Shown here one piece after another: positions 1 through 64,000 of a DNA stretch of 64,000 bases. How positions within the stretch are numbered: the first letter of the stretch is position 1; every line of letters begins with the position of its first letter. Origin of the DNA: Flavobacteriales bacterium (lineage in GTDB: Bacteria > Bacteroidota > Bacteroidia > Flavobacteriales_C > GCA-002722245); NCBI GenBank assembly GCA_023251075.1, contig JAHEZM010000006.1:1-64000 (forward strand), in the 5' to 3' direction. The notes beneath the pieces are model-generated. The model was not told where the DNA came from. It saw only the letters and a list, made by a program, of their open reading frames with translations, and ran no database searches. Both the position numbers and the translations under genes were made by a program.

Positions 1-264
1 GTTTCTGTAGTTAATGCAGTGAGCTTGTATCCTAACCCATCTTCAGAAAACGTAAACGTTACTGTTTCTGCAACTAAAGTGGGCATGGCAAACATTACTG
101 TTTATGACTTAACCGGAAGAGTAGTTTATTCTGCATCTCAAAACTTAAGTGCAGGTAACAACTTATCTTCTATCAATGTTGCAAACTTCAACGCTGGTGC
201 ATACTTATTGAATGTAAGCGCTAACGGAGAAACAATGAATAAAACTTTCACTGTAGTGAAATAA
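1..264 (+). CDS. 3' end of a T9SS-exported protein (C-terminal sorting domain), cut by the window edge
   Basis: The reading frame is open from base 1 and ends at the TAA at 262-264; the true start lies upstream of the window. The visible ~87 residues are a type A T9SS sorting domain: a 'LYPNPSSENVNV' opening motif, a 'YDLTGRVV' beta segment and the ending 'GETMNKTFTVVK'. Such tails direct cargo through the outer membrane by the T9SS and are then removed. The domain and the terminator after it are almost identical to the end of the glycosidase gene at 474-3107, so the missing part may be a related enzyme; this is inference. Confidence 0.85.
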   Translation, partial: VSVVNAVSLYPNPSSENVNVTVSATKVGMANITVYDLTGRVVYSASQNLSAGNNLSSINVANFNAGAYLLNVSANGETMNKTFTVVK

Positions 265-280
265 TATATTCTAATTTTTA

Positions 281-316
281 AAGCCCTCATGGTTACAACC
301 ATGAGGGCTTTTTTAT
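281..316 (+). terminator. intrinsic terminator
   Basis: A perfect ~14-bp stem (281-294 with 297-310) around 'AC' is followed by a T run. It ends the T9SS cargo gene at the left edge. Nearly the same hairpin recurs at 3126-3160. Confidence 0.8.
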
Positions 317-473
317 TGCTATAAATTAAGCAGTCACATAAGTATCAATTTTATAACTTTTTTAAAAAATTCTATAACTATTAAAATCATATCGTGAATT
401 AGCTTTACATAAATGGGGGAAATTAATGTTGGGGAATACCTCTCTAACTATGTAAAACTATTAATTCACTATT

Positions 474-3107
474 ATGAAAATTCATCTTTTACAACGATCT
501 CCACACAACACAATCATTATTGTTTTGTGCTTTTTTTTATCGCTTTATTCGTACGCTGGTAATTTAAAAGTTACGGGGTATTTTCCTTCATATCGCGCAA
601 CAACAAATGTTGCGGCTCAGTGCGCTTACCTTACCGATATCATTTACTCATTTATCAACCCAAGCACTACAGGTTCTTTAATTAAAACAAGCAGTGGCGA
701 TGCTAATTTCGATTTCGACGCAAGTAAATTCACAGTAGTTAAAGATGCAGCAGCGGCAAAAGGAACCAATCTTTGGCTGGCCTTAGGAGGAGCTGATGCA
801 AGCGGATTAAGATCAGCAAGATTAAGTTCAGTATGTTCCAATTCAACTTACAGAACCACCTTAGCCACAGAACTTGTTGCTTATGCCAATTCGTTTGGTT
901 GCTACGGAATTTCTATCGATTGGGAATTTCCCACAAGCAGTGCCGATAAATCAAATCATTTGGCTTTATTGCAAGCCATCCACACAGCAATCTTGGCATC
1001 GAGCAATGTTAATTTAAAAGTTGCTCTTGCTGTGGGAGGAGAATACGCCGGAACAACAAATCATTTAGGCTATGCAGATGCGAGTCTTTTTTCTACAAAC
1101 GCAAGTTTAGTGGATGAATGGCATGTAATGGCCTACGATATGCCGGCTCCCAATGGAACTCCGTACGATGCAAACAACCACTCTTCACTTGCCGATGCAC
1201 AAGGCTCTATGGAAGGTTGGAATGGCAAAGGAGTTCCTTACAGCAAAATGCTTTTGGGTTTACCGTTTTATGCTCGCTCCTCTACCAGCAGATCAACCAC
1301 TTTAGAATACAATAATCTGGGCGGAACAGCCTCAACAAATTACAGTCAGGATAATTACGGAACATACTATTACAATGGCTGCCCTACTTTACAAAGCAAA
1401 ATTGATTTGGCTTATACTACCAAACAAGCTATGGGAGTTATGATTTGGGATTTAGGACAAGATTTTGCTCCCAGCAATCAGTACTCTTTGTTATCCTGTA
1501 TCAATACAAAAAAAACAAGTTTGTGTCCGGTACCCAAACCAAACTTAGGAGCCGACAGAGGATTCTGTTCTCCCAACACAGTTACTTTAGATCCGGGAGT
1601 TCCTAGTTCCACCGGCAGAACATTTTCGTGGTACAAAGACAATGTGTTATTGGGCAGTGAAACAGGAATAACCTTGGTAGTAAGCGCTGCCGGCACTTAT
1701 AAAGTTCATATTGCTGAAGGTACTTGTTATGCCGAAGATGAAGTTATTATTGTTGCAGGCTCTCCATTTACAACAACAGGTGCTTCGGGATGCAGTGGCG
1801 ACAATCTCACCCTAACAGTAAACAACCCTACCAACGGTAAAACCTATGATTGGTATGATGCCTCAGTATCTGGAACCAAAGTAGCCACAGGAACAAGCGT
1901 AAGTCAGATATTTAATTCCACCACCACCTGGTATGTAGAAGAAAAGGCAAGCGGAGTAAACACCTATACCTCCAGTGCACAAACATACAGCGATATTGTA
2001 ACTTTAGGTGGAGTATTTTGGGCGCAGGGAACCGATAGCTATAGGGGTCAACGAATTACGGTATCTGCCGATTTAACTGTAAAAAGCGTTCGTGTTTATG
2101 TTTCGCAAGCAAGTGGAGCAACCTTTAAAATTCGAGTTTTAAAATCTGTAGATAATTCTTTGGTAGCAGAAACCAGCACATTCACTTATGCCACTGCCAC
2201 TGTAAGTGGTGATGGTTATACCATTGAAGATATTAATGTTGGCCTGGCGCTTACTCCCGGCGATTATTTTATTTACCCTGAACTTAGCTCCGGAGTCATT
2301 GGATTTGGTGCCAATAAAGGATTAGCTTTTACGCAATCCGGCGTTTTTGATGTTGAAGCAAATAGTTATGTCGATTGGTCAGGAGGTGGAACTGCTACAT
2401 TTTTAACCAGTGAAAAAACAGATGCATCACACATACATTACGGATGTTTATTTAAAATAGTAATTGAAACCGGTGCCAATGCCTCTTGTGGAAGAACTGC
2501 TGCTACAGCTACTGTAGTAACTTGCGGACCACCATCTATCACCATTGTTAAACCTACTTCCAATCAGGATTTTCCATTTGATGGTAATGCAATTGCTTTA
2601 GAAGCAACCATTACTGATGAGGGATCTGTTGCATCCAGAACATTTGAAATTTATGATGGAAATACTTTGCTTAGCACTATCACCACCAGTGCGAACGGAA
2701 GTACTTTTACAGGATCATGGACCGCCACAACCTGGTATTCTTCTCATACTTACACTTTAAAAGTAAGTGCTACCGATAATAGTAACAATACTTCAACCGC
2801 TAGTGTTGATTTCACCGTTACTTCAGGCCTGGGTGTAAATGAAATTTCTGTAGTTAATGCAGTTAACTTGTATCCTAACCCTTCTTCAGAAAATGTAAAT
2901 GTTACTGTTTCTGCAACTAAAGTGGGCATGGCTACCATTACTGTTTATGACTTAACTGGAAGAGTAGTTTATTCTGCATCTCAAAACTTAAGTGCAGGTA
3001 ACAACTTATCTTCTATCAATGTTGCAAACTTCAACGCTGGTGCTTACTTATTGAATATAAGTGCTAACGGAGAAACAATGAATAAAACTTTCACTGTAGT
3101 GAAATAA
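474..3107 (+). CDS. secreted glycoside hydrolase family 18 protein (chitinase-like) with T9SS sorting domain
   Basis: This 877-residue protein has a signal peptide (residues 1-28, ending near 'YSYAG'). A GH18 TIM barrel (~31-345) follows, with 'WLALGG' (~101-106) and the active-site strand 'YGISIDWEF' at 144-152. Ig-like segments come next (~350-430 and ~700-790) around a beta-rich module (~510-640). The T9SS type A sorting domain is at ~795-877. GH18 enzymes hydrolyse beta-1,4-GlcNAc links in chitin or related glycans. The usual DxxDxDxE motif reads Y-x-x-S-x-D-x-E: the acid Glu151 and Asp149 are kept, but the first two Asp are replaced. Activity is therefore likely but not certain; a non-chitin substrate or binding role is possible. 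Confidence 0.88.
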   Translation: MKIHLLQRSPHNTIIIVLCFFLSLYSYAGNLKVTGYFPSYRATTNVAAQCAYLTDIIYSFINPSTTGSLIKTSSGDANFDFDASKFTVVKDAAAAKGTNLWLALGGADASGLRSARLSSVCSNSTYRTTLATELVAYANSFGCYGISIDWEFPTSSADKSNHLALLQAIHTAILASSNVNLKVALAVGGEYAGTTNHLGYADASLFSTNASLVDEWHVMAYDMPAPNGTPYDANNHSSLADAQGSMEGWNGKGVPYSKMLLGLPFYARSSTSRSTTLEYNNLGGTASTNYSQDNYGTYYYNGCPTLQSKIDLAYTTKQAMGVMIWDLGQDFAPSNQYSLLSCINTKKTSLCPVPKPNLGADRGFCSPNTVTLDPGVPSSTGRTFSWYKDNVLLGSETGITLVVSAAGTYKVHIAEGTCYAEDEVIIVAGSPFTTTGASGCSGDNLTLTVNNPTNGKTYDWYDASVSGTKVATGTSVSQIFNSTTTWYVEEKASGVNTYTSSAQTYSDIVTLGGVFWAQGTDSYRGQRITVSADLTVKSVRVYVSQASGATFKIRVLKSVDNSLVAETSTFTYATATVSGDGYTIEDINVGLALTPGDYFIYPELSSGVIGFGANKGLAFTQSGVFDVEANSYVDWSGGGTATFLTSEKTDASHIHYGCLFKIVIETGANASCGRTAATATVVTCGPPSITIVKPTSNQDFPFDGNAIALEATITDEGSVASRTFEIYDGNTLLSTITTSANGSTFTGSWTATTWYSSHTYTLKVSATDNSNNTSTASVDFTVTSGLGVNEISVVNAVNLYPNPSSENVNVTVSATKVGMATITVYDLTGRVVYSASQNLSAGNNLSSINVANFNAGAYLLNISANGETMNKTFTVVK

Positions 3108-3125
3108 TATATTGTAATTTTTTTT

Positions 3126-3160
3126 AAGCCCTCATGGTCACAACCATGAGGGCTTTTTTA
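3126..3160 (+). terminator. intrinsic terminator
   Basis: A 13-bp stem (3126-3138 with 3143-3155) is followed by a T run after the GH18 gene. It differs by few bases from the hairpin at 281-316. Confidence 0.8.
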
Positions 3161-3247
3161 TTGTGCTTCCCGCAACCCTAGCCCATTTAGAAAGTATAAG
3201 TATTCTCCAAATAATAGTTTATTTTTGATTTTCAATCAGCACATACA

Positions 3248-5455
3248 ATGACAGAACCTACGGTAGTTATAGATCTAGAAAAAGAAAAACAAGAAATATT
3301 AAAGCGATACAGAGGATTATTACGTGCCGGAAAAAAAGTTCGCACCGACCAAGAAAAAAAACTCATTCGTAAAGCCCTCACCGTAGCCATTGATGCGCAC
3401 AAAGAAATGCGCCGAAAATCAGGAGAACCCTACATTTATCACCCTATTGAAGTAGCCAGAATTACTGCCGACGAAATTGGATTGGGAACTACCTCTATTA
3501 TTTGCGCATTGCTACACGACACCGTTGAAGACACACACATAACCCTTGATGATGTGAACTCAATGTTTGGTGAAAAGGTGATGAAAATTGTGGATGGGTT
3601 AACCAAAATTTCCTCCATGGTAGACACTGGAGAAAATCAATTCTCCATTCAGGCAGAAAATTTCAAAAGAATATTGCTTACTCTTTCCGATGACATTAGA
3701 GTAATTCTGATAAAGCTTGCTGACAGGTTGCATAATATGCGAACAATGGAGTTTATGCCCCGACATAAACAATTAAAAATCGCATACGAAACCTTAAATA
3801 TTTATGCTCCACTGGCACATCGTTTAGGACTATATGCCATTAAAACAGAATTGGAAGATTTAGGATTGCGTTATACTGAACCTGAATTGTATAAAACCAT
3901 AGAAGAGAATCTATCTTCTACTCAAAAGAAAAGAACACGATACATCAACAAATTCAGCTTACCTATTATCAATATACTTACCGACAAAGGTTTTGATTTC
4001 GATATAAAAGGAAGAACAAAAAGCATCTTCTCCATTGCCAATAAAATGAAGAAAAAAGATGTGGAATTTGATGAAGTGTATGATATTTTTGCTATTCGCA
4101 TCATTCTAAATTCGAAACCGGAAGATGAAAAAACCGATTGCTGGAAAGTTTATTCCCACGTAACGGATTTATATACTCCTCGTCCGGATAGATTGCGCGA
4201 CTGGATTTCTACTCCAAAAGGAAATGGGTACGAATCTTTACACACTACGGTGATGGGACAAGATGGTCGTTGGGTAGAAGTTCAAATCCGCACCAAGCGA
4301 ATGGATGAAATTGCCGAGAAAGGATTAGCCGCACACTGGAAATATAAATCCTTGAGTCCGGAACAAGAAAATCATTTAGACACCTGGATTTCTAAAATCA
4401 CCAAGATGCTAGAATCGGGTGATAACAATGCATTGGAGTTTATTGATGATTTTAAAATGAATTTCTTTGCTGATGAAATTTATGTATTTACACCAGCAGG
4501 CGACATTAAAAATTTACCTACCGGAGCAACAGCCCTCGATTTTGCTTATGAAATTCACTCGCGTGTAGGCGATCAGTGCATAGGCGCAAAAGTGAATCAC
4601 AAATTAGTTCCGCTGAATTACGAATTACAAAGCGGTGAACAAATTGAAATTCTAACATCGAAAAAACAAACTCCAAAAGAAGAATGGTTACAATACGTTG
4701 TTACGGCAAAAGCTAAAAGTTGCATTAAAGAGGCAATGAAGGAAGAACAAAAGAAAATTGCTGTTGACGGGAAAGAGAAATTCAAAGTATGGATGGATCA
4801 ATTGGCAATCATTGTTAATCCTAATGTATTGGGCCAATTAACTCAACATTTCGGTGTACCTAGTGTAGGTGATTTATATTACAAAATTGCCACTGATGTT
4901 GTTCAATTGAATGACATAGAAAAATTTTACAAACAAAAATTTGAAAACAAAAAGAAGAAAGTTCCTAAAGAAAAAGAAAAAACAAAAGCAGGTAAAATCG
5001 GGATGCTCACTTTAGGAATTGATGAACATATCAATTATAAATTATCACCTTGTTGTAATCCAATCCCTGGCGATGAAGTATTTGGGTTCAATAGTGCCGA
5101 CGAAGGAATAAAAATTCACAAAACCAATTGTCCGAATGCAATGCACTTACTTTCCAACTTTGCATCTCGTACTATTAAAGCACAGTGGAACAACAATCAA
5201 AATGTAGCTTTCTTAACGGGAATTCAATTTATTGGAATTGATGATTTTGGTTTATTAAACAAAATCACCACCATTATTTCTATGGAAGAACACATCAATA
5301 TCAAATCTATTTTCTTTACATCAGAAGAAGGATTTTTTGAAGGAAAAATCATGTTGTATGTTACCAACACTGAACATTTACAAAGCTTAATGGATAAATT
5401 CAAGCAAATTAATGGGGTGCACAAGGTAGATCGATTAATGGATGTTACCGGGTAA
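3248..5455 (+). CDS. rel: bifunctional (p)ppGpp synthetase/hydrolase, Rel/SpoT type
   Basis: Cytosolic stringent-response enzyme that makes ppGpp from GDP/GTP and ATP and also hydrolyses it. At 735 residues it has the full long-RSH length. The HD hydrolase domain carries 'HDTVEDT' (His90-Asp91, Glu94-Asp95), so hydrolysis should be active. The synthetase domain (~240-360) contains 'GRTKSIFSIANKM' and 'YESLHTTV'. A TGS domain (~410-472, 'VFTPAGDIKNLPTGATALDF'), a Cys-containing conserved region ('CCNPIPGDEV') and a C-terminal ACT domain (~660-735) follow. A TAnnTTTG-like element (3220-3227) lies just before the start. It stands alone between a terminator and a convergent gene. Confidence 0.96.
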   Translation: MTEPTVVIDLEKEKQEILKRYRGLLRAGKKVRTDQEKKLIRKALTVAIDAHKEMRRKSGEPYIYHPIEVARITADEIGLGTTSIICALLHDTVEDTHITLDDVNSMFGEKVMKIVDGLTKISSMVDTGENQFSIQAENFKRILLTLSDDIRVILIKLADRLHNMRTMEFMPRHKQLKIAYETLNIYAPLAHRLGLYAIKTELEDLGLRYTEPELYKTIEENLSSTQKKRTRYINKFSLPIINILTDKGFDFDIKGRTKSIFSIANKMKKKDVEFDEVYDIFAIRIILNSKPEDEKTDCWKVYSHVTDLYTPRPDRLRDWISTPKGNGYESLHTTVMGQDGRWVEVQIRTKRMDEIAEKGLAAHWKYKSLSPEQENHLDTWISKITKMLESGDNNALEFIDDFKMNFFADEIYVFTPAGDIKNLPTGATALDFAYEIHSRVGDQCIGAKVNHKLVPLNYELQSGEQIEILTSKKQTPKEEWLQYVVTAKAKSCIKEAMKEEQKKIAVDGKEKFKVWMDQLAIIVNPNVLGQLTQHFGVPSVGDLYYKIATDVVQLNDIEKFYKQKFENKKKKVPKEKEKTKAGKIGMLTLGIDEHINYKLSPCCNPIPGDEVFGFNSADEGIKIHKTNCPNAMHLLSNFASRTIKAQWNNNQNVAFLTGIQFIGIDDFGLLNKITTIISMEEHINIKSIFFTSEEGFFEGKIMLYVTNTEHLQSLMDKFKQINGVHKVDRLMDVTG

Positions 5456-5485
5456 AAAACACCTTGATTTTAACGAAAAAATATT

Positions 5486-6352
5486 CTATCTCAAAAAAGT
5501 ATATTGATAGAAATAATTTACTCCTGTTCTTCTTACCACCAGCAATCCATCTTTATAATGAAATCTGCTTTCTAATTCTTTTTTAACAACACCCGATTCA
5601 TCGTACTCTTTCGTGTTTTCAGAAACTCTTTCGTTTTTATGATTGTGTATTACTTCAACAAATTCCAATAAGTACAAAGATCCATTTGCTCCCAAAAGAT
5701 ATTCTTTTTGCCAAATCAAATCGTTCCATTGATTGTTTTGAATCTCACTTTTACTGACCACAATACCTTGGGTAAAATTTTCAATTTGTGTTTTTTTCCC
5801 TTCACTATTGTATTCAAATTTTTGCACAATAGAGTCATTAGTACTTTGTATATAGGCGGTGTGTTTTATCAATTTACCATTTGCATATTGATTTCTATAA
5901 GTAATATCCGCTGAAAGAGAATCGTTTGAAAATAACTTTTCTGAAACAACTGTTCCCTGAAGATCATATTCAAAAAACTTCGATCTAAATGGTTTTAACT
6001 TTGCGGTATTTTCCTGATTATAATATTTCGAAGAAATTCTGTTATCTCGAGCATCATAATCATTTACAATTAGTACTTCTAGCTCATTCGTATTATAATC
6101 GTAATTTTTTTGCAGCGCAACCTTACCCGATGCGGTGTATTCATACTTTGCAATTCTATCGATTGCCCTTCTGCTCTTCTCCTGAAAAGTAGAATCATAA
6201 ATCACTTCTTTCAAAACCTTATTGTTATCCTCATCAATCTCTTGAATAGAAAGCACCTTTTGTGCTTTTAAAACAGAATCATTCATCCCTTCAAACACCT
6301 GAGCATTTATAGAGGGAATTCCCAAAAACATTAACCATAATAGCTTTTTCAT
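5486..6352 (-). CDS. secreted hypothetical protein with YD-like beta repeats
   Basis: This 288-residue protein has a cleavable signal peptide ('LWLMFLGIPSINAQ', residues ~4-18). The rest is a series of short repeats of the type 'Y-x-x-x-G-K', such as 'EYTASGKV', 'EYDLQGTV', 'EYNSEGKK' and 'EYDESGVV'. These resemble YD/RHS-type or MORN-like beta-strand repeats of surface proteins. There is no T9SS tail or lipobox, so a periplasmic location is the simplest guess. It converges with rel. I cannot name a function. Confidence 0.75.
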   Translation of the reverse strand: MKKLLWLMFLGIPSINAQVFEGMNDSVLKAQKVLSIQEIDEDNNKVLKEVIYDSTFQEKSRRAIDRIAKYEYTASGKVALQKNYDYNTNELEVLIVNDYDARDNRISSKYYNQENTAKLKPFRSKFFEYDLQGTVVSEKLFSNDSLSADITYRNQYANGKLIKHTAYIQSTNDSIVQKFEYNSEGKKTQIENFTQGIVVSKSEIQNNQWNDLIWQKEYLLGANGSLYLLEFVEVIHNHKNERVSENTKEYDESGVVKKELESRFHYKDGLLVVRRTGVNYFYQYTFLR

Positions 6353-6457
6353 AGCCTACAAACATACTTATTTCCCTAATAAAAAAATAAAATTTCATTT
6401 TACCCAACCTTATCCATTTTTGCTTTGTACCCATGATATAACCAAATTTATTTCATT

Positions 6458-6952
6458 ATGAAAAATGTATTAAAAAGAATTTTATTAAGCGCTGGTTTAA
6501 GCGCATTCATGCTAACTTCATGTGTTGATGATCCTATTGAACCCATTGACCCAAAACCACCCGTTGATGAATGTCACGACAGCACATTAATTGGAACAGA
6601 TACTGTACACCAAGGGGCATGGATGTATTTAGATCCTGTTTGCGGTTGCGACGGCCAAACTTACATCAATGGTGATGTTGCCCGTTACACCTACGGCGTT
6701 ATAAATTACACTAAAGGCGAATGTGGAAAAAAGAGAGATACTACAGAAGTTCCAGTTGATACTACAGGCTGCTACGATCCAACATTGATAGATTCAACCG
6801 TTTACTACCCTGCCGTTTATCTTCCGGTATGTGGTTGTGATGGTATAACTTATTCCAATGAAATGGAAGCTAAGTATGTATATGGCGTAAAATCGTATAT
6901 TTCTGGCGAATGTGGGAAAAACAATAACGACAGTAACATAGTAGTGTATTAA
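6458..6952 (+). CDS. lipoprotein with two Kazal-like repeats
   Basis: This 164-residue protein begins with a lipoprotein signal peptide ending 'AFMLTSC' (lipobox cysteine at residue 22). Two copies of a Kazal-like unit follow, 'PVCGCDGQTYINGDVARY' and 'PVCGCDGITYSNEMEAKY', each with an upstream Cys and a closing 'GECGK'. Kazal modules are disulfide-bonded serine-protease inhibitor folds. An extracytoplasmic protease-inhibitor or protein-binding role is plausible, but the reactive loop cannot be judged from this. A strong hairpin with a TTCG loop follows. Confidence 0.82.
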   Translation: MKNVLKRILLSAGLSAFMLTSCVDDPIEPIDPKPPVDECHDSTLIGTDTVHQGAWMYLDPVCGCDGQTYINGDVARYTYGVINYTKGECGKKRDTTEVPVDTTGCYDPTLIDSTVYYPAVYLPVCGCDGITYSNEMEAKYVYGVKSYISGECGKNNNDSNIVVY

Positions 6953-6960
6953 TGTTGATT

Positions 6961-7001
6961 CAATACAAAACAGGGGACTTCGGGTCCTCTGTTTTGTATT
7001 A
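6961..7001 (+). terminator. long UUCG-loop hairpin terminator
   Basis: A ~17-bp stem reads AATACAAAACAG... on one side and ...CTGTTTTGTATT on the other, closed by a TTCG loop. The T-rich 3' arm fits termination of the Kazal lipoprotein transcript. Confidence 0.7.
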
Positions 7002-7062
7002 AAACACAATTCAACCTAATCTTTGATTGGCGTTGAACTTTAATTTTTAATACATTGCCTTA

Positions 7063-7628
7063 ATGACGATTGAGAGAGAGCTAATAATACAATGTTTACA
7101 AAAAGATAGAAGAGCACAAGAAAAGCTCTACAAAATCTGTTTTCAGTTGTTGATGCCTTTATGCTACAAATATGTGCGGCAAGAAGAGCTAGCTAGAGAA
7201 CTATTGAATCAGGCCTTTGTTAAAATCGTCTATGCTCTGGAAAATTACAACGCAGAATTATCATTTAAAAAATGGGCACAAAGCATTACACTCAATCACT
7301 TGATTAATGAATACCACAAACAAAAAAGAATAAGAGCAATAATAGATGAAAATATAGCAGATGAAACTATGGAATATAGATCAATAGAAAAATCGAAAAA
7401 TGCTTACGATTATGAAGTTGAAAATGAGCATTTGAATAAGATTTTAGAAAAATTACCGCCCGCAACCAGAAAAGTATTTAACTTGTTTGCCCTTGAAGGG
7501 TATTCTCACAACGAAATAAGTGAAATACTCAATATATCTACTGGTACTTCTAAATGGCATTTATCAAGTGCTAAAGAGTTATTGAAAAAAATTGTTGCCG
7601 GAACATTTACTTTTTTATTGTTTTTAAA

Positions 7629-7632
<4 letters not shown>
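7063..7632 (+). CDS. ECF-type RNA polymerase sigma factor
   Basis: This 189-residue protein has sigma-70 region 2 (~20-95, with 'WAQSITLNHLINEYHKQKR') and region 4 (~125-175), whose helix-turn-helix reads 'GYSHNEISEILNISTGTSK'. ECF sigma factors redirect RNA polymerase to small regulons when released from an anti-sigma factor. The stop codon overlaps the next gene's start by 4 bases (ATGA), so the two are translationally coupled. This is the arrangement expected of a sigma/anti-sigma pair. The last ~13 residues are unusually hydrophobic. Confidence 0.9.
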
Positions 7633-8861
<1,229 letters not shown>

Positions 8862-8862
8862 T

Positions 8863-8916
8863 TTATTTATAAATCTCCTTCTTCCTGCTAAACAAAACAT
8901 TCTTCATCAACGAAGC
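8863..8916 (-). pseudogene. remnant of a folD 3' end
   Basis: Read on the minus strand, these 54 bases encode 'ASLMKNVLFSRKKEIYK' plus TAA. The intact folD at 12233-13114 ends '[17 protein letters not shown]' plus TAA, and the DNA is also very similar (compare 12233-12286). Nothing upstream of 8916 resembles folD. It is best read as the broken tail of a second copy, or a small duplicated segment. Confidence 0.75.
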
Positions 8917-9016
8917 AAAAGAAAATGTTGTAACATTTCTTTAAAAAATTGTAAAACAATTTTATCTCTTAGTTTATACCTTGTGTTTAGTTGGGGGCCA
9001 CTTAAAACCTTATACT

Positions 9017-9130
9017 ATGAATGAAGACTTTATCTCCAAAATTGTTTTTTTCTTTTTTTGTTTATTGATTTCCATCACACTCATTGTGAGCTGCTCTTTT
9101 TTGCTGTTGGAATATCATTACTTCGACTAA
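9017..9130 (+). CDS. 37-residue single-helix membrane peptide
   Basis: ATG at 9017, TAA at 9128-9130. The product is a short acidic start (MNEDFISK), one hydrophobic helix rich in Phe/Leu/Ile (residues ~9-31) and a polar tail 'EYHYFD'. The start context 'TATACTATG' resembles that of the next gene (TATACTCTATG at ~9159-9169). It sits 36 bases before that gene. It could be a real small membrane protein or a chance frame. Confidence 0.4.
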   Translation: MNEDFISKIVFFFFCLLISITLIVSCSFLLLEYHYFD

Positions 9131-9166
9131 GGAAATTGATTGTTTAACTAACTAAAACTATACTCT

Positions 9167-9640
9167 ATGAAATCCAAAACACTAACTTTTATATTTGCGT
9201 GCTGCTCAATTGCACACTGCTTATCTCAAACTAATTCCAATGTTTTAAACGAAAAAAATGATTTGGAAAAATACTTTAATATTGATATTTCTGAAGTACA
9301 AAGAAATGAAATAAAGAAAGAAATAGATTCTTTCAATGTGAAAATTGCTAGTGATTCCACCAACTCAGCCTTATTTACAGAGCGTGGTTTTTGTTATGCC
9401 AAACTTGGTTTACACGTATTTGCAATTCACGATTATAACAAAGCTATAATGTTAGACAAAGCAAATTCTAATGCCTATTATTTAAGAGGATCATCGAAAA
9501 ACAGATTTTTCATTACTAAAAGTGGTTGCAACGACATTAAAACGGCAAGTGAATACCAACACCAGGAGGCCGAAAAAGAATATGAAATTAAATGCGGCAG
9601 ATATCAACTCGACGATAATAATTACATTACCCAACAGTAA
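9167..9640 (+). CDS. exported TPR-repeat protein
   Basis: This 157-residue protein has a signal peptide (residues 1-20, ending 'AHCLSQ'). About two tetratricopeptide units follow (~60-130), including 'ALFTERGFCYAKLGLHVFAI' and 'NAYYLRGSSKNRFF'. TPRs are protein-binding helical pairs, so a periplasmic scaffold role is possible. The function is not known. It ends at a hairpin shared with the convergent T9SS cargo gene. Confidence 0.75.
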   Translation: MKSKTLTFIFACCSIAHCLSQTNSNVLNEKNDLEKYFNIDISEVQRNEIKKEIDSFNVKIASDSTNSALFTERGFCYAKLGLHVFAIHDYNKAIMLDKANSNAYYLRGSSKNRFFITKSGCNDIKTASEYQHQEAEKEYEIKCGRYQLDDNNYITQQ

Positions 9641-9665
9641 AAGAATCTCGTGGTTTGTTTTGATT

Positions 9666-9697
9666 AGCCGAATTAACCCACTGCGGTTGATTCGGCT
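9666..9697. terminator. hairpin between convergent genes
   Basis: AGCCGAAT (9666-9673) pairs with ATTCGGCT (9690-9697), with extra ACC/GGT pairs inside. TTTA follows on the plus strand, toward which it fits the TPR gene. Confidence 0.55.
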
Positions 9698-10846
9698 TTA
9701 TTGATTGCTCACAAATATTTTCTTACTCAATACCTGATTGGCCGAAACTACCTGTACCACATACAATCCTGAAGCAAAATTATTTTTAGAAAAAGAAAAA
9801 GTGTTTTTGCTGTATAATATTCCTTCAATATTTTGATTTAATTGTTTTCCATTTATATCCAACAAAACAATTTGAAATATAGGATTTCTGTAATTGAGTA
9901 CTACCAAAATATCATTATCGTTTTCATAAACCTGAATGTCGCCATCTTTAGGACTAATTTGCAATGATCGAATATAAGAGTAAGCAGTAGTACCATCATA
10001 ATCTACTTGCTTTAACCGATAGTATTTTATTTCAAAACCACCCAGATCGGTATCCTCCACCGAATATTCATTAATTACAGAACTGTTTCCAGCCCCTTTC
10101 ACTGTCGTAATTGTTTTCCAACTTTCCGCATCTCCGGAAATTTGTAGCTCAAAATAATCATTGTTGATTTCCGACGCAGTAGTCCACGAAGCAATGATTG
10201 AATTATCTTTCCTCTTTACCATAAAAGAAGTAAGTTCTACCGGTAATGTACCGGCAGAGAGACAACAATTGGTACACCCATAAGCTGTTTGATTAAAATA
10301 CGAGTCCATATTCGCATCGCTAATGCCATTTAGAGATCCCAAAGCATTGTTTACCCACGAACCATTTTTGCAGAAAACACCGGTATTGCTATTAATAGCA
10401 ATATTATTATTGTATGAACCATTCACTAAAATAGTTCCCGCATTTTGCATTATTTTGGCTGCATTAGATGTTGAAGCATCTATTATCAAAGAGCCATTAT
10501 AAGCCCAAAAACCTCCCGATTCTACATATATTTCAGTACCTGTTGTTAGAGTGGGTTGTTGGTAAACAACTCCACCATTTTTAACCGTTACTTTTTTAGG
10601 ATTAACCGATAGAAAATTCCCGAAAGCAATATTGGCCGGATGGGTAAGAGGATAAAAAGAACTGTTTGCCCAATTGTGTGAAACCACCACATAATCTGCA
10701 GCAGTTGGAGAACATCCGCAACTACTTCCACCCGAGCTTAAAGACCAGGTATTTGCAGTAGAAGTGGAATAATATGTAGTTTGCGATTGTACAGATATCT
10801 GTAGACTTAGCAAGAAAACACCTATTGTAATTATGCGCCTCTTCAT
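9698..10846 (-). CDS. secreted T9SS cargo protein, function unknown
   Basis: This 382-residue protein has a signal peptide (1-22, 'GVFLLSLQISVQSQ'). A beta-rich region (~25-190) with the shape of a right-handed repeat or adhesin-like domain follows, with Cys pairs 'SCGCS' and 'CTNCC'. A fibronectin-type segment (~200-295) has 'VELTSFMVKRKDNSIIASWT', common before Bacteroidota sorting domains. The T9SS tail (~305-382) ends 'GLYVVQVVSANQVLSKKIF'. It is probably surface-released. A long noncoding region precedes it. Confidence 0.82.
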   Translation of the reverse strand: MKRRIITIGVFLLSLQISVQSQTTYYSTSTANTWSLSSGGSSCGCSPTAADYVVVSHNWANSSFYPLTHPANIAFGNFLSVNPKKVTVKNGGVVYQQPTLTTGTEIYVESGGFWAYNGSLIIDASTSNAAKIMQNAGTILVNGSYNNNIAINSNTGVFCKNGSWVNNALGSLNGISDANMDSYFNQTAYGCTNCCLSAGTLPVELTSFMVKRKDNSIIASWTTASEINNDYFELQISGDAESWKTITTVKGAGNSSVINEYSVEDTDLGGFEIKYYRLKQVDYDGTTAYSYIRSLQISPKDGDIQVYENDNDILVVLNYRNPIFQIVLLDINGKQLNQNIEGILYSKNTFSFSKNNFASGLYVVQVVSANQVLSKKIFVSNQ

Positions 10847-11365
10847 AAAAAGTTAGTTAATAGTAATTGTACAACTCAAAACAGAATTGAACAATCGAAA
10901 GTGTTGGTTTATTAAATATTGAATTGCAAAAGCACATCAACAATTGGAAGAATTTCTCCATCCAATTGCTGATGTTTTAACCTTAATTTGAATTTAATAT
11001 TATCATTTTCAAACAGGGTATTTGCTTTTTAAGAGTAATGAAGAACTATTAGTTTTTAAGGTACCATAACCATTATTTATTCATGATTAACCTCCTTTCT
11101 AAGTTTATTAAATGAGTATTTTACTTTAAATAGAGGCGGAAAAATCCGCCCCTATCATTGTGATAACAGTCGGGGGATCATTATCGCAATTTTATTTCCT
11201 TAAAGTTAAGAGAGGAGGTAGTTAAAATCTTTATAAGATTTTTATAATTTGTTATAAGATTAATACTAATGGGGATTTATACCAGATTTCTATGTGGTTA
11301 AATTACGTTAGTGGTAAAATAACAAATAATCATAAACTCAATGAGAATTTGCTAAAAAGCAAAAT
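10847..11365 (-). promoter_or_regulatory. 519-bp noncoding region with several hairpins and a perfect Shine-Dalgarno ahead of a 3-codon ORF
   Basis: Read on the minus strand, toward the T9SS cargo gene, in order: a CCTCCT-containing stretch (11212-11219 on plus, seen as AGGAGG); a GATAAT/GTTATC stem whose CCCCC loop can pair with a following GGGG; an 11-bp hairpin (11130-11140 with 11145-11155); the Shine-Dalgarno AGAAAGGAGG (11091-11100) 6 bases before ATG AAT AAA TAA (11084-11073); and a 15-bp hairpin (10934-10948 with 10961-10975). No ORF of any size and no recognised RNA family. It may be a structured leader or a separate RNA; the strand is inferred. Confidence 0.4.
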
Positions 11366-12061
11366 CTACTCTTCATTTTTCTTAAAACCCACAGTAAATC
11401 GCAATCCCAATTTTATAGGAACTACAATGTAATACAATTCACTGCTTACATGATAAGAATAATTGGGCGCTAAATAATCCCTTTCAGAAAATTTATCATA
11501 TTGAAATCCTATTCCCGTTGAAACATTTAACGATAACCAACTTAAAAAAAACTTTTCATAACCGAACTGAAGCGATGAATTTAAAATCCAATTTCTGTTA
11601 AATGTAGCTGGATATCCAACAAAAAAATTATCATAATTATACGATGCAGATGGACCACCTCCCGAAGAATATGCATAATGCTGAATATTAAACTCCGAAT
11701 AAAAATGACTTCTTCTTTTTTCTCCTAAGAAATGATACTTGTACCCTGTTTCAAATCCTAAAGCATCGAAAGAAGAAGCTCCGGGATAGAGCCAATTTAA
11801 ATAGTCGTTAAAACCAAGATATACGTCATGCTTTTTCCATTTCATAAAGACATTAATGCCTGGAGCACCACCACGAGGGACAGCCAAATTTGTACTTAAC
11901 TCAGTTCCTACTTTTATTGAGCTTTGCGCACTAAGTAGCGAAGTAAGTAAAAGAAAAAATACCAAAACACCGTAACGACACCCAGTGCGTCTTTGCGAGA
12001 ATTTTGTACTCAAAATTGAAGCAATCTCATCATTATAAAAGAATATTTTTTGTTTTGGCAT
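11366..12061 (-). CDS. outer-membrane beta-barrel-like protein; start lies in a REP-like palindrome
   Basis: Up to 231 residues. The exported part begins at the hydrophobic segment 'VLVFFLLLTSLLSAQ' (~residues 32-46), a Sec signal ending in AQ. The body consists of alternating aromatic strands typical of small porin-like barrels. Bases 11980-12027, which encode part of the first ~29 residues, belong to an inverted repeat whose other arm is at 12094-12141. The present start codon and the long basic N-terminus therefore seem to derive from that insertion. No better ATG lies between the repeat and the signal helix. The function is unknown. Confidence 0.65.
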   Translation of the reverse strand: MPKQKIFFYNDEIASILSTKFSQRRTGCRYGVLVFFLLLTSLLSAQSSIKVGTELSTNLAVPRGGAPGINVFMKWKKHDVYLGFNDYLNWLYPGASSFDALGFETGYKYHFLGEKRRSHFYSEFNIQHYAYSSGGGPSASYNYDNFFVGYPATFNRNWILNSSLQFGYEKFFLSWLSLNVSTGIGFQYDKFSERDYLAPNYSYHVSSELYYIVVPIKLGLRFTVGFKKNEE

Positions 12062-12141
12062 TATAAATTTCTGATTGATTTAATAATAAAAGTAGATTGC
12101 TTCAATTTTGGGTACAAAATTCTCGCAAGGACGTACTGGGT
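11980..12141. repeat. REP-like inverted repeat (two 48-bp arms)
   Basis: Arm 11980-12027 and the reverse complement of 12094-12141 match at 45 of 48 positions, with a 66-base spacer. Each arm contains a 'TTGCGAG ... GAAGCAATCT' pattern of the kind I recall from REP/REPIN palindromes in many genomes. The left arm is inside the coding frame of the barrel gene. No second copy was noticed in this window. Confidence 0.8.
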
Positions 12142-12149
12142 AATAAAGA

Positions 12150-12233
12150 TTACTTAATCAACAACTTCAAACTATCGTTTTCTTCTTGAAGCTTAAGAAT
12201 TAATTGATTTCGATCTTCACAAAAAATTCTCAT
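12150..12233 (-). CDS. 27-residue ORF coupled to folD
   Basis: The ATG (12231-12233) overlaps the folD stop codon (TAATG). The product is a short amphipathic, leucine-rich peptide with a coiled-coil look ('LILKLQEENDSLKLLIK'). The one-base overlap would allow re-initiation after folD. Length and isolation make it uncertain; it could be a chance frame. Confidence 0.3.
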   Translation of the reverse strand: MRIFCEDRNQLILKLQEENDSLKLLIK

Positions 12234-13114
12234 TACTTATAAATCTCCTTCTTCGCGCTAAACAAAGTATTCTTCATCAACGACGCAACGGTCATTAATC
12301 CTACTCCACCAGGAACCGGAGTGATATAAGAGCATTTAGGAGCTACTTCATCAAACTTCACATCACCTTTAATAGCGAATCCACTTTTCTTTGTGGTATC
12401 AACAACACGAGTGATACCTACATCAATCACCACCGCTCCTTCTTTTACCATATCAGCGGTAACGAATTCTGCTTTGCCCAAAGCCACAATTAAGATATCT
12501 GCTGAACGGGTGAATGAGGCTATATCTTTTGTTTTACTGTGACAAACGGTAACCGTACAATTGGCGAATTTACCGGCTTGCGACATCAGAATACTCATTG
12601 GTCGGCCCACAATATTACTTCTACCAATCACCACGCAATGTTTTCCCTGCGTATCTATATTGTATTTCTCCAGCATTTGAACTATTCCGTATGGCGTTGC
12701 TGAAATATAAGAAGGTTGTCCGAGCGACATTCTCCCTACATTCACCGGATGAAATCCATCTACATCTTTATTCGGTAATATTGCTTTCGTAACATTTTCT
12801 TCATTGATATGTTTAGGCAAAGGTAGTTGAACAATGAAGCCATCAATGTCGGTATCTTCATTTAAACCATGAATAATTTCAAGCAATTGCTCTTCGGTAG
12901 TACTGGCCTCCATTCTGATTAAAGTTGATTTAAATCCAACCTCTTCACATGAACGCACTTTACTGGCTACATATGTTTCACTAGCACCATCATTACCCAC
13001 CAACACCGCAGCCAAATGTGGAGTTTTACCTCCAGAAGCCTTCAACTTATCTACTTCAATTTTGATTTCAGCTTTTACTTCAGCTGATGTTTTTTTGCCG
13101 TCTAATAAAATCAT
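12233..13114 (-). CDS. folD: bifunctional methylenetetrahydrofolate dehydrogenase/cyclohydrolase
   Basis: Cytosolic one-carbon enzyme converting 5,10-methylene-THF to 10-formyl-THF with NADP. At 293 residues it has the family length. It shows the catalytic Tyr/Lys region '[16 protein letters not shown]' (~48-63), 'VQLPLPKHI' and '[18 protein letters not shown]', the nucleotide-binding '[11 protein letters not shown]', and the C-terminal '[16 protein letters not shown]'. It lies 10 bases downstream of ffh on the same strand, so the two probably share a transcript. A broken copy of its last 18 codons is at 8863-8916. Confidence 0.97.
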
Positions 13115-13124
13115 AATTTTTATT

Positions 13125-14456
13125 TTATCCCATTCCCGGGAAATTCTTCATCATCTTCATCATATTTTGTTTGTTCGACATCATCTTCATCATTTTCGAT
13201 GTATCTTCAAATTGTTTGATGAGTTTATTTACTTCCTGAATATTGGTTCCACTACCCGCAGCAATTCTCTTTCTTCTGCTTCCATTAAGAATGGTAGGAT
13301 TTTCTTTTTCTTTGGGAGTCATACTTTGAATGATTGCTTCTATTCCTTTGAAAGCATCATCATCAATATCAACATTCTTCATTGCTTTACCTATGCCCGG
13401 AATCATCCCCATCAAATCTTTCATGTTCCCCATCTTCTTGATTTGCTGAATTTGATCGTAGAAATCATTAAAGTTAAATTCATTTTTATGAATTTTCTTT
13501 TGCAACTTTCTTGCTTGTTCCTCATCGAAATTCTCTTGGGCTTTCTCCACCAAACTCACGATATCACCCATTCCTAAAATTCGGTCGGCCATACGTTTGG
13601 GATAAAATACATCCAACGCATCCATCTTCTCGCCTGTACCCACAAATTTGATTGGTTTATCTACCACCTCACGAATCGACAAAGCGGCTCCACCACGTGT
13701 ATCACCATCTAATTTGGTTAAAACCACACCATCAAAATCTAATCTTTCGTTGAATGCTTTCGCTGTATTCACTGCATCTTGTCCGGTCATTGAATCCACC
13801 ACAAACAAAATCTCGCCCGGATTCACAGCTTTCTTTACATTAGCAATCTCAGTCATCATTGCTTCATCTACCGCCAAACGACCTGCAGTATCTATAATCA
13901 CTACGTTGTGACCGTTTTGTTTAGCAAATTCTATTGCTGCTTTAGCAATGGCTACAGGGTCTTTACTATCTCTATTGGTAAAAACTTTACAATCTACCTG
14001 AGCTCCTAATACTTCCAACTGATCAATCGCAGCCGGACGGTATACGTCACCTGCCACCAATAAAGGATTTTTACCCTTTTTCTTTTTTAAATGGTTCGCA
14101 AATTTTCCAGTAAAAGTTGTTTTCCCCGAACCTTGCAAACCTGCAATTAATATAATGGCCGGAGATCCTTTTAAATTGATATCGGTTTCTTCTCCCCCCA
14201 TCAATTTGGTTAGTTCATCATGAACAATTTTAACCAACAATTGATTCGGACTAATAGAAGTCAATACATTTTGCCCTAAGGCTTGCTCCTTCACTCTTTC
14301 TGTAAATTCCTTGGCTACTTTAAAACTAACGTCGGCATCCAACAAAGCCCTTCTTACTTCCTTCAAGGTTTCGGCCACGTTAATTTCGGTGATTTTCCCT
14401 TGTCCTTTAAGTACTTTAAAGGCCCTCTCTAACTTATCTGATAAACTATCGAACAT
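13125..14456 (-). CDS. ffh: signal recognition particle protein Ffh
   Basis: GTPase of the bacterial SRP. It binds signal sequences of nascent membrane proteins and docks with FtsY. The 443 residues comprise an N-terminal helical bundle, a G domain with P-loop '[14 protein letters not shown]' (~107-120), '[10 protein letters not shown]' and '[12 protein letters not shown]', then a Met-rich M domain ending '[16 protein letters not shown]' that binds SRP RNA. It precedes folD. I found no certain SRP RNA nearby, but see the RNA candidate at 25175-25317. Confidence 0.97.
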
Positions 14457-14600
14457 ATTTAAAAAATTGAGGCACTAAAATAGCTAAAAACTTTCAATTG
14501 ATAAAGGCTTTAATAAAGTGATTAAACCTGAAGTTTCCAAACTTTTTATTTTGAATCAAAACGAATAAAATTCCACCTTGCTTTCTATAAAAAAATAACT

Positions 14601-15545
14601 ATGAAACAAACACTTACTTATGCTATTTTACTATTTAGCTTTTCAAACTCTCTAGCCCAAACAGTCATGGATTACGATGGAAACGAATATACTCCTGTGG
14701 TAATTGGAACGCAAACGTGGTTAAAAGAAAACTTAAAGACCACACATTGTATGGATGGTACAGCATTGACTTTAATTACCGACAATAATGCCTGGATAAC
14801 TACTGCTGATCCAGCGTATTGTTGGTACAACAACAATGAAGTCTTCAAACCTACTTTCGGAGCACTTTACAACCATCAGGTAGTAAAAGGCTGCGCTGTT
14901 TGCCCTACTGGCTACAAACTTCCCAGCAATGCCGATATATCGAAATTAATTACCACAGCCGGAGGAATGAGTGTTGCCGGAACACATTTAAAAGATAACA
15001 ATGCAGGAACAACCTGGAGCTCACCACTCACCGCTGATAATTCTACAGGATTTTCGCTGGTTGGAACTGGGTACAGAAATGCTTCCGACGGATCGTTTGG
15101 CAATATATTACAAAGCACTTCAACATGGGTTACCGATGAGTATACCAATCAGGCCGGAGATTTCCATCTATCTACATACAATTCTTTACCGCAAATTCTT
15201 AACCCAATGATGTATTACAACAACAGCGGATTATTTTTGCGTTGTATAAAACTAAACAACACAGCATTGGAAAACACAGGCTCAAAAGAAGAAATTCAAG
15301 TGTATCCCAATCCGTGTGAATCAGGGGCACTAGTTCAGGTTAATAATCTCAAAGAGGAACTAAATGGAAAAACGGTAAATGTGCTCATTACCGACATTAC
15401 AGGAAAAAAGATTTTAAATAGCAATGAAATCGTTAGCTTAGGTTCATTGGTAATTAGCACCAATAGTTTCAAAGAAGGTATTTATTTCTTAAATGTTATT
15501 TCAACCAATGAAATCATTAGCAATCAAAAATTAATAGTTCAATAG
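14601..15545 (+). CDS. secreted FISUMP-domain protein with T9SS sorting tail
   Basis: This 314-residue protein has a signal peptide (1-19, ending 'SNSLAQ'). A Fibrobacter succinogenes major paralogous (FISUMP) domain (~20-215) follows, recognisable from 'DYDGNEYTPVVIGTQTWLKE' and 'TGFSLVGTGYRNASDGSFG'. The T9SS type A sorting domain (~230-314) has 'VYPNPCESG' and ends 'ISNQKLIVQ'. FISUMP proteins are secreted and lectin-like; their role is mostly unknown. A terminator follows at once. Confidence 0.85.
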   Translation: MKQTLTYAILLFSFSNSLAQTVMDYDGNEYTPVVIGTQTWLKENLKTTHCMDGTALTLITDNNAWITTADPAYCWYNNNEVFKPTFGALYNHQVVKGCAVCPTGYKLPSNADISKLITTAGGMSVAGTHLKDNNAGTTWSSPLTADNSTGFSLVGTGYRNASDGSFGNILQSTSTWVTDEYTNQAGDFHLSTYNSLPQILNPMMYYNNSGLFLRCIKLNNTALENTGSKEEIQVYPNPCESGALVQVNNLKEELNGKTVNVLITDITGKKILNSNEIVSLGSLVISTNSFKEGIYFLNVISTNEIISNQKLIVQ

Positions 15546-15555
15546 TTTTTATCAT

Positions 15556-15593
15556 AAAAAGGTTGTTGTGTCTCAACAACCTTTTTATTTCGT
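15556..15593 (+). terminator. intrinsic terminator
   Basis: AAAAAGGTTGTTG pairs with CAACAACCTTTTT around a short loop, directly after the FISUMP gene. It may also serve the convergent gene. Confidence 0.75.
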
Positions 15594-15603
15594 TTAAAAT
15601 TCA

Positions 15604-15936
15604 CTAAATACTAGGTATAGGAGAATAATTCATAATTTCTTTAATAAAATAAGTTCCTGGATTTAGTGATTTCAAATCAAGAGCAATAAATTCCTCTTCC
15701 GATAATTTGGTTAACAGCGCACCATCCATATCATACATACTATAAGGATATACTGTATTTGTCTTTGTGCGCTGGAGAAACTGAAAGAGTGTAATTGAGT
15801 TTTCAGAAGATTTTGCTTCCAAATATTTTTCAATTGTTTTGTTGTTTTGGGACCCGGCAAATTCAGCACTTTGCGCATTCAATGAACTCACTCCAAAAAG
15901 AGTCATCATAAAAAAAGCAATCAAAATCTTTTTCAT
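15604..15936 (-). CDS. small exported protein resembling a lone, worn sorting domain
   Basis: This 110-residue protein has a signal peptide (1-21, 'MMTLFGVSSLNAQS'). The second half, 'YPYSMYDMDGALLTKLSE' followed by 'LNPGTYFIKEI', has the strand order of a T9SS sorting domain (Y-D-x-x-G ... L-x-x-G-x-Y). It lacks the usual YPNP opening and the basic C-terminal end. It could be the remains of a cargo gene or an independent small periplasmic protein. Confidence 0.6.
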   Translation of the reverse strand: MKKILIAFFMMTLFGVSSLNAQSAEFAGSQNNKTIEKYLEAKSSENSITLFQFLQRTKTNTVYPYSMYDMDGALLTKLSEEEFIALDLKSLNPGTYFIKEIMNYSPIPSI

Positions 15937-16036
15937 AACTGTATGTTTAAAATTTAAGTATCCTACTTATTTCAAATACGATACCAAAACACACAGTGAA
16001 GAATAAATAAAAGAGAAAAACTTCAGATTTAAAAAA

Positions 16037-16978
16037 CTACTGAACAACGATAACAATTCCGCTGGCGATCATTTTTCCTTCAGTAGTAAAATCGCCTTTG
16101 GCTTTTTCTTCCTTAAAATCGCGATATAAATGGATATAATAAACACCAGGCTTCTTGTACGAGAGAGGAATTTCATACAATTCCCCCTTTCTATAATTTG
16201 CCATATCCCAGGGATATAATGTGGTTACCACCGATTTTGTGAAATCACTATAACTCGTATGTTTTTTTGCTTCTTCCACTGTAATAGCTTTAGGCAATTT
16301 ATCATAATAAGAAATGGTACTACTAATAAATTGTCCGGGTTGAGTTCTTACTTTCAACACAAACGATTCATTTATTTTCATTGTATCAGGAACACTTTCA
16401 AATACAAAAGCACGATCGATAAACTCTTCGATATATACAAACTCCTTGGCTCCGGCATAAAAACCAATACCAATATAATTGTGAAATTTATCTATGCAAT
16501 TCTTTTTGTGTAAATCGTTAGGAGCTCGTTCATCCATAAATCCTTTGTGATAGGCTTGCATCGATTTTACAATAGACGAACTATCCACTTCTATTTCACT
16601 GCTGGTCCAATACCCAGAAATATTTTCAGAAACATGATCCTTTCCTCCTATTAAACCATAACGCTGATAAGGATTGAGTCCTTTCAAATTAACATGACCA
16701 ACATAACGTTTTGTTGCCGCTTCATAACACATTTGATTAGCAATTCTACTGGCCAAAATATCGAGCTGCAAAGCGGAAAGTTTTAGTTTTTTTCTTTCTT
16801 TATTCAAAAGATCTAAATGAACCAACTTCAGCTTCAAATGGAAATCGCTGTCTTTAAATTCCTTTAAAGTAGTATCCGCATCGTTCTTTAACTTATAACG
16901 AACAAAAACCGAATCAACTGCTGCATTCATCCATGAACACACTATTGAGAAACTAAGGATTAAAAAATATTTTTTCAT
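16037..16978 (-). CDS. exported CAP-superfamily (SCP/PR1-like) protein
   Basis: This 313-residue protein has a signal peptide (1-19). Residues ~50-190 show CAP motifs: 'LDILASRIANQMC', 'YVGHVNLKGLNPYQRYGL', 'HVSENI', and 'CIDKFHNYIGIGFYAG' with the late His and G-I-G pattern. CAP proteins are secreted and of varied, often unknown activity. A beta-rich C-terminal region (~195-313) follows. I saw no T9SS tail. Its stop lies ~100 bases from the convergence with the small protein at 15604. Confidence 0.78.
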   Translation of the reverse strand: MKKYFLILSFSIVCSWMNAAVDSVFVRYKLKNDADTTLKEFKDSDFHLKLKLVHLDLLNKERKKLKLSALQLDILASRIANQMCYEAATKRYVGHVNLKGLNPYQRYGLIGGKDHVSENISGYWTSSEIEVDSSSIVKSMQAYHKGFMDERAPNDLHKKNCIDKFHNYIGIGFYAGAKEFVYIEEFIDRAFVFESVPDTMKINESFVLKVRTQPGQFISSTISYYDKLPKAITVEEAKKHTSYSDFTKSVVTTLYPWDMANYRKGELYEIPLSYKKPGVYYIHLYRDFKEEKAKGDFTTEGKMIASGIVIVVQ

Positions 16979-17147
16979 ACTTAAAAATAAAAAAAGTTGA
17001 TAGATTATACTATGCCAACTTCCATATAATGTAATATAAAGAAAAAGTTACCCAACCAAGCAATGAGTCATAATTAACTCATTTTTTTATTTTGATTCCC
17101 CTTCTCTTTTACAACATCTTTAGCCTATTACTTTAATAGATGATAAA

Positions 17148-17267
17148 ATGAATAAGAGAAAGCTTATTGTTAAACGTGCAGATGATGCAACTAAAGATGG
17201 AATACTGATTTTAGTATTGTTTGTTTTGATTATGTTATTATGGACTTTACCAATCCAAAATCTTTGA
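17148..17267 (+). CDS. 39-residue single-helix membrane peptide
   Basis: ATG at 17148, TGA at 17265-17267. A basic N-terminus (MNKRKLIVKR) is followed by one strong transmembrane helix (~18-36, 'GILILVLFVLIMLLWTL'). The positive-inside layout is what a real small membrane protein would have. A terminator lies 160 bases downstream on the same strand. No family recognised. Confidence 0.45.
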   Translation: MNKRKLIVKRADDATKDGILILVLFVLIMLLWTLPIQNL

Positions 17268-17429
17268 TTTTAAATCAAGAAATGACAGGAAAAAGGGGAG
17301 CGATAAACATAAAGTTTTGCTCTTTTTTATTTTGTTTCCCTTTGTTTTCCGGTATAATTTTGATTTATTGTTTTTTCTCAAATAGTAGTAGTTAGGTGGT
17401 TTTCTTTCCTCAGGAAACCTTTCTCCTTT

Positions 17430-17466
17430 AACACTCTCCGCCCCCAAAACGGAGAGTGTTTTTTAT
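17430..17466 (+). terminator. intrinsic terminator
   Basis: AACACTCTCCG (17430-17440) pairs perfectly with CGGAGAGTGTT (17450-17460), followed by six Ts on the plus strand. It ends the plus-strand transcript carrying the small peptide at 17148. It abuts the 3' end of the opposing gene. Confidence 0.8.
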
Positions 17467-18980
17467 TTTGATCTGAAGGAATATTCCAGGAAATCAACTT
17501 TTGCTAATTTTGCTTCAACCCAATCTATGAATCCAAAGCCAGTAATCATAAACGAAAACTTATCGGGCGAATGATGTTTTTCATATTCCTTTAAAAACTC
17601 TTTCAATACATCATCTTTGTCTTTTTCCCTGGATGCCTTAGCTAATTTTTCCAAGGTGTTGAATATATACAACTCAATAGGTAAGGCATCAGCAATACTC
17701 TTTAACAGGTATTTAATTGCCCTCAATTCTCCTTGCATCAATTCATGTTCATTCATTTCATGAGCACAAATTACTTTCAATAATTTCTCATATAATTTTC
17801 CATTTTTAAAGGAATGTAGATTGTACTGAGAATCTAAAAAGTTAGAAATTTTATAAGCCAGCTTAAATTTTTTGGTTTTAAAATGATAATTAAACTGCGC
17901 ATGTTTCCAGTCTAATATTTCTTTATTGAATGGCATTTTCTCAATAGAATCCTGAAACTCCGGCTCCAACGTACTGTGAAATTTAGTATAACCGTTCAAA
18001 TCTTTTATCTCTACATAATACCAATTTTGATGAACCAGATAAGTAATTAAAACAAAATTATCTTTTTCAGCTTCGTAGCATTTTTTCATTCTCTCCAACA
18101 TCACAAAAGCATTATCAAGTAATTTTGCTTCTAAGGCCATTCTAACAAAATTAGCCATTTGCACCACTCTTGCCCGCAAAGGAAAACGTTTTAATGTTTC
18201 TTGAATATCTATTAATTGTTGTAAATGATAACAGGCTTTTTTCAAATCCATTTCATAACTACAATGTTTTATATATTGAATAAAATGAAAACACACTAAT
18301 GCAGTTTTACTAAGAGCTTTTTCCTCACCTGATAACAATTCATTTTTATACAAAACCTTTAACTCATCTTTCATTAACTCATTAGAAGTAAGCCGCAACA
18401 TTTCTCCTTTATTAAAAATAGTATCAGAGAGAATAAAATACTTTTCGGCATTTACTTGTTGTTCTGCCACACGCAAATTATCTAAACGAATAATTTCAAT
18501 CGTTTTTACAAAAGCAAAATCTGTCATTGATTTTTGCTGATGTAAAATTTCAATCATCTGCTGATTGATTTCAGCCTGCTTAAGAAAAAATTCATTTTCC
18601 AGCGCTATTTTGTAAGTCTTTTGTAAAATCTTTATCGCGTCATCAAACAAAAGCTTTTCTTTCAAATAAAGTGCATGAGATATTAAACGGTTAATTTGCC
18701 AAAGCACATCGGTGTTTTTCGATTTACTGAAAACCAATACATCCAACAATTCATTATACAGAGTATGTTTCTTAATGGAATACCAATCTTTTGATGCTTT
18801 ATTATCCAATTCCTTTATAATCTTCTCCTCTTCTCCTTCTTCATGCTTAATAAACAAATCAAATAGCTTTAAAAGCCAGGAATCCTCATTTCCAAAAGAA
18901 GATTTAATCTTTTTGAAATAAGCCTTTTCCGTTTTTTTCATGCTTTGAATCAAAGCAAACAAATGATCTTTTTCCGACAT
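17463..18980 (-). CDS. uncharacterised long helical protein (paralogue of the gene at 57158-58729)
   Basis: This is 505 residues from the chosen start 'MSEKDHLFALIQSMKKTEK'; an upstream in-frame start would add 30 residues of poor sequence. The start is set by alignment with the second copy, which begins 'MSIKNSDQLFQLIKSLTKGE'. The whole protein looks alpha-helical with TPR-like spacing and has no signal peptide or membrane helix. Both copies share the N-terminal 'L(I/F)xLIxSxxKxEKxxFK' pattern. I know no function for this Bacteroidota-type family; a scaffold role is a guess. Confidence 0.75.
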   Translation of the reverse strand: MSEKDHLFALIQSMKKTEKAYFKKIKSSFGNEDSWLLKLFDLFIKHEEGEEEKIIKELDNKASKDWYSIKKHTLYNELLDVLVFSKSKNTDVLWQINRLISHALYLKEKLLFDDAIKILQKTYKIALENEFFLKQAEINQQMIEILHQQKSMTDFAFVKTIEIIRLDNLRVAEQQVNAEKYFILSDTIFNKGEMLRLTSNELMKDELKVLYKNELLSGEEKALSKTALVCFHFIQYIKHCSYEMDLKKACYHLQQLIDIQETLKRFPLRARVVQMANFVRMALEAKLLDNAFVMLERMKKCYEAEKDNFVLITYLVHQNWYYVEIKDLNGYTKFHSTLEPEFQDSIEKMPFNKEILDWKHAQFNYHFKTKKFKLAYKISNFLDSQYNLHSFKNGKLYEKLLKVICAHEMNEHELMQGELRAIKYLLKSIADALPIELYIFNTLEKLAKASREKDKDDVLKEFLKEYEKHHSPDKFSFMITGFGFIDWVEAKLAKVDFLEYSFRSK

Positions 18981-19060
18981 AACTCTTTTTTTAACCATGC
19001 AGAAATTAGTAATAAAAACCATGCGACAAAATATTAAATCGTAAGTTTTGCCGATTTTTA

Positions 19061-19093
19061 TTTGACTCATAGTGACATTCTCGGGTATATTTG
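19061..19093 (+). promoter_or_regulatory. Bacteroidota-type promoter
   Basis: TTTG (19061-19064), 21-base spacer, TATATTTG (19086-19093), a full match to the TTTG/TAnnTTTG pattern. Transcription would begin near 19100, after the upstream in-frame codon at 19091. This supports the ATG at 19115 as the start of the next gene. Confidence 0.7.
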
Positions 19094-19114
19094 ATTTCTA
19101 TTACTACTGTGCCT

Positions 19115-20041
19115 ATGAAAAATTTACTACTTATTTTCGTGTTGTTCTTTGTGTTTAGCACCAAAGCACATGCTGCTGTAGGCCCTAATTTAGATCACCC
19201 TACCAACAATGAAGCATTTATAGGCACTCGATTAGGTATATCATTTTATCATATTGCAGGAAATAACTTTTATGATATTGCCTACGATACCACAAACACT
19301 TTCAATTCCTCAGTTAATCTCCTTCAATTAGGCACCATAGATAATATAGCTATTACCAACAACACCATTATTTCCGATACCCTTGAAAATTTATATTTTG
19401 ATCAGCGATATTACTATAAAGTAAGAGCCCGAACAGCTACCGATACTACAGATTGGTCGGAAACAAGAACATTTGTTACTCGTGGAGCACCTTTTATAAT
19501 TGGAAGCATTACTGTATTTGATCATCAACAGTTTCAGTTAGGTCATTATATGGGGGCTAATTATGTTTACGAACTAAATGACTCCCCTATTTTCAATGCG
19601 CCTATTTATATTTCAACTATTCCTGGCGACAAATCAAGACTTCCAGCGCAAGGAGTTATCTGGAATAGCCCATCTCTACTAAATAGCTTTACTTACTATA
19701 TGAGAGTTAAAGCATTTAATGAAATAGATAGTTCAGAATGGTCATTTACCTACGGATTTACCACACCGGAAGTGTTTGAAAGTAATGCTATCAATGAGCT
19801 GAATAATGGCAATTTGAATATATTCCCTAATCCTGCCAACACAGAACTCTACGTTGCGAACGCAAAAGCAAATAGCATCTTCTATCTGCAAGATATTACC
19901 GGAAAAATAATTTACCAACAACAACTCATTAGCTCTAATTCTTTAATAGATATGAGCAACTTTGAAAGCGGAATATATATTACCAGAATAACAGAAAATG
20001 ATAATGTAATAAGAACCGAAAAACTGGTTATTAGCAGATAA
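19115..20041 (+). CDS. secreted fibronectin-like T9SS cargo protein
   Basis: This is 308 residues from the ATG at 19115, chosen because the promoter at 19061-19093 lies after the longer ORF's start and because the signal peptide ('LLLIFVLFFVFSTKAHA') then begins correctly. The body (~25-225) looks like two fibronectin-type III-like units ending 'YYYKVRARTATDTTDWSE' and 'YYMRVKAFNEIDSSEWSF'. The T9SS sorting domain (~235-308) has 'IFPNPANTELYVAN'. It is probably surface-anchored or released; no catalytic domain is seen. Confidence 0.83.
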   Translation: MKNLLLIFVLFFVFSTKAHAAVGPNLDHPTNNEAFIGTRLGISFYHIAGNNFYDIAYDTTNTFNSSVNLLQLGTIDNIAITNNTIISDTLENLYFDQRYYYKVRARTATDTTDWSETRTFVTRGAPFIIGSITVFDHQQFQLGHYMGANYVYELNDSPIFNAPIYISTIPGDKSRLPAQGVIWNSPSLLNSFTYYMRVKAFNEIDSSEWSFTYGFTTPEVFESNAINELNNGNLNIFPNPANTELYVANAKANSIFYLQDITGKIIYQQQLISSNSLIDMSNFESGIYITRITENDNVIRTEKLVISR

Positions 20042-20061
20042 TTTCTAACCTGATCCATTAC

Positions 20062-20096
20062 AAAAGGGCAAGCTAAACACTTGCCCTTTTATTTTG
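20062..20096 (+). terminator. intrinsic terminator
   Basis: AAAAGGGCAAG pairs with CTTGCCCTTTT, followed by a T-rich stretch after the fibronectin-like gene. Confidence 0.75.
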
Positions 20097-20190
20097 TTCA
20101 ACCAAAAAGTCATTTCACTAAGTAAAAAGAAGTGTTCACTATTTAGAGATATTAGAACAATACAATGCTAATTATCTTTCTGAAAAAAAC

Positions 20191-20778
20191 ATGAAACTAT
20201 ATTCAATCTTATTGACCTCCATTATTTTATTTTCCTGTAACGAAAAACAAAACACGACCATTACAGAAACACCTAAAGCACTTCAAAATAACAAAATTGA
20301 AATTAAAAGCTATAGTAGATCATACTCCGATTTAGTAGAAGAACTGTACAAAGAATTATTAGAGAACAATACTGAATTAAAAAAACTGGAAGATGCAATT
20401 GAAAATTCAAATTCGAAATCAATCAGCTTAGAAAATAATTTTAATGAATTCAATAATAAATCTGTCAATTATTATAAATCAGCTCACTCACACACAACAA
20501 TGATAAAAGACAGCCTACTAAGAACAAAAATTACTGCTGTGATTAACAAAAGCACTTTGAATTATGATTCAAAAACATACGATCTAAAGTATCTTTTAAA
20601 AGAAATCTCTGAGAAAAAATCAGCAATTCAAGATTACCAAACAGCATTAAAAATCATATTGACATTACCAGTAATAGAAAAGTATCAAAAAGAAAATATT
20701 CTAAATCAAAATGAATTTAAAACGTTCATCAACACACAGAAATCTATTTTGAAGGAAGAAGAAAAATTATTGAAATAA
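20191..20778 (+). CDS. hypothetical lipoprotein, coiled-coil
   Basis: This 195-residue protein has a lipoprotein signal 'MKLYSILLTSIILFSC' (lipobox cysteine at residue 16). The rest is strongly polar, Lys/Glu/Asn-rich and helical with heptad-like Leu/Ile spacing, so it is probably a coiled coil in the periplasm. It is more AT-rich than its neighbours. No family recognised. Confidence 0.7.
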   Translation: MKLYSILLTSIILFSCNEKQNTTITETPKALQNNKIEIKSYSRSYSDLVEELYKELLENNTELKKLEDAIENSNSKSISLENNFNEFNNKSVNYYKSAHSHTTMIKDSLLRTKITAVINKSTLNYDSKTYDLKYLLKEISEKKSAIQDYQTALKIILTLPVIEKYQKENILNQNEFKTFINTQKSILKEEEKLLK

Positions 20779-20892
20779 AATTAAAGAACAAGCCCCTCCA
20801 ATCGCATTAATTGAATAATAAAACACAAAACTTACAGTTCAAAAAATGTATTCCAATGCATCTTTATTACCTTAGCGTTTCAAACTGAAAAA

Positions 20893-22662
20893 ATGAGTAT
20901 TGAACAAAAAATATCTGAGGCTGCTAAAAATGCCGCTCAGCTTTTATATAGTACTGAAATTGCTTCGTCGCAAATTCAACTACAAGCCTGCAAACCTGAA
21001 TTCGAAGGAGACTTAACTATTGTAGTTTTCCCTTTGCTGAAAATTTCAAAAAAATCACCTGAACAAACGGCCACTGACTTAGGAGAAGCTATAAAAAATA
21101 CTTTGCCTGAAATTTCTGCTTTCAATGTGGTAAAAGGATTTTTGAATCTTTCTGTTGCCGATAGTTATTGGTTAGATTCTTTTAAGAATCTCCAACCTCA
21201 CTCTCACTCTCACTCTCCCGCTCACTCTTCCAAAAAAATAATGGTGGAATATTCTTCACCAAACACTAATAAACCCTTACATCTCGGACACGTTAGAAAT
21301 AATTGTTTGGGTTATTCGGTTTCTGAGATTTTAAAAGCCAATGGAAGTGAGGTAATCAAAACTCAAATCATTAACGACAGAGGTATTCATATCTGCAAAT
21401 CAATGTTAGCCTGGGGGAAATGGGGAAATGGAGAAACCCCCCAATCTTCAAGCATCAAAGGAGATCATTTAGTTGGTAAATATTATGTGATGTTCGAGCA
21501 GGCCTACAAAAAAGAACAACAAGAACTGATTGCTGGTGGAATGGATGAAAAATCAGCCAAAACAAAAGCTCCTCTTTTTATTGAAGCATCGGATATGCTA
21601 AGAAAATGGGAAGCTAACGATACTGCTGTTGTAGAACTATGGAAAACAATGAACAACTGGGTTTATGAAGGGTTTGAGGCTACCTATAAAAAACTGGGCG
21701 TTGACTTCGATAAATTATATTACGAATCTCAAACTTATCTTCTCGGTAAAGAAATTATTGAAGAAGGGTTAAAAAAAGGTGTATTCTTTAAAAAAGAAGA
21801 TGGATCAGTATGGATTGATTTAACTGCTGATGGATTGGATGAAAAACTATTGCTGCGTTCTGATGGAACATCGGTTTATATCACACAAGACATAGGAACT
21901 GCTGTTGATCGATACAAAGATTTTAATGTTGATGGAATTATTTACACCGTTGCCAACGAACAAGATTATCACTTTAAAGTATTGTTCCTGATCTTGAAAA
22001 AAATGGGCTACTCTTTTTGGGAAGGACTATTTCACCTATCATATGGAATGGTAGAATTACCTAGCGGAAGAATGAAAACCCGCGAAGGCACAGTGGTGGA
22101 TGCCGATGATTTAATGGAAGAGATGATTAGTTCTGCAACGCAAAGCACCAAAGAAAAAGGCAAGCTAGATGAGCTTACTGAAGAAGAAAAAAATGAAGTA
22201 ATTCGCAAAATTGCGGTGGGTGCTTTGAAATATTTTATCTTAAAAGTTGATCCTAAAAAATCAATGATCTTTAACCCTGAAGAATCTATTGATTTCAATG
22301 GAAATACAGGGCCTTTCATTCAATACATTTATGTTCGTACCCGTTCTGTTTTAAGAAAAGTAAGTGATGAAAAAGTATGGACTATCTCTTCTCTTAGCAA
22401 AAAAGAAAAAGAATTAATCAAAAAAATATTATCTTATTCTTCTGTTGTAAAAGAAGCTGCGAAATTATATAGTCCGGCAATAATGGCCAATTACAGCTAC
22501 GAACTAGCCAAAGAGTTTTCCCAATTCTGGGCCGATCATCAAATTGTAAATGCTGATGACGAAAACTCAAAATACTTTAGAGTCCAGTTGTCGAAAGAGG
22601 TGGGAGACACTTTGAAAAAAGCAATGAAATTATTGGGAATCGAAATGCCGGAGAGAATGTAA
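20893..22662 (+). CDS. argS: arginyl-tRNA synthetase
   Basis: Class I aminoacyl-tRNA synthetase charging tRNA-Arg. The 589 residues begin with the ArgS N-terminal domain (~5-95). The HxGH signature is 'NKPLHLGHVRNN' (~133-144). The KMSKS region is replaced by 'GRMKTREG' as in many ArgS proteins. The C-terminal DALR anticodon-binding domain includes 'YIYVRTRSVLRKV' (~477-489). A short His/Ser run, 'HSHSHSPAHSS', sits just after the N-terminal domain. That is an unusual linker for the family. It stands alone as a transcription unit. Confidence 0.96.
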   Translation: MSIEQKISEAAKNAAQLLYSTEIASSQIQLQACKPEFEGDLTIVVFPLLKISKKSPEQTATDLGEAIKNTLPEISAFNVVKGFLNLSVADSYWLDSFKNLQPHSHSHSPAHSSKKIMVEYSSPNTNKPLHLGHVRNNCLGYSVSEILKANGSEVIKTQIINDRGIHICKSMLAWGKWGNGETPQSSSIKGDHLVGKYYVMFEQAYKKEQQELIAGGMDEKSAKTKAPLFIEASDMLRKWEANDTAVVELWKTMNNWVYEGFEATYKKLGVDFDKLYYESQTYLLGKEIIEEGLKKGVFFKKEDGSVWIDLTADGLDEKLLLRSDGTSVYITQDIGTAVDRYKDFNVDGIIYTVANEQDYHFKVLFLILKKMGYSFWEGLFHLSYGMVELPSGRMKTREGTVVDADDLMEEMISSATQSTKEKGKLDELTEEEKNEVIRKIAVGALKYFILKVDPKKSMIFNPEESIDFNGNTGPFIQYIYVRTRSVLRKVSDEKVWTISSLSKKEKELIKKILSYSSVVKEAAKLYSPAIMANYSYELAKEFSQFWADHQIVNADDENSKYFRVQLSKEVGDTLKKAMKLLGIEMPERM

Positions 22663-22724
22663 AAGCAAATCTTATGACCCACTCCACTTTCGTCATTGTA
22701 ATGAAGAGCTAGGAATTATAAGAA

Positions 22725-22961
22725 CTACTTAGTTTTTAAACTTTCATTTTCTGCTAATAACGCCGTATTTTTCGCTTTAAGATCTCTTATTTCCGAACGT
22801 AATCTCCACATTTCCGCTTTAGTGGCTCTAAGATCATCAATCGTTCCTAATTCCTGGTAGGCCACTATTTGAGCCTTTAATTCTTTACAATCGTTATGAG
22901 AATCTTTTGGTAAAAAAGCTAACGAAAGCACTACTGCTACAATAAAAAAATATTTCTTCAT
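22725..22961 (-). CDS. small exported coiled-coil protein
   Basis: This 78-residue protein has a signal peptide ('MKKYFFIVAVVLSLAFLP'). A long helix with heptad spacing ('DLKAKNTALLAENESLKTK' at the end) follows. It could form a periplasmic coiled coil. No family recognised. It lies downstream of the typA terminator, so it has its own promoter. Confidence 0.65.
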   Translation of the reverse strand: MKKYFFIVAVVLSLAFLPKDSHNDCKELKAQIVAYQELGTIDDLRATKAEMWRLRSEIRDLKAKNTALLAENESLKTK

Positions 22962-22990
22962 CCTTTTGTTTTTTAATTTTCAAAAATAAA

Positions 22991-23024
22991 AAAAGGATTT
23001 AAGTTTTTATCCTTAAATCCTTTT
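22991..23024 (-). terminator. terminator of typA
   Basis: AAAAGGATTTAAG (22991-23003) pairs with CTTAAATCCTTTT (23012-23024). The A run at 22984-22994 is the U tract on the minus strand. Confidence 0.75.
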
Positions 23025-23044
23025 CTTTCGAATTTTACTTCTTA

Positions 23045-24838
23045 TTATTTTCCACCACGTTTTCTTTCACCTTCTTTCAATAATATTTTTCTCAAACGAA
23101 TAGATTGTGGAGTTACTTCAACAAACTCATCTGATTGAATATACTCTAATGCTTCCTCTAAAGAATGTTTGATAGCAGGAATGATTCTCACCTTGTTATC
23201 AGAACCTGAAGCACGCATGTTGGTTAATTGTTTTGATTTGGTAACGTTAATACACAAATCACCTTCCTTGCTGTGCTCGCCAATAACCTGACCTTCATAA
23301 ATATCAGTTGTTGGGTCGATAAAGAATTTACCTCTGTCTTGTAATTTATCAATGGAGTAAGCAATAGATGTACCTTGCTCCAAAGAGATCAAAGAACCAT
23401 TTTGTCTTTCTGGAATCTCCCCTTTCCAAGGCTCGTAAGCTTTGAAACGATGCGACATAATAGCCTCTCCTGCTGTTGCAGTAAGCATGTTACTTCTTAA
23501 ACCAATGATACCACGAGAAGGAATATTGAATTCTATTTTAACACGAGATCCTGTTGGAACCATGCTTAACATCTCTCCTTTTCTTCTGGTTAACATATCG
23601 ATAGCTGTACCAGAATATTCATCTGGAACGTCGATAGTTAAAGCCTCAATAGGTTCGCATTTTTTACCATCAATAGTTTTAATTAAAACTTGTGGCTGAC
23701 CAACTTGCAATTCATAGCCTTCACGACGCATCTCCTCAATCAAAATTGACAAGTGCAATACACCACGACCATAAACCATAAAGCTATCTGCAGAACCGGT
23801 TGGCTCCATTTTCATTGCCAAGTTTTTCTCTAATTCTTTTTCTAATCTTTCTTTGATGTGACGAGAAGTAACGAATTTACCTTCTTTACCAAAGAACGGT
23901 GAATTGTTGATAGAAAACAACATACTCATAGTTGGCTCATCGATTGAGATGGCAGGCATTGCTTCAGGATTGTCGATATCGGCAACAGTATCACCAATTT
24001 CAAATTCCTCTAAACCAACAATAGCACATATTTCACCGGCTGCTACTTTTTCAACTTTAATTTTGCCCAAACCTTCAAACACCATCAATTCCTTGATTTT
24101 TTGTTTCACCTGGCGGCCATCTCTCTTGATCAACATGATGTTTTGTCCGGGAACCAATGAACCTCTAAACAATCTTCCAATGGCAATACGCCCAACGAAA
24201 GAAGAGAAATCCAAAGCAGTAATTTGCAACTGAGTAGCACCCACGGCAATTTTAGGAGCCGGAATGTGTTCAATTACTTTTTCCAATAAGATATTGATAT
24301 TGTCAGTTTTGTTCTCCCAATGATCACTCATCCAGCCCATTTTAGCTGCACCGTAAACAACAGGGTAATCCAACTGATCTTCGTTAGCATCTAACTCGAA
24401 CATCAAATCGAACACTTTCTCATTAGTCAATTCAGGATCACAGTTTTCTTTATCTACTTTATTTACAACCACAATTGGTTTAATACCCAATTGCAAAGCT
24501 TTTTGCAATACGAAACGCGTTTGAGGCATTGGTCCCTCAAAAGCATCTACCAATAACAATACACCGTCGGTCATTTTTAGTACACGCTCTACCTCACCAC
24601 CAAAGTCACTGTGACCAGGAGTATCGATAATATTGATTTTAGTGTCTTTATAGGTAACAGAACAGTTTTTAGAACGAATGGTAATACCTCTCTCACGCTC
24701 CAATTCATTAGAGTCCATGATCAAGTCACCTGTTTCTTTGTGCTCTGAAAATAATTTTCCTGCTGTTAAAATTTTATCTACCAAGGTAGTCTTACCGTGG
24801 TCAACGTGGGCGATAATCGCGATGTTCCTAATGTTCAT
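23045..24838 (-). CDS. typA: translational GTPase TypA/BipA
   Basis: Ribosome-binding GTPase related to EF-G and linked to 50S assembly and stress or cold growth. The 597 residues start with the P-loop 'AHVDHGKTTLVDK' (~10-22). Next come 'ERERGITIRSKN' (switch I) and 'DTPGHSDFGGE', with 'NKVDKENCD' for guanine recognition. Domains II, III and V and the TypA-specific C-terminus ('RKILLKEGERKRGGK' at the end) are present. It is monocistronic, with its own terminator. Confidence 0.96.
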   Translation of the reverse strand: MNIRNIAIIAHVDHGKTTLVDKILTAGKLFSEHKETGDLIMDSNELERERGITIRSKNCSVTYKDTKINIIDTPGHSDFGGEVERVLKMTDGVLLLVDAFEGPMPQTRFVLQKALQLGIKPIVVVNKVDKENCDPELTNEKVFDLMFELDANEDQLDYPVVYGAAKMGWMSDHWENKTDNINILLEKVIEHIPAPKIAVGATQLQITALDFSSFVGRIAIGRLFRGSLVPGQNIMLIKRDGRQVKQKIKELMVFEGLGKIKVEKVAAGEICAIVGLEEFEIGDTVADIDNPEAMPAISIDEPTMSMLFSINNSPFFGKEGKFVTSRHIKERLEKELEKNLAMKMEPTGSADSFMVYGRGVLHLSILIEEMRREGYELQVGQPQVLIKTIDGKKCEPIEALTIDVPDEYSGTAIDMLTRRKGEMLSMVPTGSRVKIEFNIPSRGIIGLRSNMLTATAGEAIMSHRFKAYEPWKGEIPERQNGSLISLEQGTSIAYSIDKLQDRGKFFIDPTTDIYEGQVIGEHSKEGDLCINVTKSKQLTNMRASGSDNKVRIIPAIKHSLEEALEYIQSDEFVEVTPQSIRLRKILLKEGERKRGGK

Positions 24839-24936
24839 ACTTTTCTTTTGTGCGTTTAAGGGCGCAAAGATAGGAAAAATCTTAACAGCAGGGCACTAAA
24901 GTAGCTGAATACCAATTTTAACCACGATTTAAATAT

Positions 24937-25149
24937 TCAATTAGCAAAAATTGGCAGACTTAAAATCTCTTTTTCTAACTCTGCCCGAGTTAACAAATTC
25001 TGATTACTAATTAAGTATTGATTAAAGATATTGCTATTAATTACACTTCTTTTTCCCGCACTGTAAGCCAATCCATACTGAGCCTGAGTTTCTAAATACT
25101 CCTGATACAATCGATCATTAAGTAAATTATAATATTGTTGTGTGTTCAT
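24937..25149 (-). CDS. 70-residue hypothetical protein downstream of a terminator hairpin
   Basis: The start chosen is ATG 25147-25149 ('MNTQQYYNLLNDRLYQEY'). A longer frame from 25251 would have to run through a strong terminator, so it is rejected as the main start. The product is polar, Gln/Tyr/Asn-rich and has no signal or membrane segment. The hairpin at 25181-25208 is only 32 bases before the start codon, which leaves little room for another promoter. The gene is therefore probably expressed by read-through. The function is unknown. Confidence 0.55.
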   Translation of the reverse strand: MNTQQYYNLLNDRLYQEYLETQAQYGLAYSAGKRSVINSNIFNQYLISNQNLLTRAELEKEILSLPIFAN

Positions 25150-25174
25150 GATTTCTAATTTTAAGATTGAATAA

Positions 25175-25317
25175 TAAAAAAACCGCTTGTTAAGGATAAC
25201 AAGCGGTTCAAGTTTTTTCTGTTGATTAATATTTAGCAGACAAACATGCACTTCCTGTTACCCGAATGGGGATAGCATGGGACGAACGAGTGCTTTAGCT
25301 TAAACATTAAATTATTC
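25175..25317 (-). ncRNA. candidate small structured RNA or attenuating leader
   Basis: The promoter at 25324-25355 (TTG-N21-TATATTTG on the minus strand) predicts a start near 25317. The RNA holds a GC-rich core: outer stem 25248-25252/25289-25293, inner CCC/GGG hairpin 25261-25270. It ends in a perfect 12-bp terminator stem (25181-25192 with 25197-25208, loop of 4) and a U tract. The length of ~140 nt and this layout suit an independent sRNA or a cis-acting leader of the gene at 24937. I could not assign a family; SRP RNA should be tested. Confidence 0.5.
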
Positions 25318-25323
25318 ATAGAG

Positions 25324-25355
25324 CAAATATACTCTAACAATACTATGTTGTGCAA
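25324..25355 (-). promoter_or_regulatory. Bacteroidota-type promoter of the RNA at 25175-25317
   Basis: On the minus strand: TTG (25353-25355), 21 bases, TATATTTG (25324-25331). Full match to the -33/-7 pattern. Confidence 0.65.
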
Positions 25356-25439
25356 GAAAAATTTTAAATAAAAGTTAAAATATATTTTATTGAACTTTTA
25401 TAAATTTTAATTACCTTATTACTCCAAACCCTTTATGAT

Positions 25440-25922
25440 ATGAGAAAAATTTTACTTTATTCCTTCGGCACTTTCGCTTTTCTGGCGTTTATGCCAGACA
25501 ACAATGATCATTGCGATTGCGCATTTTCGATAAGCAGTATGGAAGAAGCATTAAAAGCACCGGAAACAGTAAAATGTTTGGATTTATCAATGCAGAAACT
25601 CAAAGTAGTTCCGGCTGATGTTGCCAAACTCACCAATTTAGAATGTTTAGATTTGGCTTTCAATCACATCAGCACTTTACCAGAAAACATAACCTCCTTA
25701 ACTAAATTAAAATACATCAATCTTAATGGCACGAGGTATATGCCCAAAATGCCTTCGGTGCTTACAAAAATACCTTCTTTAAAACGAGTTGATGTAAAAG
25801 ATCATCCTGAATGGAGCGCTGCTACTAAAGAAGAAGCAAAAAAACTGTTGCCAAATGTTAATGTGGTTACGGAAGAACAAGTAAATAGTGAAGTAGAAAT
25901 TAAAATTCCTGTTGCCAAATAG
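25440..25922 (+). CDS. exported leucine-rich-repeat protein
   Basis: This 160-residue protein has a signal segment (1-20). Two to three leucine-rich repeats follow (~50-115), e.g. 'LDLSMQKLKVVPADVAKL' and 'LDLAFNHISTLPENITSL', the typical bacterial 'LxLxxNxLxxLPxxI' form. LRRs bind proteins. A Cys cluster 'HCDCAF' follows the signal. A possible promoter, TTG-N19-TACCTTAT, is at ~25390-25419. No T9SS tail; a periplasmic or secreted location is likely. Confidence 0.78.
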   Translation: MRKILLYSFGTFAFLAFMPDNNDHCDCAFSISSMEEALKAPETVKCLDLSMQKLKVVPADVAKLTNLECLDLAFNHISTLPENITSLTKLKYINLNGTRYMPKMPSVLTKIPSLKRVDVKDHPEWSAATKEEAKKLLPNVNVVTEEQVNSEVEIKIPVAK

Positions 25923-25928
25923 CTGAAT

Positions 25929-26825
25929 TTATTTCCCTACAATTTTTGCATAACGGGAAATATTACCTGGGTCAACCTTAGATAAAAAATCAACGATCGG
26001 CTGTTTATCAGGAACAGATTCATCACTAAAAATATTTACTATCTCTCTGTTTTTAGCATCGAAAAATACTTTCATAGAATAGGCACTCGGTTTTCTGGTT
26101 TGAATCGCTTGTAAAGTTTTTAGGTTCTCTATGATAACTTGTCGGCCTTTTGCTATGTCCGTACTCATTATATCTAATCCTAAACGATGATAGTTGTATA
26201 AAGTAGTGTGAATAGGATCATAAACTGGGTTCATTAAATTTTCAATTAGCCAATATCTGTTTTTTGTACCATCATTGGCCTTCCAGCCAGATTCTGCACT
26301 ATTCAAACAATTATTCACTACGTTTTGTGCTTTTTGAAAATAATCGGCTCCGCCTTTCAACGAATAACTATCATAATCGAAAGCCAATACCATGTATGCA
26401 TAATAAGCCAAAACAGAAGTTAGATTAGAAATATTATCGTTATCTGAATAATCTAAATTTTGATTCAATGAATAATTAAAATTAAAGTCATTGTCATTCA
26501 CATCAAACAAAGTGGATTTATAGGTGGTTCCATAAATAGGTCTGCTCGATTGCAATTGTAATGTAGCCTCATATCTATCAGCAGTAGGTACATTTTTAAT
26601 GGTAATAAACATATTGCATTCAATACGTTCTGTTAATGCGTAAACATGATTGGTCCATTTCCTTGAATTAACAAAATCAGAAATATCCTTTTTCATCTTC
26701 TGAAAAACAGTAACATCAACACTATTGTTTACTTGTGCGAAATTAATATCCACAGTGCAGTTTAATTCTTGGGCAGAAGATCCCAAAACACAAAAAACAA
26801 ATACCCATATTAAAAAACGCTGCAT
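25929..26825 (-). CDS. DUF4835 family exported protein
   Basis: This 298-residue protein has a signal peptide (1-19, 'WVFVFCVLGSSAQ'). It has the features of the Bacteroidota DUF4835 family: 'ELNCTVDIN' at the mature start, the middle 'NLTSVLAYYAYMVLAFDYDSY', and 'FDAKNREIVNIFS' near the end. It lies 2 bases after coaBC, the usual neighbour of this family. Its job is unknown; an envelope role is inferred from export. Confidence 0.88.
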   Translation of the reverse strand: MQRFLIWVFVFCVLGSSAQELNCTVDINFAQVNNSVDVTVFQKMKKDISDFVNSRKWTNHVYALTERIECNMFITIKNVPTADRYEATLQLQSSRPIYGTTYKSTLFDVNDNDFNFNYSLNQNLDYSDNDNISNLTSVLAYYAYMVLAFDYDSYSLKGGADYFQKAQNVVNNCLNSAESGWKANDGTKNRYWLIENLMNPVYDPIHTTLYNYHRLGLDIMSTDIAKGRQVIIENLKTLQAIQTRKPSAYSMKVFFDAKNREIVNIFSDESVPDKQPIVDFLSKVDPGNISRYAKIVGK

Positions 26826-26827
26826 AG

Positions 26828-28027
26828 TTATTTTGATTTTAATATTTCTTCAATTTGACGAACAATATCTTGAGCAATTTCAGTTTTCGACTTTTTCTCA
26901 AACGTTTTTATCACGCCATTAGTATCTACAAATGTAACTTGATTCAAATCACTTCCAAAGGCATCATTCTCAGTGTTTACAGAATTAAGAACAATAAAAT
27001 CGGCATTTTTTGCAATGGCCTTCTGTTTGGCATTTTCTATTTCATTTTGAGTTTCCATCGCAAAACCAACCACCACCTGATGGTTTTTCTTTTTAGAACC
27101 CAAAGTCAACAAAATATCTCCGGTTTTATGCAGCACCAATTCAAAGATATTTTCCTTCTTCTTAATTTTATTTTGTTGTATTTGTGAAGGTGCATAATCA
27201 GCAACAGCTGCCGCCATTACAGCTATATCCACCTGCTCGAATTCTTTTTCGCAGGCCTCCAACATTTCTTTAGCACTATAAACATCCATTCTATGAATAC
27301 CCGGAACTATAGTTTTAACCTTCGATGGTCCCATTACCAAAGTAACCTTTGCTCCTTTTCTGGCAAGTAATTCAGCTACTGCCATTCCCATTTTACCTGA
27401 AGAATGATTCCCAACAAATCTGATAGGATCAAGCGCCTCATAAGTTGGACCGGCGGTCAATAACACTTTTTTTCCTAACAAAGTTTTTTCTGAAAGATGA
27501 AATCGTATATGTTCTGCAATTTCTTCCGGTTCAGCCATTCTTCCTTCTCCTTCTAATCCACTAGCCAATAAACCATAACCCGGTTTTATCATTATATTTC
27601 CATAACTCAACAACTTCTGAATATTAATTTGAGTGGCTTGATGCTGAAACATATCTAGATCCATAGCTGGAGCAAATAACACTCTACATCTCGCCGATAA
27701 ATAAACCGCTAGCAGAAGATTATCACACTGGCCTTGGGCCATCTTACTCAAAGTATTTGCGCTAGCCGGAGCGATTACAATAATATCAGCCCACAAACCT
27801 AAATCAACATGGTTATTCCACAATCCAGCTTCATCAGTGAAAGAGCTAAGAACTTTGTTTTCAGATAAAACAGATAATGTAAGAGGGGTTATAAAATCAG
27901 AAGCGGAAGGGGTCATTACAACCTTCACTTCCGCTTCTTCTTTCTTTAATATTCTAACCAAATGTGCTATTTTATAAGCCGCAATACTGGCAGTTATCCC
28001 AAGTATTATTTTTTTGCCTTTAAGCAT
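26828..28027 (-). CDS. coaBC: bifunctional phosphopantothenoylcysteine decarboxylase/phosphopantothenate-cysteine ligase
   Basis: Coenzyme A biosynthesis: joins cysteine to 4'-phosphopantothenate, then decarboxylates. At 399 residues it has the standard length. The FMN-binding CoaC half (~1-180) has 'LGITASIAAYK' and the substrate motif 'PAMDLDM', Asp where most have Asn (PAMNxxM). The CoaB half starts 'KVLLTAGPTYEALDPIRF' and has 'GNHSSGKMG' and 'DYAPSQIQQNKIKK'. It is between rpoZ and the DUF4835 gene on one transcript. Confidence 0.96.
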   Translation of the reverse strand: MLKGKKIILGITASIAAYKIAHLVRILKKEEAEVKVVMTPSASDFITPLTLSVLSENKVLSSFTDEAGLWNNHVDLGLWADIIVIAPASANTLSKMAQGQCDNLLLAVYLSARCRVLFAPAMDLDMFQHQATQINIQKLLSYGNIMIKPGYGLLASGLEGEGRMAEPEEIAEHIRFHLSEKTLLGKKVLLTAGPTYEALDPIRFVGNHSSGKMGMAVAELLARKGAKVTLVMGPSKVKTIVPGIHRMDVYSAKEMLEACEKEFEQVDIAVMAAAVADYAPSQIQQNKIKKKENIFELVLHKTGDILLTLGSKKKNHQVVVGFAMETQNEIENAKQKAIAKNADFIVLNSVNTENDAFGSDLNQVTFVDTNGVIKTFEKKSKTEIAQDIVRQIEEILKSK

Positions 28028-28050
28028 AGAAAGACAAAAAGGTTTAACGA

Positions 28051-28401
28051 TTAATCGTTAGAGATTTCTTTCTCTTCAATTTTCGGTTCGTTAGCAGGGT
28101 TTCTGTGATAAATTTCACCATCTTCCCACTCTTTAGAAGCAATTAAACCTGGTTTAGGTAAACGCTCATAAAATTTAGAGATTTCAATCTGCTCACGGTT
28201 TTCAAACACCTCTTCCAAACTATCTGTAGCTGTGGCAAATTCTTCCAATTTTTGATTTAATTCAGTTTTTAAATCAACACCAATCTGATTCGCTCTTTTT
28301 GCCAAAACATTGATAACTTCATAAATGTTTCCATCATTGGTAAAAGCATTAACATCTCTCGTTACAGTTGAGTTTGGCGCTTTTGTTTTTTTGTAATCCA
28401 T
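28051..28401 (-). CDS. rpoZ: RNA polymerase omega subunit, Bacteroidota type
   Basis: This 116-residue protein has the start 'MDYKKTKAPNSTVTRDVNAF' and the conserved block 'NIYEVINVLAKRANQI', which is the omega helix that clamps the beta' C-terminus. 'SLEEVFENREQIEISKFYE' follows, as is typical of Bacteroidota RpoZ. Omega assists polymerase assembly. It is 3 bases after bamD and 23 before coaBC, the common Bacteroidota order. The C-terminal ~25 residues are a charged extension. Confidence 0.92.
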   Translation of the reverse strand: MDYKKTKAPNSTVTRDVNAFTNDGNIYEVINVLAKRANQIGVDLKTELNQKLEEFATATDSLEEVFENREQIEISKFYERLPKPGLIASKEWEDGEIYHRNPANEPKIEEKEISND

Positions 28402-28404
28402 GTC

Positions 28405-30093
28405 TTACTTTGTTAATTTTTCAATTTTAGCATTTATTTCGGCCTCAAGTTTCGAAATCTTATTCAAATATTCTACCTTCTTAAAGCTCAACTTCTCCAT
28501 TTCCATCAATCTTTCTAAAGCTTGTTGGTACTGCTTTTTACGCTCGTACTTTTCCGACTTTTTGGCCAATTGATACTCAGAAATAGCCCACAAATATACA
28601 ATTTCATCCTGAAATTCACCCATTTTTCTTTCATCTAAATATTTTGGCGCATTTTCTTTTATCCATGAATACTGTTTTTTCGATGCTTGATATTCGAATA
28701 TTTTAAGTGGGAATTTACTTTGCTCTTCTTCTGCCCTAACACGAATAGCAGCTGAAACTGCGCCATATTTATCTGCCGATAATTCTAAAAAATACTGATC
28801 GCATAAATGAGAAACATGTTGAAATTTAGAATACTGATTAAAAACATCACTTCTCTCCGCATCTTTGTACGCTGCATCAATTCCATTTACTAAATTCTTA
28901 TGTTTTTCATTAATATTACTGAGCTTATTTGCATACTCAAAATAATACTTAGACGCTTTTTCATAATTAGCCATATCAGCATACTCCTTCCCCATCAAAG
29001 AAGGTATTTGCTTACAATTCTCTTCGGCCGATTTATAGTTATTTTGTAACTCCTTATAATAATTGCTGTTGATTAAGCTTTCATTATCGCGATAACTATC
29101 AAATAAATTTTTGAAATTTTGGTACTCTCCTATTTTTTTATCAGGTTCTACCGTTTGAGCATACAAATAACTTGATTTAATTTGATAGTAAATCAACTCT
29201 GCCTTTTTATCTGAAAACTCATTATTAAGTAACAATTCAGAAAACACAGATTTTGCTTTGGTATAATCTCCACGGTTGAAATAATAAAAAGGCAACTGAT
29301 ATTTACTCTCTTTCAACTTTTGCTTACTTTTTGCCTTTAAATCAATTATATCTTCTGCTTTTTTAGAATCACCAAACTTAACCAGGTATTTATCAGCAAG
29401 TACCCCAACCTCATTCAGTCTGTCCATTTGTTTTTCCTCCACACTCTCAATAGCATATTTATAAGCACTCTCCACCATCATGAATTTAACCTGTTCAACA
29501 TATTTTGAATCAGGGTAATCACTTGCAAATCCTTCCCCTGTAACAATACAAGCTTTATACTCTCCAATTTTATAATATAAACTTACCGACTCAAATCCTT
29601 TTCTTTCTAATTTACCCTGCAATAAATCTATATTCTCATTCACCTTCTCTACGTAACTACTATTAGGATATTTATCCAAAAACAATTGAAATTCATCAAT
29701 GGATTTAATCGTATACTCTTGATCTAAATAATAATCAGGTGAGTATTTCATATAACAAACCCCTATCATATATTGTAATTCTTCGGCATACTGACTTCTA
29801 GGAAATGCCAAAATAAAACGTTGAAACTGATGGGCTGCAAACAAGTAATCTTCCATATGAAAATCACAATACACCCAGTAATAAAAAATCTGTTCAGATC
29901 TTTGTGTTCCCCTGAAAACCTGCATCAACTCCTTAAATAAATCCGATGCATGCTCATAATCCTTCCTATCATAGTACTTCTTTGCCATTTCATATTTGTA
30001 CTCGTAATCCGTACTTTCTTTCACTTTTTTGAAAGAATCGCAGGCAAACAGAAATACTATAAGAAAAAATGGAAGATACTTTTTGATATTCAT
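28405..30093 (-). CDS. bamD: BamD-like outer-membrane assembly lipoprotein with long C-terminal extension
   Basis: Component of the BAM complex that folds barrel proteins into the outer membrane. The lipoprotein signal 'YLPFFLIVFLFAC' (lipobox Cys at residue 18) is followed by five TPR-like units (~30-260): 'KYYDRKDYEHASDLFKELM', 'FAAHQFQRFILAFPRSQYAEE' (in part), 'DKYPNSSYVEKVNENI'. These are as in BamD/YfiO. A further ~290 residues of helical, TPR-like sequence extend beyond the normal ~270-residue length. The extension is polar and has no membrane segment. It heads the rpoZ-coaBC-DUF4835 run. Confidence 0.88.
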   Translation of the reverse strand: MNIKKYLPFFLIVFLFACDSFKKVKESTDYEYKYEMAKKYYDRKDYEHASDLFKELMQVFRGTQRSEQIFYYWVYCDFHMEDYLFAAHQFQRFILAFPRSQYAEELQYMIGVCYMKYSPDYYLDQEYTIKSIDEFQLFLDKYPNSSYVEKVNENIDLLQGKLERKGFESVSLYYKIGEYKACIVTGEGFASDYPDSKYVEQVKFMMVESAYKYAIESVEEKQMDRLNEVGVLADKYLVKFGDSKKAEDIIDLKAKSKQKLKESKYQLPFYYFNRGDYTKAKSVFSELLLNNEFSDKKAELIYYQIKSSYLYAQTVEPDKKIGEYQNFKNLFDSYRDNESLINSNYYKELQNNYKSAEENCKQIPSLMGKEYADMANYEKASKYYFEYANKLSNINEKHKNLVNGIDAAYKDAERSDVFNQYSKFQHVSHLCDQYFLELSADKYGAVSAAIRVRAEEEQSKFPLKIFEYQASKKQYSWIKENAPKYLDERKMGEFQDEIVYLWAISEYQLAKKSEKYERKKQYQQALERLMEMEKLSFKKVEYLNKISKLEAEINAKIEKLTK

Positions 30094-30133
30094 GGGCGCT
30101 AAAATAGTTAAATCAGCTTAGCAAACGTAATGC

Positions 30134-30991
30134 TTAATGCATTATTTTAACCGCCATTTCCTGTGCATCTTTAAACAGCTGATCATTCACCTTTAAATTC
30201 ACTCCTTTTTGCTGAAGAAAAAGAACAATGTTTTCAGTGGCCATATTACCCACCAAATCGTCTTTTGCCATGGGGCATCCACCAAATCCTTTAATTGCAC
30301 CATCGAATCTTCTAACACCTGTTTGATATGCTGCTTCCAGTTTCTCCATCCAATGATCTGGATGACTATGCAGATGAACTCCGAATTCAGTATTCGAAAC
30401 ATTTTTAATCAACGATGACATTACCTTGGTAACCGAATGTTTATCAGAAGTTCCTATCGTATCAGAAACAGCCATTAATTGAACACCCAATTCTTTTAAT
30501 TTTAATGCCCATTCCACCACCACTTCTTCCGACCAAAATTCATCGTATGGATTACCAAAAGCCATAGATAGATATACCACAGGAGATTTTTTATTTTTAG
30601 CACATAAATCAAGAATAGCCTTAACTCTATCCAACGACTGCTCTCTTGTTGAATTTGTGTTGCGCAATTGAAACTGCTCTGATACAGAAAAAGGGAAACC
30701 TAAAAAATCTACTGCCTTAAATGAGCAAGCATCCTCTGCACCACGTTCATTGGCTACTATTGCCAACAACTTGGTTGAGGTAGATGATAAATCCAAACCA
30801 TTCAAAACCTCAGCAGTATCTCTCATTTGAGGAATAGCTTTAGGAGAAACAAAACTTCCGAAATCCAAAATATCAAATCCTACCTTTAGTAAATGATTCA
30901 AATATTCAATTTTTGTAGCCGTTGGAATGAAATCATGCAAGCCTTGCATGGCATCACGTGGACATTCAATTAATGTTATTTTTTCGCTCAT
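30134..30991 (-). CDS. hydroxymethylglutaryl-CoA lyase
   Basis: Splits HMG-CoA into acetoacetate and acetyl-CoA, the last step of leucine breakdown and ketone-body formation. The 285 residues fit the family. The TIM barrel opens '[16 protein letters not shown]' (metal and catalytic region), with '[14 protein letters not shown]', 'SDTIGTSD', '[14 protein letters not shown]' (metal His) and '[16 protein letters not shown]' (active-site Cys loop). It overlaps pyrD by 4 bases. The same family holds homocitrate/isopropylmalate synthases, but the length and Cys loop favour HMG-CoA lyase. Confidence 0.88.
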
Positions 30992-32025
30992 TTCAATGAG
31001 TTTAAGATTCCTTTATTAATTTTTTTAACCAACCCCGGACCTTCATATATAAATCCAGTATACACTTGCACAAGAGCTGCTCCAGCATTTAATTTTTCTA
31101 TTGCATCTTCAGCAGAATGAATTCCCCCTACCGCAATAACGGGATATTGATCACCCAGTTTTTCACATAAATATTTTACCACTTCGGTAGATCTTTTTCG
31201 AACTGGCTTTCCGCTTAATCCTCCCGCTCCAATCATTTCCACTTTTGCTTTATCTGCTTTCAACCCTTCTCTGCTTATGGTAGTATTGGTGGCAATTAAT
31301 CCAGATAATTTAACCTCTTTAGTAATGGCAATAATATCATCTAATTGAGAATTGGTAAGATCTGGCGCAATTTTCAATAACAATGGTTTAGGGCTGCCTG
31401 TGGCTTGATTCATTTCCTGAACTTTTAAAAGCAAATTCTTCAAAGGTTCTTTATCCTGCAATTCTCTTAGCCCTGGTGTATTGGGTGAACTTACATTTAC
31501 CACAAAATAATCAACGTAAGGATATAATTTTGTAAAGCATTTTTCATAATCATTTACCGCCTCTTCATTAGGGGTAACTTTATTTTTTCCAATATTACCA
31601 CCAATAATCAACTGCTTATTTCTATTCTTTAATCTGCTAACTGCAGAATCTACCCCTTCATTATTAAAGCCCATTCTATTAATTAAAGCATCATCTTCAG
31701 GCAAACGAAATGAGCGAGGCTGAGGATTTCCTGGTTGTCCAACCGGTGTTAAAGTTCCTATTTCCACAAAACCAAAACCAAAACACCCCAATTCATGAAA
31801 CAACTTAGCATCTTTATCAAAGCCAGCAGCCAAACCAACAGCGTTGGGGAATTTAATACCGAAGACTGTTTTTTCTAAACGTAAATCTTTCACCTGAAAA
31901 ACTGATCTCACCAATGTTTTCACCAATGGAATTTTAAACAAAATTTTTAGTGAAGAAAAGACTAAGTTGTGCGCCGTTTCTGGTTGAAATCTAAATAGAA
32001 TTGGTTTTATAATTGACTTATACAT
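30988..32025 (-). CDS. pyrD: dihydroorotate dehydrogenase (quinone), class 2
   Basis: Membrane-associated pyrimidine-synthesis enzyme oxidising dihydroorotate to orotate with a quinone. At 345 residues it includes the N-terminal hydrophobic helix typical of class 2 (~1-40). '[21 protein letters not shown]', in part, marks the FMN site; '[11 protein letters not shown]', '[13 protein letters not shown]' (catalytic Ser/Pro loop) and '[11 protein letters not shown]'-like ending are present. It overlaps ispH by 8 bases and the HMG-CoA lyase by 4, so the three are one transcript. Confidence 0.95.
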
Positions 32026-33271
32026 TGCTTGAATTATTCTCGATTATTGTTTTTTCAAATTGCTCCATCACCTCCTCTATTTTTTTGGTTTCTGGATAGT
32101 AGCTCAATATTTTTTGCAGCACCTTATCCACCGTTGAATCAGGACAAGAAGCACCTGAAGTAAGTATTATATTTACAACATTGGATTCAGGAAGATAACC
32201 AGATGTTTTTACCAATTTTTTATCATGATAATGAAAATGTTGAATCTCTTTAGGTGACAAAATTTCTTTTTCTGAAGAAATATAGAAGGTAGGAAATTTA
32301 GTTTCACACAACTCCACTAAATGCGAAGTATTAGAACTGTTATATCCTCCAACAACAATGGCAATATCAACAGGCTGCTCCAACAATGCTGTCGTAGCAC
32401 TTTGATTATCGTTGGTAGCATAACATAAGGAATCTCTTGTATCTGCGAATACCTCTTTAAAATCCTTTACCTCAAAAACATTCTCCATTACTGTTTTTAA
32501 AAAGGCAGCTATTTCTTTAGTTTCAGTAGCCAACATAGTAGTTTGATTCACTACCCCAATTCTTTTTAAATCTTCCTTCACATTAAAACCTTCCGAGTAT
32601 TTACCTTTAAACAAAGTGTAAAATTCTTCCGAAGGAATCTCACCTGAAATGACTTTTGATAAAGTAATGGCTTCTTCAAAATCTCTCAAAATGAGTGCGT
32701 GTCCGTACTTTACTGCGTGTGAAAAAGTAGCTCTGGTTTCCTCGTGATTGTGCTTGCCATGTATTAAAATCGTATAACTTTCATCACCCAATTTTTTCGA
32801 CATTTTCCAAACTCTTTCCACAAAAGGACAAGTAGTATTGTATTTATAGGGATCAATACCTATTTGTTTTAGTGTATTCTCTATTTCTATAGTAGTTCCA
32901 AAAGCAGGAATAACAACAATATCCTGGTTAGAAAGAGAATCCCAAGCCACTATTTGATTGCCTAAAGTATCCATCAAAAAACTAACTCCTCTGGATACCA
33001 AATCAGCATTAACCTCTGGATTATGTATCATTTCAGATAAAAGAAAAATTCTTTTATCTGGATTCTCACTTATAGCTCTGTATGCAATTTCAATGGCATT
33101 CTCCACCCCATAACAAAACCCAAAATGTCGGGCAATATAAAACTTCACCTTTCCAAAATCCAATACTGTGGGAACATAATCCTTCTTTCTTGGATCCATA
33201 TCCTTTCGTAATTGTTTAATTCGGGAAATTACAGGACTTCTATAAAATTCTGGAACATCAAATTTTTTCAT
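32018..33271 (-). CDS. ispH: 4-hydroxy-3-methylbut-2-enyl diphosphate reductase
   Basis: Last step of the MEP pathway, making IPP and DMAPP with an iron-sulfur cluster. At 417 residues it is longer than the ~310 of Escherichia coli IspH, as in many Bacteroidota forms with an N-terminal extension. The three cluster-linked cysteines are visible in '[10 protein letters not shown]', 'TTCPFVERV' and '[14 protein letters not shown]'. It begins the ispH-pyrD-HMG-CoA lyase unit. The divergent gene at 33349 starts 77 bases away. Confidence 0.94.
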
Positions 33272-33348
33272 CAGCTTTATAATCTGTGAACAAAAATAAC
33301 CAATTGATTAGAAGAATCGTTATATCTTTAACTATAAGTAATTAACTC

Positions 33349-33771
33349 ATGAAATTTTTCTTCTTCATCACACTAGGTTCCTTAATCTTATTAGGAAATA
33401 CATCAGGCACTAATGATTGTAAACTGAAAACTGAAGGCATTTATTATGCAGAAGTTGATTCAACTACTTCAGCTTACCTCCGATTTTATTCTGATGGAAC
33501 AATTATACATACCACTTCGGTTGAAGATGTAAACACAGTTTCTAAATATTTCGATAAGAGTTACGCAAAACACCTCTTGAAGGGAGAATATTCTTACGGA
33601 AAATGCTACGTCACTGCAAGTACTTTTGGTAAAACAGGAAAAATGAAATTCTCCGGTAATGTAACCGCAGATACCTTATATCTTAAAACTATCAATTCCA
33701 GGGAAAACACTTCAACTATGCTGAAGTTTGCGTTTCATGAAGATCCTATTGAAATGCCCAAAAAGAAATAA
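33349..33771 (+). CDS. exported hypothetical protein
   Basis: This 140-residue protein has a signal peptide ('FFFITLGSLILLGNTSG'). The mature part is beta-rich ('YYAEVDSTTSAYLRFYSDG', 'GKTGKMKFSGNVTADTLYL'), similar in style to small lipocalin/avidin-like barrels such as proteins scored as 'META-like' or 'copper resistance NlpE-like'. I cannot assign a family. It runs alone, divergent from ispH. Confidence 0.65.
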   Translation: MKFFFFITLGSLILLGNTSGTNDCKLKTEGIYYAEVDSTTSAYLRFYSDGTIIHTTSVEDVNTVSKYFDKSYAKHLLKGEYSYGKCYVTASTFGKTGKMKFSGNVTADTLYLKTINSRENTSTMLKFAFHEDPIEMPKKK

Positions 33772-33861
33772 AAAAAGCCCCGATATAAAACCGGGGCACC
33801 CCAAAACAACTATGAAAAAACTACCTGTAACACTATGAATATAACAGGTAATGAGTTAATT
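33768..33861 (-). ncRNA. candidate small RNA
   Basis: The promoter at 33868-33901 would start a transcript near 33861. It contains a hairpin (33822-33828 with 33844-33850, TACCTGT/ACAGGTA) and ends in a GCCCCG/CGGGGC stem (33777-33782 with 33792-33797) followed by an A run on plus, which is a U tract on minus. No ORF longer than a few codons is inside. It could also be the far 3' end of the histidine-kinase transcript. Confidence 0.4.
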
Positions 33862-33867
33862 CTTTTG

Positions 33868-33901
33868 CAAATGTATACACTAAACCAATAGCACGCTCAA
33901 A
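33868..33901 (-). promoter_or_regulatory. Bacteroidota-type promoter of the candidate RNA
   Basis: On the minus strand: TTTG (33898-33901), 22 bases, TACATTTG (33868-33875), matching TTTG/TAnnTTTG. It points away from the histidine kinase gene's 3' end. Confidence 0.5.
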
Positions 33902-33971
33902 TAATATTAGCTCTAAGTCATCTATTCTATGAACGACTCCATTTCACCGGTAAACAACCCATAAATATAGA

Positions 33972-36281
33972 TTATTTCAAATCCTTTAACTTCCAATTTA
34001 TTTCATCCAGGACCCTTTGACTTAAAAGCTCCGACTTTATAAACATTTCATTAATTCCATTAATATTGATTTGTTCCTTTGCATCATACTCAATACTTTT
34101 CATCAAAGTCTCTATTTCTTTTATACCCAGCAAAGCCAAGGGAGATCTGTATTTATGGGCATACTGACTAATCTTTTTCCAATCCTCTGTTTCCACTGCG
34201 GCTTTTAAACTGCTTAACAATGGAGGAGTGTCTTCCACAAAAATGGTTAACATTTCTTTTACAAAAGTATCATTACCATCCGACATAGTTTTAAGATAGC
34301 TGATGTCTAACATTTGTCCTGATTCTGGCATTTCTATAGATTTTCCAAATAATAATTTATAAATCGTTCTAATTAAAATCTCTTTATTTATGGGTTTTGC
34401 TATATGCTCATTCATTCCTGCTGCTATACAAGCATCTCTTTCTTCCTTGAAAGCATGGGCCGTCATAGCAATTACGGGAATATATTTTTTCGAAGGAGGA
34501 AAGTCTTTCCTAATTTCTGTGATTACTTCAAATCCGTCTTTCACAGGCATCTGTATATCTAATAGCAATAGATCAAAATCTTTTCCCCCCAACATCTCTA
34601 AAGCTTCTCCTCCATCAGAAGCGATTACCAGATTCACACCTGTATCCTTAAAAATATTTTCAATATATTTTTGATTCATTCTGTTGTCTTCAGCCAACAA
34701 AATATTTTTCCCTTTTAGTAAAAAAACATCAACTCTGCCCTCCTCTTCTTCTTTTTTAGAACTTTCAATCTTACCGCTCAATCGGTACTTTATTTCAAAT
34801 TCAAAAACAGAGCCCACATCGAGCTTTGAATTTACTTTAACTGTCCCTTTCTGCAATTCAACCAATCGTTTTACAATAGCTAAACCTAAACCAGTACCAC
34901 CAAATTTTCGGGTAGCTCCTGAGCTTACTTGACTAAAACTTTCAAATACATAATCATGCTTATCTTTTGGAATACCAATACCACTATCGCTAATTAAAAA
35001 TTTCAACCTAAATCTGTCTTCTTTTTCCCAAGATTTAAACACTTCTATTTTCACAAAACCTTTATCGGTAAACTTGATAGCATTCCCTACTAAATTCATT
35101 AAAACCTGATACAAGCGATTGGCATCGCCTACCATCGCATCAGGAACATCTGGAGCAACATGAATTGAAAACAATAAATTCTTTTCAATCGCTATTCCCT
35201 TCAATACTCTTTCTATTGAATTAAGGATATTAGATAAAATAAAATTCTCTTTTTCAATGATCAACTTACCTGCTTCTATCTTAGAAAAATCAAGAATATC
35301 ATTAATCAATGTCAACAAATTTTCTCCTGATATTTTAATCGTATTTACATAATCTCTTTGTACCTCATTCAAGCGAGTTTCCTCTAATAATCCTGTAAAA
35401 CCAACTATTGCATTCATTGGTGTTCTGATCTCATGACTCATATTGGCAATGAAATCTTGTTTTGCCTTACTGGTTTGCTCTGCCAATAGTTTTGCTTTTA
35501 CCAATGATTCTTCAGCTTCTGCTCTTTTCGTTATATCATTAGCAATACCTATCACTTCAATAACTTCTCCCAATTCATTACTTCTAGGAGTACAGGTAAT
35601 TTGATATACTTCATTACCAAAACGTATTGCTTGAGTTACTTCATTTCCTGCTAAAGCAATTTTTATTTGATTGGTAAACTCTTCTTTTCCTTCAAACAAT
35701 TCAAATATCGATTCTCCTATTAAATCCTCACTCATTGGTAAAATACTACCCAAACTTCTTCCTTTAGCAAGGGTGAATTCTCCATTTTTATTAATCGTAA
35801 ATAGAATGAGTGGACTAAATGATACTACTGTCGATAATCTATCTTCAGCTGATTTTAAACTTGATTCAACATGACGACGTTCTTTCTCCAGTTCAGAAAA
35901 CCTAAGAGAATTTCGAATGCACTGCTCAATCCCATCAGCATTTAATAAAGATTTAGGAATATAATCACTTGCTCCACTCTGCATCATTTCCACTGCAACT
36001 TGCGGATCGGCATAATTGGTAACCACCACCACAGGAACCATAACACCTTCATTTCTCAAGGACTTTAGCAAGGTAAGTCCATTCTCTCCCTTAAGATGAT
36101 AATCAATAAAAATAATATCAAATGATTTTTGCTTAGTGGCTTCAATAGCCTTAGCAACAGCAGCTACCGTGTGTAAATCGGAATGAAGCGATGATTTTTC
36201 AATTTCTCTTTCGAAATTTCGAATATCATATTCATTGTGTTCAACGTAAAGAATCTTGATTTTTTCTTCCATATCTTCCAC
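33972..36281 (-). CDS. hybrid histidine kinase: REC-PAS-HisKA-HATPase-REC-HPt
   Basis: This is a 769-residue cytosolic phosphorelay protein. Receiver 1 (~7-125) has phospho-Asp60 ('FIDYHL') and a degenerate acid pocket 'VEHNEYD'. A PAS domain (~145-255) follows. HisKA has 'FIANMSHEIRTPMNAIVG' (phospho-His283). The HATPase has 'GNAIKFTDKG' and 'GTGLGLAIVKRL'. Receiver 2 (~528-645, 'LLLLDIQMPVKDG') and a C-terminal HPt domain with 'YAHKYRSPLALLGI' follow. No membrane segment, so the signal is internal or comes by receiver 1. It is 46 bases after a lone receiver gene, its probable partner. Confidence 0.93.
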   Translation of the reverse strand: MEDMEEKIKILYVEHNEYDIRNFEREIEKSSLHSDLHTVAAVAKAIEATKQKSFDIIFIDYHLKGENGLTLLKSLRNEGVMVPVVVVTNYADPQVAVEMMQSGASDYIPKSLLNADGIEQCIRNSLRFSELEKERRHVESSLKSAEDRLSTVVSFSPLILFTINKNGEFTLAKGRSLGSILPMSEDLIGESIFELFEGKEEFTNQIKIALAGNEVTQAIRFGNEVYQITCTPRSNELGEVIEVIGIANDITKRAEAEESLVKAKLLAEQTSKAKQDFIANMSHEIRTPMNAIVGFTGLLEETRLNEVQRDYVNTIKISGENLLTLINDILDFSKIEAGKLIIEKENFILSNILNSIERVLKGIAIEKNLLFSIHVAPDVPDAMVGDANRLYQVLMNLVGNAIKFTDKGFVKIEVFKSWEKEDRFRLKFLISDSGIGIPKDKHDYVFESFSQVSSGATRKFGGTGLGLAIVKRLVELQKGTVKVNSKLDVGSVFEFEIKYRLSGKIESSKKEEEEGRVDVFLLKGKNILLAEDNRMNQKYIENIFKDTGVNLVIASDGGEALEMLGGKDFDLLLLDIQMPVKDGFEVITEIRKDFPPSKKYIPVIAMTAHAFKEERDACIAAGMNEHIAKPINKEILIRTIYKLLFGKSIEMPESGQMLDISYLKTMSDGNDTFVKEMLTIFVEDTPPLLSSLKAAVETEDWKKISQYAHKYRSPLALLGIKEIETLMKSIEYDAKEQININGINEMFIKSELLSQRVLDEINWKLKDLK

Positions 36282-36327
36282 TAAATTCTAATCATCTGAA
36301 AGATAAGAATAAAAGAAATTAGTTGTA

Positions 36328-36906
36328 TTAGAAGCGCATTTTTTTAGCAAAAGCCTCCAATAAAGAAACTCGTTTTTCTCCCAATAATTTTTTGTTCAAC
36401 AATGTATTTATGTTTTCGTTTAATCTTTCAATACATCCTTCTCCCTTCGATATAAAATCAACTGCACCGCTTTTCATTGCCTGAATGGCCACATTCATAT
36501 GCTTATGTCCGGTAACCATAAATATAGCTGAAGAGGGTGAATACATTTTAAGCTTTACGATTAGCGACAAACCATTTAACTGCCCCATTTCCATTTCATA
36601 CATGTAATCAAGTATTACCACATCTGGTTTTTCTCCTGTTTTCAAAAAATCATTATAAGAATGATAAACACCTATTTCTACCCCGCCTTTATAAATACCA
36701 TCTAACTGATGACGCATCACCTTCAAACACATTTCATCGTCATCAATTAAAGCTATTTTTAATTTCGATCCGTAATTCTTTTTGTACCGCTCTAAAAGTT
36801 GCTGATTTTGAACTTTTATCTCTTCCGTAAAATTTCCGTTCCCCATAACTAACACATTTGTAATCATTAAATTTCCACCCAACGATTTTACCACATTAGT
36901 TCTCAT
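36328..36906 (-). CDS. response regulator with N-terminal extension, no output domain
   Basis: This 192-residue protein has a receiver fold (~48-175) with acidic pair 'IDDDEMC', phospho-acceptor Asp in 'VVILDYMYEMEMG' and Lys in 'DFISKGEG'. No DNA-binding domain follows. The first ~45 residues are an uncertain extension; the ATG of 'MITNVLVMGNGN' is another possible start. It lies just upstream of the hybrid kinase on the same strand, so the two likely act in one relay. Confidence 0.87.
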   Translation of the reverse strand: MRTNVVKSLGGNLMITNVLVMGNGNFTEEIKVQNQQLLERYKKNYGSKLKIALIDDDEMCLKVMRHQLDGIYKGGVEIGVYHSYNDFLKTGEKPDVVILDYMYEMEMGQLNGLSLIVKLKMYSPSSAIFMVTGHKHMNVAIQAMKSGAVDFISKGEGCIERLNENINTLLNKKLLGEKRVSLLEAFAKKMRF

Positions 36907-36995
36907 AAGTTCGATTTTTTAAGGTTTAAACATTAACACAGTGGTGTTAATAGAATGCACTTGACAAGAATTAATTCAAAGATTATGCCTAGATT

Positions 36996-39266
36996 TTATC
37001 CTTTGATTATAAATACAGACGGGGAATAGGCCAACCACTCACTTCTGCTTATAACTAGCTTTTTCCAACTATCAATACTCACCAACATTAGATCTTGCTG
37101 AGTTAAAAATTCTTCATCTACCGAATTTTCAGAATGAAAAGTGAGATGATAAGGATGGGAGCGCTCAATAATATTTACCTTTTCTTTGAACTCCATATTA
37201 TTTTGAAAAATGCCTAAAGCATCCACAACAACAACTTTAGATCCCTTATTATGAATCATTCGCTGGGCATAATCTAACAGAAATAAATCCTCCTCTGATA
37301 AGATAGGTAAGTAAATAATATCTGCTTTAACCAAGCCTTTATCTATAAAGATGCCTAAAGATCCCTTTACCGTTTTAATAATATTATTAACCCTTGTATT
37401 AAAAACACTTCCCTCTATGATATTTTCTTTACCCGTAAGTGTTTGAAGTAGTTTTTCGGGATTGATAATTTTAGAAGTAATGCCAATTACTCTACCTAAT
37501 AATGTACCCTCATATATCGATGGGCCCATTCCAATAATAAGTAAATTATATTCTCCATCATTGGCAGTGTCTACAATTTCTTTATCAATATCAACGGTAG
37601 GTTTAAAAGCTGTTTTAATAGCTAAATTCAACTTAGCTGCTTCCCTTTTAATAGGCAAGAAAGTTTCTCTCTCCAATTCCAACATATTGTATTGATGCAA
37701 CTCATTACTTAAACGAAGATGCATAGCCGTTACTTCAGAATCAGCTTGTGTTTTATGAAGTAATGCGTCTGAAAGCACTACCATTCCTTTTCCTCGTGCC
37801 GGATCACCAAAAGAAAAAATCAATCGGAATTTACGCTGTAAGTCATCCATAGATTTCCCTATCTTTCTTTCTTTAAAAATAAAATTGATGAAATCCAGCG
37901 CTGGCCCCGTCATAAAAGTGGTGAACAAAGCCATAATTACCAACATTGCAAATAACTCAGGACTCAAAACGCCTAACTCCAATCCAATATTCAGCACAAT
38001 TAATTCCATCAATCCTCTAGTATTCATGAAAGCTCCAATCATCAAACTTTCCTTCCAGGTTTGACCAACCACTTTTGCTGCCATGGCACTTCCAACAAAT
38101 TTTCCGGCAACAGCAACAGCAATAATCACTGCGCAGATATACCATAAATTAATGTCGTTCAACAATCCAATTTGAGTTTTTAAACCTGTTACCACAAAGA
38201 ACAGTGGCAATAACATAACCATTGAAATATCTTCTACTTTTTCTACAAATACATTTCTAAAGTGCATATTAGGAGGCATGATTACACCCGCCATAAAAGC
38301 ACCAAACAAGGCATGAATTCCAATCACTTCTGTTGCGTATGCCGACAATAACAATGTGGCAAAAAATATAGCAACTACAGGTTTACTAATGGTATCTTGC
38401 TTGGAGTAAACCTCTCCAATTCGTTTTAAAAAGGGTTGAACAACTGCAAACATAAAAATCACATACCCCACAGCCAAACCTATTGTATAAAGAGAACTAA
38501 CTACAGAACCCGCTTTTACAATTGCTATTACGGCCGCCAAAATACACCAGGCGGTTATATCATCTGCTGCTGCACAGGTAATAACAATTGCACCCAACCT
38601 GGTTTTAGAGAGTTGACGTTCCTGAACTATTCTCGCTAAAACAGGAAAAGCAGTAATACTCATTGAAATTCCTACAAAAAGAGAAAAAGATAAAAACTGA
38701 ACATTTTCAGGGGCGAAAGATTCGTAGATATAATAGGAAAGTATAACTCCCAATGTAAAAGGAAAGACAATACTTGCATGACTAATTACAATGGCATCTT
38801 GCGCTTTTTTTCTTAACACTTTTAAATCGAGCTCCATGCCCACAATAAACATGAAAAGAATTAAACCCACCTGACTCAAAAACTGAAGATTACCAATTGA
38901 ACTGGCCGGAAACAAGAAAGCAGAAAACTCAGGAAAAAACATTCCCACAAAAGAAGGACCTAAAAATATACCCGCTATAATTTCACCTATAACCGTTGGC
39001 TGTCCAATCTTTCTGAAAACAAATGAAAATATTCTTGCGGTTGCAATAATAGTAATGATCTGCAAAAGCAAAATGGCTAATGGATGTAAAACATTGTGAT
39101 GAAGAGTTTCTTTAATCTGATCAAATCCCCCTAAATCCTTATGAACAACAGTTTTATGAATTTTATGAATTTCTTTCAATTCACCTTCTTGCATAACATG
39201 GTACATCAAGAAGATCAACCCTCCAGTAATCAGCACATAAAACAATATATTTTTCAACCCATTCAC
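36996..39266 (-). CDS. CPA2 family cation/proton antiporter with cytosolic C-terminal domain
   Basis: Inner-membrane Na+ or K+/H+ exchanger. The 756 residues start with one extra helix (~7-23) and a periplasmic loop. About 12 helices (~55-455) follow in the Na_H_Exchanger fold, with 'GQPTVIGEIIAGIFLGPS' and 'CAAADDITAWCILAAV', where the Asp pair is the ion site. The remaining ~300 residues are cytosolic and resemble universal-stress-type domains ('GKGMVVLSDALLHKTQAD'). This fits the KefB/CHX-like branch. No partner gene for K+ binding is next to it. Confidence 0.9.
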   Translation of the reverse strand: MNGLKNILFYVLITGGLIFLMYHVMQEGELKEIHKIHKTVVHKDLGGFDQIKETLHHNVLHPLAILLLQIITIIATARIFSFVFRKIGQPTVIGEIIAGIFLGPSFVGMFFPEFSAFLFPASSIGNLQFLSQVGLILFMFIVGMELDLKVLRKKAQDAIVISHASIVFPFTLGVILSYYIYESFAPENVQFLSFSLFVGISMSITAFPVLARIVQERQLSKTRLGAIVITCAAADDITAWCILAAVIAIVKAGSVVSSLYTIGLAVGYVIFMFAVVQPFLKRIGEVYSKQDTISKPVVAIFFATLLLSAYATEVIGIHALFGAFMAGVIMPPNMHFRNVFVEKVEDISMVMLLPLFFVVTGLKTQIGLLNDINLWYICAVIIAVAVAGKFVGSAMAAKVVGQTWKESLMIGAFMNTRGLMELIVLNIGLELGVLSPELFAMLVIMALFTTFMTGPALDFINFIFKERKIGKSMDDLQRKFRLIFSFGDPARGKGMVVLSDALLHKTQADSEVTAMHLRLSNELHQYNMLELERETFLPIKREAAKLNLAIKTAFKPTVDIDKEIVDTANDGEYNLLIIGMGPSIYEGTLLGRVIGITSKIINPEKLLQTLTGKENIIEGSVFNTRVNNIIKTVKGSLGIFIDKGLVKADIIYLPILSEEDLFLLDYAQRMIHNKGSKVVVVDALGIFQNNMEFKEKVNIIERSHPYHLTFHSENSVDEEFLTQQDLMLVSIDSWKKLVISRSEWLAYSPSVFIIKG

Positions 39267-39320
39267 TACGCGAATTTAAAAAGAAAACAATGCCTTCAGC
39301 ATTAATTAAAAATTAAGTTT

Positions 39321-39521
39321 TTAATCTTCTAATTCCTTTAGAATCTTACTCACTTCTTCTTCCGTATTTTTCAATTTAAGATTACAAGTTTTTATAAGCT
39401 CCAACGCTCTTTTTACATTTTCAGCCAATTGGTCTACATCCACCTCTTCCCCTTCAATTTTGGCTACTATTTGCTCTAATTCCTCAATAGACTCTGCGTA
39501 CGATAATTTCTTTTTCGACAT
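39321..39521 (-). CDS. xseB: exodeoxyribonuclease VII small subunit
   Basis: This 66-residue protein has the XseB pattern 'YAESIEELEQIVAKIEGEEV' (three-helix start) and 'ALELIKTCNLKLKNTEEEV'. It binds XseA to make exonuclease VII, which degrades single-stranded DNA in repair. It starts 1 base after the xseA stop, as in most genomes. Confidence 0.94.
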   Translation of the reverse strand: MSKKKLSYAESIEELEQIVAKIEGEEVDVDQLAENVKRALELIKTCNLKLKNTEEEVSKILKELED

Positions 39522-39522
39522 A

Positions 39523-40902
39523 TTAAATGATTTTACTTGTTATTTCTCCATCTTTAAAAATGGTGTTAATTTCTGTTCCTTCCTGTAAATCTGTTACCGA
39601 CTTTATCACCTTGCCATCACTATAAGTTAAAGTATAACCTCTGGCTATTACCTTAGCTGGATCAAGCAGTTTAATCTTTTCCTCTAAAAGCATTATTTGA
39701 TGCTTTTTCTGATTTATCAAATTTAATTCTGATACTCTCACTTGTTTAAAAAGATCCTTTATATCAAACTGTTTTTCTCGAATTAACTTCTGAGCTCCTA
39801 TTCCAATCTTACTTTTACTTTGAAATAAAATTCGCTTTTTAAACTCAATAAATTTATTGGAAAACTCGCTTACATCACGCTTCAATTTATCGAGCTCGCT
39901 TTTTTTCTCATTTACAAACGACAAAGATTTTCTTTCAATCACATAGGATGCATCAGCTATAGTTTTTTTTTCTTTTTCTAATCGGAATTGCAACACTTCT
40001 TTTACTCTACCCTTTGCATCGATGAGCATTTCATCAAATGTATTGAACGTAGAAATTAAAAATTCCGCAACCGCTGTAGGGGTTTTAAGTTTTTTATGAG
40101 CTACTAAATCTGCTATCGATTCATCACGCTCGTGTCCAATACCCGTCAATACAGGCAAACTACAATTCGCAATAGCCTTGGCCAGTTCATACTCATCAAA
40201 AGTACTTAATTCCACCACCGAACCTCCTCCCCTAACAATTATCACAACATCAAATTGTGCTGATTTACTTTCCACTTTTTGTATAGCACCAACAATACTT
40301 GAAACTGATTTTTCACCCTGCATTAAAGCTTGAAAAACTTTCACACTAAAACAATAACCATATTTATTGTTTTGCAATTGATTTAAAAAATCTTCGTACC
40401 CCGCAGCTGTTTCCGACGATACCAATGCAATTCTCTGAGGCACCAATGGAAAATCTAATGCTTTATTTTTATGAATCAACCCCTCTTTGACCAACCTTTC
40501 TTCAACCTCTTTTTTTCTTCTGGCCAAATCACCCAAAGAATAAGCAGGATCAATACCTACTATATTTAAACTTATTCCATAAACCGGATGATACTGAACC
40601 TCTGTTAACAGCAATGATTTCATACCCGCCTGAAGATTGTTTCCCGTAACTTGAAAAAACTGATTCAATAAGTGTTGCAACTTGAACGACCATATATTGG
40701 CTCTCATTTTCGCCAGCGTCGTTTTGTCTTTTTTCTCTACCAACTCCAAATAACAATGACCGCTTGATTGATTTACGTTCATTGCTGCTATTTCAGCAAC
40801 CACCCATATTTGCTGCATAAAATTACCCTCAATTGCATCTTTAACATGCATTGAAAGCTGATGTAAAGTCAAATGATTCTCACTATGGGTTTCGTCGATC
40901 AT
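39523..40902 (-). CDS. xseA: exodeoxyribonuclease VII large subunit
   Basis: This 459-residue protein has the N-terminal OB fold (~10-105, 'GHCYLELVEKKD'). The catalytic region carries 'IALVSSETAAGYEDFLNQL', 'VIIVRGGGSVVELSTFDEYE' (in part) and 'GIGHERDESIADLVAHKKLK' (in part). A long coiled-coil arm (~285-400) and a short C-terminal beta piece follow. Together with XseB it cuts ssDNA from both ends. It heads the xseA-xseB unit. Confidence 0.95.
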   Translation of the reverse strand: MIDETHSENHLTLHQLSMHVKDAIEGNFMQQIWVVAEIAAMNVNQSSGHCYLELVEKKDKTTLAKMRANIWSFKLQHLLNQFFQVTGNNLQAGMKSLLLTEVQYHPVYGISLNIVGIDPAYSLGDLARRKKEVEERLVKEGLIHKNKALDFPLVPQRIALVSSETAAGYEDFLNQLQNNKYGYCFSVKVFQALMQGEKSVSSIVGAIQKVESKSAQFDVVIIVRGGGSVVELSTFDEYELAKAIANCSLPVLTGIGHERDESIADLVAHKKLKTPTAVAEFLISTFNTFDEMLIDAKGRVKEVLQFRLEKEKKTIADASYVIERKSLSFVNEKKSELDKLKRDVSEFSNKFIEFKKRILFQSKSKIGIGAQKLIREKQFDIKDLFKQVRVSELNLINQKKHQIMLLEEKIKLLDPAKVIARGYTLTYSDGKVIKSVTDLQEGTEINTIFKDGEITSKII

Positions 40903-40911
40903 AAGCTATAC

Positions 40912-40944
40912 TAAAAAAATAAGGGTGCATAAATACACCCTTAT
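40912..40944 (-). terminator. terminator of dapA
   Basis: ATAAGGGTG (40919-40927) pairs with CACCCTTAT (40936-40944); the A run at 40913-40918 is the U tract on the minus strand. Confidence 0.8.
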
Positions 40945-40961
40945 CCAATCCTTTATAATTA

Positions 40962-41828
40962 TTACTTAAAGCTAGAAACTACTTTATCAATTTTGTCAGC
41001 ACTTTCTTTTTTAACTGGTACTAAAGGTAAACGCAAGGTATTTTCAATCAAGCCTTGTTTAAACAGAAAGTATTTAATACTGGATGGATTTCCATCATCA
41101 AAAGCGACATCCATAACCGGAAGCAAATGATTGTGCGCTTCTTGGGCCTTAGTGAAATCACCCTCCAATGCAGCGTTAACAATAGCCACTACCTCTCCAG
41201 GATACGCGTTGGCAATAACCGAAATTAAACCAACAGCTCCTAATTTAATCATTTCTAATGCCAAGCCATCATCTCCAGATGTAACAACAAAACCACCATT
41301 AACCAAGCCTTCACATTGCTCTAAACCTGCAGAAGCATCTTTCATCGCAATGATATTTTTAAAATCTTTAGCCAAACGCAAAGTGGTTTCTACTTGTACA
41401 GAAGAACCTGTGCGTGCAGGAACATTGTAAAGTACAATAGGTAAATTCGATACTTTCGCCAAAGCAGCATAATGCTGATATATTCCTTCTTGCGAAGGAC
41501 GGTTATAAGAAGGTGAAACACTAAGAATAGCACTCACCCCTGTAAAATCTATGGATTTTATTTCTTCAACACATTCAGCGGTATTATTACTACCAACACC
41601 CAACATAATGGGTAATCTTCCTTTATTTACTTCCTTTACTTTTTCTAAAACCTTTTTCTTCTCTTCTTTTGAAAGTGTTACAGATTCGCCTGTTGTTCCT
41701 AATACCACGAGGTAATTTACTCCCCCTTCAATCACATGATTCACCAATTTAGCCAAAGCAATATAATCTACTTCATTGCTCGACGTAAATGGGGTAACCA
41801 ATGCTACACCTGTTCCTTTCAAATTCAT
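40962..41828 (-). CDS. dapA: 4-hydroxy-tetrahydrodipicolinate synthase
   Basis: First committed step of lysine/meso-diaminopimelate synthesis, condensing pyruvate with aspartate semialdehyde. At 288 residues it has the usual length. 'VLGTTGESVTLSKEEK' (~43-58) is the substrate loop; 'LYNVPARTG' gives the catalytic Tyr; 'IIAMKDASAGLEQ' gives the Schiff-base Lys. The protein is cytosolic. It overlaps the DUF6913 gene by 4 bases. Confidence 0.96.
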   Translation of the reverse strand: MNLKGTGVALVTPFTSSNEVDYIALAKLVNHVIEGGVNYLVVLGTTGESVTLSKEEKKKVLEKVKEVNKGRLPIMLGVGSNNTAECVEEIKSIDFTGVSAILSVSPSYNRPSQEGIYQHYAALAKVSNLPIVLYNVPARTGSSVQVETTLRLAKDFKNIIAMKDASAGLEQCEGLVNGGFVVTSGDDGLALEMIKLGAVGLISVIANAYPGEVVAIVNAALEGDFTKAQEAHNHLLPVMDVAFDDGNPSSIKYFLFKQGLIENTLRLPLVPVKKESADKIDKVVSSFK

Positions 41829-42376
41829 AATCGCTCTTTATTAATAATATTCAAATAATGGTCAATATATCTCAACAAATATTTCAAATCCTTTCCTTCC
41901 TCTACCTTAATCATTAAATCAAACAACCCGCTGTATTCCAATTCTTGTCGCCCCACTTTAAATTTCGCTCTCGAATTAGCAATAATATACTTAAAAGGAA
42001 AAACGGGAGCCATACTTACATCGATCAAAATATCGTAAGGTTCCTCAATAAAATTTGAAATCGTTTTTCCTGAGGGCTGCATCAGCAAATTTAAATCCTT
42101 TTTCGAGAAAAAATCATACTCAAGCTTAGGATTTACACCTTCTGGCAATTTAGGTAAATCGTAAAAACCTAAAGCCTTAACACTCAACCTATAATCTCTC
42201 AAGTATTTTACAAATTTTTTAATCAGCTCACTTTCCTCTTCATCGCTGGCTCTATACAATATGGCGCAAGTTTTGGCTGAACCAAAATTTACAGGTACTA
42301 TTTCTCTATCAGCAAGTATGTTTTGCTTAAGAGTCATTTCTCCCACCTTTTGTCGTATGTCATCAAGAAAGCCCAA
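41825..42376 (-). CDS. DUF6913 family protein
   Basis: This 183-residue cytosolic protein has 'YRLSVKALGFYDLPKLPEGV', 'DFFSKKDLNLLMQPSGKTI' and 'DILIDVSMAPVFPFKYIIA', which I associate with the Bacteroidota family DUF6913 often found by dapA. The ends overlap (ATGA), so it is translated together with dapA. No known function. Confidence 0.82.
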   Translation of the reverse strand: MGFLDDIRQKVGEMTLKQNILADREIVPVNFGSAKTCAILYRASDEEESELIKKFVKYLRDYRLSVKALGFYDLPKLPEGVNPKLEYDFFSKKDLNLLMQPSGKTISNFIEEPYDILIDVSMAPVFPFKYIIANSRAKFKVGRQELEYSGLFDLMIKVEEGKDLKYLLRYIDHYLNIINKERL

Positions 42377-42414
42377 ATAATCAATTTGTGTGTAAATTTA
42401 ATCTTAGCAATCGA

Positions 42415-42451
42415 AAACAAAAAACCGCTCATCACTTTGTAATGAAAGGTT
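42415..42451 (-). terminator. terminator of the M48 peptidase transcript
   Basis: On the minus strand AACC-TTTCAT pairs with ATGAG-GGTT (42422-42431 with 42441-42450; one mismatch), followed by a U tract (A run 42416-42423). Confidence 0.6.
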
Positions 42452-42489
42452 TCTCAACAATTGTTAATAAATACTACTTAACACGGAGG

Positions 42490-43719
42490 TCAATTACTTA
42501 GTTTCCGAAGTCTTTGCGATAACGTAGGATGAGAATAATAAACTGCAACATACCAAGGATGCGGAGTTAGGTTACTCAGACTGTCAACCGACAATTTAAC
42601 CAAAGCGCTTGATAAATGCTGTGATGAATAAGTAACATTCGCATATTCATCGGCTTCAAATTCATTTTTTCTCGATACAGTATTACTAATTATTCCAATC
42701 AACATAGATATTGGGGAATACAACAGAAAAAATACAATAGCGGCAATATGAAAACTATGTGTTTCAACATTCAACACTTCCGAGAGTTGATTGTATTGAA
42801 GAAGCCAACCCAACAATACAAACAAAATAAGTGTTTGAATACTGGAGATGATCAACTGTAACAGAGTGTGTTTTCTCTTATAATGCCCTATTTCATGGGC
42901 CAACACCGCAGTCACTTCCTGAACACTCAATTTAACAATCAAAGTATCGAATAAAACAATTTTCTTCTTCGCGCCTAAACCACTAAAAAAAGCATTGGCT
43001 TTGGTAGATCTTTTTGAACCATCCATCACATATAAATTTTTTAACTGGTAACCTTCTTTTTTGCAGTAATACTCTATTTCCGATTTTAACTGTCCCTCTT
43101 CAAGAGGTTTTAATTTATTGAACAAAGGCAAAATAACCGAAGAGTATAATGCAATTGCAAGAATTGAAAAAAGAGTAATTACCAACCAACCCATAATCCA
43201 AAATATTTCACCAAACGCACTATATACATAGATGATAGCATACAACACACTTCCTCCTATCAAAAAAGCCATTAAATAAGTTTTAATTTTATCGAACAAG
43301 TAAATCTTCCATGTTACTTTATTGAATCCGTACTTCTCTTCGATCACAAAAATATTATACAAAGAAAATGGAATAGTCAACAAATCAGAAATCAAAAACA
43401 AAACTCCAAAAAAAGCCAATGAAACCACAGTTTCATTTTTCACATAAATTCTCACCCATTCATCTAAAGCCGCAAAAAAATTCAAGAAAAAGGCCAGTAA
43501 AATAATTACAACACTAAAAATAGAAGACCATAAAGAAAATAGATATTTCTCATTCTGATAATTCTGCGACTCCTCTTTTTTCTTCTCATCATAAATCCCT
43601 TTTAGCTCTTCGGGCAAAGGCTGTGTGCTGAATTGATGATTAAGATAATTGAGTATTGTTTCTGAGCAAAAATTTAATAAAATAACAATGATGATGGTCC
43701 AAAAAAGAAAACTATTCAT
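42490..43719 (-). CDS. M48 family membrane peptidase (Ste24/CaaX protease 1-like)
   Basis: This 409-residue integral membrane zinc protease has a short N-terminal helix (~5-16). Helices at ~60-85, ~98-120, ~145-190 and ~285-335 follow. The zinc site is 'LAHEIGHYKRKH' (HEIGH 275-279), and a third ligand is likely in 'RKNEFEADEYA' (~350-360). The N-terminal helix pair and 'KYGFNKVT' are those of Ste24-type enzymes rather than HtpX. Its bacterial substrates are poorly known, but membrane-protein quality control is likely. It follows the VWA-type gene by 10 bases. Confidence 0.9.
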   Translation of the reverse strand: MNSFLFWTIIIVILLNFCSETILNYLNHQFSTQPLPEELKGIYDEKKKEESQNYQNEKYLFSLWSSIFSVVIILLAFFLNFFAALDEWVRIYVKNETVVSLAFFGVLFLISDLLTIPFSLYNIFVIEEKYGFNKVTWKIYLFDKIKTYLMAFLIGGSVLYAIIYVYSAFGEIFWIMGWLVITLFSILAIALYSSVILPLFNKLKPLEEGQLKSEIEYYCKKEGYQLKNLYVMDGSKRSTKANAFFSGLGAKKKIVLFDTLIVKLSVQEVTAVLAHEIGHYKRKHTLLQLIISSIQTLILFVLLGWLLQYNQLSEVLNVETHSFHIAAIVFFLLYSPISMLIGIISNTVSRKNEFEADEYANVTYSSQHLSSALVKLSVDSLSNLTPHPWYVAVYYSHPTLSQRLRKLSN

Positions 43720-43729
43720 TTGCTCACAT

Positions 43730-45811
43730 TTAATTTAAACCATATCGTTTGCGTAAAACCCACTCAACACTAAGCAGTAATATCAGCAAAACAAAAAGCC
43801 ATTTTTCATGAATTAATTCTTTCATTTCTACCGCAGAATGCTCCACCGGTTTAATATCTTCCCGAGCTTTGATACCAGCAACCATTTGATCCAATTGACT
43901 GATATGAAAAACTTTACCGCCGGTATTATCTGCAATTTTCGACAATAAAAACACATCTGAGCGATGACTGATATTCTCCAATTGCATTTCCTCCACAATA
44001 AATTTCCCTGTTTTCTCCAATTTCTTATTTGCTATTTTAGTGCTGGCAACATAACTATAATTCCCTGCTTCTAAACACCCCATATTTAAACGATACCTGT
44101 CACTTATTTTATCAAAAACAAACTCAAATTCCTTTCCTTTATTATTCTTTAGTTTTAATTTCAGTTCCTCTAAATTGCTTAGCTCATAAGAATCATTATA
44201 AACCTCAGCATTAAAAAGAACCTCTTCATTCTCCATAAATTTCTTTTGGTGATTAATTCTAAAGTTTGATTTATCTTCTTTTACCGATAAATATTGAACA
44301 GTTTTTTGAATCAACTCTTTAAAATGATTATCGTTTTCATTTTTCATGAAATCATTTAATTTCCACCTCCAAATTCCTTCTCCGGCAATTAAACATATTT
44401 TACTTTCCTGCATCGAGTAAAAAGTCATTAAAGGAGCATCCGTTTCAACACTTCCTATCTTTTGATAAAAAAGATGTTCAGCATCTCCCGGAACCTGAAA
44501 AGAAATAAATGGAGATTTCAGAGGAGTAACATCTTTAAAAAAATCAGCAGTACCAGGACTCAAAGAAAAACGAACAAAATCTTTATTAAAAGCAGGATAA
44601 CAATCATTATACGACCTATTATTCCCTGCCAAGTTAGGCCATTGGATACCGAAATTATAACGTGCCAAATGAGAATAACTCATTTGAGTTCCCAACACCA
44701 AACAAATTCCAACCTTAGACTGAAATATTTCTTTCATGAGAGGCTCCGCAACACTTGATTCATCGGGAAAACGATGAATCGCTACCATACTATATTGATT
44801 TATTTTCCCTTTAAAACTATCAAAAAAAGCAATTTCAGCTTTGTAATTCTCATTACTCTCAATAGCCATTTTCAAAGCACCTAAATCGGGATGAGGGCCT
44901 TTACTCAGCAACAATACTTTTTGACGACCATCCAATACCTCCACAAAAACCTCTCTTCTGTTATTTACTATTATCTTTTCACCCTCTACTTTTTTAAGTT
45001 GCACCACCAACTTTCTCATCCCCACCTGATCGGCACTAATCAAAACCTTTTTGCTGATGGGAGTTTTATTCAACAGAATTTCTTCAGTATACTTTACTAC
45101 TCCATCCATTTCAACAATCAATGTTGTTTTTTCTTTCTCACATTTTGTAGCATCAATAAGTATTTCCAAAGGAAATTTATTCCCTAAAAAAGTGATGTTA
45201 TTGAAATACAAATCTTTTACAAACAAATCTTTATACGTAATGGTATCTCCTAATACTACAGAGTAAACAGGCACTTGTTTTAATTTTTCTTGATACACAG
45301 GGTTGACTCCCGTGTTATAAACCCCGTCGGTCATTAACACAATAGCTCCAACATTTTTATTAGAGTATTGAGTTTCCATCTCATCAAAAAAACTCGATAG
45401 ATCAGTACTTTTTTCAGAAAACAAATTGCTTTTATAAGGCTGTACTTTTTCACCAAAAGAAAAAGTCTTCACTTCATAAACATCGGAAAATTGATTTTGA
45501 AGATGGATAATTTTTTTATTTAAATCTTTACAATAATCCTCTCCATTATTAGCAATAGAAGAAGAGTTATCAAGACCAATCAATAAAATTGGCTTTTCAA
45601 TTTCGGTATTTACAGATTTAAAAAAAGGACTCAGTATGAGAAGTGCAATAAAAAAAACTACAATAGTTCTAAAACAAAATAGAACTATTCTCAACCATGA
45701 AGATAGTTCTATCGTTTTTTTGTTTTTATAGTAAACTATACTTGAATAGAGTAAAGCAGCACCAAAGCACAACAAATAATACCATGCCGAATATTGGCTA
45801 ATTAACTCCAA
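43730..45811 (-). CDS. membrane protein with VWA-like domain
   Basis: This 693-residue protein has two N-terminal helices (~9-27 and ~38-64). A VWA-like extracytoplasmic domain follows, beginning 'LLIGLDNSSSI' (DxSxS metal-ion site) with 'GAIVLMTDGVYNTG'. A glutamine-amidotransferase-like stretch (~290-480) and Ig-like segment (~500-600) come next. It ends with a helix (~670-688). The layout resembles Bacteroidota BatA/B-type and 'DUF' VWA proteins of the periplasm. The substrate is unknown. It shares a transcript with the M48 protease and probably fabG. Confidence 0.78.
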   Translation of the reverse strand: MELISQYSAWYYLLCFGAALLYSSIVYYKNKKTIELSSWLRIVLFCFRTIVVFFIALLILSPFFKSVNTEIEKPILLIGLDNSSSIANNGEDYCKDLNKKIIHLQNQFSDVYEVKTFSFGEKVQPYKSNLFSEKSTDLSSFFDEMETQYSNKNVGAIVLMTDGVYNTGVNPVYQEKLKQVPVYSVVLGDTITYKDLFVKDLYFNNITFLGNKFPLEILIDATKCEKEKTTLIVEMDGVVKYTEEILLNKTPISKKVLISADQVGMRKLVVQLKKVEGEKIIVNNRREVFVEVLDGRQKVLLLSKGPHPDLGALKMAIESNENYKAEIAFFDSFKGKINQYSMVAIHRFPDESSVAEPLMKEIFQSKVGICLVLGTQMSYSHLARYNFGIQWPNLAGNNRSYNDCYPAFNKDFVRFSLSPGTADFFKDVTPLKSPFISFQVPGDAEHLFYQKIGSVETDAPLMTFYSMQESKICLIAGEGIWRWKLNDFMKNENDNHFKELIQKTVQYLSVKEDKSNFRINHQKKFMENEEVLFNAEVYNDSYELSNLEELKLKLKNNKGKEFEFVFDKISDRYRLNMGCLEAGNYSYVASTKIANKKLEKTGKFIVEEMQLENISHRSDVFLLSKIADNTGGKVFHISQLDQMVAGIKAREDIKPVEHSAVEMKELIHEKWLFVLLILLLSVEWVLRKRYGLN

Positions 45812-45828
45812 GTGATTTTATATAAAAA

Positions 45829-46575
45829 TTACATCGACATTCCGCCACAAACATTAATCACCTGGCCAGTGATATAGGTACTTTTATCCGACGCTAAAAA
45901 CACCGCCAAATCAGCAACATCATCCACCTCTCCCGCTCTTTGCAAAGGAATATCTTTTACCCATCCTTCTACAACTTTTGGATCTAAAACTTCCGTCATT
46001 TCAGTTTTAATAAAACCTGGAGCTATAGCATTACAACGAATACTTCTTGAACCTAATTCCTTAGCAATAGATTTTGTGAATCCATAAGTACCAGCCTTCG
46101 ACGCAGCATAATTCGCCTGTCCTGCATTTCCATTCACTCCAACTACACTCCCTATATTTATGATAGAACCTTTTCTTGCTTTTAACATCGGACGGGTTAC
46201 CGCTTTCGTTAAATTGAATACTGACTTAAGATTGGTATTAATTACCTCATCAAATTGTTGTTCGGTCATTCTCATCAATAAATTATCCTTTGTTATTCCA
46301 GCATTATTTACAACCACATCTACAGTTCCAAATTGAGCAACCACATCATTAACCAATTGTTCAGCAGCAGCAAAATTCGATGCATCTGACTTAAATCCTT
46401 TTGCTTTACCTCCCAATGTAACCAGTTCCTCTTCTAATTGACGAGCTTTTTCTTCAGATGATAAATAGGTGAAAGCCACCGCAGCACCGTTTTCTGCAAA
46501 TTTCTTAGCAATAGATCTTCCAATTCCTCTTGATGCCCCAGTAACAATTACCACTTTTCCTTCCAATGATCTCAT
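45829..46575 (-). CDS. fabG: 3-oxoacyl-ACP reductase
   Basis: NADPH-dependent reductase of fatty-acid elongation. The 248 residues contain the short-chain dehydrogenase signature 'VTGASRGIGRSIAKKFAE' (~11-28), 'NNAGITKDNLLMRM' and the catalytic 'YAASKAG' (Tyr/Lys). It ends 'ITGQVINVCGGMSM', typical of FabG. It is divergent from the barrel gene at 46655 and 17 bases upstream of the VWA-type gene. Confidence 0.95.
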   Translation of the reverse strand: MRSLEGKVVIVTGASRGIGRSIAKKFAENGAAVAFTYLSSEEKARQLEEELVTLGGKAKGFKSDASNFAAAEQLVNDVVAQFGTVDVVVNNAGITKDNLLMRMTEQQFDEVINTNLKSVFNLTKAVTRPMLKARKGSIINIGSVVGVNGNAGQANYAASKAGTYGFTKSIAKELGSRSIRCNAIAPGFIKTEMTEVLDPKVVEGWVKDIPLQRAGEVDDVADLAVFLASDKSTYITGQVINVCGGMSM

Positions 46576-46654
46576 AATAAAATTCAGTTTTTAATTTTTT
46601 TCCTTTTGCTTTGTGCGGCAATTAACATTATTTTCGCTCACACAATTCAAATAT

Positions 46655-47380
46655 ATGAGAAAAATACTTTTTTCAATCTTGTTTTTTACCCTTTGTCAAT
46701 TCTCTAAGGCACAAATGTTTTTTGACTTTGGTATTAAAGGTGGATTTGGCTTCACATGGTTGTATAATGACAATATCATGAACGATACTCAAATTGGCTA
46801 TAGCCTGACTCCTTCTTACCTATATGGAGGAAAAATTAGCATAAATTTTAATGAGAAATATGCTATTTGCGGAGAATTCCTTTCTTCTACACTCACCTCA
46901 CAAGCATTTAAATTTAATGACCTACTAAATAATCCTCAAAGAAAAACCATAACCTTCAAACAATTTAGCATTCCCGTTTTATTTAGATACAATGGTGAAT
47001 CGGGTGGATATATGGAAATTGGTCCACAATTCAACACCACAAATTCAGTACACGACAATAGCAACAATAGCATTTCCGATAAGTTTGTAGCTAAAAACAC
47101 TACAGCGACGTTTGGTTTCGGACAATATTTTTTAGGAGCTGGAAATTTCTATGGAACTTTTGGTTTCCGTTTCAATTTCGGTGTTCAAGATATACTTACA
47201 GGTGCAGGTGGAAAGGATAAATTAAGTTATTATCCTTTGGAAAGTTCACAAGTTGCTACACAATACAAAGAATATAAAGGAACGATTCCTATCTCCGTAA
47301 TGTTTATGCTAGAGTTTAATTACGATCTTGGATATTTTGCAAAATCAAAATGCAAAAGAAGAGCATTCATGATGTTTTAA
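46655..47380 (+). CDS. outer-membrane beta-barrel (porin-like) protein
   Basis: 241 residues from ATG 46655, chosen because the signal peptide ('LFSILFFTLCQFSKAQ') then begins directly; a longer ORF from 46613 has no such start. The mature protein has eight or more short amphipathic strands with Gly/aromatic alternation ('DFGIKGGFGFTWLYNDN', 'FGFGQYFLGAGNFYGTFG'). It matches the outer-membrane protein beta-barrel (PorT-like/OmpA-like) style. The function is unknown. Confidence 0.75.
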   Translation: MRKILFSILFFTLCQFSKAQMFFDFGIKGGFGFTWLYNDNIMNDTQIGYSLTPSYLYGGKISINFNEKYAICGEFLSSTLTSQAFKFNDLLNNPQRKTITFKQFSIPVLFRYNGESGGYMEIGPQFNTTNSVHDNSNNSISDKFVAKNTTATFGFGQYFLGAGNFYGTFGFRFNFGVQDILTGAGGKDKLSYYPLESSQVATQYKEYKGTIPISVMFMLEFNYDLGYFAKSKCKRRAFMMF

Positions 47381-47399
47381 AAAAATAAAAACAAATGAA

Positions 47400-47433
47400 A
47401 AGCCCTCGTCAACTGATGAGGGTTTTTTTATTT
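47400..47433 (+). terminator. intrinsic terminator
   Basis: AGCCCTCGTC and GATGAGGGTT form a stem followed by seven Ts after the barrel gene. Confidence 0.75.
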
Positions 47434-47469
47434 TAACATTATTCATGAAAGTCATTTTACCTAAAACGA

Positions 47470-48735
47470 CTACACCTTTTTATGCTGATCTATTTTCTTC
47501 TGTACCTGTTTGTTCACAAAACACATAAGTATGAGTGTCACTACAATGGCTCCAGTCACCACATAACCAAGAATATCATAGTTCTCCACATATCCTCCCT
47601 GCTTACCACCTACAATTTTTCCGGCAACAAAAGCAGAAATACCCCCTGATAAATACATTACCGATGAGTTAATACTCATGAAAGCACCTCTGTCTTTAGG
47701 CTCAGGAATAGCTGACATCATAGCTTGTGAAGGTGCAATGCGCGACATGATACTCGACATCAGAAGAATATTAAGCAATGCTACAACCCAGAAAGGCGTT
47801 TGCTCTAAACTGCAATAAATCAGCAATATTACCATACTCGCCACTGAACCCACAAAGAACACTTTATATTTTCCTATCTTATCACTAAGAATACCTGCCA
47901 ATGGCATAACACCAATAGTAGCAACACCTGTAATCAGATAGAGATATCTTAAATTCTCTTCAGACAATCCCAGATTATGTACAGCGAAATCACTACCATA
48001 AGGCATCAGCATATATCCACCGGTAGCCAACAAAGTTGTAGCAAGGAATGGCACTACATAATTGGGATTCGTTATAGTCGCTTTCAAATGTTGCAAAGGA
48101 TTTTTATCGCTCTTTAATTTCAAATGAGCATCTACCGGTTTCAAATACACAAAAACCACCACAGCTACCACAATACTTACCACTACAATCATAAGAAAAG
48201 GGATGTGCCATCCTATGGTTTGCGTAAGGTACAATCCAAAAGGAATTCCCAATACATTACTTGCAGCAAAGGCAATTTGTATCATTCCCATCACACGGCC
48301 ACGAACGTGCAACTGAAAAATATCGGTAACAATTGCATTAGTAATAGAAGCAATCACTCCACCAAACAAACCTGTTACTATTCTTGCAAACAACAAAAAT
48401 TCATAGCTATTGGCACGGGCACAAAGGAAAGTTCCTATAATAAATCCAGCATAAAAAACCAGCAATAACTTCTTACGGTCAAATTTATCAGCAAAGCCAG
48501 AAATAAGAATTCCAGCAGCAAAAGCCCCGAAAGCATAGCCAGAAACGGCATTACCAAAATCATCCTTCGACATATTCAACGCTGGCATCAGTTTATACCC
48601 GAGCGGCGCCAAAACCATAAAATCTAATACTACAGAAAACTGCAGAAAGGCAAGCAGCACAATTACAAAAACCTCGTACCGCGAAAAGGTACTGCCTTTT
48701 TTTTGTGTTTCTAATACATCAATAGGTGCACTCAT
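47470..48735 (-). CDS. MFS transporter
   Basis: This 421-residue inner-membrane protein has about 12 helices. Motif A is 'GFADKFDRKKLLL' between helices 2 and 3, and a second copy 'GILSDKIGKYKVFF' follows helix 8. The fold and length fit the drug/sugar efflux MFS (DHA1-like). No substrate can be read from sequence. It is convergent with the barrel gene. Confidence 0.88.
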   Translation of the reverse strand: MSAPIDVLETQKKGSTFSRYEVFVIVLLAFLQFSVVLDFMVLAPLGYKLMPALNMSKDDFGNAVSGYAFGAFAAGILISGFADKFDRKKLLLVFYAGFIIGTFLCARANSYEFLLFARIVTGLFGGVIASITNAIVTDIFQLHVRGRVMGMIQIAFAASNVLGIPFGLYLTQTIGWHIPFLMIVVVSIVVAVVVFVYLKPVDAHLKLKSDKNPLQHLKATITNPNYVVPFLATTLLATGGYMLMPYGSDFAVHNLGLSEENLRYLYLITGVATIGVMPLAGILSDKIGKYKVFFVGSVASMVILLIYCSLEQTPFWVVALLNILLMSSIMSRIAPSQAMMSAIPEPKDRGAFMSINSSVMYLSGGISAFVAGKIVGGKQGGYVENYDILGYVVTGAIVVTLILMCFVNKQVQKKIDQHKKV

Positions 48736-48820
48736 GTTGTTTATTTAAGTTTCAAAACTATAGATATAAATAAGTGACAAAGCACGTATTTCATAGGATT
48801 TATCTATCCCTATATAAAGG

Positions 48821-48856
48821 AAAAGCCCATCCGTTGGAAACGAATGGGCTTATTTG
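48821..48856 (-). terminator. terminator of gyrA
   Basis: AAGCCCAT pairs with ATGGGCTT around 'CCGTTGGAAACGA'; the short U tract is on the minus strand, just after the gyrA stop. Confidence 0.65.
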
Positions 48857-48867
48857 GTCTAAAGATT

Positions 48868-51414
48868 TTATTCTGCTTGCGGTTCTTCTCCTTCAATCAC
48901 ATCACCTGACTCCGCGCTTCCCCCTTCTTCCCCTTCAACAATTGTTTCGTCAGATGCTGGAACTTTAGCTACTGCAGCAATTTCATCATTCCCTCTTAGG
49001 TTGATCAATTTAACGCCTTGAGTAGCTCTTCCCATTAATCTCAACTCAGCAACCGCTATTCTAATAGCAATACCTGAACGATTGATAATCATTAAATCAT
49101 CTTCATCAGTAACACTCTTAAGGGCAACTAACGATCCTGTTTTATCGGTAATATTTAAGGTTTTAACTCCTTTACCTCCTCTGTTAGTGATTCTGTAAAC
49201 TGGTTCACCATCTTCCGGATCATTTAAGTAAGTTCGTTTACCATATCCTTTTTGAGAAACAACCAACACCGATTCCTTAGCGGAATCATAAATAGCAATC
49301 ATTCCTATCACCTCATCTTTATCATCATCCATATTAACTCCTCTTACACCCGTAGCGTTTCTACCCATCGGACGAACAGTTGATTCATTGAAACGAATAC
49401 ATCTTCCTGATTTGATAGCAATCAAAATCTCATTTGAACCATTCGTTAATCTTGCTTCTAACAATTGATCACCTTCTCTTACATTGATAGCATTAATACC
49501 ATTTGCTCTCGGACGAGAATAAGCCTCCAAACTGGTTTTCTTAATAATACCCTGTTTGGTAACCATGATAATGAAGTTATTGTTGATATAGCTATCATCT
49601 TTCAAATCACCTACATTAATATAAGCCATCATCTTATCATCTCTCTCTAAGTTGATTAGATTTTGAATTGCTCTTCCTTTTGAAGTTTTAGTTCCTTCTG
49701 GAATATCAAATATCCTCATCCAGAAACACTTACCTTTTTCTGTAAACACTAATAACCAATCGTGATTTTTAGCGATAAATAAGTGCTCTAAGAAATCCTC
49801 TTCCCTGGTTGCCGACCCTCTTGAACCAACACCACCTCTTCCCTGGCGACGATATTCAATCAACTCAGTCCTCTTAACATAACCCAAATGAGAAATAGTT
49901 ACCACCACTTCTTTATTAGGAATCATATCCTCTACTCTAAAATCTCCACCGGAAAAATCAATATCCGTTTTTCTTCCATCTCCAAATTTATCCCTCAACT
50001 CAATCAACTCATCACGAATAATCTCAAACCTTCTATCTTTACTTGCAAGAATTTCTTTTAACTCTTTGATTTTATTCATTATATCTTCAAACTCAGCGCG
50101 CAATTTATCTTGCTCCAATCCTGTTAATTGACGCAACCTCATCTCTACAATTGCTCTAGATTGGATATCCGACAAGCCAAATCTGGTCATTAATTTTTCA
50201 CGAGCTTCGTCCGGACTTTTTGATGCCTTAATTAGAGCAATTACTTCATCAATATTATCTGAAGCGATGATTAGCCCCTGTAAAATATGCGCTCTCTCTT
50301 CAGCCTTTCTCAAATCAAACTGAGTTCTCCTCACCACTACCTCATGACGATGTTCAACAAAATAAGCAATCAATTCTTTTAGATTAAGCTGACGAGGACG
50401 ACCAGCAACCAAACAAATGTTATTAACACTAAATGAGGATTGTAGAGCCGTATATTTAAACAAACTATTCAATACTACATTTGTAATAGCATTGTTTTTA
50501 ATTTCATAAACAATTCTCATCCCACTTCTATCCGACTCATCGCGAATATCAGAGATGCCTTCCAGTTTTTTATCATTAATCAAGTCAGCAGTCTTCTTAA
50601 TCATCTCTGCTTTATTCACCTGATAAGGAATCTCAGTAACAATAATTCTTTCTCTCCCACCCTCACTTACTTCTATCTCTGTCTTCGCTCTCAATACCAC
50701 TCTTCCTCTCCCTGTTTCAAAAGCTTCTTTCACACCGTCATAACCGTAAATGGTTCCTCCCGTTGGAAAATCGGGAGCCTTAACGTGCTGCATCAACTCC
50801 TCAATCGTAACATCATTGTTTGCTATATAAGCAACCGTACCATTAATAATCTCCGTTAGATTATGAGGCGGCATATTGGTAGCCATGCCCACCGCGATAC
50901 CAGAAGCACCATTCACCAATAAGTTTGGAAGGACAGTTGGCAAAACAGTTGGTTCCTGTAAAGTGTCATCAAAATTCAAACTAAAATCGACCGTCTCTTT
51001 TTCAATATCACGGATCATTTCTTCAGCAATCTTTTGAAAACGAGCTTCAGTATATCGCATTGCGGCCGGACTATCACCATCCACAGAACCATAGTTACCC
51101 TGACCATCCACCAAAGGATATCTTAACGACCACTCCTGAGCCATCCTAACCATTGCATCATATACAGAGGTATCACCATGAGGATGATACTTACCCAAAA
51201 CCTCTCCAACAATTCTAGCCGACTTTTTATATGGTCTTCCCGACAAAACCCCTAAATCCAACATCCCATACAACACCCTTCTATGCACTGGTTTCAATCC
51301 ATCACGCACATCTGGTAATGCACGAGAAACAATAACCGACATCGAATAATCGATGTACGAGGACTTCATTTGTTCTTCAATGTCAATTCTGATAATTTTT
51401 TCGCCGTCTGCCAT
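48868..51414 (-). CDS. gyrA: DNA gyrase subunit A
   Basis: Breaks and rejoins DNA for negative supercoiling, with GyrB. The 848 residues include the catalytic tyrosine in 'AMRYTEARF' (Tyr121) and the quinolone-determining region '[17 protein letters not shown]'. There the residue equal to E. coli Ser83 is Thr82 and Asp87 is Asp86. The C-terminal beta-pinwheel has a GyrA-box '[13 protein letters not shown]'. A 25-residue acidic tail ends the protein. Monocistronic with its own terminator. Confidence 0.96.
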
Positions 51415-51612
51415 ATTCTCTATATATAAAGTATATTAATTAAAATACAAGGCAACGAAAATAACAAATGAACACCCCAACACTAGAATTTTTCACCCCC
51501 CACTTACTAACAAATTTTTGTTAGAAATTAACAATTCTAATAAATGCTGAAAAGTATGTCTGTTCTTATTTTTGGATATATTTACCCTTATTGTATATTT
51601 ACAGAGAATTTT

Positions 51613-54174
51613 ATGGAAGCAAAATTTTCACCGAGAGTCAAGGACGTCATCACTTACAGCAGGGAAGAAGCCCTTCGCTTAGGTCATGATTACATAGGGG
51701 TTGAACACTTATTTCTCGGAATTTTGAGAGAGGGAGAAGGCAATGCCGTAAAGATTTTAAAAAATTTAAAAGTTGATTTAGCTGAATTACGCAAATCAAT
51801 TGAGAATAGTATAAAATCTAAATCGAAAAACTTTAATCAGCCAGGTAATATTCCCTTAGTAAAACAAGCCGAAAGAGCCTTGAAGATAACTTACTTGGAA
51901 GCAAAACTATTTAAAAGCCAAATGATCGGTACAGAGCATTTGCTTTTATCCATATTAAAAGACGAGGACAATATAATAACTAAAGTATTCGATGACTACA
52001 ACATCGATTACGATTCAATCAAAGAAGAAATGAGCGCAGTAGAAGACGAAACCGAAACAGGACCAAAAGCTGAGTTACCAGGAACTCCTGCAGACGATGA
52101 CAATGATGATGACGCAAATGAGTTTTCATCCGGTCCAACAGCAAAAAAGCCAACCGACACTAAATCAAAAACTCCTGTTTTAGATAATTTCGGAAGAGAT
52201 CTTACTAAAATGGCTATTGAAGGTAGACTTGATCCGATAGTAGGTAGAGAAAAAGAAATTGAAAGAGTTTCTCAAATCCTTTCTAGAAGAAAAAAGAATA
52301 ACCCTATACTAATAGGGGAACCTGGTGTAGGTAAATCAGCCATCGCAGAAGGATTAGCTTTGAGAATCATTCAAAGAAAGGTTTCCAGAGTATTATTTGG
52401 GAAAAGAATTGTGACTTTAGACTTGGCTTCGTTGGTAGCGGGTACAAAATACCGTGGTCAATTTGAAGAAAGAATGAAAGCTGTAATGAATGAATTGGAG
52501 AAGTCTCCGGAAGTGATATTATTCATTGATGAAATTCATACTATTATTGGTGCTGGAGGAGCTTCTGGTTCACTGGATGCCTCTAATATGTTCAAGCCAG
52601 CTTTAGCAAGAGGTGAACTTCAATGCATTGGAGCAACAACACTAGATGAATACCGTCAGTATATCGAAAAAGACGGTGCATTAGAAAGAAGATTTCAAAA
52701 GGTAATAGTGGAACCTACTACAGTAGAAGAAACTGTTCAGATCTTGAATAATATTAAGGAGAAATACGAAGATCACCATAACGTGGTATATACTCCTGAA
52801 GCTATTGCTGCTTGCGTAAAATTATCTGCTCGTTATATTACCGACAGACATCTTCCGGATAAAGCCATTGACGCTTTAGACGAAGCAGGATCAAGGGTTC
52901 ATATCACAAATATTAATGTGCCTAAAGAAATCTTGGATATTGAAAAAGATATCGAAGGCATCAAAGAAGAAAAAAATAAAGTTGTTAAAAGTCAGAAATA
53001 CGAAGAAGCTGCCAGATTACGCGACCGTGAACGTCAACTGATCGAAAGATTGGAGGATGCTAAAAAACGTTGGGAAGACGAAACCAAAAATCACCGTGAA
53101 ACAGTTCATGAGGATGATGTTGCTGAGGTAATTGGCATGATGACTGGTATTCCAACAAAACGTATTGCTGAAAAAGAAAGCGGTAAGTTGGCAAGAATGC
53201 CTGAAGAACTTAAAGGAAAAGTAATTGGTCAGAACGAGGCAATTGAAAAAGTAGTTAAGGCTATTCAACGTAACCGTGCAGGATTAAAAGATCCAAACAA
53301 ACCCATTGGTTCATTTATATTCCTAGGACCTACCGGAGTTGGTAAAACTCAGTTAGCTAAAGAGTTGGCCAAATTCTTATTCGATACTGAAGATGCTATG
53401 ATTCGTATCGACATGAGTGAATACATGGAAAAATTCGCTATTTCAAGATTAATTGGAGCACCTCCGGGATATGTAGGTTATGAAGAAGGAGGACAATTAA
53501 CTGAAAAAGTTAGAAGAAAACCTTATTCTATTATCCTTTTAGATGAAATTGAAAAAGCGCATCCTGATGTATTTAACTTGTTATTACAAGCATTGGATGA
53601 TGGTCATATGACCGATAGTTTGGGTAGAAAGATAGACTTTAGAAATACAGTTATCATTATGACATCGAACATTGGTACACGTAAATTAAAAGAATTCGGT
53701 ACCGGTGTTGGTTTTCAAACTAACGCTAAAGTTTCCACACAAGATGAAAATGCTAAAGGTGTAATCACTGCTGCGTTGAAAAAATCTTTTGCTCCTGAAT
53801 TCTTAAATAGAATCGATGATGTTATTCTTTTCAATTCTTTAAGTAAAGACGATATCCATCAAATTATCGATATCGAATTAGAGAAACTATACAAAAGAAT
53901 TATTAACATTGGCTTAACTCTTAAAGTTTCTACTGAAGCCAAGGATTATATTGAAAACAAAGGTTTTGATAGCGAGTATGGTGCTCGTCCTTTAAAACGA
54001 GCTATTCAAAAATATCTTGAAGATGCAGTTGCTGAAGAAATAATTAAATCAAATCTAAAAGAAGGTGATGCTATTCAGGTGGATTTCGATAAAGAAAAAA
54101 GCGAAATTACTCTGAAGGTTACAAAACCTAAAAAGAAGAAAACAAAAGAAGAGCCCGAACAAGAAGGCGAATAA
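51613..54174 (+). CDS. clpC: ATP-dependent Clp protease ATPase ClpC
   Basis: AAA+ unfoldase that feeds ClpP and acts in stress and protein quality control. The start at ATG 51613 ('MEAKFSPRVKDVITYSREEA') gives the standard N-terminus; the ORF's first 23 residues are not ClpC-like. The 853 residues have two Clp N-repeats (~1-150), NBD1 Walker A 'GEPGVGKSAIAEG', 'FIDEIHTIIGAG', a UVR domain ('KSQKYEEAARLRDRERQL'), NBD2 'GPTGVGKTQLAKE' and the C-terminal 'SEYGARPLKRAIQKY'. It ends with a Lys/Glu tail before a strong terminator. Confidence 0.96.
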   Translation: MEAKFSPRVKDVITYSREEALRLGHDYIGVEHLFLGILREGEGNAVKILKNLKVDLAELRKSIENSIKSKSKNFNQPGNIPLVKQAERALKITYLEAKLFKSQMIGTEHLLLSILKDEDNIITKVFDDYNIDYDSIKEEMSAVEDETETGPKAELPGTPADDDNDDDANEFSSGPTAKKPTDTKSKTPVLDNFGRDLTKMAIEGRLDPIVGREKEIERVSQILSRRKKNNPILIGEPGVGKSAIAEGLALRIIQRKVSRVLFGKRIVTLDLASLVAGTKYRGQFEERMKAVMNELEKSPEVILFIDEIHTIIGAGGASGSLDASNMFKPALARGELQCIGATTLDEYRQYIEKDGALERRFQKVIVEPTTVEETVQILNNIKEKYEDHHNVVYTPEAIAACVKLSARYITDRHLPDKAIDALDEAGSRVHITNINVPKEILDIEKDIEGIKEEKNKVVKSQKYEEAARLRDRERQLIERLEDAKKRWEDETKNHRETVHEDDVAEVIGMMTGIPTKRIAEKESGKLARMPEELKGKVIGQNEAIEKVVKAIQRNRAGLKDPNKPIGSFIFLGPTGVGKTQLAKELAKFLFDTEDAMIRIDMSEYMEKFAISRLIGAPPGYVGYEEGGQLTEKVRRKPYSIILLDEIEKAHPDVFNLLLQALDDGHMTDSLGRKIDFRNTVIIMTSNIGTRKLKEFGTGVGFQTNAKVSTQDENAKGVITAALKKSFAPEFLNRIDDVILFNSLSKDDIHQIIDIELEKLYKRIINIGLTLKVSTEAKDYIENKGFDSEYGARPLKRAIQKYLEDAVAEEIIKSNLKEGDAIQVDFDKEKSEITLKVTKPKKKKTKEEPEQEGE

Positions 54175-54179
54175 AACAA

Positions 54180-54211
54180 AAAACCTCCTAAGTCTTAGGA
54201 GGTTTTTTATG
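54180..54211 (+). terminator. terminator of clpC (bidirectional)
   Basis: AAACCTCCTAAG and TTAGGAGGTTT form a near-perfect hairpin with T's on the plus strand. Confidence 0.8.
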
Positions 54212-54229
54212 ACTAAAAAACAAAAAAAA

Positions 54230-54589
54230 TTAAGGCAGATAATTTCCTTTCACCCCCACTCTAGCCGATCCTGTGGCTTGAGCCTCATAATATTTATTTT
54301 GATTTACTAACTTATCATCCACAAAAACCTTCACATTAAACTTTTGAGTAGTGTCAGGATTTGAAATTCTCAATTCATAATACAAATCTGTACCATAAAC
54401 CTCATGAGACACTTCAAATGGAATAGGAATGGAGGGTGAATCAAACTCTATACCTGTTCCCATTTTACCATACAACTCGTATGCTTTGTTTGTATCTCCT
54501 TCTATCACAAAATGAAAAACATGTCGATTTTTTTCATTGGTGCATCCTAAAAGTGTAAACAGGAATAATGAAACCATTGTTTTTTTCAT
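54230..54589 (-). CDS. small lipoprotein
   Basis: 119 residues with lipoprotein signal 'MVSLFLFTLLGC' (Cys16). The mature part has strands 'YELRISNPDTTQKFNVKVFV' and an Ig-like look. It ends 'VGVKGNYLP'. A small periplasmic lipoprotein of unknown role. Confidence 0.7.
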   Translation of the reverse strand: MKKTMVSLFLFTLLGCTNEKNRHVFHFVIEGDTNKAYELYGKMGTGIEFDSPSIPIPFEVSHEVYGTDLYYELRISNPDTTQKFNVKVFVDDKLVNQNKYYEAQATGSARVGVKGNYLP

Positions 54590-54668
54590 GTCTCAAAAAT
54601 AGCTTTCAAATCGATACAACGCCAAATTAGTTTTTAATGATAATAACAATTTACGGTTAATTCTAATG

Positions 54669-54702
54669 AAAAACAGACAACCGGGAAGTTGTCTGTTTTT
54701 TC
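54669..54702 (-). terminator. hairpin terminator
   Basis: AAAACAGACAAC pairs with GTTGTCTGTTTT, with CGGGAA loop, and a T run follows on each strand. It serves the small gene at 54730. Confidence 0.7.
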
Positions 54703-54729
54703 AGTAATCGTTATAATTAGCTTCATGCC

Positions 54730-54873
54730 TTATTTGTACTTAAGCTCTTCAACATACTTCTTCTTAGCTTGAGCAATTTTCAGGTCTAAAGCTTTGATCT
54801 TTCTTAAATCCGGATTGCTTTTCAAAAACTCCTCCACCTGTTGGCGTTGGTACTTTTTAATTAGTTCATTCAT
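54730..54873 (-). CDS. 47-residue highly charged protein
   Basis: ATG 54871-54873 to TAA 54730-54732. The product is Lys/Glu-rich and helical ('YQRQQVEEFLKSNPDLRKIK', 'LKIAQAKKKYVEELKYK'). No signal peptide. It has its own terminator at 54669-54702, so it is probably expressed. It may be a DNA- or ribosome-binding peptide, but this is not shown. Confidence 0.6.
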   Translation of the reverse strand: MNELIKKYQRQQVEEFLKSNPDLRKIKALDLKIAQAKKKYVEELKYK

Positions 54874-54976
54874 AATTTCCGTTTTTAAGGTTTATATGTG
54901 TAAGACAAACTAAAAGACGAAAAGTTACAAGTGAGGTAAATTTTTCTATTTTTAAGCATAATAAAAAAAACTGAAC

Positions 54977-55867
54977 ATGAAGAACATAACGGTGATTGGA
55001 TCTGGCACAATGGGAAATGGCATAGCTCATTGCTTTGCTCAGAATGGATATTCAGTTTCTTTAATGGATGTTAATGAGAATAGTTTAAAAAAAGCCTTAG
55101 AGACCATCGAAAATAACCTAAACAGACAATTAACAAAAGGCACCGTTACTGAAGAGATAAAAAGCCTCACTTTGAGAAACATCAATACTTTCACCTCACT
55201 TAAAGATGCTGTAATCGATGCAGATTTAATAGTAGAGGCTGCTTCTGAGAACACAACTATAAAAATGGAGATATTCAAAAACCTAGACCTTTTGTGTCCA
55301 TCAAAAACTATTTTAGCTAGCAATACCTCTTCTATTTCGTTAACAAAAATAGCTTCGGCTACCCATCGACCAGAGAAAGTTATAGGTATGCACTTTATGA
55401 ATCCCGTTCCTCTCATGAAGCTTGTAGAAGTAATCAAAGCTTATCAAAGTTCAAACGACACTACCAACACAATCATTGAATTATCAAAAAAAATTGGGAA
55501 AACTCCAGTACTTGTTAATGATTACCCCGGCTTTGTTGCCAATCGAATTTTAATGCCCATGATCAATGAAGCTATATATACTTTATTTGAGGGTGAGTCT
55601 GGTGTTGAAGAAATTGATAGTATAATGAAATTAGGAATGGCACACCCAATGGGACCGCTACAACTAGCTGATTTTATAGGTTTAGATGTTTGTTTATCTA
55701 TTCTGAAAGTTCTTCATGATGGCTTTGGTAATCCAAAATATGCCCCATGTCCCTTACTTGTAAATATGGTAAATGCCAATAAACTTGGACTGAAATCAAA
55801 AGAAGGATTTTATCAATACATTGCCGGAAGCAAGGAACTAATTGTTTCCAATTCGTTTAAAAATTAA
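54977..55867 (+). CDS. 3-hydroxybutyryl-CoA dehydrogenase
   Basis: Cytosolic NAD(P)-dependent enzyme for fatty-acid or butyrate metabolism. At 296 residues it is close to the family length. It has the N-terminal Rossmann 'VIGSGTMGNGIAHCFAQNGY' and the 3HCDH signature 'HFMNPVPLMKLVEVI'. The C-terminal domain has 'FVANRILMPMINEA' and 'MGPLQLADFIGLD'. The NADP/NAD choice is not clear. Convergent with the tRNA pair. Confidence 0.93.
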   Translation: MKNITVIGSGTMGNGIAHCFAQNGYSVSLMDVNENSLKKALETIENNLNRQLTKGTVTEEIKSLTLRNINTFTSLKDAVIDADLIVEAASENTTIKMEIFKNLDLLCPSKTILASNTSSISLTKIASATHRPEKVIGMHFMNPVPLMKLVEVIKAYQSSNDTTNTIIELSKKIGKTPVLVNDYPGFVANRILMPMINEAIYTLFEGESGVEEIDSIMKLGMAHPMGPLQLADFIGLDVCLSILKVLHDGFGNPKYAPCPLLVNMVNANKLGLKSKEGFYQYIAGSKELIVSNSFKN

Positions 55868-55889
55868 TCTCTTTCTTTTGAAAAATAAA

Positions 55890-55920
55890 AAAGGATAAAA
55901 CATAAAATGTTTTATCCTTT
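55890..55920 (-). terminator. terminator of the tRNA-Ser/tRNA-Arg transcript
   Basis: AAAGGATAAAACAT (55890-55903) pairs with ATGTTTTATCCTTT (55907-55920), with A's before it that form the U tract on the minus strand; it can also stop the plus-strand transcript of the dehydrogenase gene. Confidence 0.75.
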
Positions 55921-55926
55921 CGTACG

Positions 55927-56000
55927 TGGTCCCGTAGGGATTCGAACCCCAAACCTTCTGATCCGTAGTCAGATGCTCTATCCAGTTAAGCTACGGGACC
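55927..56000 (-). tRNA. tRNA-Arg (anticodon ACG)
   Basis: Minus-strand cloverleaf. The acceptor stem GGTCCCG/CGGGACC flanks it. The D-loop is 'AGCTTAACTGGATAGAGC'. The anticodon loop CTACGGA gives ACG. The T-arm 'GGTTCGAATCC' is present. 3'-CCA is not encoded. It follows tRNA-Ser by 36 bases on the same transcript. Confidence 0.95.
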
Positions 56001-56035
56001 GTTTCAGAACAAAGACGATACCATCGCTTTGTTTC

Positions 56036-56123
<88 letters not shown>

Positions 56124-56170
56124 TTTATGATTGGGACGATATTCAAATCGTTTTTTCTTTAGAACGCCTG

Positions 56171-56201
56171 CAAATATAAGTGTTCGGTTGAGAATGAACA
56201 A
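56171..56201 (-). promoter_or_regulatory. promoter of the tRNA-Ser/tRNA-Arg unit
   Basis: On the minus strand: TTG (56199-56201), 20 bases, TATATTTG (56171-56178), ~50 bases before tRNA-Ser. Confidence 0.7.
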
Positions 56202-56238
56202 TTATTTATCCAAGTTCCTTTCTTTTTTTGCAAAAAAA

Positions 56239-56268
56239 AGTCCGATTGTATAAAAATACAATCGGACT
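56239..56268 (-). terminator. terminator of the DUF4476 gene
   Basis: AGTCCGATTGTA (56239-56250) pairs with TACAATCGGACT (56257-56268); the A run before it is the U tract on the minus strand. Confidence 0.8.
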
Positions 56269-56292
56269 AACTAGCATTATTCTGAGTTTATC

Positions 56293-56934
56293 TTATTTTG
56301 TAGATTGAATATATTCTTGTAATTCATCTATACTGCTAGAATGTACAAAGCCATCATTCACTTTATAGTAATTTTTTTGATCAACACATTTTGAGTAACA
56401 GGCTTTAGCAACTTCTATCTTTTGATCTTCATAAGCAAAAAGCGCCATCAACTCAAGCACCTGAGAACTATTGAAACAATTATTGTCAATAACCTGTTTT
56501 GCAACGGTCATTTTTGTATCCGCAAAAGGTTTTGCATTTATTGAGCTTTTCGCACTATTCAAATCAGCACTACTAATTGGATAACAAACATTTTCTACAA
56601 CCGCAGGTTGAGAAACTACTTTTTCTTCTGTAGCCACCGGATTGCTAGCTACACCTGTTCCTGTTGTATTAGTATTGGTATTTGTATTCGAATTAACAAC
56701 ACCATTAGTTGAAGACGAAGAAGTAGTAGTTACCGTTGTAGTAGTGGTGGTGGTTTGAGTGCCGGTCATTCCTGTACCTCCCACATTAATATTCATATTT
56801 AAACCATCCGTTCTTTCATTAACATTCATGTTGATGTTCATATCAACATTATCAGATTGAGCATCCAACGTAGTACTCACCCCAAGGAATAAGGTAAATA
56901 ACGTTCCGATTGTAAAAATTCTATTCTTTTTCAT
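56293..56934 (-). CDS. exported DUF4476-domain protein with Thr/Ser/Asn-rich linker
   Basis: 213 residues from ATG 56932-56934 (the upstream in-frame ATG would put ten residues before the signal peptide). Signal 'FTIGTLFTLFLGVSTTLDAQ' (~5-24) is followed by a low-complexity linker (~25-115) rich in Asn, Thr and Gly ('NMNINMNVNERTDGLNMN', 'TQTTTTTTTVTTTSSSSTNG'). The C-terminal ~90 residues ('SADLNSAKSSINAKPFADT', 'FNSSQVLELMALFAYEDQK') are DUF4476. The role is unknown. Confidence 0.8.
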   Translation of the reverse strand: MKKNRIFTIGTLFTLFLGVSTTLDAQSDNVDMNINMNVNERTDGLNMNINVGGTGMTGTQTTTTTTTVTTTSSSSTNGVVNSNTNTNTNTTGTGVASNPVATEEKVVSQPAVVENVCYPISSADLNSAKSSINAKPFADTKMTVAKQVIDNNCFNSSQVLELMALFAYEDQKIEVAKACYSKCVDQKNYYKVNDGFVHSSSIDELQEYIQSTK

Positions 56935-56976
56935 ATTATTTGTTTGATAAAAGCTCAAAGCCAACTATTGTGCCAA

Positions 56977-57102
56977 TCATTTAAATTTCTTCTTGTTGTC
57001 TTTTTTCACAGGAATCCATCCTAATTTGGTTTTCTTTTCTGTTATAACAATTGTTATAACACCTGCTAAAGCGATCAATCCGGGAAGTAATATTGCACTC
57101 AT
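56977..57102 (-). CDS. 41-residue membrane-anchored peptide
   Basis: ATG 57100-57102, TGA 56977-56979. 'SAILLPGLIALAGVITIVIT' is one hydrophobic helix; the rest is a basic tail ('KKTKLGWIPVKKDNKKKFK'). Such short Lys-rich tails occur in small Bacteroidota membrane proteins. It lies between the DUF4476 gene and the long helical protein, all on the minus strand. Confidence 0.45.
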   Translation of the reverse strand: MSAILLPGLIALAGVITIVITEKKTKLGWIPVKKDNKKKFK

Positions 57103-57157
57103 ACATGATGTGATTAGAAATTTTAATACGAAACAAAAAGTATTAGGTTATGCTTTT

Positions 57158-58729
57158 TTAAAATCTACTATTGTTTTCTGACACCACTCTTTTCAAGACC
57201 TTAGATTTTATAATTTCCTGAACAGGTTTTCCATAAATTTTTGATTCGAGCCATGAAATAATATCAAAATACATAAATGCTCTTTTTTCGTAAGGATTTG
57301 TAGCCAATGGCATTAATTGGTCGCGCAATTCCTTAAACGCTGTTCTAAGCTCTTTATCCGTTCTAACAGTATTTAGTTTTTTAAGAAAACGTATAATTCG
57401 AGTTTGAAACAAATGCAAATCCTCTTTTTTACTAAGAAATCGATAGGTTGATTTGATGAAATAATCAACCAAATCTTTATGTTTTAATTCATAATGTGAA
57501 ATCAAATTCAATATTCTCGCGAAACTCAAAATATCAGCACGAAGATCAACATCCTTTTCATTAATAATTTCATTCAACCAATGAACCGTCTCTTTGTATT
57601 GCTCATTGCCAAAATACATACACGCAAACTTATAATAAAACAAAAGCAAATCATACTGACTTAATTTGTCTTTATACTTATCCAACTCTTTAACAATTTT
57701 ATCCACCTCCGCAGCTCCATGATCAAACTCTCCCAGCATAAAATACCTTTCAATTTTATGCTTCGATGAATAGCGGAAAATCTGAATAGCTATATTATCA
57801 GGTATATAGATATCTGACAACATTTTAACGTCTTCGAATTTTTGTGTTGTTTTTAAAAAATCATCATAGAAACTAAGCTTTGACTGAGCCTTTAGCAAAC
57901 TATTCACTCCTTTTACATACATCTCCAATTTAGAAACAATCAAGCTGGGATTTTGATCAAATAACTCTACCCACTTTCTTGCATAATCGTAACCTCTGCT
58001 ATAATCCTGTGTGAAAAAATAATACCCTACCAAAGAATCATACAAATGAATTCTCTCTTCTGCCGACAAAGAAGTTTCTTGGAAAACAGGTAAAGTAGAG
58101 TATAAAAAACTATTGGCCAATTCAAAGTCTTTGCTATTACGTATAAAACCAATTCGAAGATAAAAAGCATAGAGTTTCATTGATAAATTAGAGAAAGTAT
58201 TAATGTTGTTCAACTGCTTTTGCAAGAGCTCCCCTTCCGGAATAATCTGCTCTACTCTACCCTGAATATTCCTTCTCACAAACTTAGTAACCTGTTTCTT
58301 TTCCATTTCATGAATATCCAGCATCAATACAGTCTTTCCGTATTTCCTTGACATGTCTTTAGCCTTTTCTAACACCTTAGCACTCTGCTGATAAAGGCAT
58401 TTATTGTATAAAATCACAGCATAATCTATCTGCTCTCGAATTTTCAACTCTATATCATTTGATGCGTGAAGCATACGTAAACTCTGCATGATTTGCTTAT
58501 ACAGATGCTGTTTAATATTTGACAATTGTAAGGCTGTAATCGATTTTACTTTAACAAGAATCTTACTCTCACTATATGTATTCATCGCATCTATAGTATC
58601 AAAAAGCTTTAAAAACTTAGCATTCTCACCCCCTTTGTGTCTAGTTGCAAATAATTTAAAATGTCGTTTTTCCCCTTTGGTTAAGGACTTAATTAATTGA
58701 AAAAGCTGATCAGAGTTCTTTATAGACAT
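57158..58729 (-). CDS. uncharacterised long helical protein (paralogue of the gene at 17463-18980)
   Basis: 523 residues, no signal or membrane segment, wholly helical and Leu/Lys-rich with TPR-like repeats ('KKYGKTVLMLDIHEMEKKQ'-like pairs). The N-terminus 'MSIKNSDQLFQLIKSLTKGE' matches its paralogue's start, and lengths are similar. The two differ strongly in sequence over most of the length, so the duplication is old. I know no function. It is upstream of, and divergent from, leuA. Confidence 0.75.
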   Translation of the reverse strand: MSIKNSDQLFQLIKSLTKGEKRHFKLFATRHKGGENAKFLKLFDTIDAMNTYSESKILVKVKSITALQLSNIKQHLYKQIMQSLRMLHASNDIELKIREQIDYAVILYNKCLYQQSAKVLEKAKDMSRKYGKTVLMLDIHEMEKKQVTKFVRRNIQGRVEQIIPEGELLQKQLNNINTFSNLSMKLYAFYLRIGFIRNSKDFELANSFLYSTLPVFQETSLSAEERIHLYDSLVGYYFFTQDYSRGYDYARKWVELFDQNPSLIVSKLEMYVKGVNSLLKAQSKLSFYDDFLKTTQKFEDVKMLSDIYIPDNIAIQIFRYSSKHKIERYFMLGEFDHGAAEVDKIVKELDKYKDKLSQYDLLLFYYKFACMYFGNEQYKETVHWLNEIINEKDVDLRADILSFARILNLISHYELKHKDLVDYFIKSTYRFLSKKEDLHLFQTRIIRFLKKLNTVRTDKELRTAFKELRDQLMPLATNPYEKRAFMYFDIISWLESKIYGKPVQEIIKSKVLKRVVSENNSRF

Positions 58730-58916
58730 AATATGAAATAATAAAAAAACAAAAATTAAATAATTGATTATTAATTATTTGAAAAATATTTATGATTTAA
58801 ATATATACTTATACATCATTAAATATAACAATAACATTGGTAAAAAAAACAAAAAGAGAATGCAAATGCTATAGCTTTGGCCAAGAGGACAGAACTAAAA
58901 CAATAATAAAAAGACT

Positions 58917-60059
58917 ATGGCTAACAAAGTAGATATTTTCGACACAACACTTAGAGATGGAGAACAAGTGCCGGGTTGTAAATTGAATACAGAAGAGAAA
59001 ATCATTATTGCAAAACAATTAGAATTATTAGGGGTTGACATCATTGAAGCAGGATTTCCCGTTTCAAGTCCGGGAGACTTTCAATCCGTTGTAGATATTT
59101 CTAAAGCTGTTTCCAATGCAACAATTTGTGCCTTATCCAGGGCTGTTGATAAAGATATTAAAGCTGCAGGAGAAGCTTTAGCTTATGCAAAAAGAGGAAG
59201 AATACACACAGGAATTGCCACTTCAGAAATGCATAGAGTGCATAAATTAAGATTAACAGAAGATCAATTGTTAGAAAAAGCTGTTTTTTGTGTGAAGTAC
59301 GCTAAAACATTTGTTGAAGATGTTGAATTTTATGCTGAAGATGCAGGAAGAACAGATAATGTATTTTTAGCTAAGGTCATCCAGGCTGTTGTAAATGCTG
59401 GAGCAACTGTTTTAAATATTCCTGACACAACAGGATATTGCTTACCTCAACAATACGGAGAAAAAATAAAATTCTTAAAAGAGAATGTAAAGGGTATTGA
59501 TAAATGTACCCTCTCCACACATTGTCATGATGATTTAGGATTAGCAACCGCCAACTCAGTATCAGGAGTATTCAATGGAGCCCGTCAGATTGAATGTACC
59601 ATCAACGGAATAGGTGAACGTGCTGGAAACACTTCTTTAGAGGAGGTAGTGATGATATTAAAACAACATGGAGATTTGGGGTATACTACCAACATCAACA
59701 CAAAATTATTATCAAAAACCAGCAAAATGGTTTCCGAGATAATGAAAATGCCGGTTCAACCAAACAAAGCTATTGTGGGCGATAATGCATTCGCACATTC
59801 ATCAGGAATTCATCAAGATGGTGTTATTAAACACAGAGAAAATTACGAAATCATCAACCCTCTAGACGTGGGAGTTGATCATAGCTCAATAGTTTTAACA
59901 GCAAGAAGCGGAAGAGCTGCTGTTGCTTACAAAGCAAAATTACTAGGCTATGAACCAACAAAAGATGAACTCAATTTGATTTATGATAAGTTTATTAAAA
60001 TAGCAGACACTCAGAAAAGTGTAAATGACGAAGAGTTACTTGCTATTTTGAAATCATAA
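58917..60059 (+). CDS. leuA: 2-isopropylmalate synthase, catalytic part only
   Basis: First step of leucine synthesis: acetyl-CoA plus 2-oxoisovalerate gives 2-isopropylmalate. The TIM barrel has '[16 protein letters not shown]' (metal Asp and Arg) and '[15 protein letters not shown]' (metal His pair), with '[18 protein letters not shown]'. At 380 residues it lacks the ~120-residue C-terminal regulatory domain of full LeuA (~510), so leucine feedback by that domain is not expected. '[20 protein letters not shown]' is the linker subdomain. It heads leuA-leuC-leuD. Homocitrate or citramalate synthase is the alternative, but the operon settles it. Confidence 0.9.
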
Positions 60060-60103
60060 TTCCCTTCTACCTAGTTAAAAACAAATTAAAGCATTTATAC
60101 ATT

Positions 60104-61507
60104 ATGGCAGGTAAAACCTTATTTGATAAAATCTGGGAAAAGCACGTTGTAACAACAATACCCGACGGACCAGAAGTTTTTTACATCGATATTCAATACA
60201 TTCATGAAGTAACATCTCCACAGGCATTTGATGGACTTAGAAAAAGAGGAATTCCTGTTTTTAATACAAAACAAGTCGTAGCTACTCCGGATCATAATGT
60301 TCCAACTCTTGAACAGCATTTACCAATAAAAAATGAGTTGTCAAGAAAACAAGTTGACCAATTAATAAAAAACTGTGCAGATTTTGGAATTGAATTGTAT
60401 GGACTAAATCATCCTTACCAAGGAATTGTACATGTAGTTGGGCCAGAATTAGGAATTACCAAACCAGGTATGACTATGGTTTGTGGCGATAGTCACACTT
60501 CTACCCACGGTGCTTTCGGATGCATTGCTTTTGGTATTGGAACAAGTGAAGTCGAACAAGTTTTGGCAACACAATGTTTGTTACAAAACAAACCAAAACG
60601 AATGAGAATAAATATCGAAGGAAAATTAAACAAAGGTGTTTATTCAAAAGATATTATTCTTTACTTGATTGCTAAATTAACTGCCGGTGGTGGAACGGGA
60701 TACTTTATTGAATTCGCGGGCTCTGCAATTAGAAGCTTGAGTATGGAAGCAAGAATGACCATTTGCAACATGAGTATTGAAATGGGCGCTCGTGGTGGAT
60801 TAATTGCTCCCGATGAAACAACATTCAACTATGTAAAAGGCAGAAAATTTGCTCCACAAGGAGCCGATTTCGACGCTGCCGTTACAGAATGGAAAAAATT
60901 ATATTCTGATATTGATGCCCAATTCGATGCTGAATTTACTTATGAAGCGGCTGATATTGCTCCAATGATTACTTATGGAACCAACCCGGGAATGGGTGTT
61001 GGGATATCTGAGAATGTTCCTTCTGCCAATGCTATCGAAGACATTAAAGAAAGGGAGTCTTTCAACAAAGCATTAGAATATATGGGATTTTCTTCCGGCG
61101 ATAAATTAATTGGAAAACCAATTAACTACGTGTTTGTAGGAAGTTGTACCAACGCCAGAATTGAAGATTTTAGAATTGTTGCTGATGTGGTAAGAGGAAG
61201 AAAAAAAGCCGACAATGTAAAAGCGTATATCGTACCTGGCTCTAAACAAGTAGAGAAACAAATTTACGATGAAGGTATCGATAAAGTGTTGGAAGCTGCA
61301 GGATTTCAAATCCGTCAACCGGGATGCTCAGCCTGTTTGGCAATGAACGACGATAAAGTACCGGCAGGCGAATATTGCGTTTCAACATCAAACAGAAACT
61401 TTGAAGGCCGACAAGGACAAGGCGCCAGAACGCTTTTAGCCAGCCCGGCAACAGCAGCGGCAACAGCAATTAACGGTTACATTAGCGACGTAAGAGAACT
61501 TATTTAA
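60104..61507 (+). CDS. leuC: 3-isopropylmalate dehydratase large subunit
   Basis: Isomerises 2- to 3-isopropylmalate with LeuD, using a 4Fe-4S cluster. At 467 residues it has the usual length. '[14 protein letters not shown]' is the active-site loop. Cluster cysteines lie in '[13 protein letters not shown]' and '[13 protein letters not shown]'. It is 44 bases after leuA and 11 before leuD. Confidence 0.96.
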
Positions 61508-61518
61508 TCAGACACAAC

Positions 61519-62103
61519 ATGGAAAAATTTCAATCCTTAATATCTACAGCGGTTCCTGTTTCAATTGAAAACATTGATACCGACCAAATTATTCCTGCTC
61601 GATTTTTAAAAGCCACCACTCGTGATGGTTTTGGAGAAAATTTATTTAGAGACTGGAGATACAATACCGACAACACCCCTAAAACCGATTTCATTTTAAA
61701 TGACAAGCGTTTTTCAGGAAAAATTTTGGTGGGTGGTAAAAACTTCGGTTGCGGATCAAGTAGAGAGCATGCAGCTTGGGCTATTCACGACTACGGTTTT
61801 AAAGTAGTAGTATCAAGTTTTTTTGCCGACATCTTCAAAAACAATGCTCTAAACAACTCATTGTTGCCTATCACTGTTAGTCCGGAATTTTTGCAAAAAT
61901 TATTCACAGCAATTGAAAGTAATCCAACAACAGACATCAAAGTTGATTTACCAGAACAATACATTCAATTGGTGGCTACAGGGGAAAGAGAATCATTTGA
62001 AATTAATGCATACAAAAAAGAATGTATGATTAATGGATATGACAATATCGATTATTTGTTAAGCATCGAAGACAAGATCAAAGAGTACGAAAAACAGAGA
62101 TAA
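61519..62103 (+). CDS. leuD: 3-isopropylmalate dehydratase small subunit
   Basis: 194 residues. '[20 protein letters not shown]' and '[20 protein letters not shown]' are the hallmark motifs of LeuD, which completes the active site of LeuC. A terminator follows directly, so leuB has a separate transcript. Confidence 0.96.
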
Positions 62104-62138
62104 AAAAAGGATCCGTCAACTGACGGATCCTTTTTTTA
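62103..62138 (+). terminator. terminator of leuACD (bidirectional)
   Basis: GGATCCGTCA (62109-62118) pairs with TGACGGATCC (62121-62130); A and T runs on both sides let it work in either direction. Confidence 0.85.
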
Positions 62139-62151
62139 TTGATTAGAAATC

Positions 62152-62538
62152 TTATTGCTTTTCTAACTCTGTAACTTCGGTATAGTCATTTCCAAAGAAA
62201 GAATATTTACGTTCCCAAGTTTGTTTACTATACCCACTTTTAGTAACAGTATAACTTGTTGAATTAGTAAAAGTTAAAGTAACAGTAGATTCTGAAACAG
62301 ACCAAGTAAAGGCCGCCGAGTAAGTTCCATCGGTCATGGTACCTTTTCCACCATCTTTATCAAAAGCGTAAAACTCAGCATCGGGGGCGGTAGAATTAGA
62401 GGTTGAACCAGTAGTTGTAGTAATTTTTACTACTTTCCATTTTTCTCCATCTAATTCATTTTTAATCATTGTTTCCTTTGAACACGAGGTAAGAAATAAT
62501 GAAAAAGAAACAAGGGATAATAAAATCAGTTTTTTCAT
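62152..62538 (-). CDS. lipoprotein, possibly lipocalin-like
   Basis: 128 residues with the lipoprotein signal 'LLSLVSFSLFLTSC' (Cys19). 'LDGEKWKVVKITTTTGS' and the strand pattern 'GTMTDGTYSAAFTWSVSEST' resemble the small Bacteroidota lipocalin-like domains. It stands antisense in the leu cluster, between leuD and leuB. No link to leucine is evident. Confidence 0.72.
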   Translation of the reverse strand: MKKLILLSLVSFSLFLTSCSKETMIKNELDGEKWKVVKITTTTGSTSNSTAPDAEFYAFDKDGGKGTMTDGTYSAAFTWSVSESTVTLTFTNSTSYTVTKSGYSKQTWERKYSFFGNDYTEVTELEKQ

Positions 62539-62645
62539 GATAAATAATTTAAAGTTTGATCTAAATATATAACTAATATTATTTCTTTGTTCATTCCCCT
62601 CTCAATTCCTTTTTCTTATCTTAGTCGCCCATTAAAAAAAGAAAC

Positions 62646-63719
62646 ATGAATTTTAATATTGCTGTAATTAAAGGAGACGGTATTGGTCCCGAAATCATCG
62701 ATCAATCAATCAAAGTATTAAATTCAATTGCAAAAAAATTCAATCATCAATTCAACTTTCAAGAAGTATTGATGGGAGCTTGTGCAATTGACGCAACAGG
62801 AGTTCCTCTTCCAGATGAAACTTTAGAAGTTTGTAAAAAATCGGATGCTATTTTATTTGGTGCAATTGGGCATCCTAAATACGATAATGATCCAAATGCG
62901 AAAGTTCGCCCCGAGCAAGGTTTATTGAAAATCAGAAAAGAATTGGGCTTGTTCGCCAATATCCGTCCGGTTGAATATTTCCCCGCTTTAGCTCATCTTT
63001 CTCCTTTAAAACAAGGAATTATTGAAGGGGCCAACTTAGTAGTAATTAGAGAATTAACCGGAGGAATTTATTTTGGAGAAAAAGGGAAATCAGCCGACGG
63101 AAATTCAGCTTACGATAATTGCTCATACTCAAGAGAAGAAATTACACGCATTGCAAAAGTAGCTTTTGATTTGGCAATGAAACGCAAAAAACATGTAACC
63201 CTGGTTGACAAAGCAAATGTTTTAGAGACCTCTCGTTTGTGGAGAGAAGTAGTGAAAGAATTTGCTAAGGGCTATCCTGAAGTTACTTTGGAATTAATGT
63301 TTGTTGACAATGCTGCTATGCAGTTAATACAAAACCCAAGAAGATTTGATGTAATGTTAACAGAAAATCTATTCGGTGATATTTTAACCGATGAAGCATC
63401 TGTAATTACTGGCTCTATTGGATTATTACCTTCAGCATCAACAGGTAATAAAGTTGGATTATATGAACCTATTCATGGATCATACCCTCAAGCTGCCGGA
63501 AAAAATATTGCTAACCCTATTGGAACCATACTATCAGCTGCCCTTCTACTTGAATCTGCTTTAAATTTAAATGAAGAAGCCAAAGCTATTCGCCAGGCCG
63601 TAGCTGAAGCAATTGCTGCTAATTTCTTAACAGAAGATTTAATAAAAGAGAATGCTAAATCAACTACGGAAGTGGGTGATTTTATTGCTAAAAAAATTCT
63701 TGAACCAGCACTAGCTTAA
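62646..63719 (+). CDS. leuB: 3-isopropylmalate dehydrogenase
   Basis: Oxidises and decarboxylates 3-isopropylmalate with NAD. The 357 residues fit the family. 'AVIKGDGIGPEI' opens the fold. 'VVIRELTGGIYFGEKG' is the substrate-binding loop. 'VDNAAMQLIQNPRRFDVMLT' and 'EPIHGSYPQAAGKNIANPI' (NAD site) follow. A TATCTTAG-like box at ~62617-62624 may be its promoter. It is separated from leuD by the lipoprotein gene. Confidence 0.96.
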   Translation: MNFNIAVIKGDGIGPEIIDQSIKVLNSIAKKFNHQFNFQEVLMGACAIDATGVPLPDETLEVCKKSDAILFGAIGHPKYDNDPNAKVRPEQGLLKIRKELGLFANIRPVEYFPALAHLSPLKQGIIEGANLVVIRELTGGIYFGEKGKSADGNSAYDNCSYSREEITRIAKVAFDLAMKRKKHVTLVDKANVLETSRLWREVVKEFAKGYPEVTLELMFVDNAAMQLIQNPRRFDVMLTENLFGDILTDEASVITGSIGLLPSASTGNKVGLYEPIHGSYPQAAGKNIANPIGTILSAALLLESALNLNEEAKAIRQAVAEAIAANFLTEDLIKENAKSTTEVGDFIAKKILEPALA

Positions 63720-63742
63720 AATACAAAGTCATATAAAAAACA

Positions 63743-63776
63743 AAAGCGAGACTAAGTCATTAGTCTCGCTTTTTAT
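63743..63776 (+). terminator. terminator of leuB (bidirectional)
   Basis: AAAGCGAGACTA (63743-63754) pairs with TAGTCTCGCTTT (63761-63772), then T's; it lies between convergent genes. Confidence 0.85.
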
Positions 63777-63790
63777 TTAACACACTAGCC

Positions 63791-64000
63791 TTATTTTACA
63801 TTTATCAATTGCTGTTTTGCTTTTTCATCATCTAGCTTTCTTTGCTTCAAAGTATTTAAATAACTTACGGAAGATTTATTTCCTTCAGCAACTGCTTTTT
63901 CTGCAAATTCGATAGCTTTATCAATCGATCCGGTAACTTCATGAATCAAAGCTATATTGTGAAAAGCACGCCCTCTTACTTTTGGTTTCTCAGCACTGGT
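63791..64000 (-). CDS. C-terminal part of a TPR-like protein (possible DUF6340), cut by the window edge
   Basis: The minus-strand frame is open from base 64000 and ends TAA at 63791-63793, giving 69 residues. 'RGRAFHNIALIHEVTGSIDK' and 'AIEFAEKAVAEGNKSSVSYL' are a TPR-type helical pair near the C-terminus, as in Bacteroidota DUF6340 lipoproteins. The start is outside the window, so a signal peptide cannot be checked. Confidence 0.65.
   Translation of the reverse strand, partial: TSAEKPKVRGRAFHNIALIHEVTGSIDKAIEFAEKAVAEGNKSSVSYLNTLKQRKLDDEKAKQQLINVK

Follow-up and report, generated by a model that had tools for sequence, protein, structure and literature searches.

Does a promoter motif followed by a terminator, directly ahead of a small reading frame, mark a small RNA gene or a regulatory leader? 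The question is raised by a locus on the minus strand of a 64,000-nucleotide stretch of DNA from a Flavobacteriales bacterium (hereafter the window), where a short RNA is predicted between the translational GTPase gene typA and a divergent leucine-rich-repeat (LRR) protein gene. The parts of this RNA block, their order and their spacing are read directly from the DNA (Table 1), as is the absence of detectable relatives described below.

Table 1. Features of the RNA block and its neighbours, in window coordinates.
Feature	Positions	Strand	Remarks
Putative sigma-ABfr-type promoter	25324..25355	-	TTG 25355-25353, 21-nt spacer, TATATTTG 25331-25324; sequence and motif scan
Predicted short RNA, ~146 nt	25174..25319	-	From predicted +1 to the last base of the U run; inferred from the two flanking signals
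28-codon ORF in the core, probably not coding	25233..25319	-	Would have no leader, its ATG being at the predicted +1
Core, predicted long imperfect hairpin	25226..25310	-	-19.6 kcal/mol with flanks; weak, z -1.8 without the terminator
Possible antiterminator element GGGUAACAGG	25254..25263	-	Pairs with 25203-25194
Intrinsic terminator	25180..25209	-	Stem of 13 pairs with a 4-nt loop (5' arm plus loop 25209-25193); U run reaches 25174
70-codon ORF, orphan	24937..25149	-	ATG at 25149; coding-like codon usage; inside a longer GTG frame, 24937-25251
typA (translational GTPase TypA/BipA)	23045..24838	-	TIGR01394, 894 bits; own upstream TATCTTTG motif
Divergent LRR protein gene, flank of the block	25440..25922	+	Orthologue in G001

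Layout of the RNA block

By comparison with an excerpt of PMC6847099, the promoter motif is of the type used by the Bacteroidota primary sigma factor (TTTG / TANNTTTG), and the T-12 to G-5 numbering given there places the predicted +1 at 25319 on the minus strand. The first-pass annotation had described a full-match promoter. Its parts are indeed present, but TTG-N17-23-TAnnTTTG occurred 19 times in a motif scan of the window compared with 17.9 +/- 3.8 times in shuffles, so that the motif alone is no evidence and counts as circumstantial only. Upstream of typA, the -7 motif TATCTTTG was found in nine of the ten family genomes read, with TATCTTCG in its place in the tenth (G004), an indication that the clade uses the motif.

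The terminator is built on a perfect 12-bp inverted repeat (25181-25208; 13 pairs counting G-U) followed by TTTTTTT, and its stem ends 31-32 nt ahead of the ATG at 25149, bearing out the 12-bp terminator that had been placed about 32 bases before a start codon. Using one rule, we surveyed 460,373 bases of the same genome and found 48 terminators, two of which, this one included, carry the full TTG-N17-23-TAHHTTTG motif 50-250 nt upstream. Elsewhere in the window, two near-identical strong terminators (AAGCCCTCATGGT...ACCATGAGGGCTT) lie on the plus strand at 280 and 3126, about 2.8 kb apart.

The RNA had also been credited with a GC-rich folded core unlike its surroundings, a description that survived in part. 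GC content is 0.47-0.51 in the core (25232-25297 and 25243-25295) and 0.14-0.19 in the flank just upstream, yet in 80-nt windows the core reaches 0.44 and neighbouring coding DNA 0.45. The core is moderately GC-rich: it contrasts with the upstream gap and falls inside the range of the neighbouring genes. The whole predicted RNA folded far better than shuffles (z -4.4 and -4.5 in two runs), but this strength stems mostly from the terminator. With the terminator removed, 25 of 500 shuffles folded at least as well (z -1.8), and tighter cores gave z values of -1.1, -0.4 and -1.2. The core alone thus folds little better than shuffles, and a folded core is not clearly above chance.

Downstream of the terminator, the 70-codon ORF has the best codon score of its six frames, matched by 0.017 of shuffles, giving modest support for coding. 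No promoter motif was seen in the 24-31 nt between the terminator and its ATG, where there is little room for one, so expression of the ORF would need readthrough. With a limit of E<=0.1, the 70-residue protein was matched in four of 60 genomes: its own and three others, these weakly (best E 0.0067) and within open frames of 526-1354 codons. It had no relative in the plasmids, genome_contigs or viral_contigs collections and no Pfam or NCBIfam family, with PHROG 5394 reached at E 0.018. The AlphaFold prediction for the protein alone was uninformative (mean pLDDT 54.7). We considered and dropped a type I toxin-antitoxin system: the RNA is encoded ahead of the ORF on the same strand rather than antisense to it, and by eye the protein has no hydrophobic stretch.

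A second frame, of 28 codons, is open from 25319 to 25236, and the A of its ATG coincides with the predicted +1, as numbered from the PMC6847099 excerpt. The RNA could accordingly be imagined as a leaderless mRNA encoding a peptide of 28 residues, or the peptide as a leader that controls the terminator. Scored on 27 of its 28 codons, however, this frame falls short of the average shuffle (0.927 of shuffles equalled or beat it), and the peptide matched only four of 198 genomes: its own and three weak ones, which by eye look like chance matches to parts of other genes read out of frame or antisense. Leaderless mRNAs, moreover, were 5.5% in F. psychrophilum, according to an excerpt of PMC9723704. 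The frame is probably not coding, and we regard a role for such a peptide as very improbable.

Genomic setting

DNA alignment to the nearest relative, G001, covers window positions 23033-24873 and resumes at 25426-28368, and the 552 bases between the aligned stretches hold both the RNA and the 70-codon ORF. This break in homology places the RNA block at a lineage-specific junction. In G001, typA lies beside argS, a beta-helix-like gene (our own reading) precedes the LRR gene, and the RNA is at neither place.

The neighbour of typA differs over the five species of the genus, being argS in G001, a DEAD-box-like helicase gene (our own reading) in G002-G004 and the RNA block in the window genome. 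The argS and typA genes (window 20893-24838) are convergent here and divergent in G001, pointing to local rearrangement. TypA is 98% identical to the G001 protein, with third codon positions 76% identical, a pattern that looks like constraint rather than recent transfer. The window scan listed no terminator-like site between the 70-codon ORF and typA, so that polymerases reading through could get as far as typA, a gene that also carries a promoter motif of its own.

On the far side of the block, the LRR gene (ending at 25922) and a DUF4835 gene (ending at 25929) converge with a 6-nt gap, an arrangement also found in G001, and their transcripts probably overlap. The terminator could alternatively end transcripts arriving from upstream. 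A minus-strand transcript of a coaBC-DUF4835 operon would then run antisense through the LRR gene and stop at this terminator, and the promoter motif would be due to chance. The abutting gene ends fit this arrangement, as does the lack of any listed minus-strand terminator-like site between 25929 and 25209, but such a transcript would have to cross about 720 nt beyond the stop codon, and the full promoter motif is well placed in the AT-rich gap. We consider an operon tail doubtful.

Searches for relatives and known RNA families

As a control, we used the genome's own SRP RNA as a DNA query and recovered it in eight of the ten family genomes, among them all five genomes of the genus: its own and, at 94-98%, the four others. 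The predicted RNA, searched as DNA in 100 genomes, was found in its own genome and in G057 only, there over 43 of 181 positions (E 5.8e-4) and excluding the GC-rich core. Searching the ten family genomes with core DNA at E<=10 yielded short scraps of 14-28 nt, the best outside its own genome having E 0.006 over 24 nt. A core pattern matched one of 198 genomes, its own. Covariance model R1, which is weak because it was built from a single sequence, matched two of the 198, namely its own and L072 (E 0.78), the latter by eye without the promoter-terminator layout. In genome_contigs, the core pattern matched two stretches (by title an archaeon and an Anaerolinea MAG), within the chance expectation of about 9 by our own estimate. 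Viral contigs gave 0 matches, plasmids one record at E 0.8, and phages 23 records, of which those listed cover at most 19%. The predicted RNA is thus not conserved in the nine other family genomes searched, four congeners among them. Conservation of the core, with or without the small gene, had been proposed as a check; no homologue of either the core or the 70-codon gene emerged. Keyword searches of open PMC papers returned no report of the RNA block, and we make no claim of absence from print.

Known families were screened with Rfam, as the first-pass annotation had suggested. At gathering scores, the only matches in the whole window were two tRNAs, with none at the RNA block; tRNA and tmRNA were rejected, ARAGORN finding only two tRNAs in the window, at 55926-56123. 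Up to E 10, the block gave sub-threshold low scores alone (25.8 bits at best, where the cut-off is 59), and the trpB motif, Trp_leader, GibS and FopS were all discarded as sub-threshold. A clear match to a housekeeping RNA, which that annotation had named as refuting its reading, did not occur. SRP RNA (RF00169), the family named first in that annotation, had no match at the block in either screen, and the genome's true copy lies on another contig (C44, 57.5 bits).

A diverged housekeeping RNA missed by the Rfam models, such as 6S RNA, was also weighed. RF00013 and RF01685 match nowhere in the window's own genome, which would leave a place for a diverged 6S RNA; the RF01685 (6S-Flavo) controls were silent too, making this a weak test. 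Against such a reading, SRP RNA DNA is present in eight of ten family genomes and kept across the genus, whereas the predicted short RNA occurs in its own genome only, which is not expected of a housekeeping RNA, and the block is missing at both its flanks in G001. We consider this explanation extremely improbable.

Core-terminator pairing and the main reading

Within the core, GGGUAACAGG can pair without a break over 10 bp with CUUGUUAUCC in the 5' arm and loop of the terminator (-14.8 kcal/mol). A pairing as good arose in 0.0115 of 2000 shuffles (0.013 and 0.007 in repeat tests), but it was spotted by eye before testing, so that p ~0.01 is optimistic. When the RNA is cut before the 3' arm of the terminator, the antiterminator becomes the minimum fold (-21.9 kcal/mol), whereas in the complete RNA the terminated fold is the more stable by 14 kcal/mol (-38.2 vs -24.2). 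Nothing similar was found at 12 other terminators in the window (p 0.28-0.97). Among the 48 terminators of the 460-kb survey, however, three reach p<=0.02, with about one expected, and two pair at -14.8 kcal/mol or lower, the terminator studied here being included in both counts. We take the pairing as a weak hint of attenuation, not as a result.

A regulated attenuator would switch the core between two folds chosen by a signal. In one, the core hairpin would form and leave the terminator free to stop transcription; in the other, GGGUAACAGG would capture CUUGUUAUCC and transcription would enter the 70-codon ORF and perhaps typA. The length and energy of the pairing, its place as minimum fold in the unfinished transcript and its absence at the other window terminators speak for such a switch. 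The selection by eye, the similar cases in the wider survey, the preference of the finished RNA for termination and the failure to find any homologue, hence any covariation, speak against it. We rate regulated attenuation as possible but unlikely. The first-pass annotation had offered two readings, a small RNA made in abundance or an attenuator of the 70-residue protein. Both are compatible with these data, and the possible antiterminator speaks for the second; a fold near chance and the absence of the core from four congeners speak against a sensed and conserved core. More speculatively still, the leader could be a bistable attenuator that arose recently in one species of the genus, its core mimicking the 3' arm of the terminator (GUAACAGG vs UAACAAGCGG) and holding transcription open into the orphan small protein and typA, so that a translational GTPase would come partly under a new switch; this we regard as a long shot.

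The most likely interpretation is that the locus would make a short, terminated RNA confined to this species, the orphan small ORF being expressed by leakage past the terminator. We give a probability of about 0.5 to a short, lineage-specific unit of transcription, about 146 nt long, that would yield mainly an orphan intergenic small RNA. The primary sigma factor would start the RNA at about 25319 and the strong intrinsic terminator would end it at about 25174, while the 70-codon ORF, if expressed, would be reached by readthrough polymerases, some of which could continue into typA. Transcription, the dominance of termination and production of the ORF by readthrough are the three steps that we infer. 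This short unit is supported by the promoter motif, the terminator and their spacing, by the full upstream motif, present at 2/48 of the surveyed terminators, by use of the motif in the clade and by the codon score of the ORF; it is opposed by the chance frequency of the motif, the near-chance core fold and the lack of conservation in the nine other family genomes.

Among known systems, the bacterial small SRP RNA (RF00169) is also a short stand-alone RNA of similar size, but it is encoded elsewhere in this genome. The trpB motif (RF04312) and Trp_leader (RF00513) resemble the block weakly (25.8 and 19.5 bits, largely from the terminator region), with far higher gathering scores (59 and 41) and no trp gene among the family-scanned neighbours. 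Terminator/antiterminator attenuators share the line of promoter, leader, terminator and ORF and the possible alternative pairing that breaks the terminator, whereas the window RNA has no conserved sensing core, known ligand or known leader peptide. Attenuation is possible, and if the antiterminator works the locus would carry greater weight: a translational GTPase could be coupled to a newly evolved leader, because no terminator is listed between the small ORF and typA.

The closest comparison is with the intergenic small RNAs of Bacteroides thetaiotaomicron, as presented in an excerpt of PMC7366714, where a start site and an intrinsic terminator define 49 high-confidence members. At the window RNA, the 3' end offers 13 pairs and a U run, and the 5' end the full promoter motif at a frequency equal to chance. 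The model of GibS itself (RF04182), whose gathering score is 115, reaches 17.6 bits here, and on the opposite strand. The likeness of the predicted RNA to this group lies in form: GibS has about the same length (145 nt), and these RNAs have an intrinsic terminator and a sigma-ABfr-type promoter, the latter putative in the window. Strain specificity is frequent among them (27 of the 49 in that excerpt), which makes an orphan of such form ordinary. The RNA block thus looks ordinary for its phylum; if transcribed, it would add one more species-specific small RNA to a phylum with many strain-specific, high-confidence ones.
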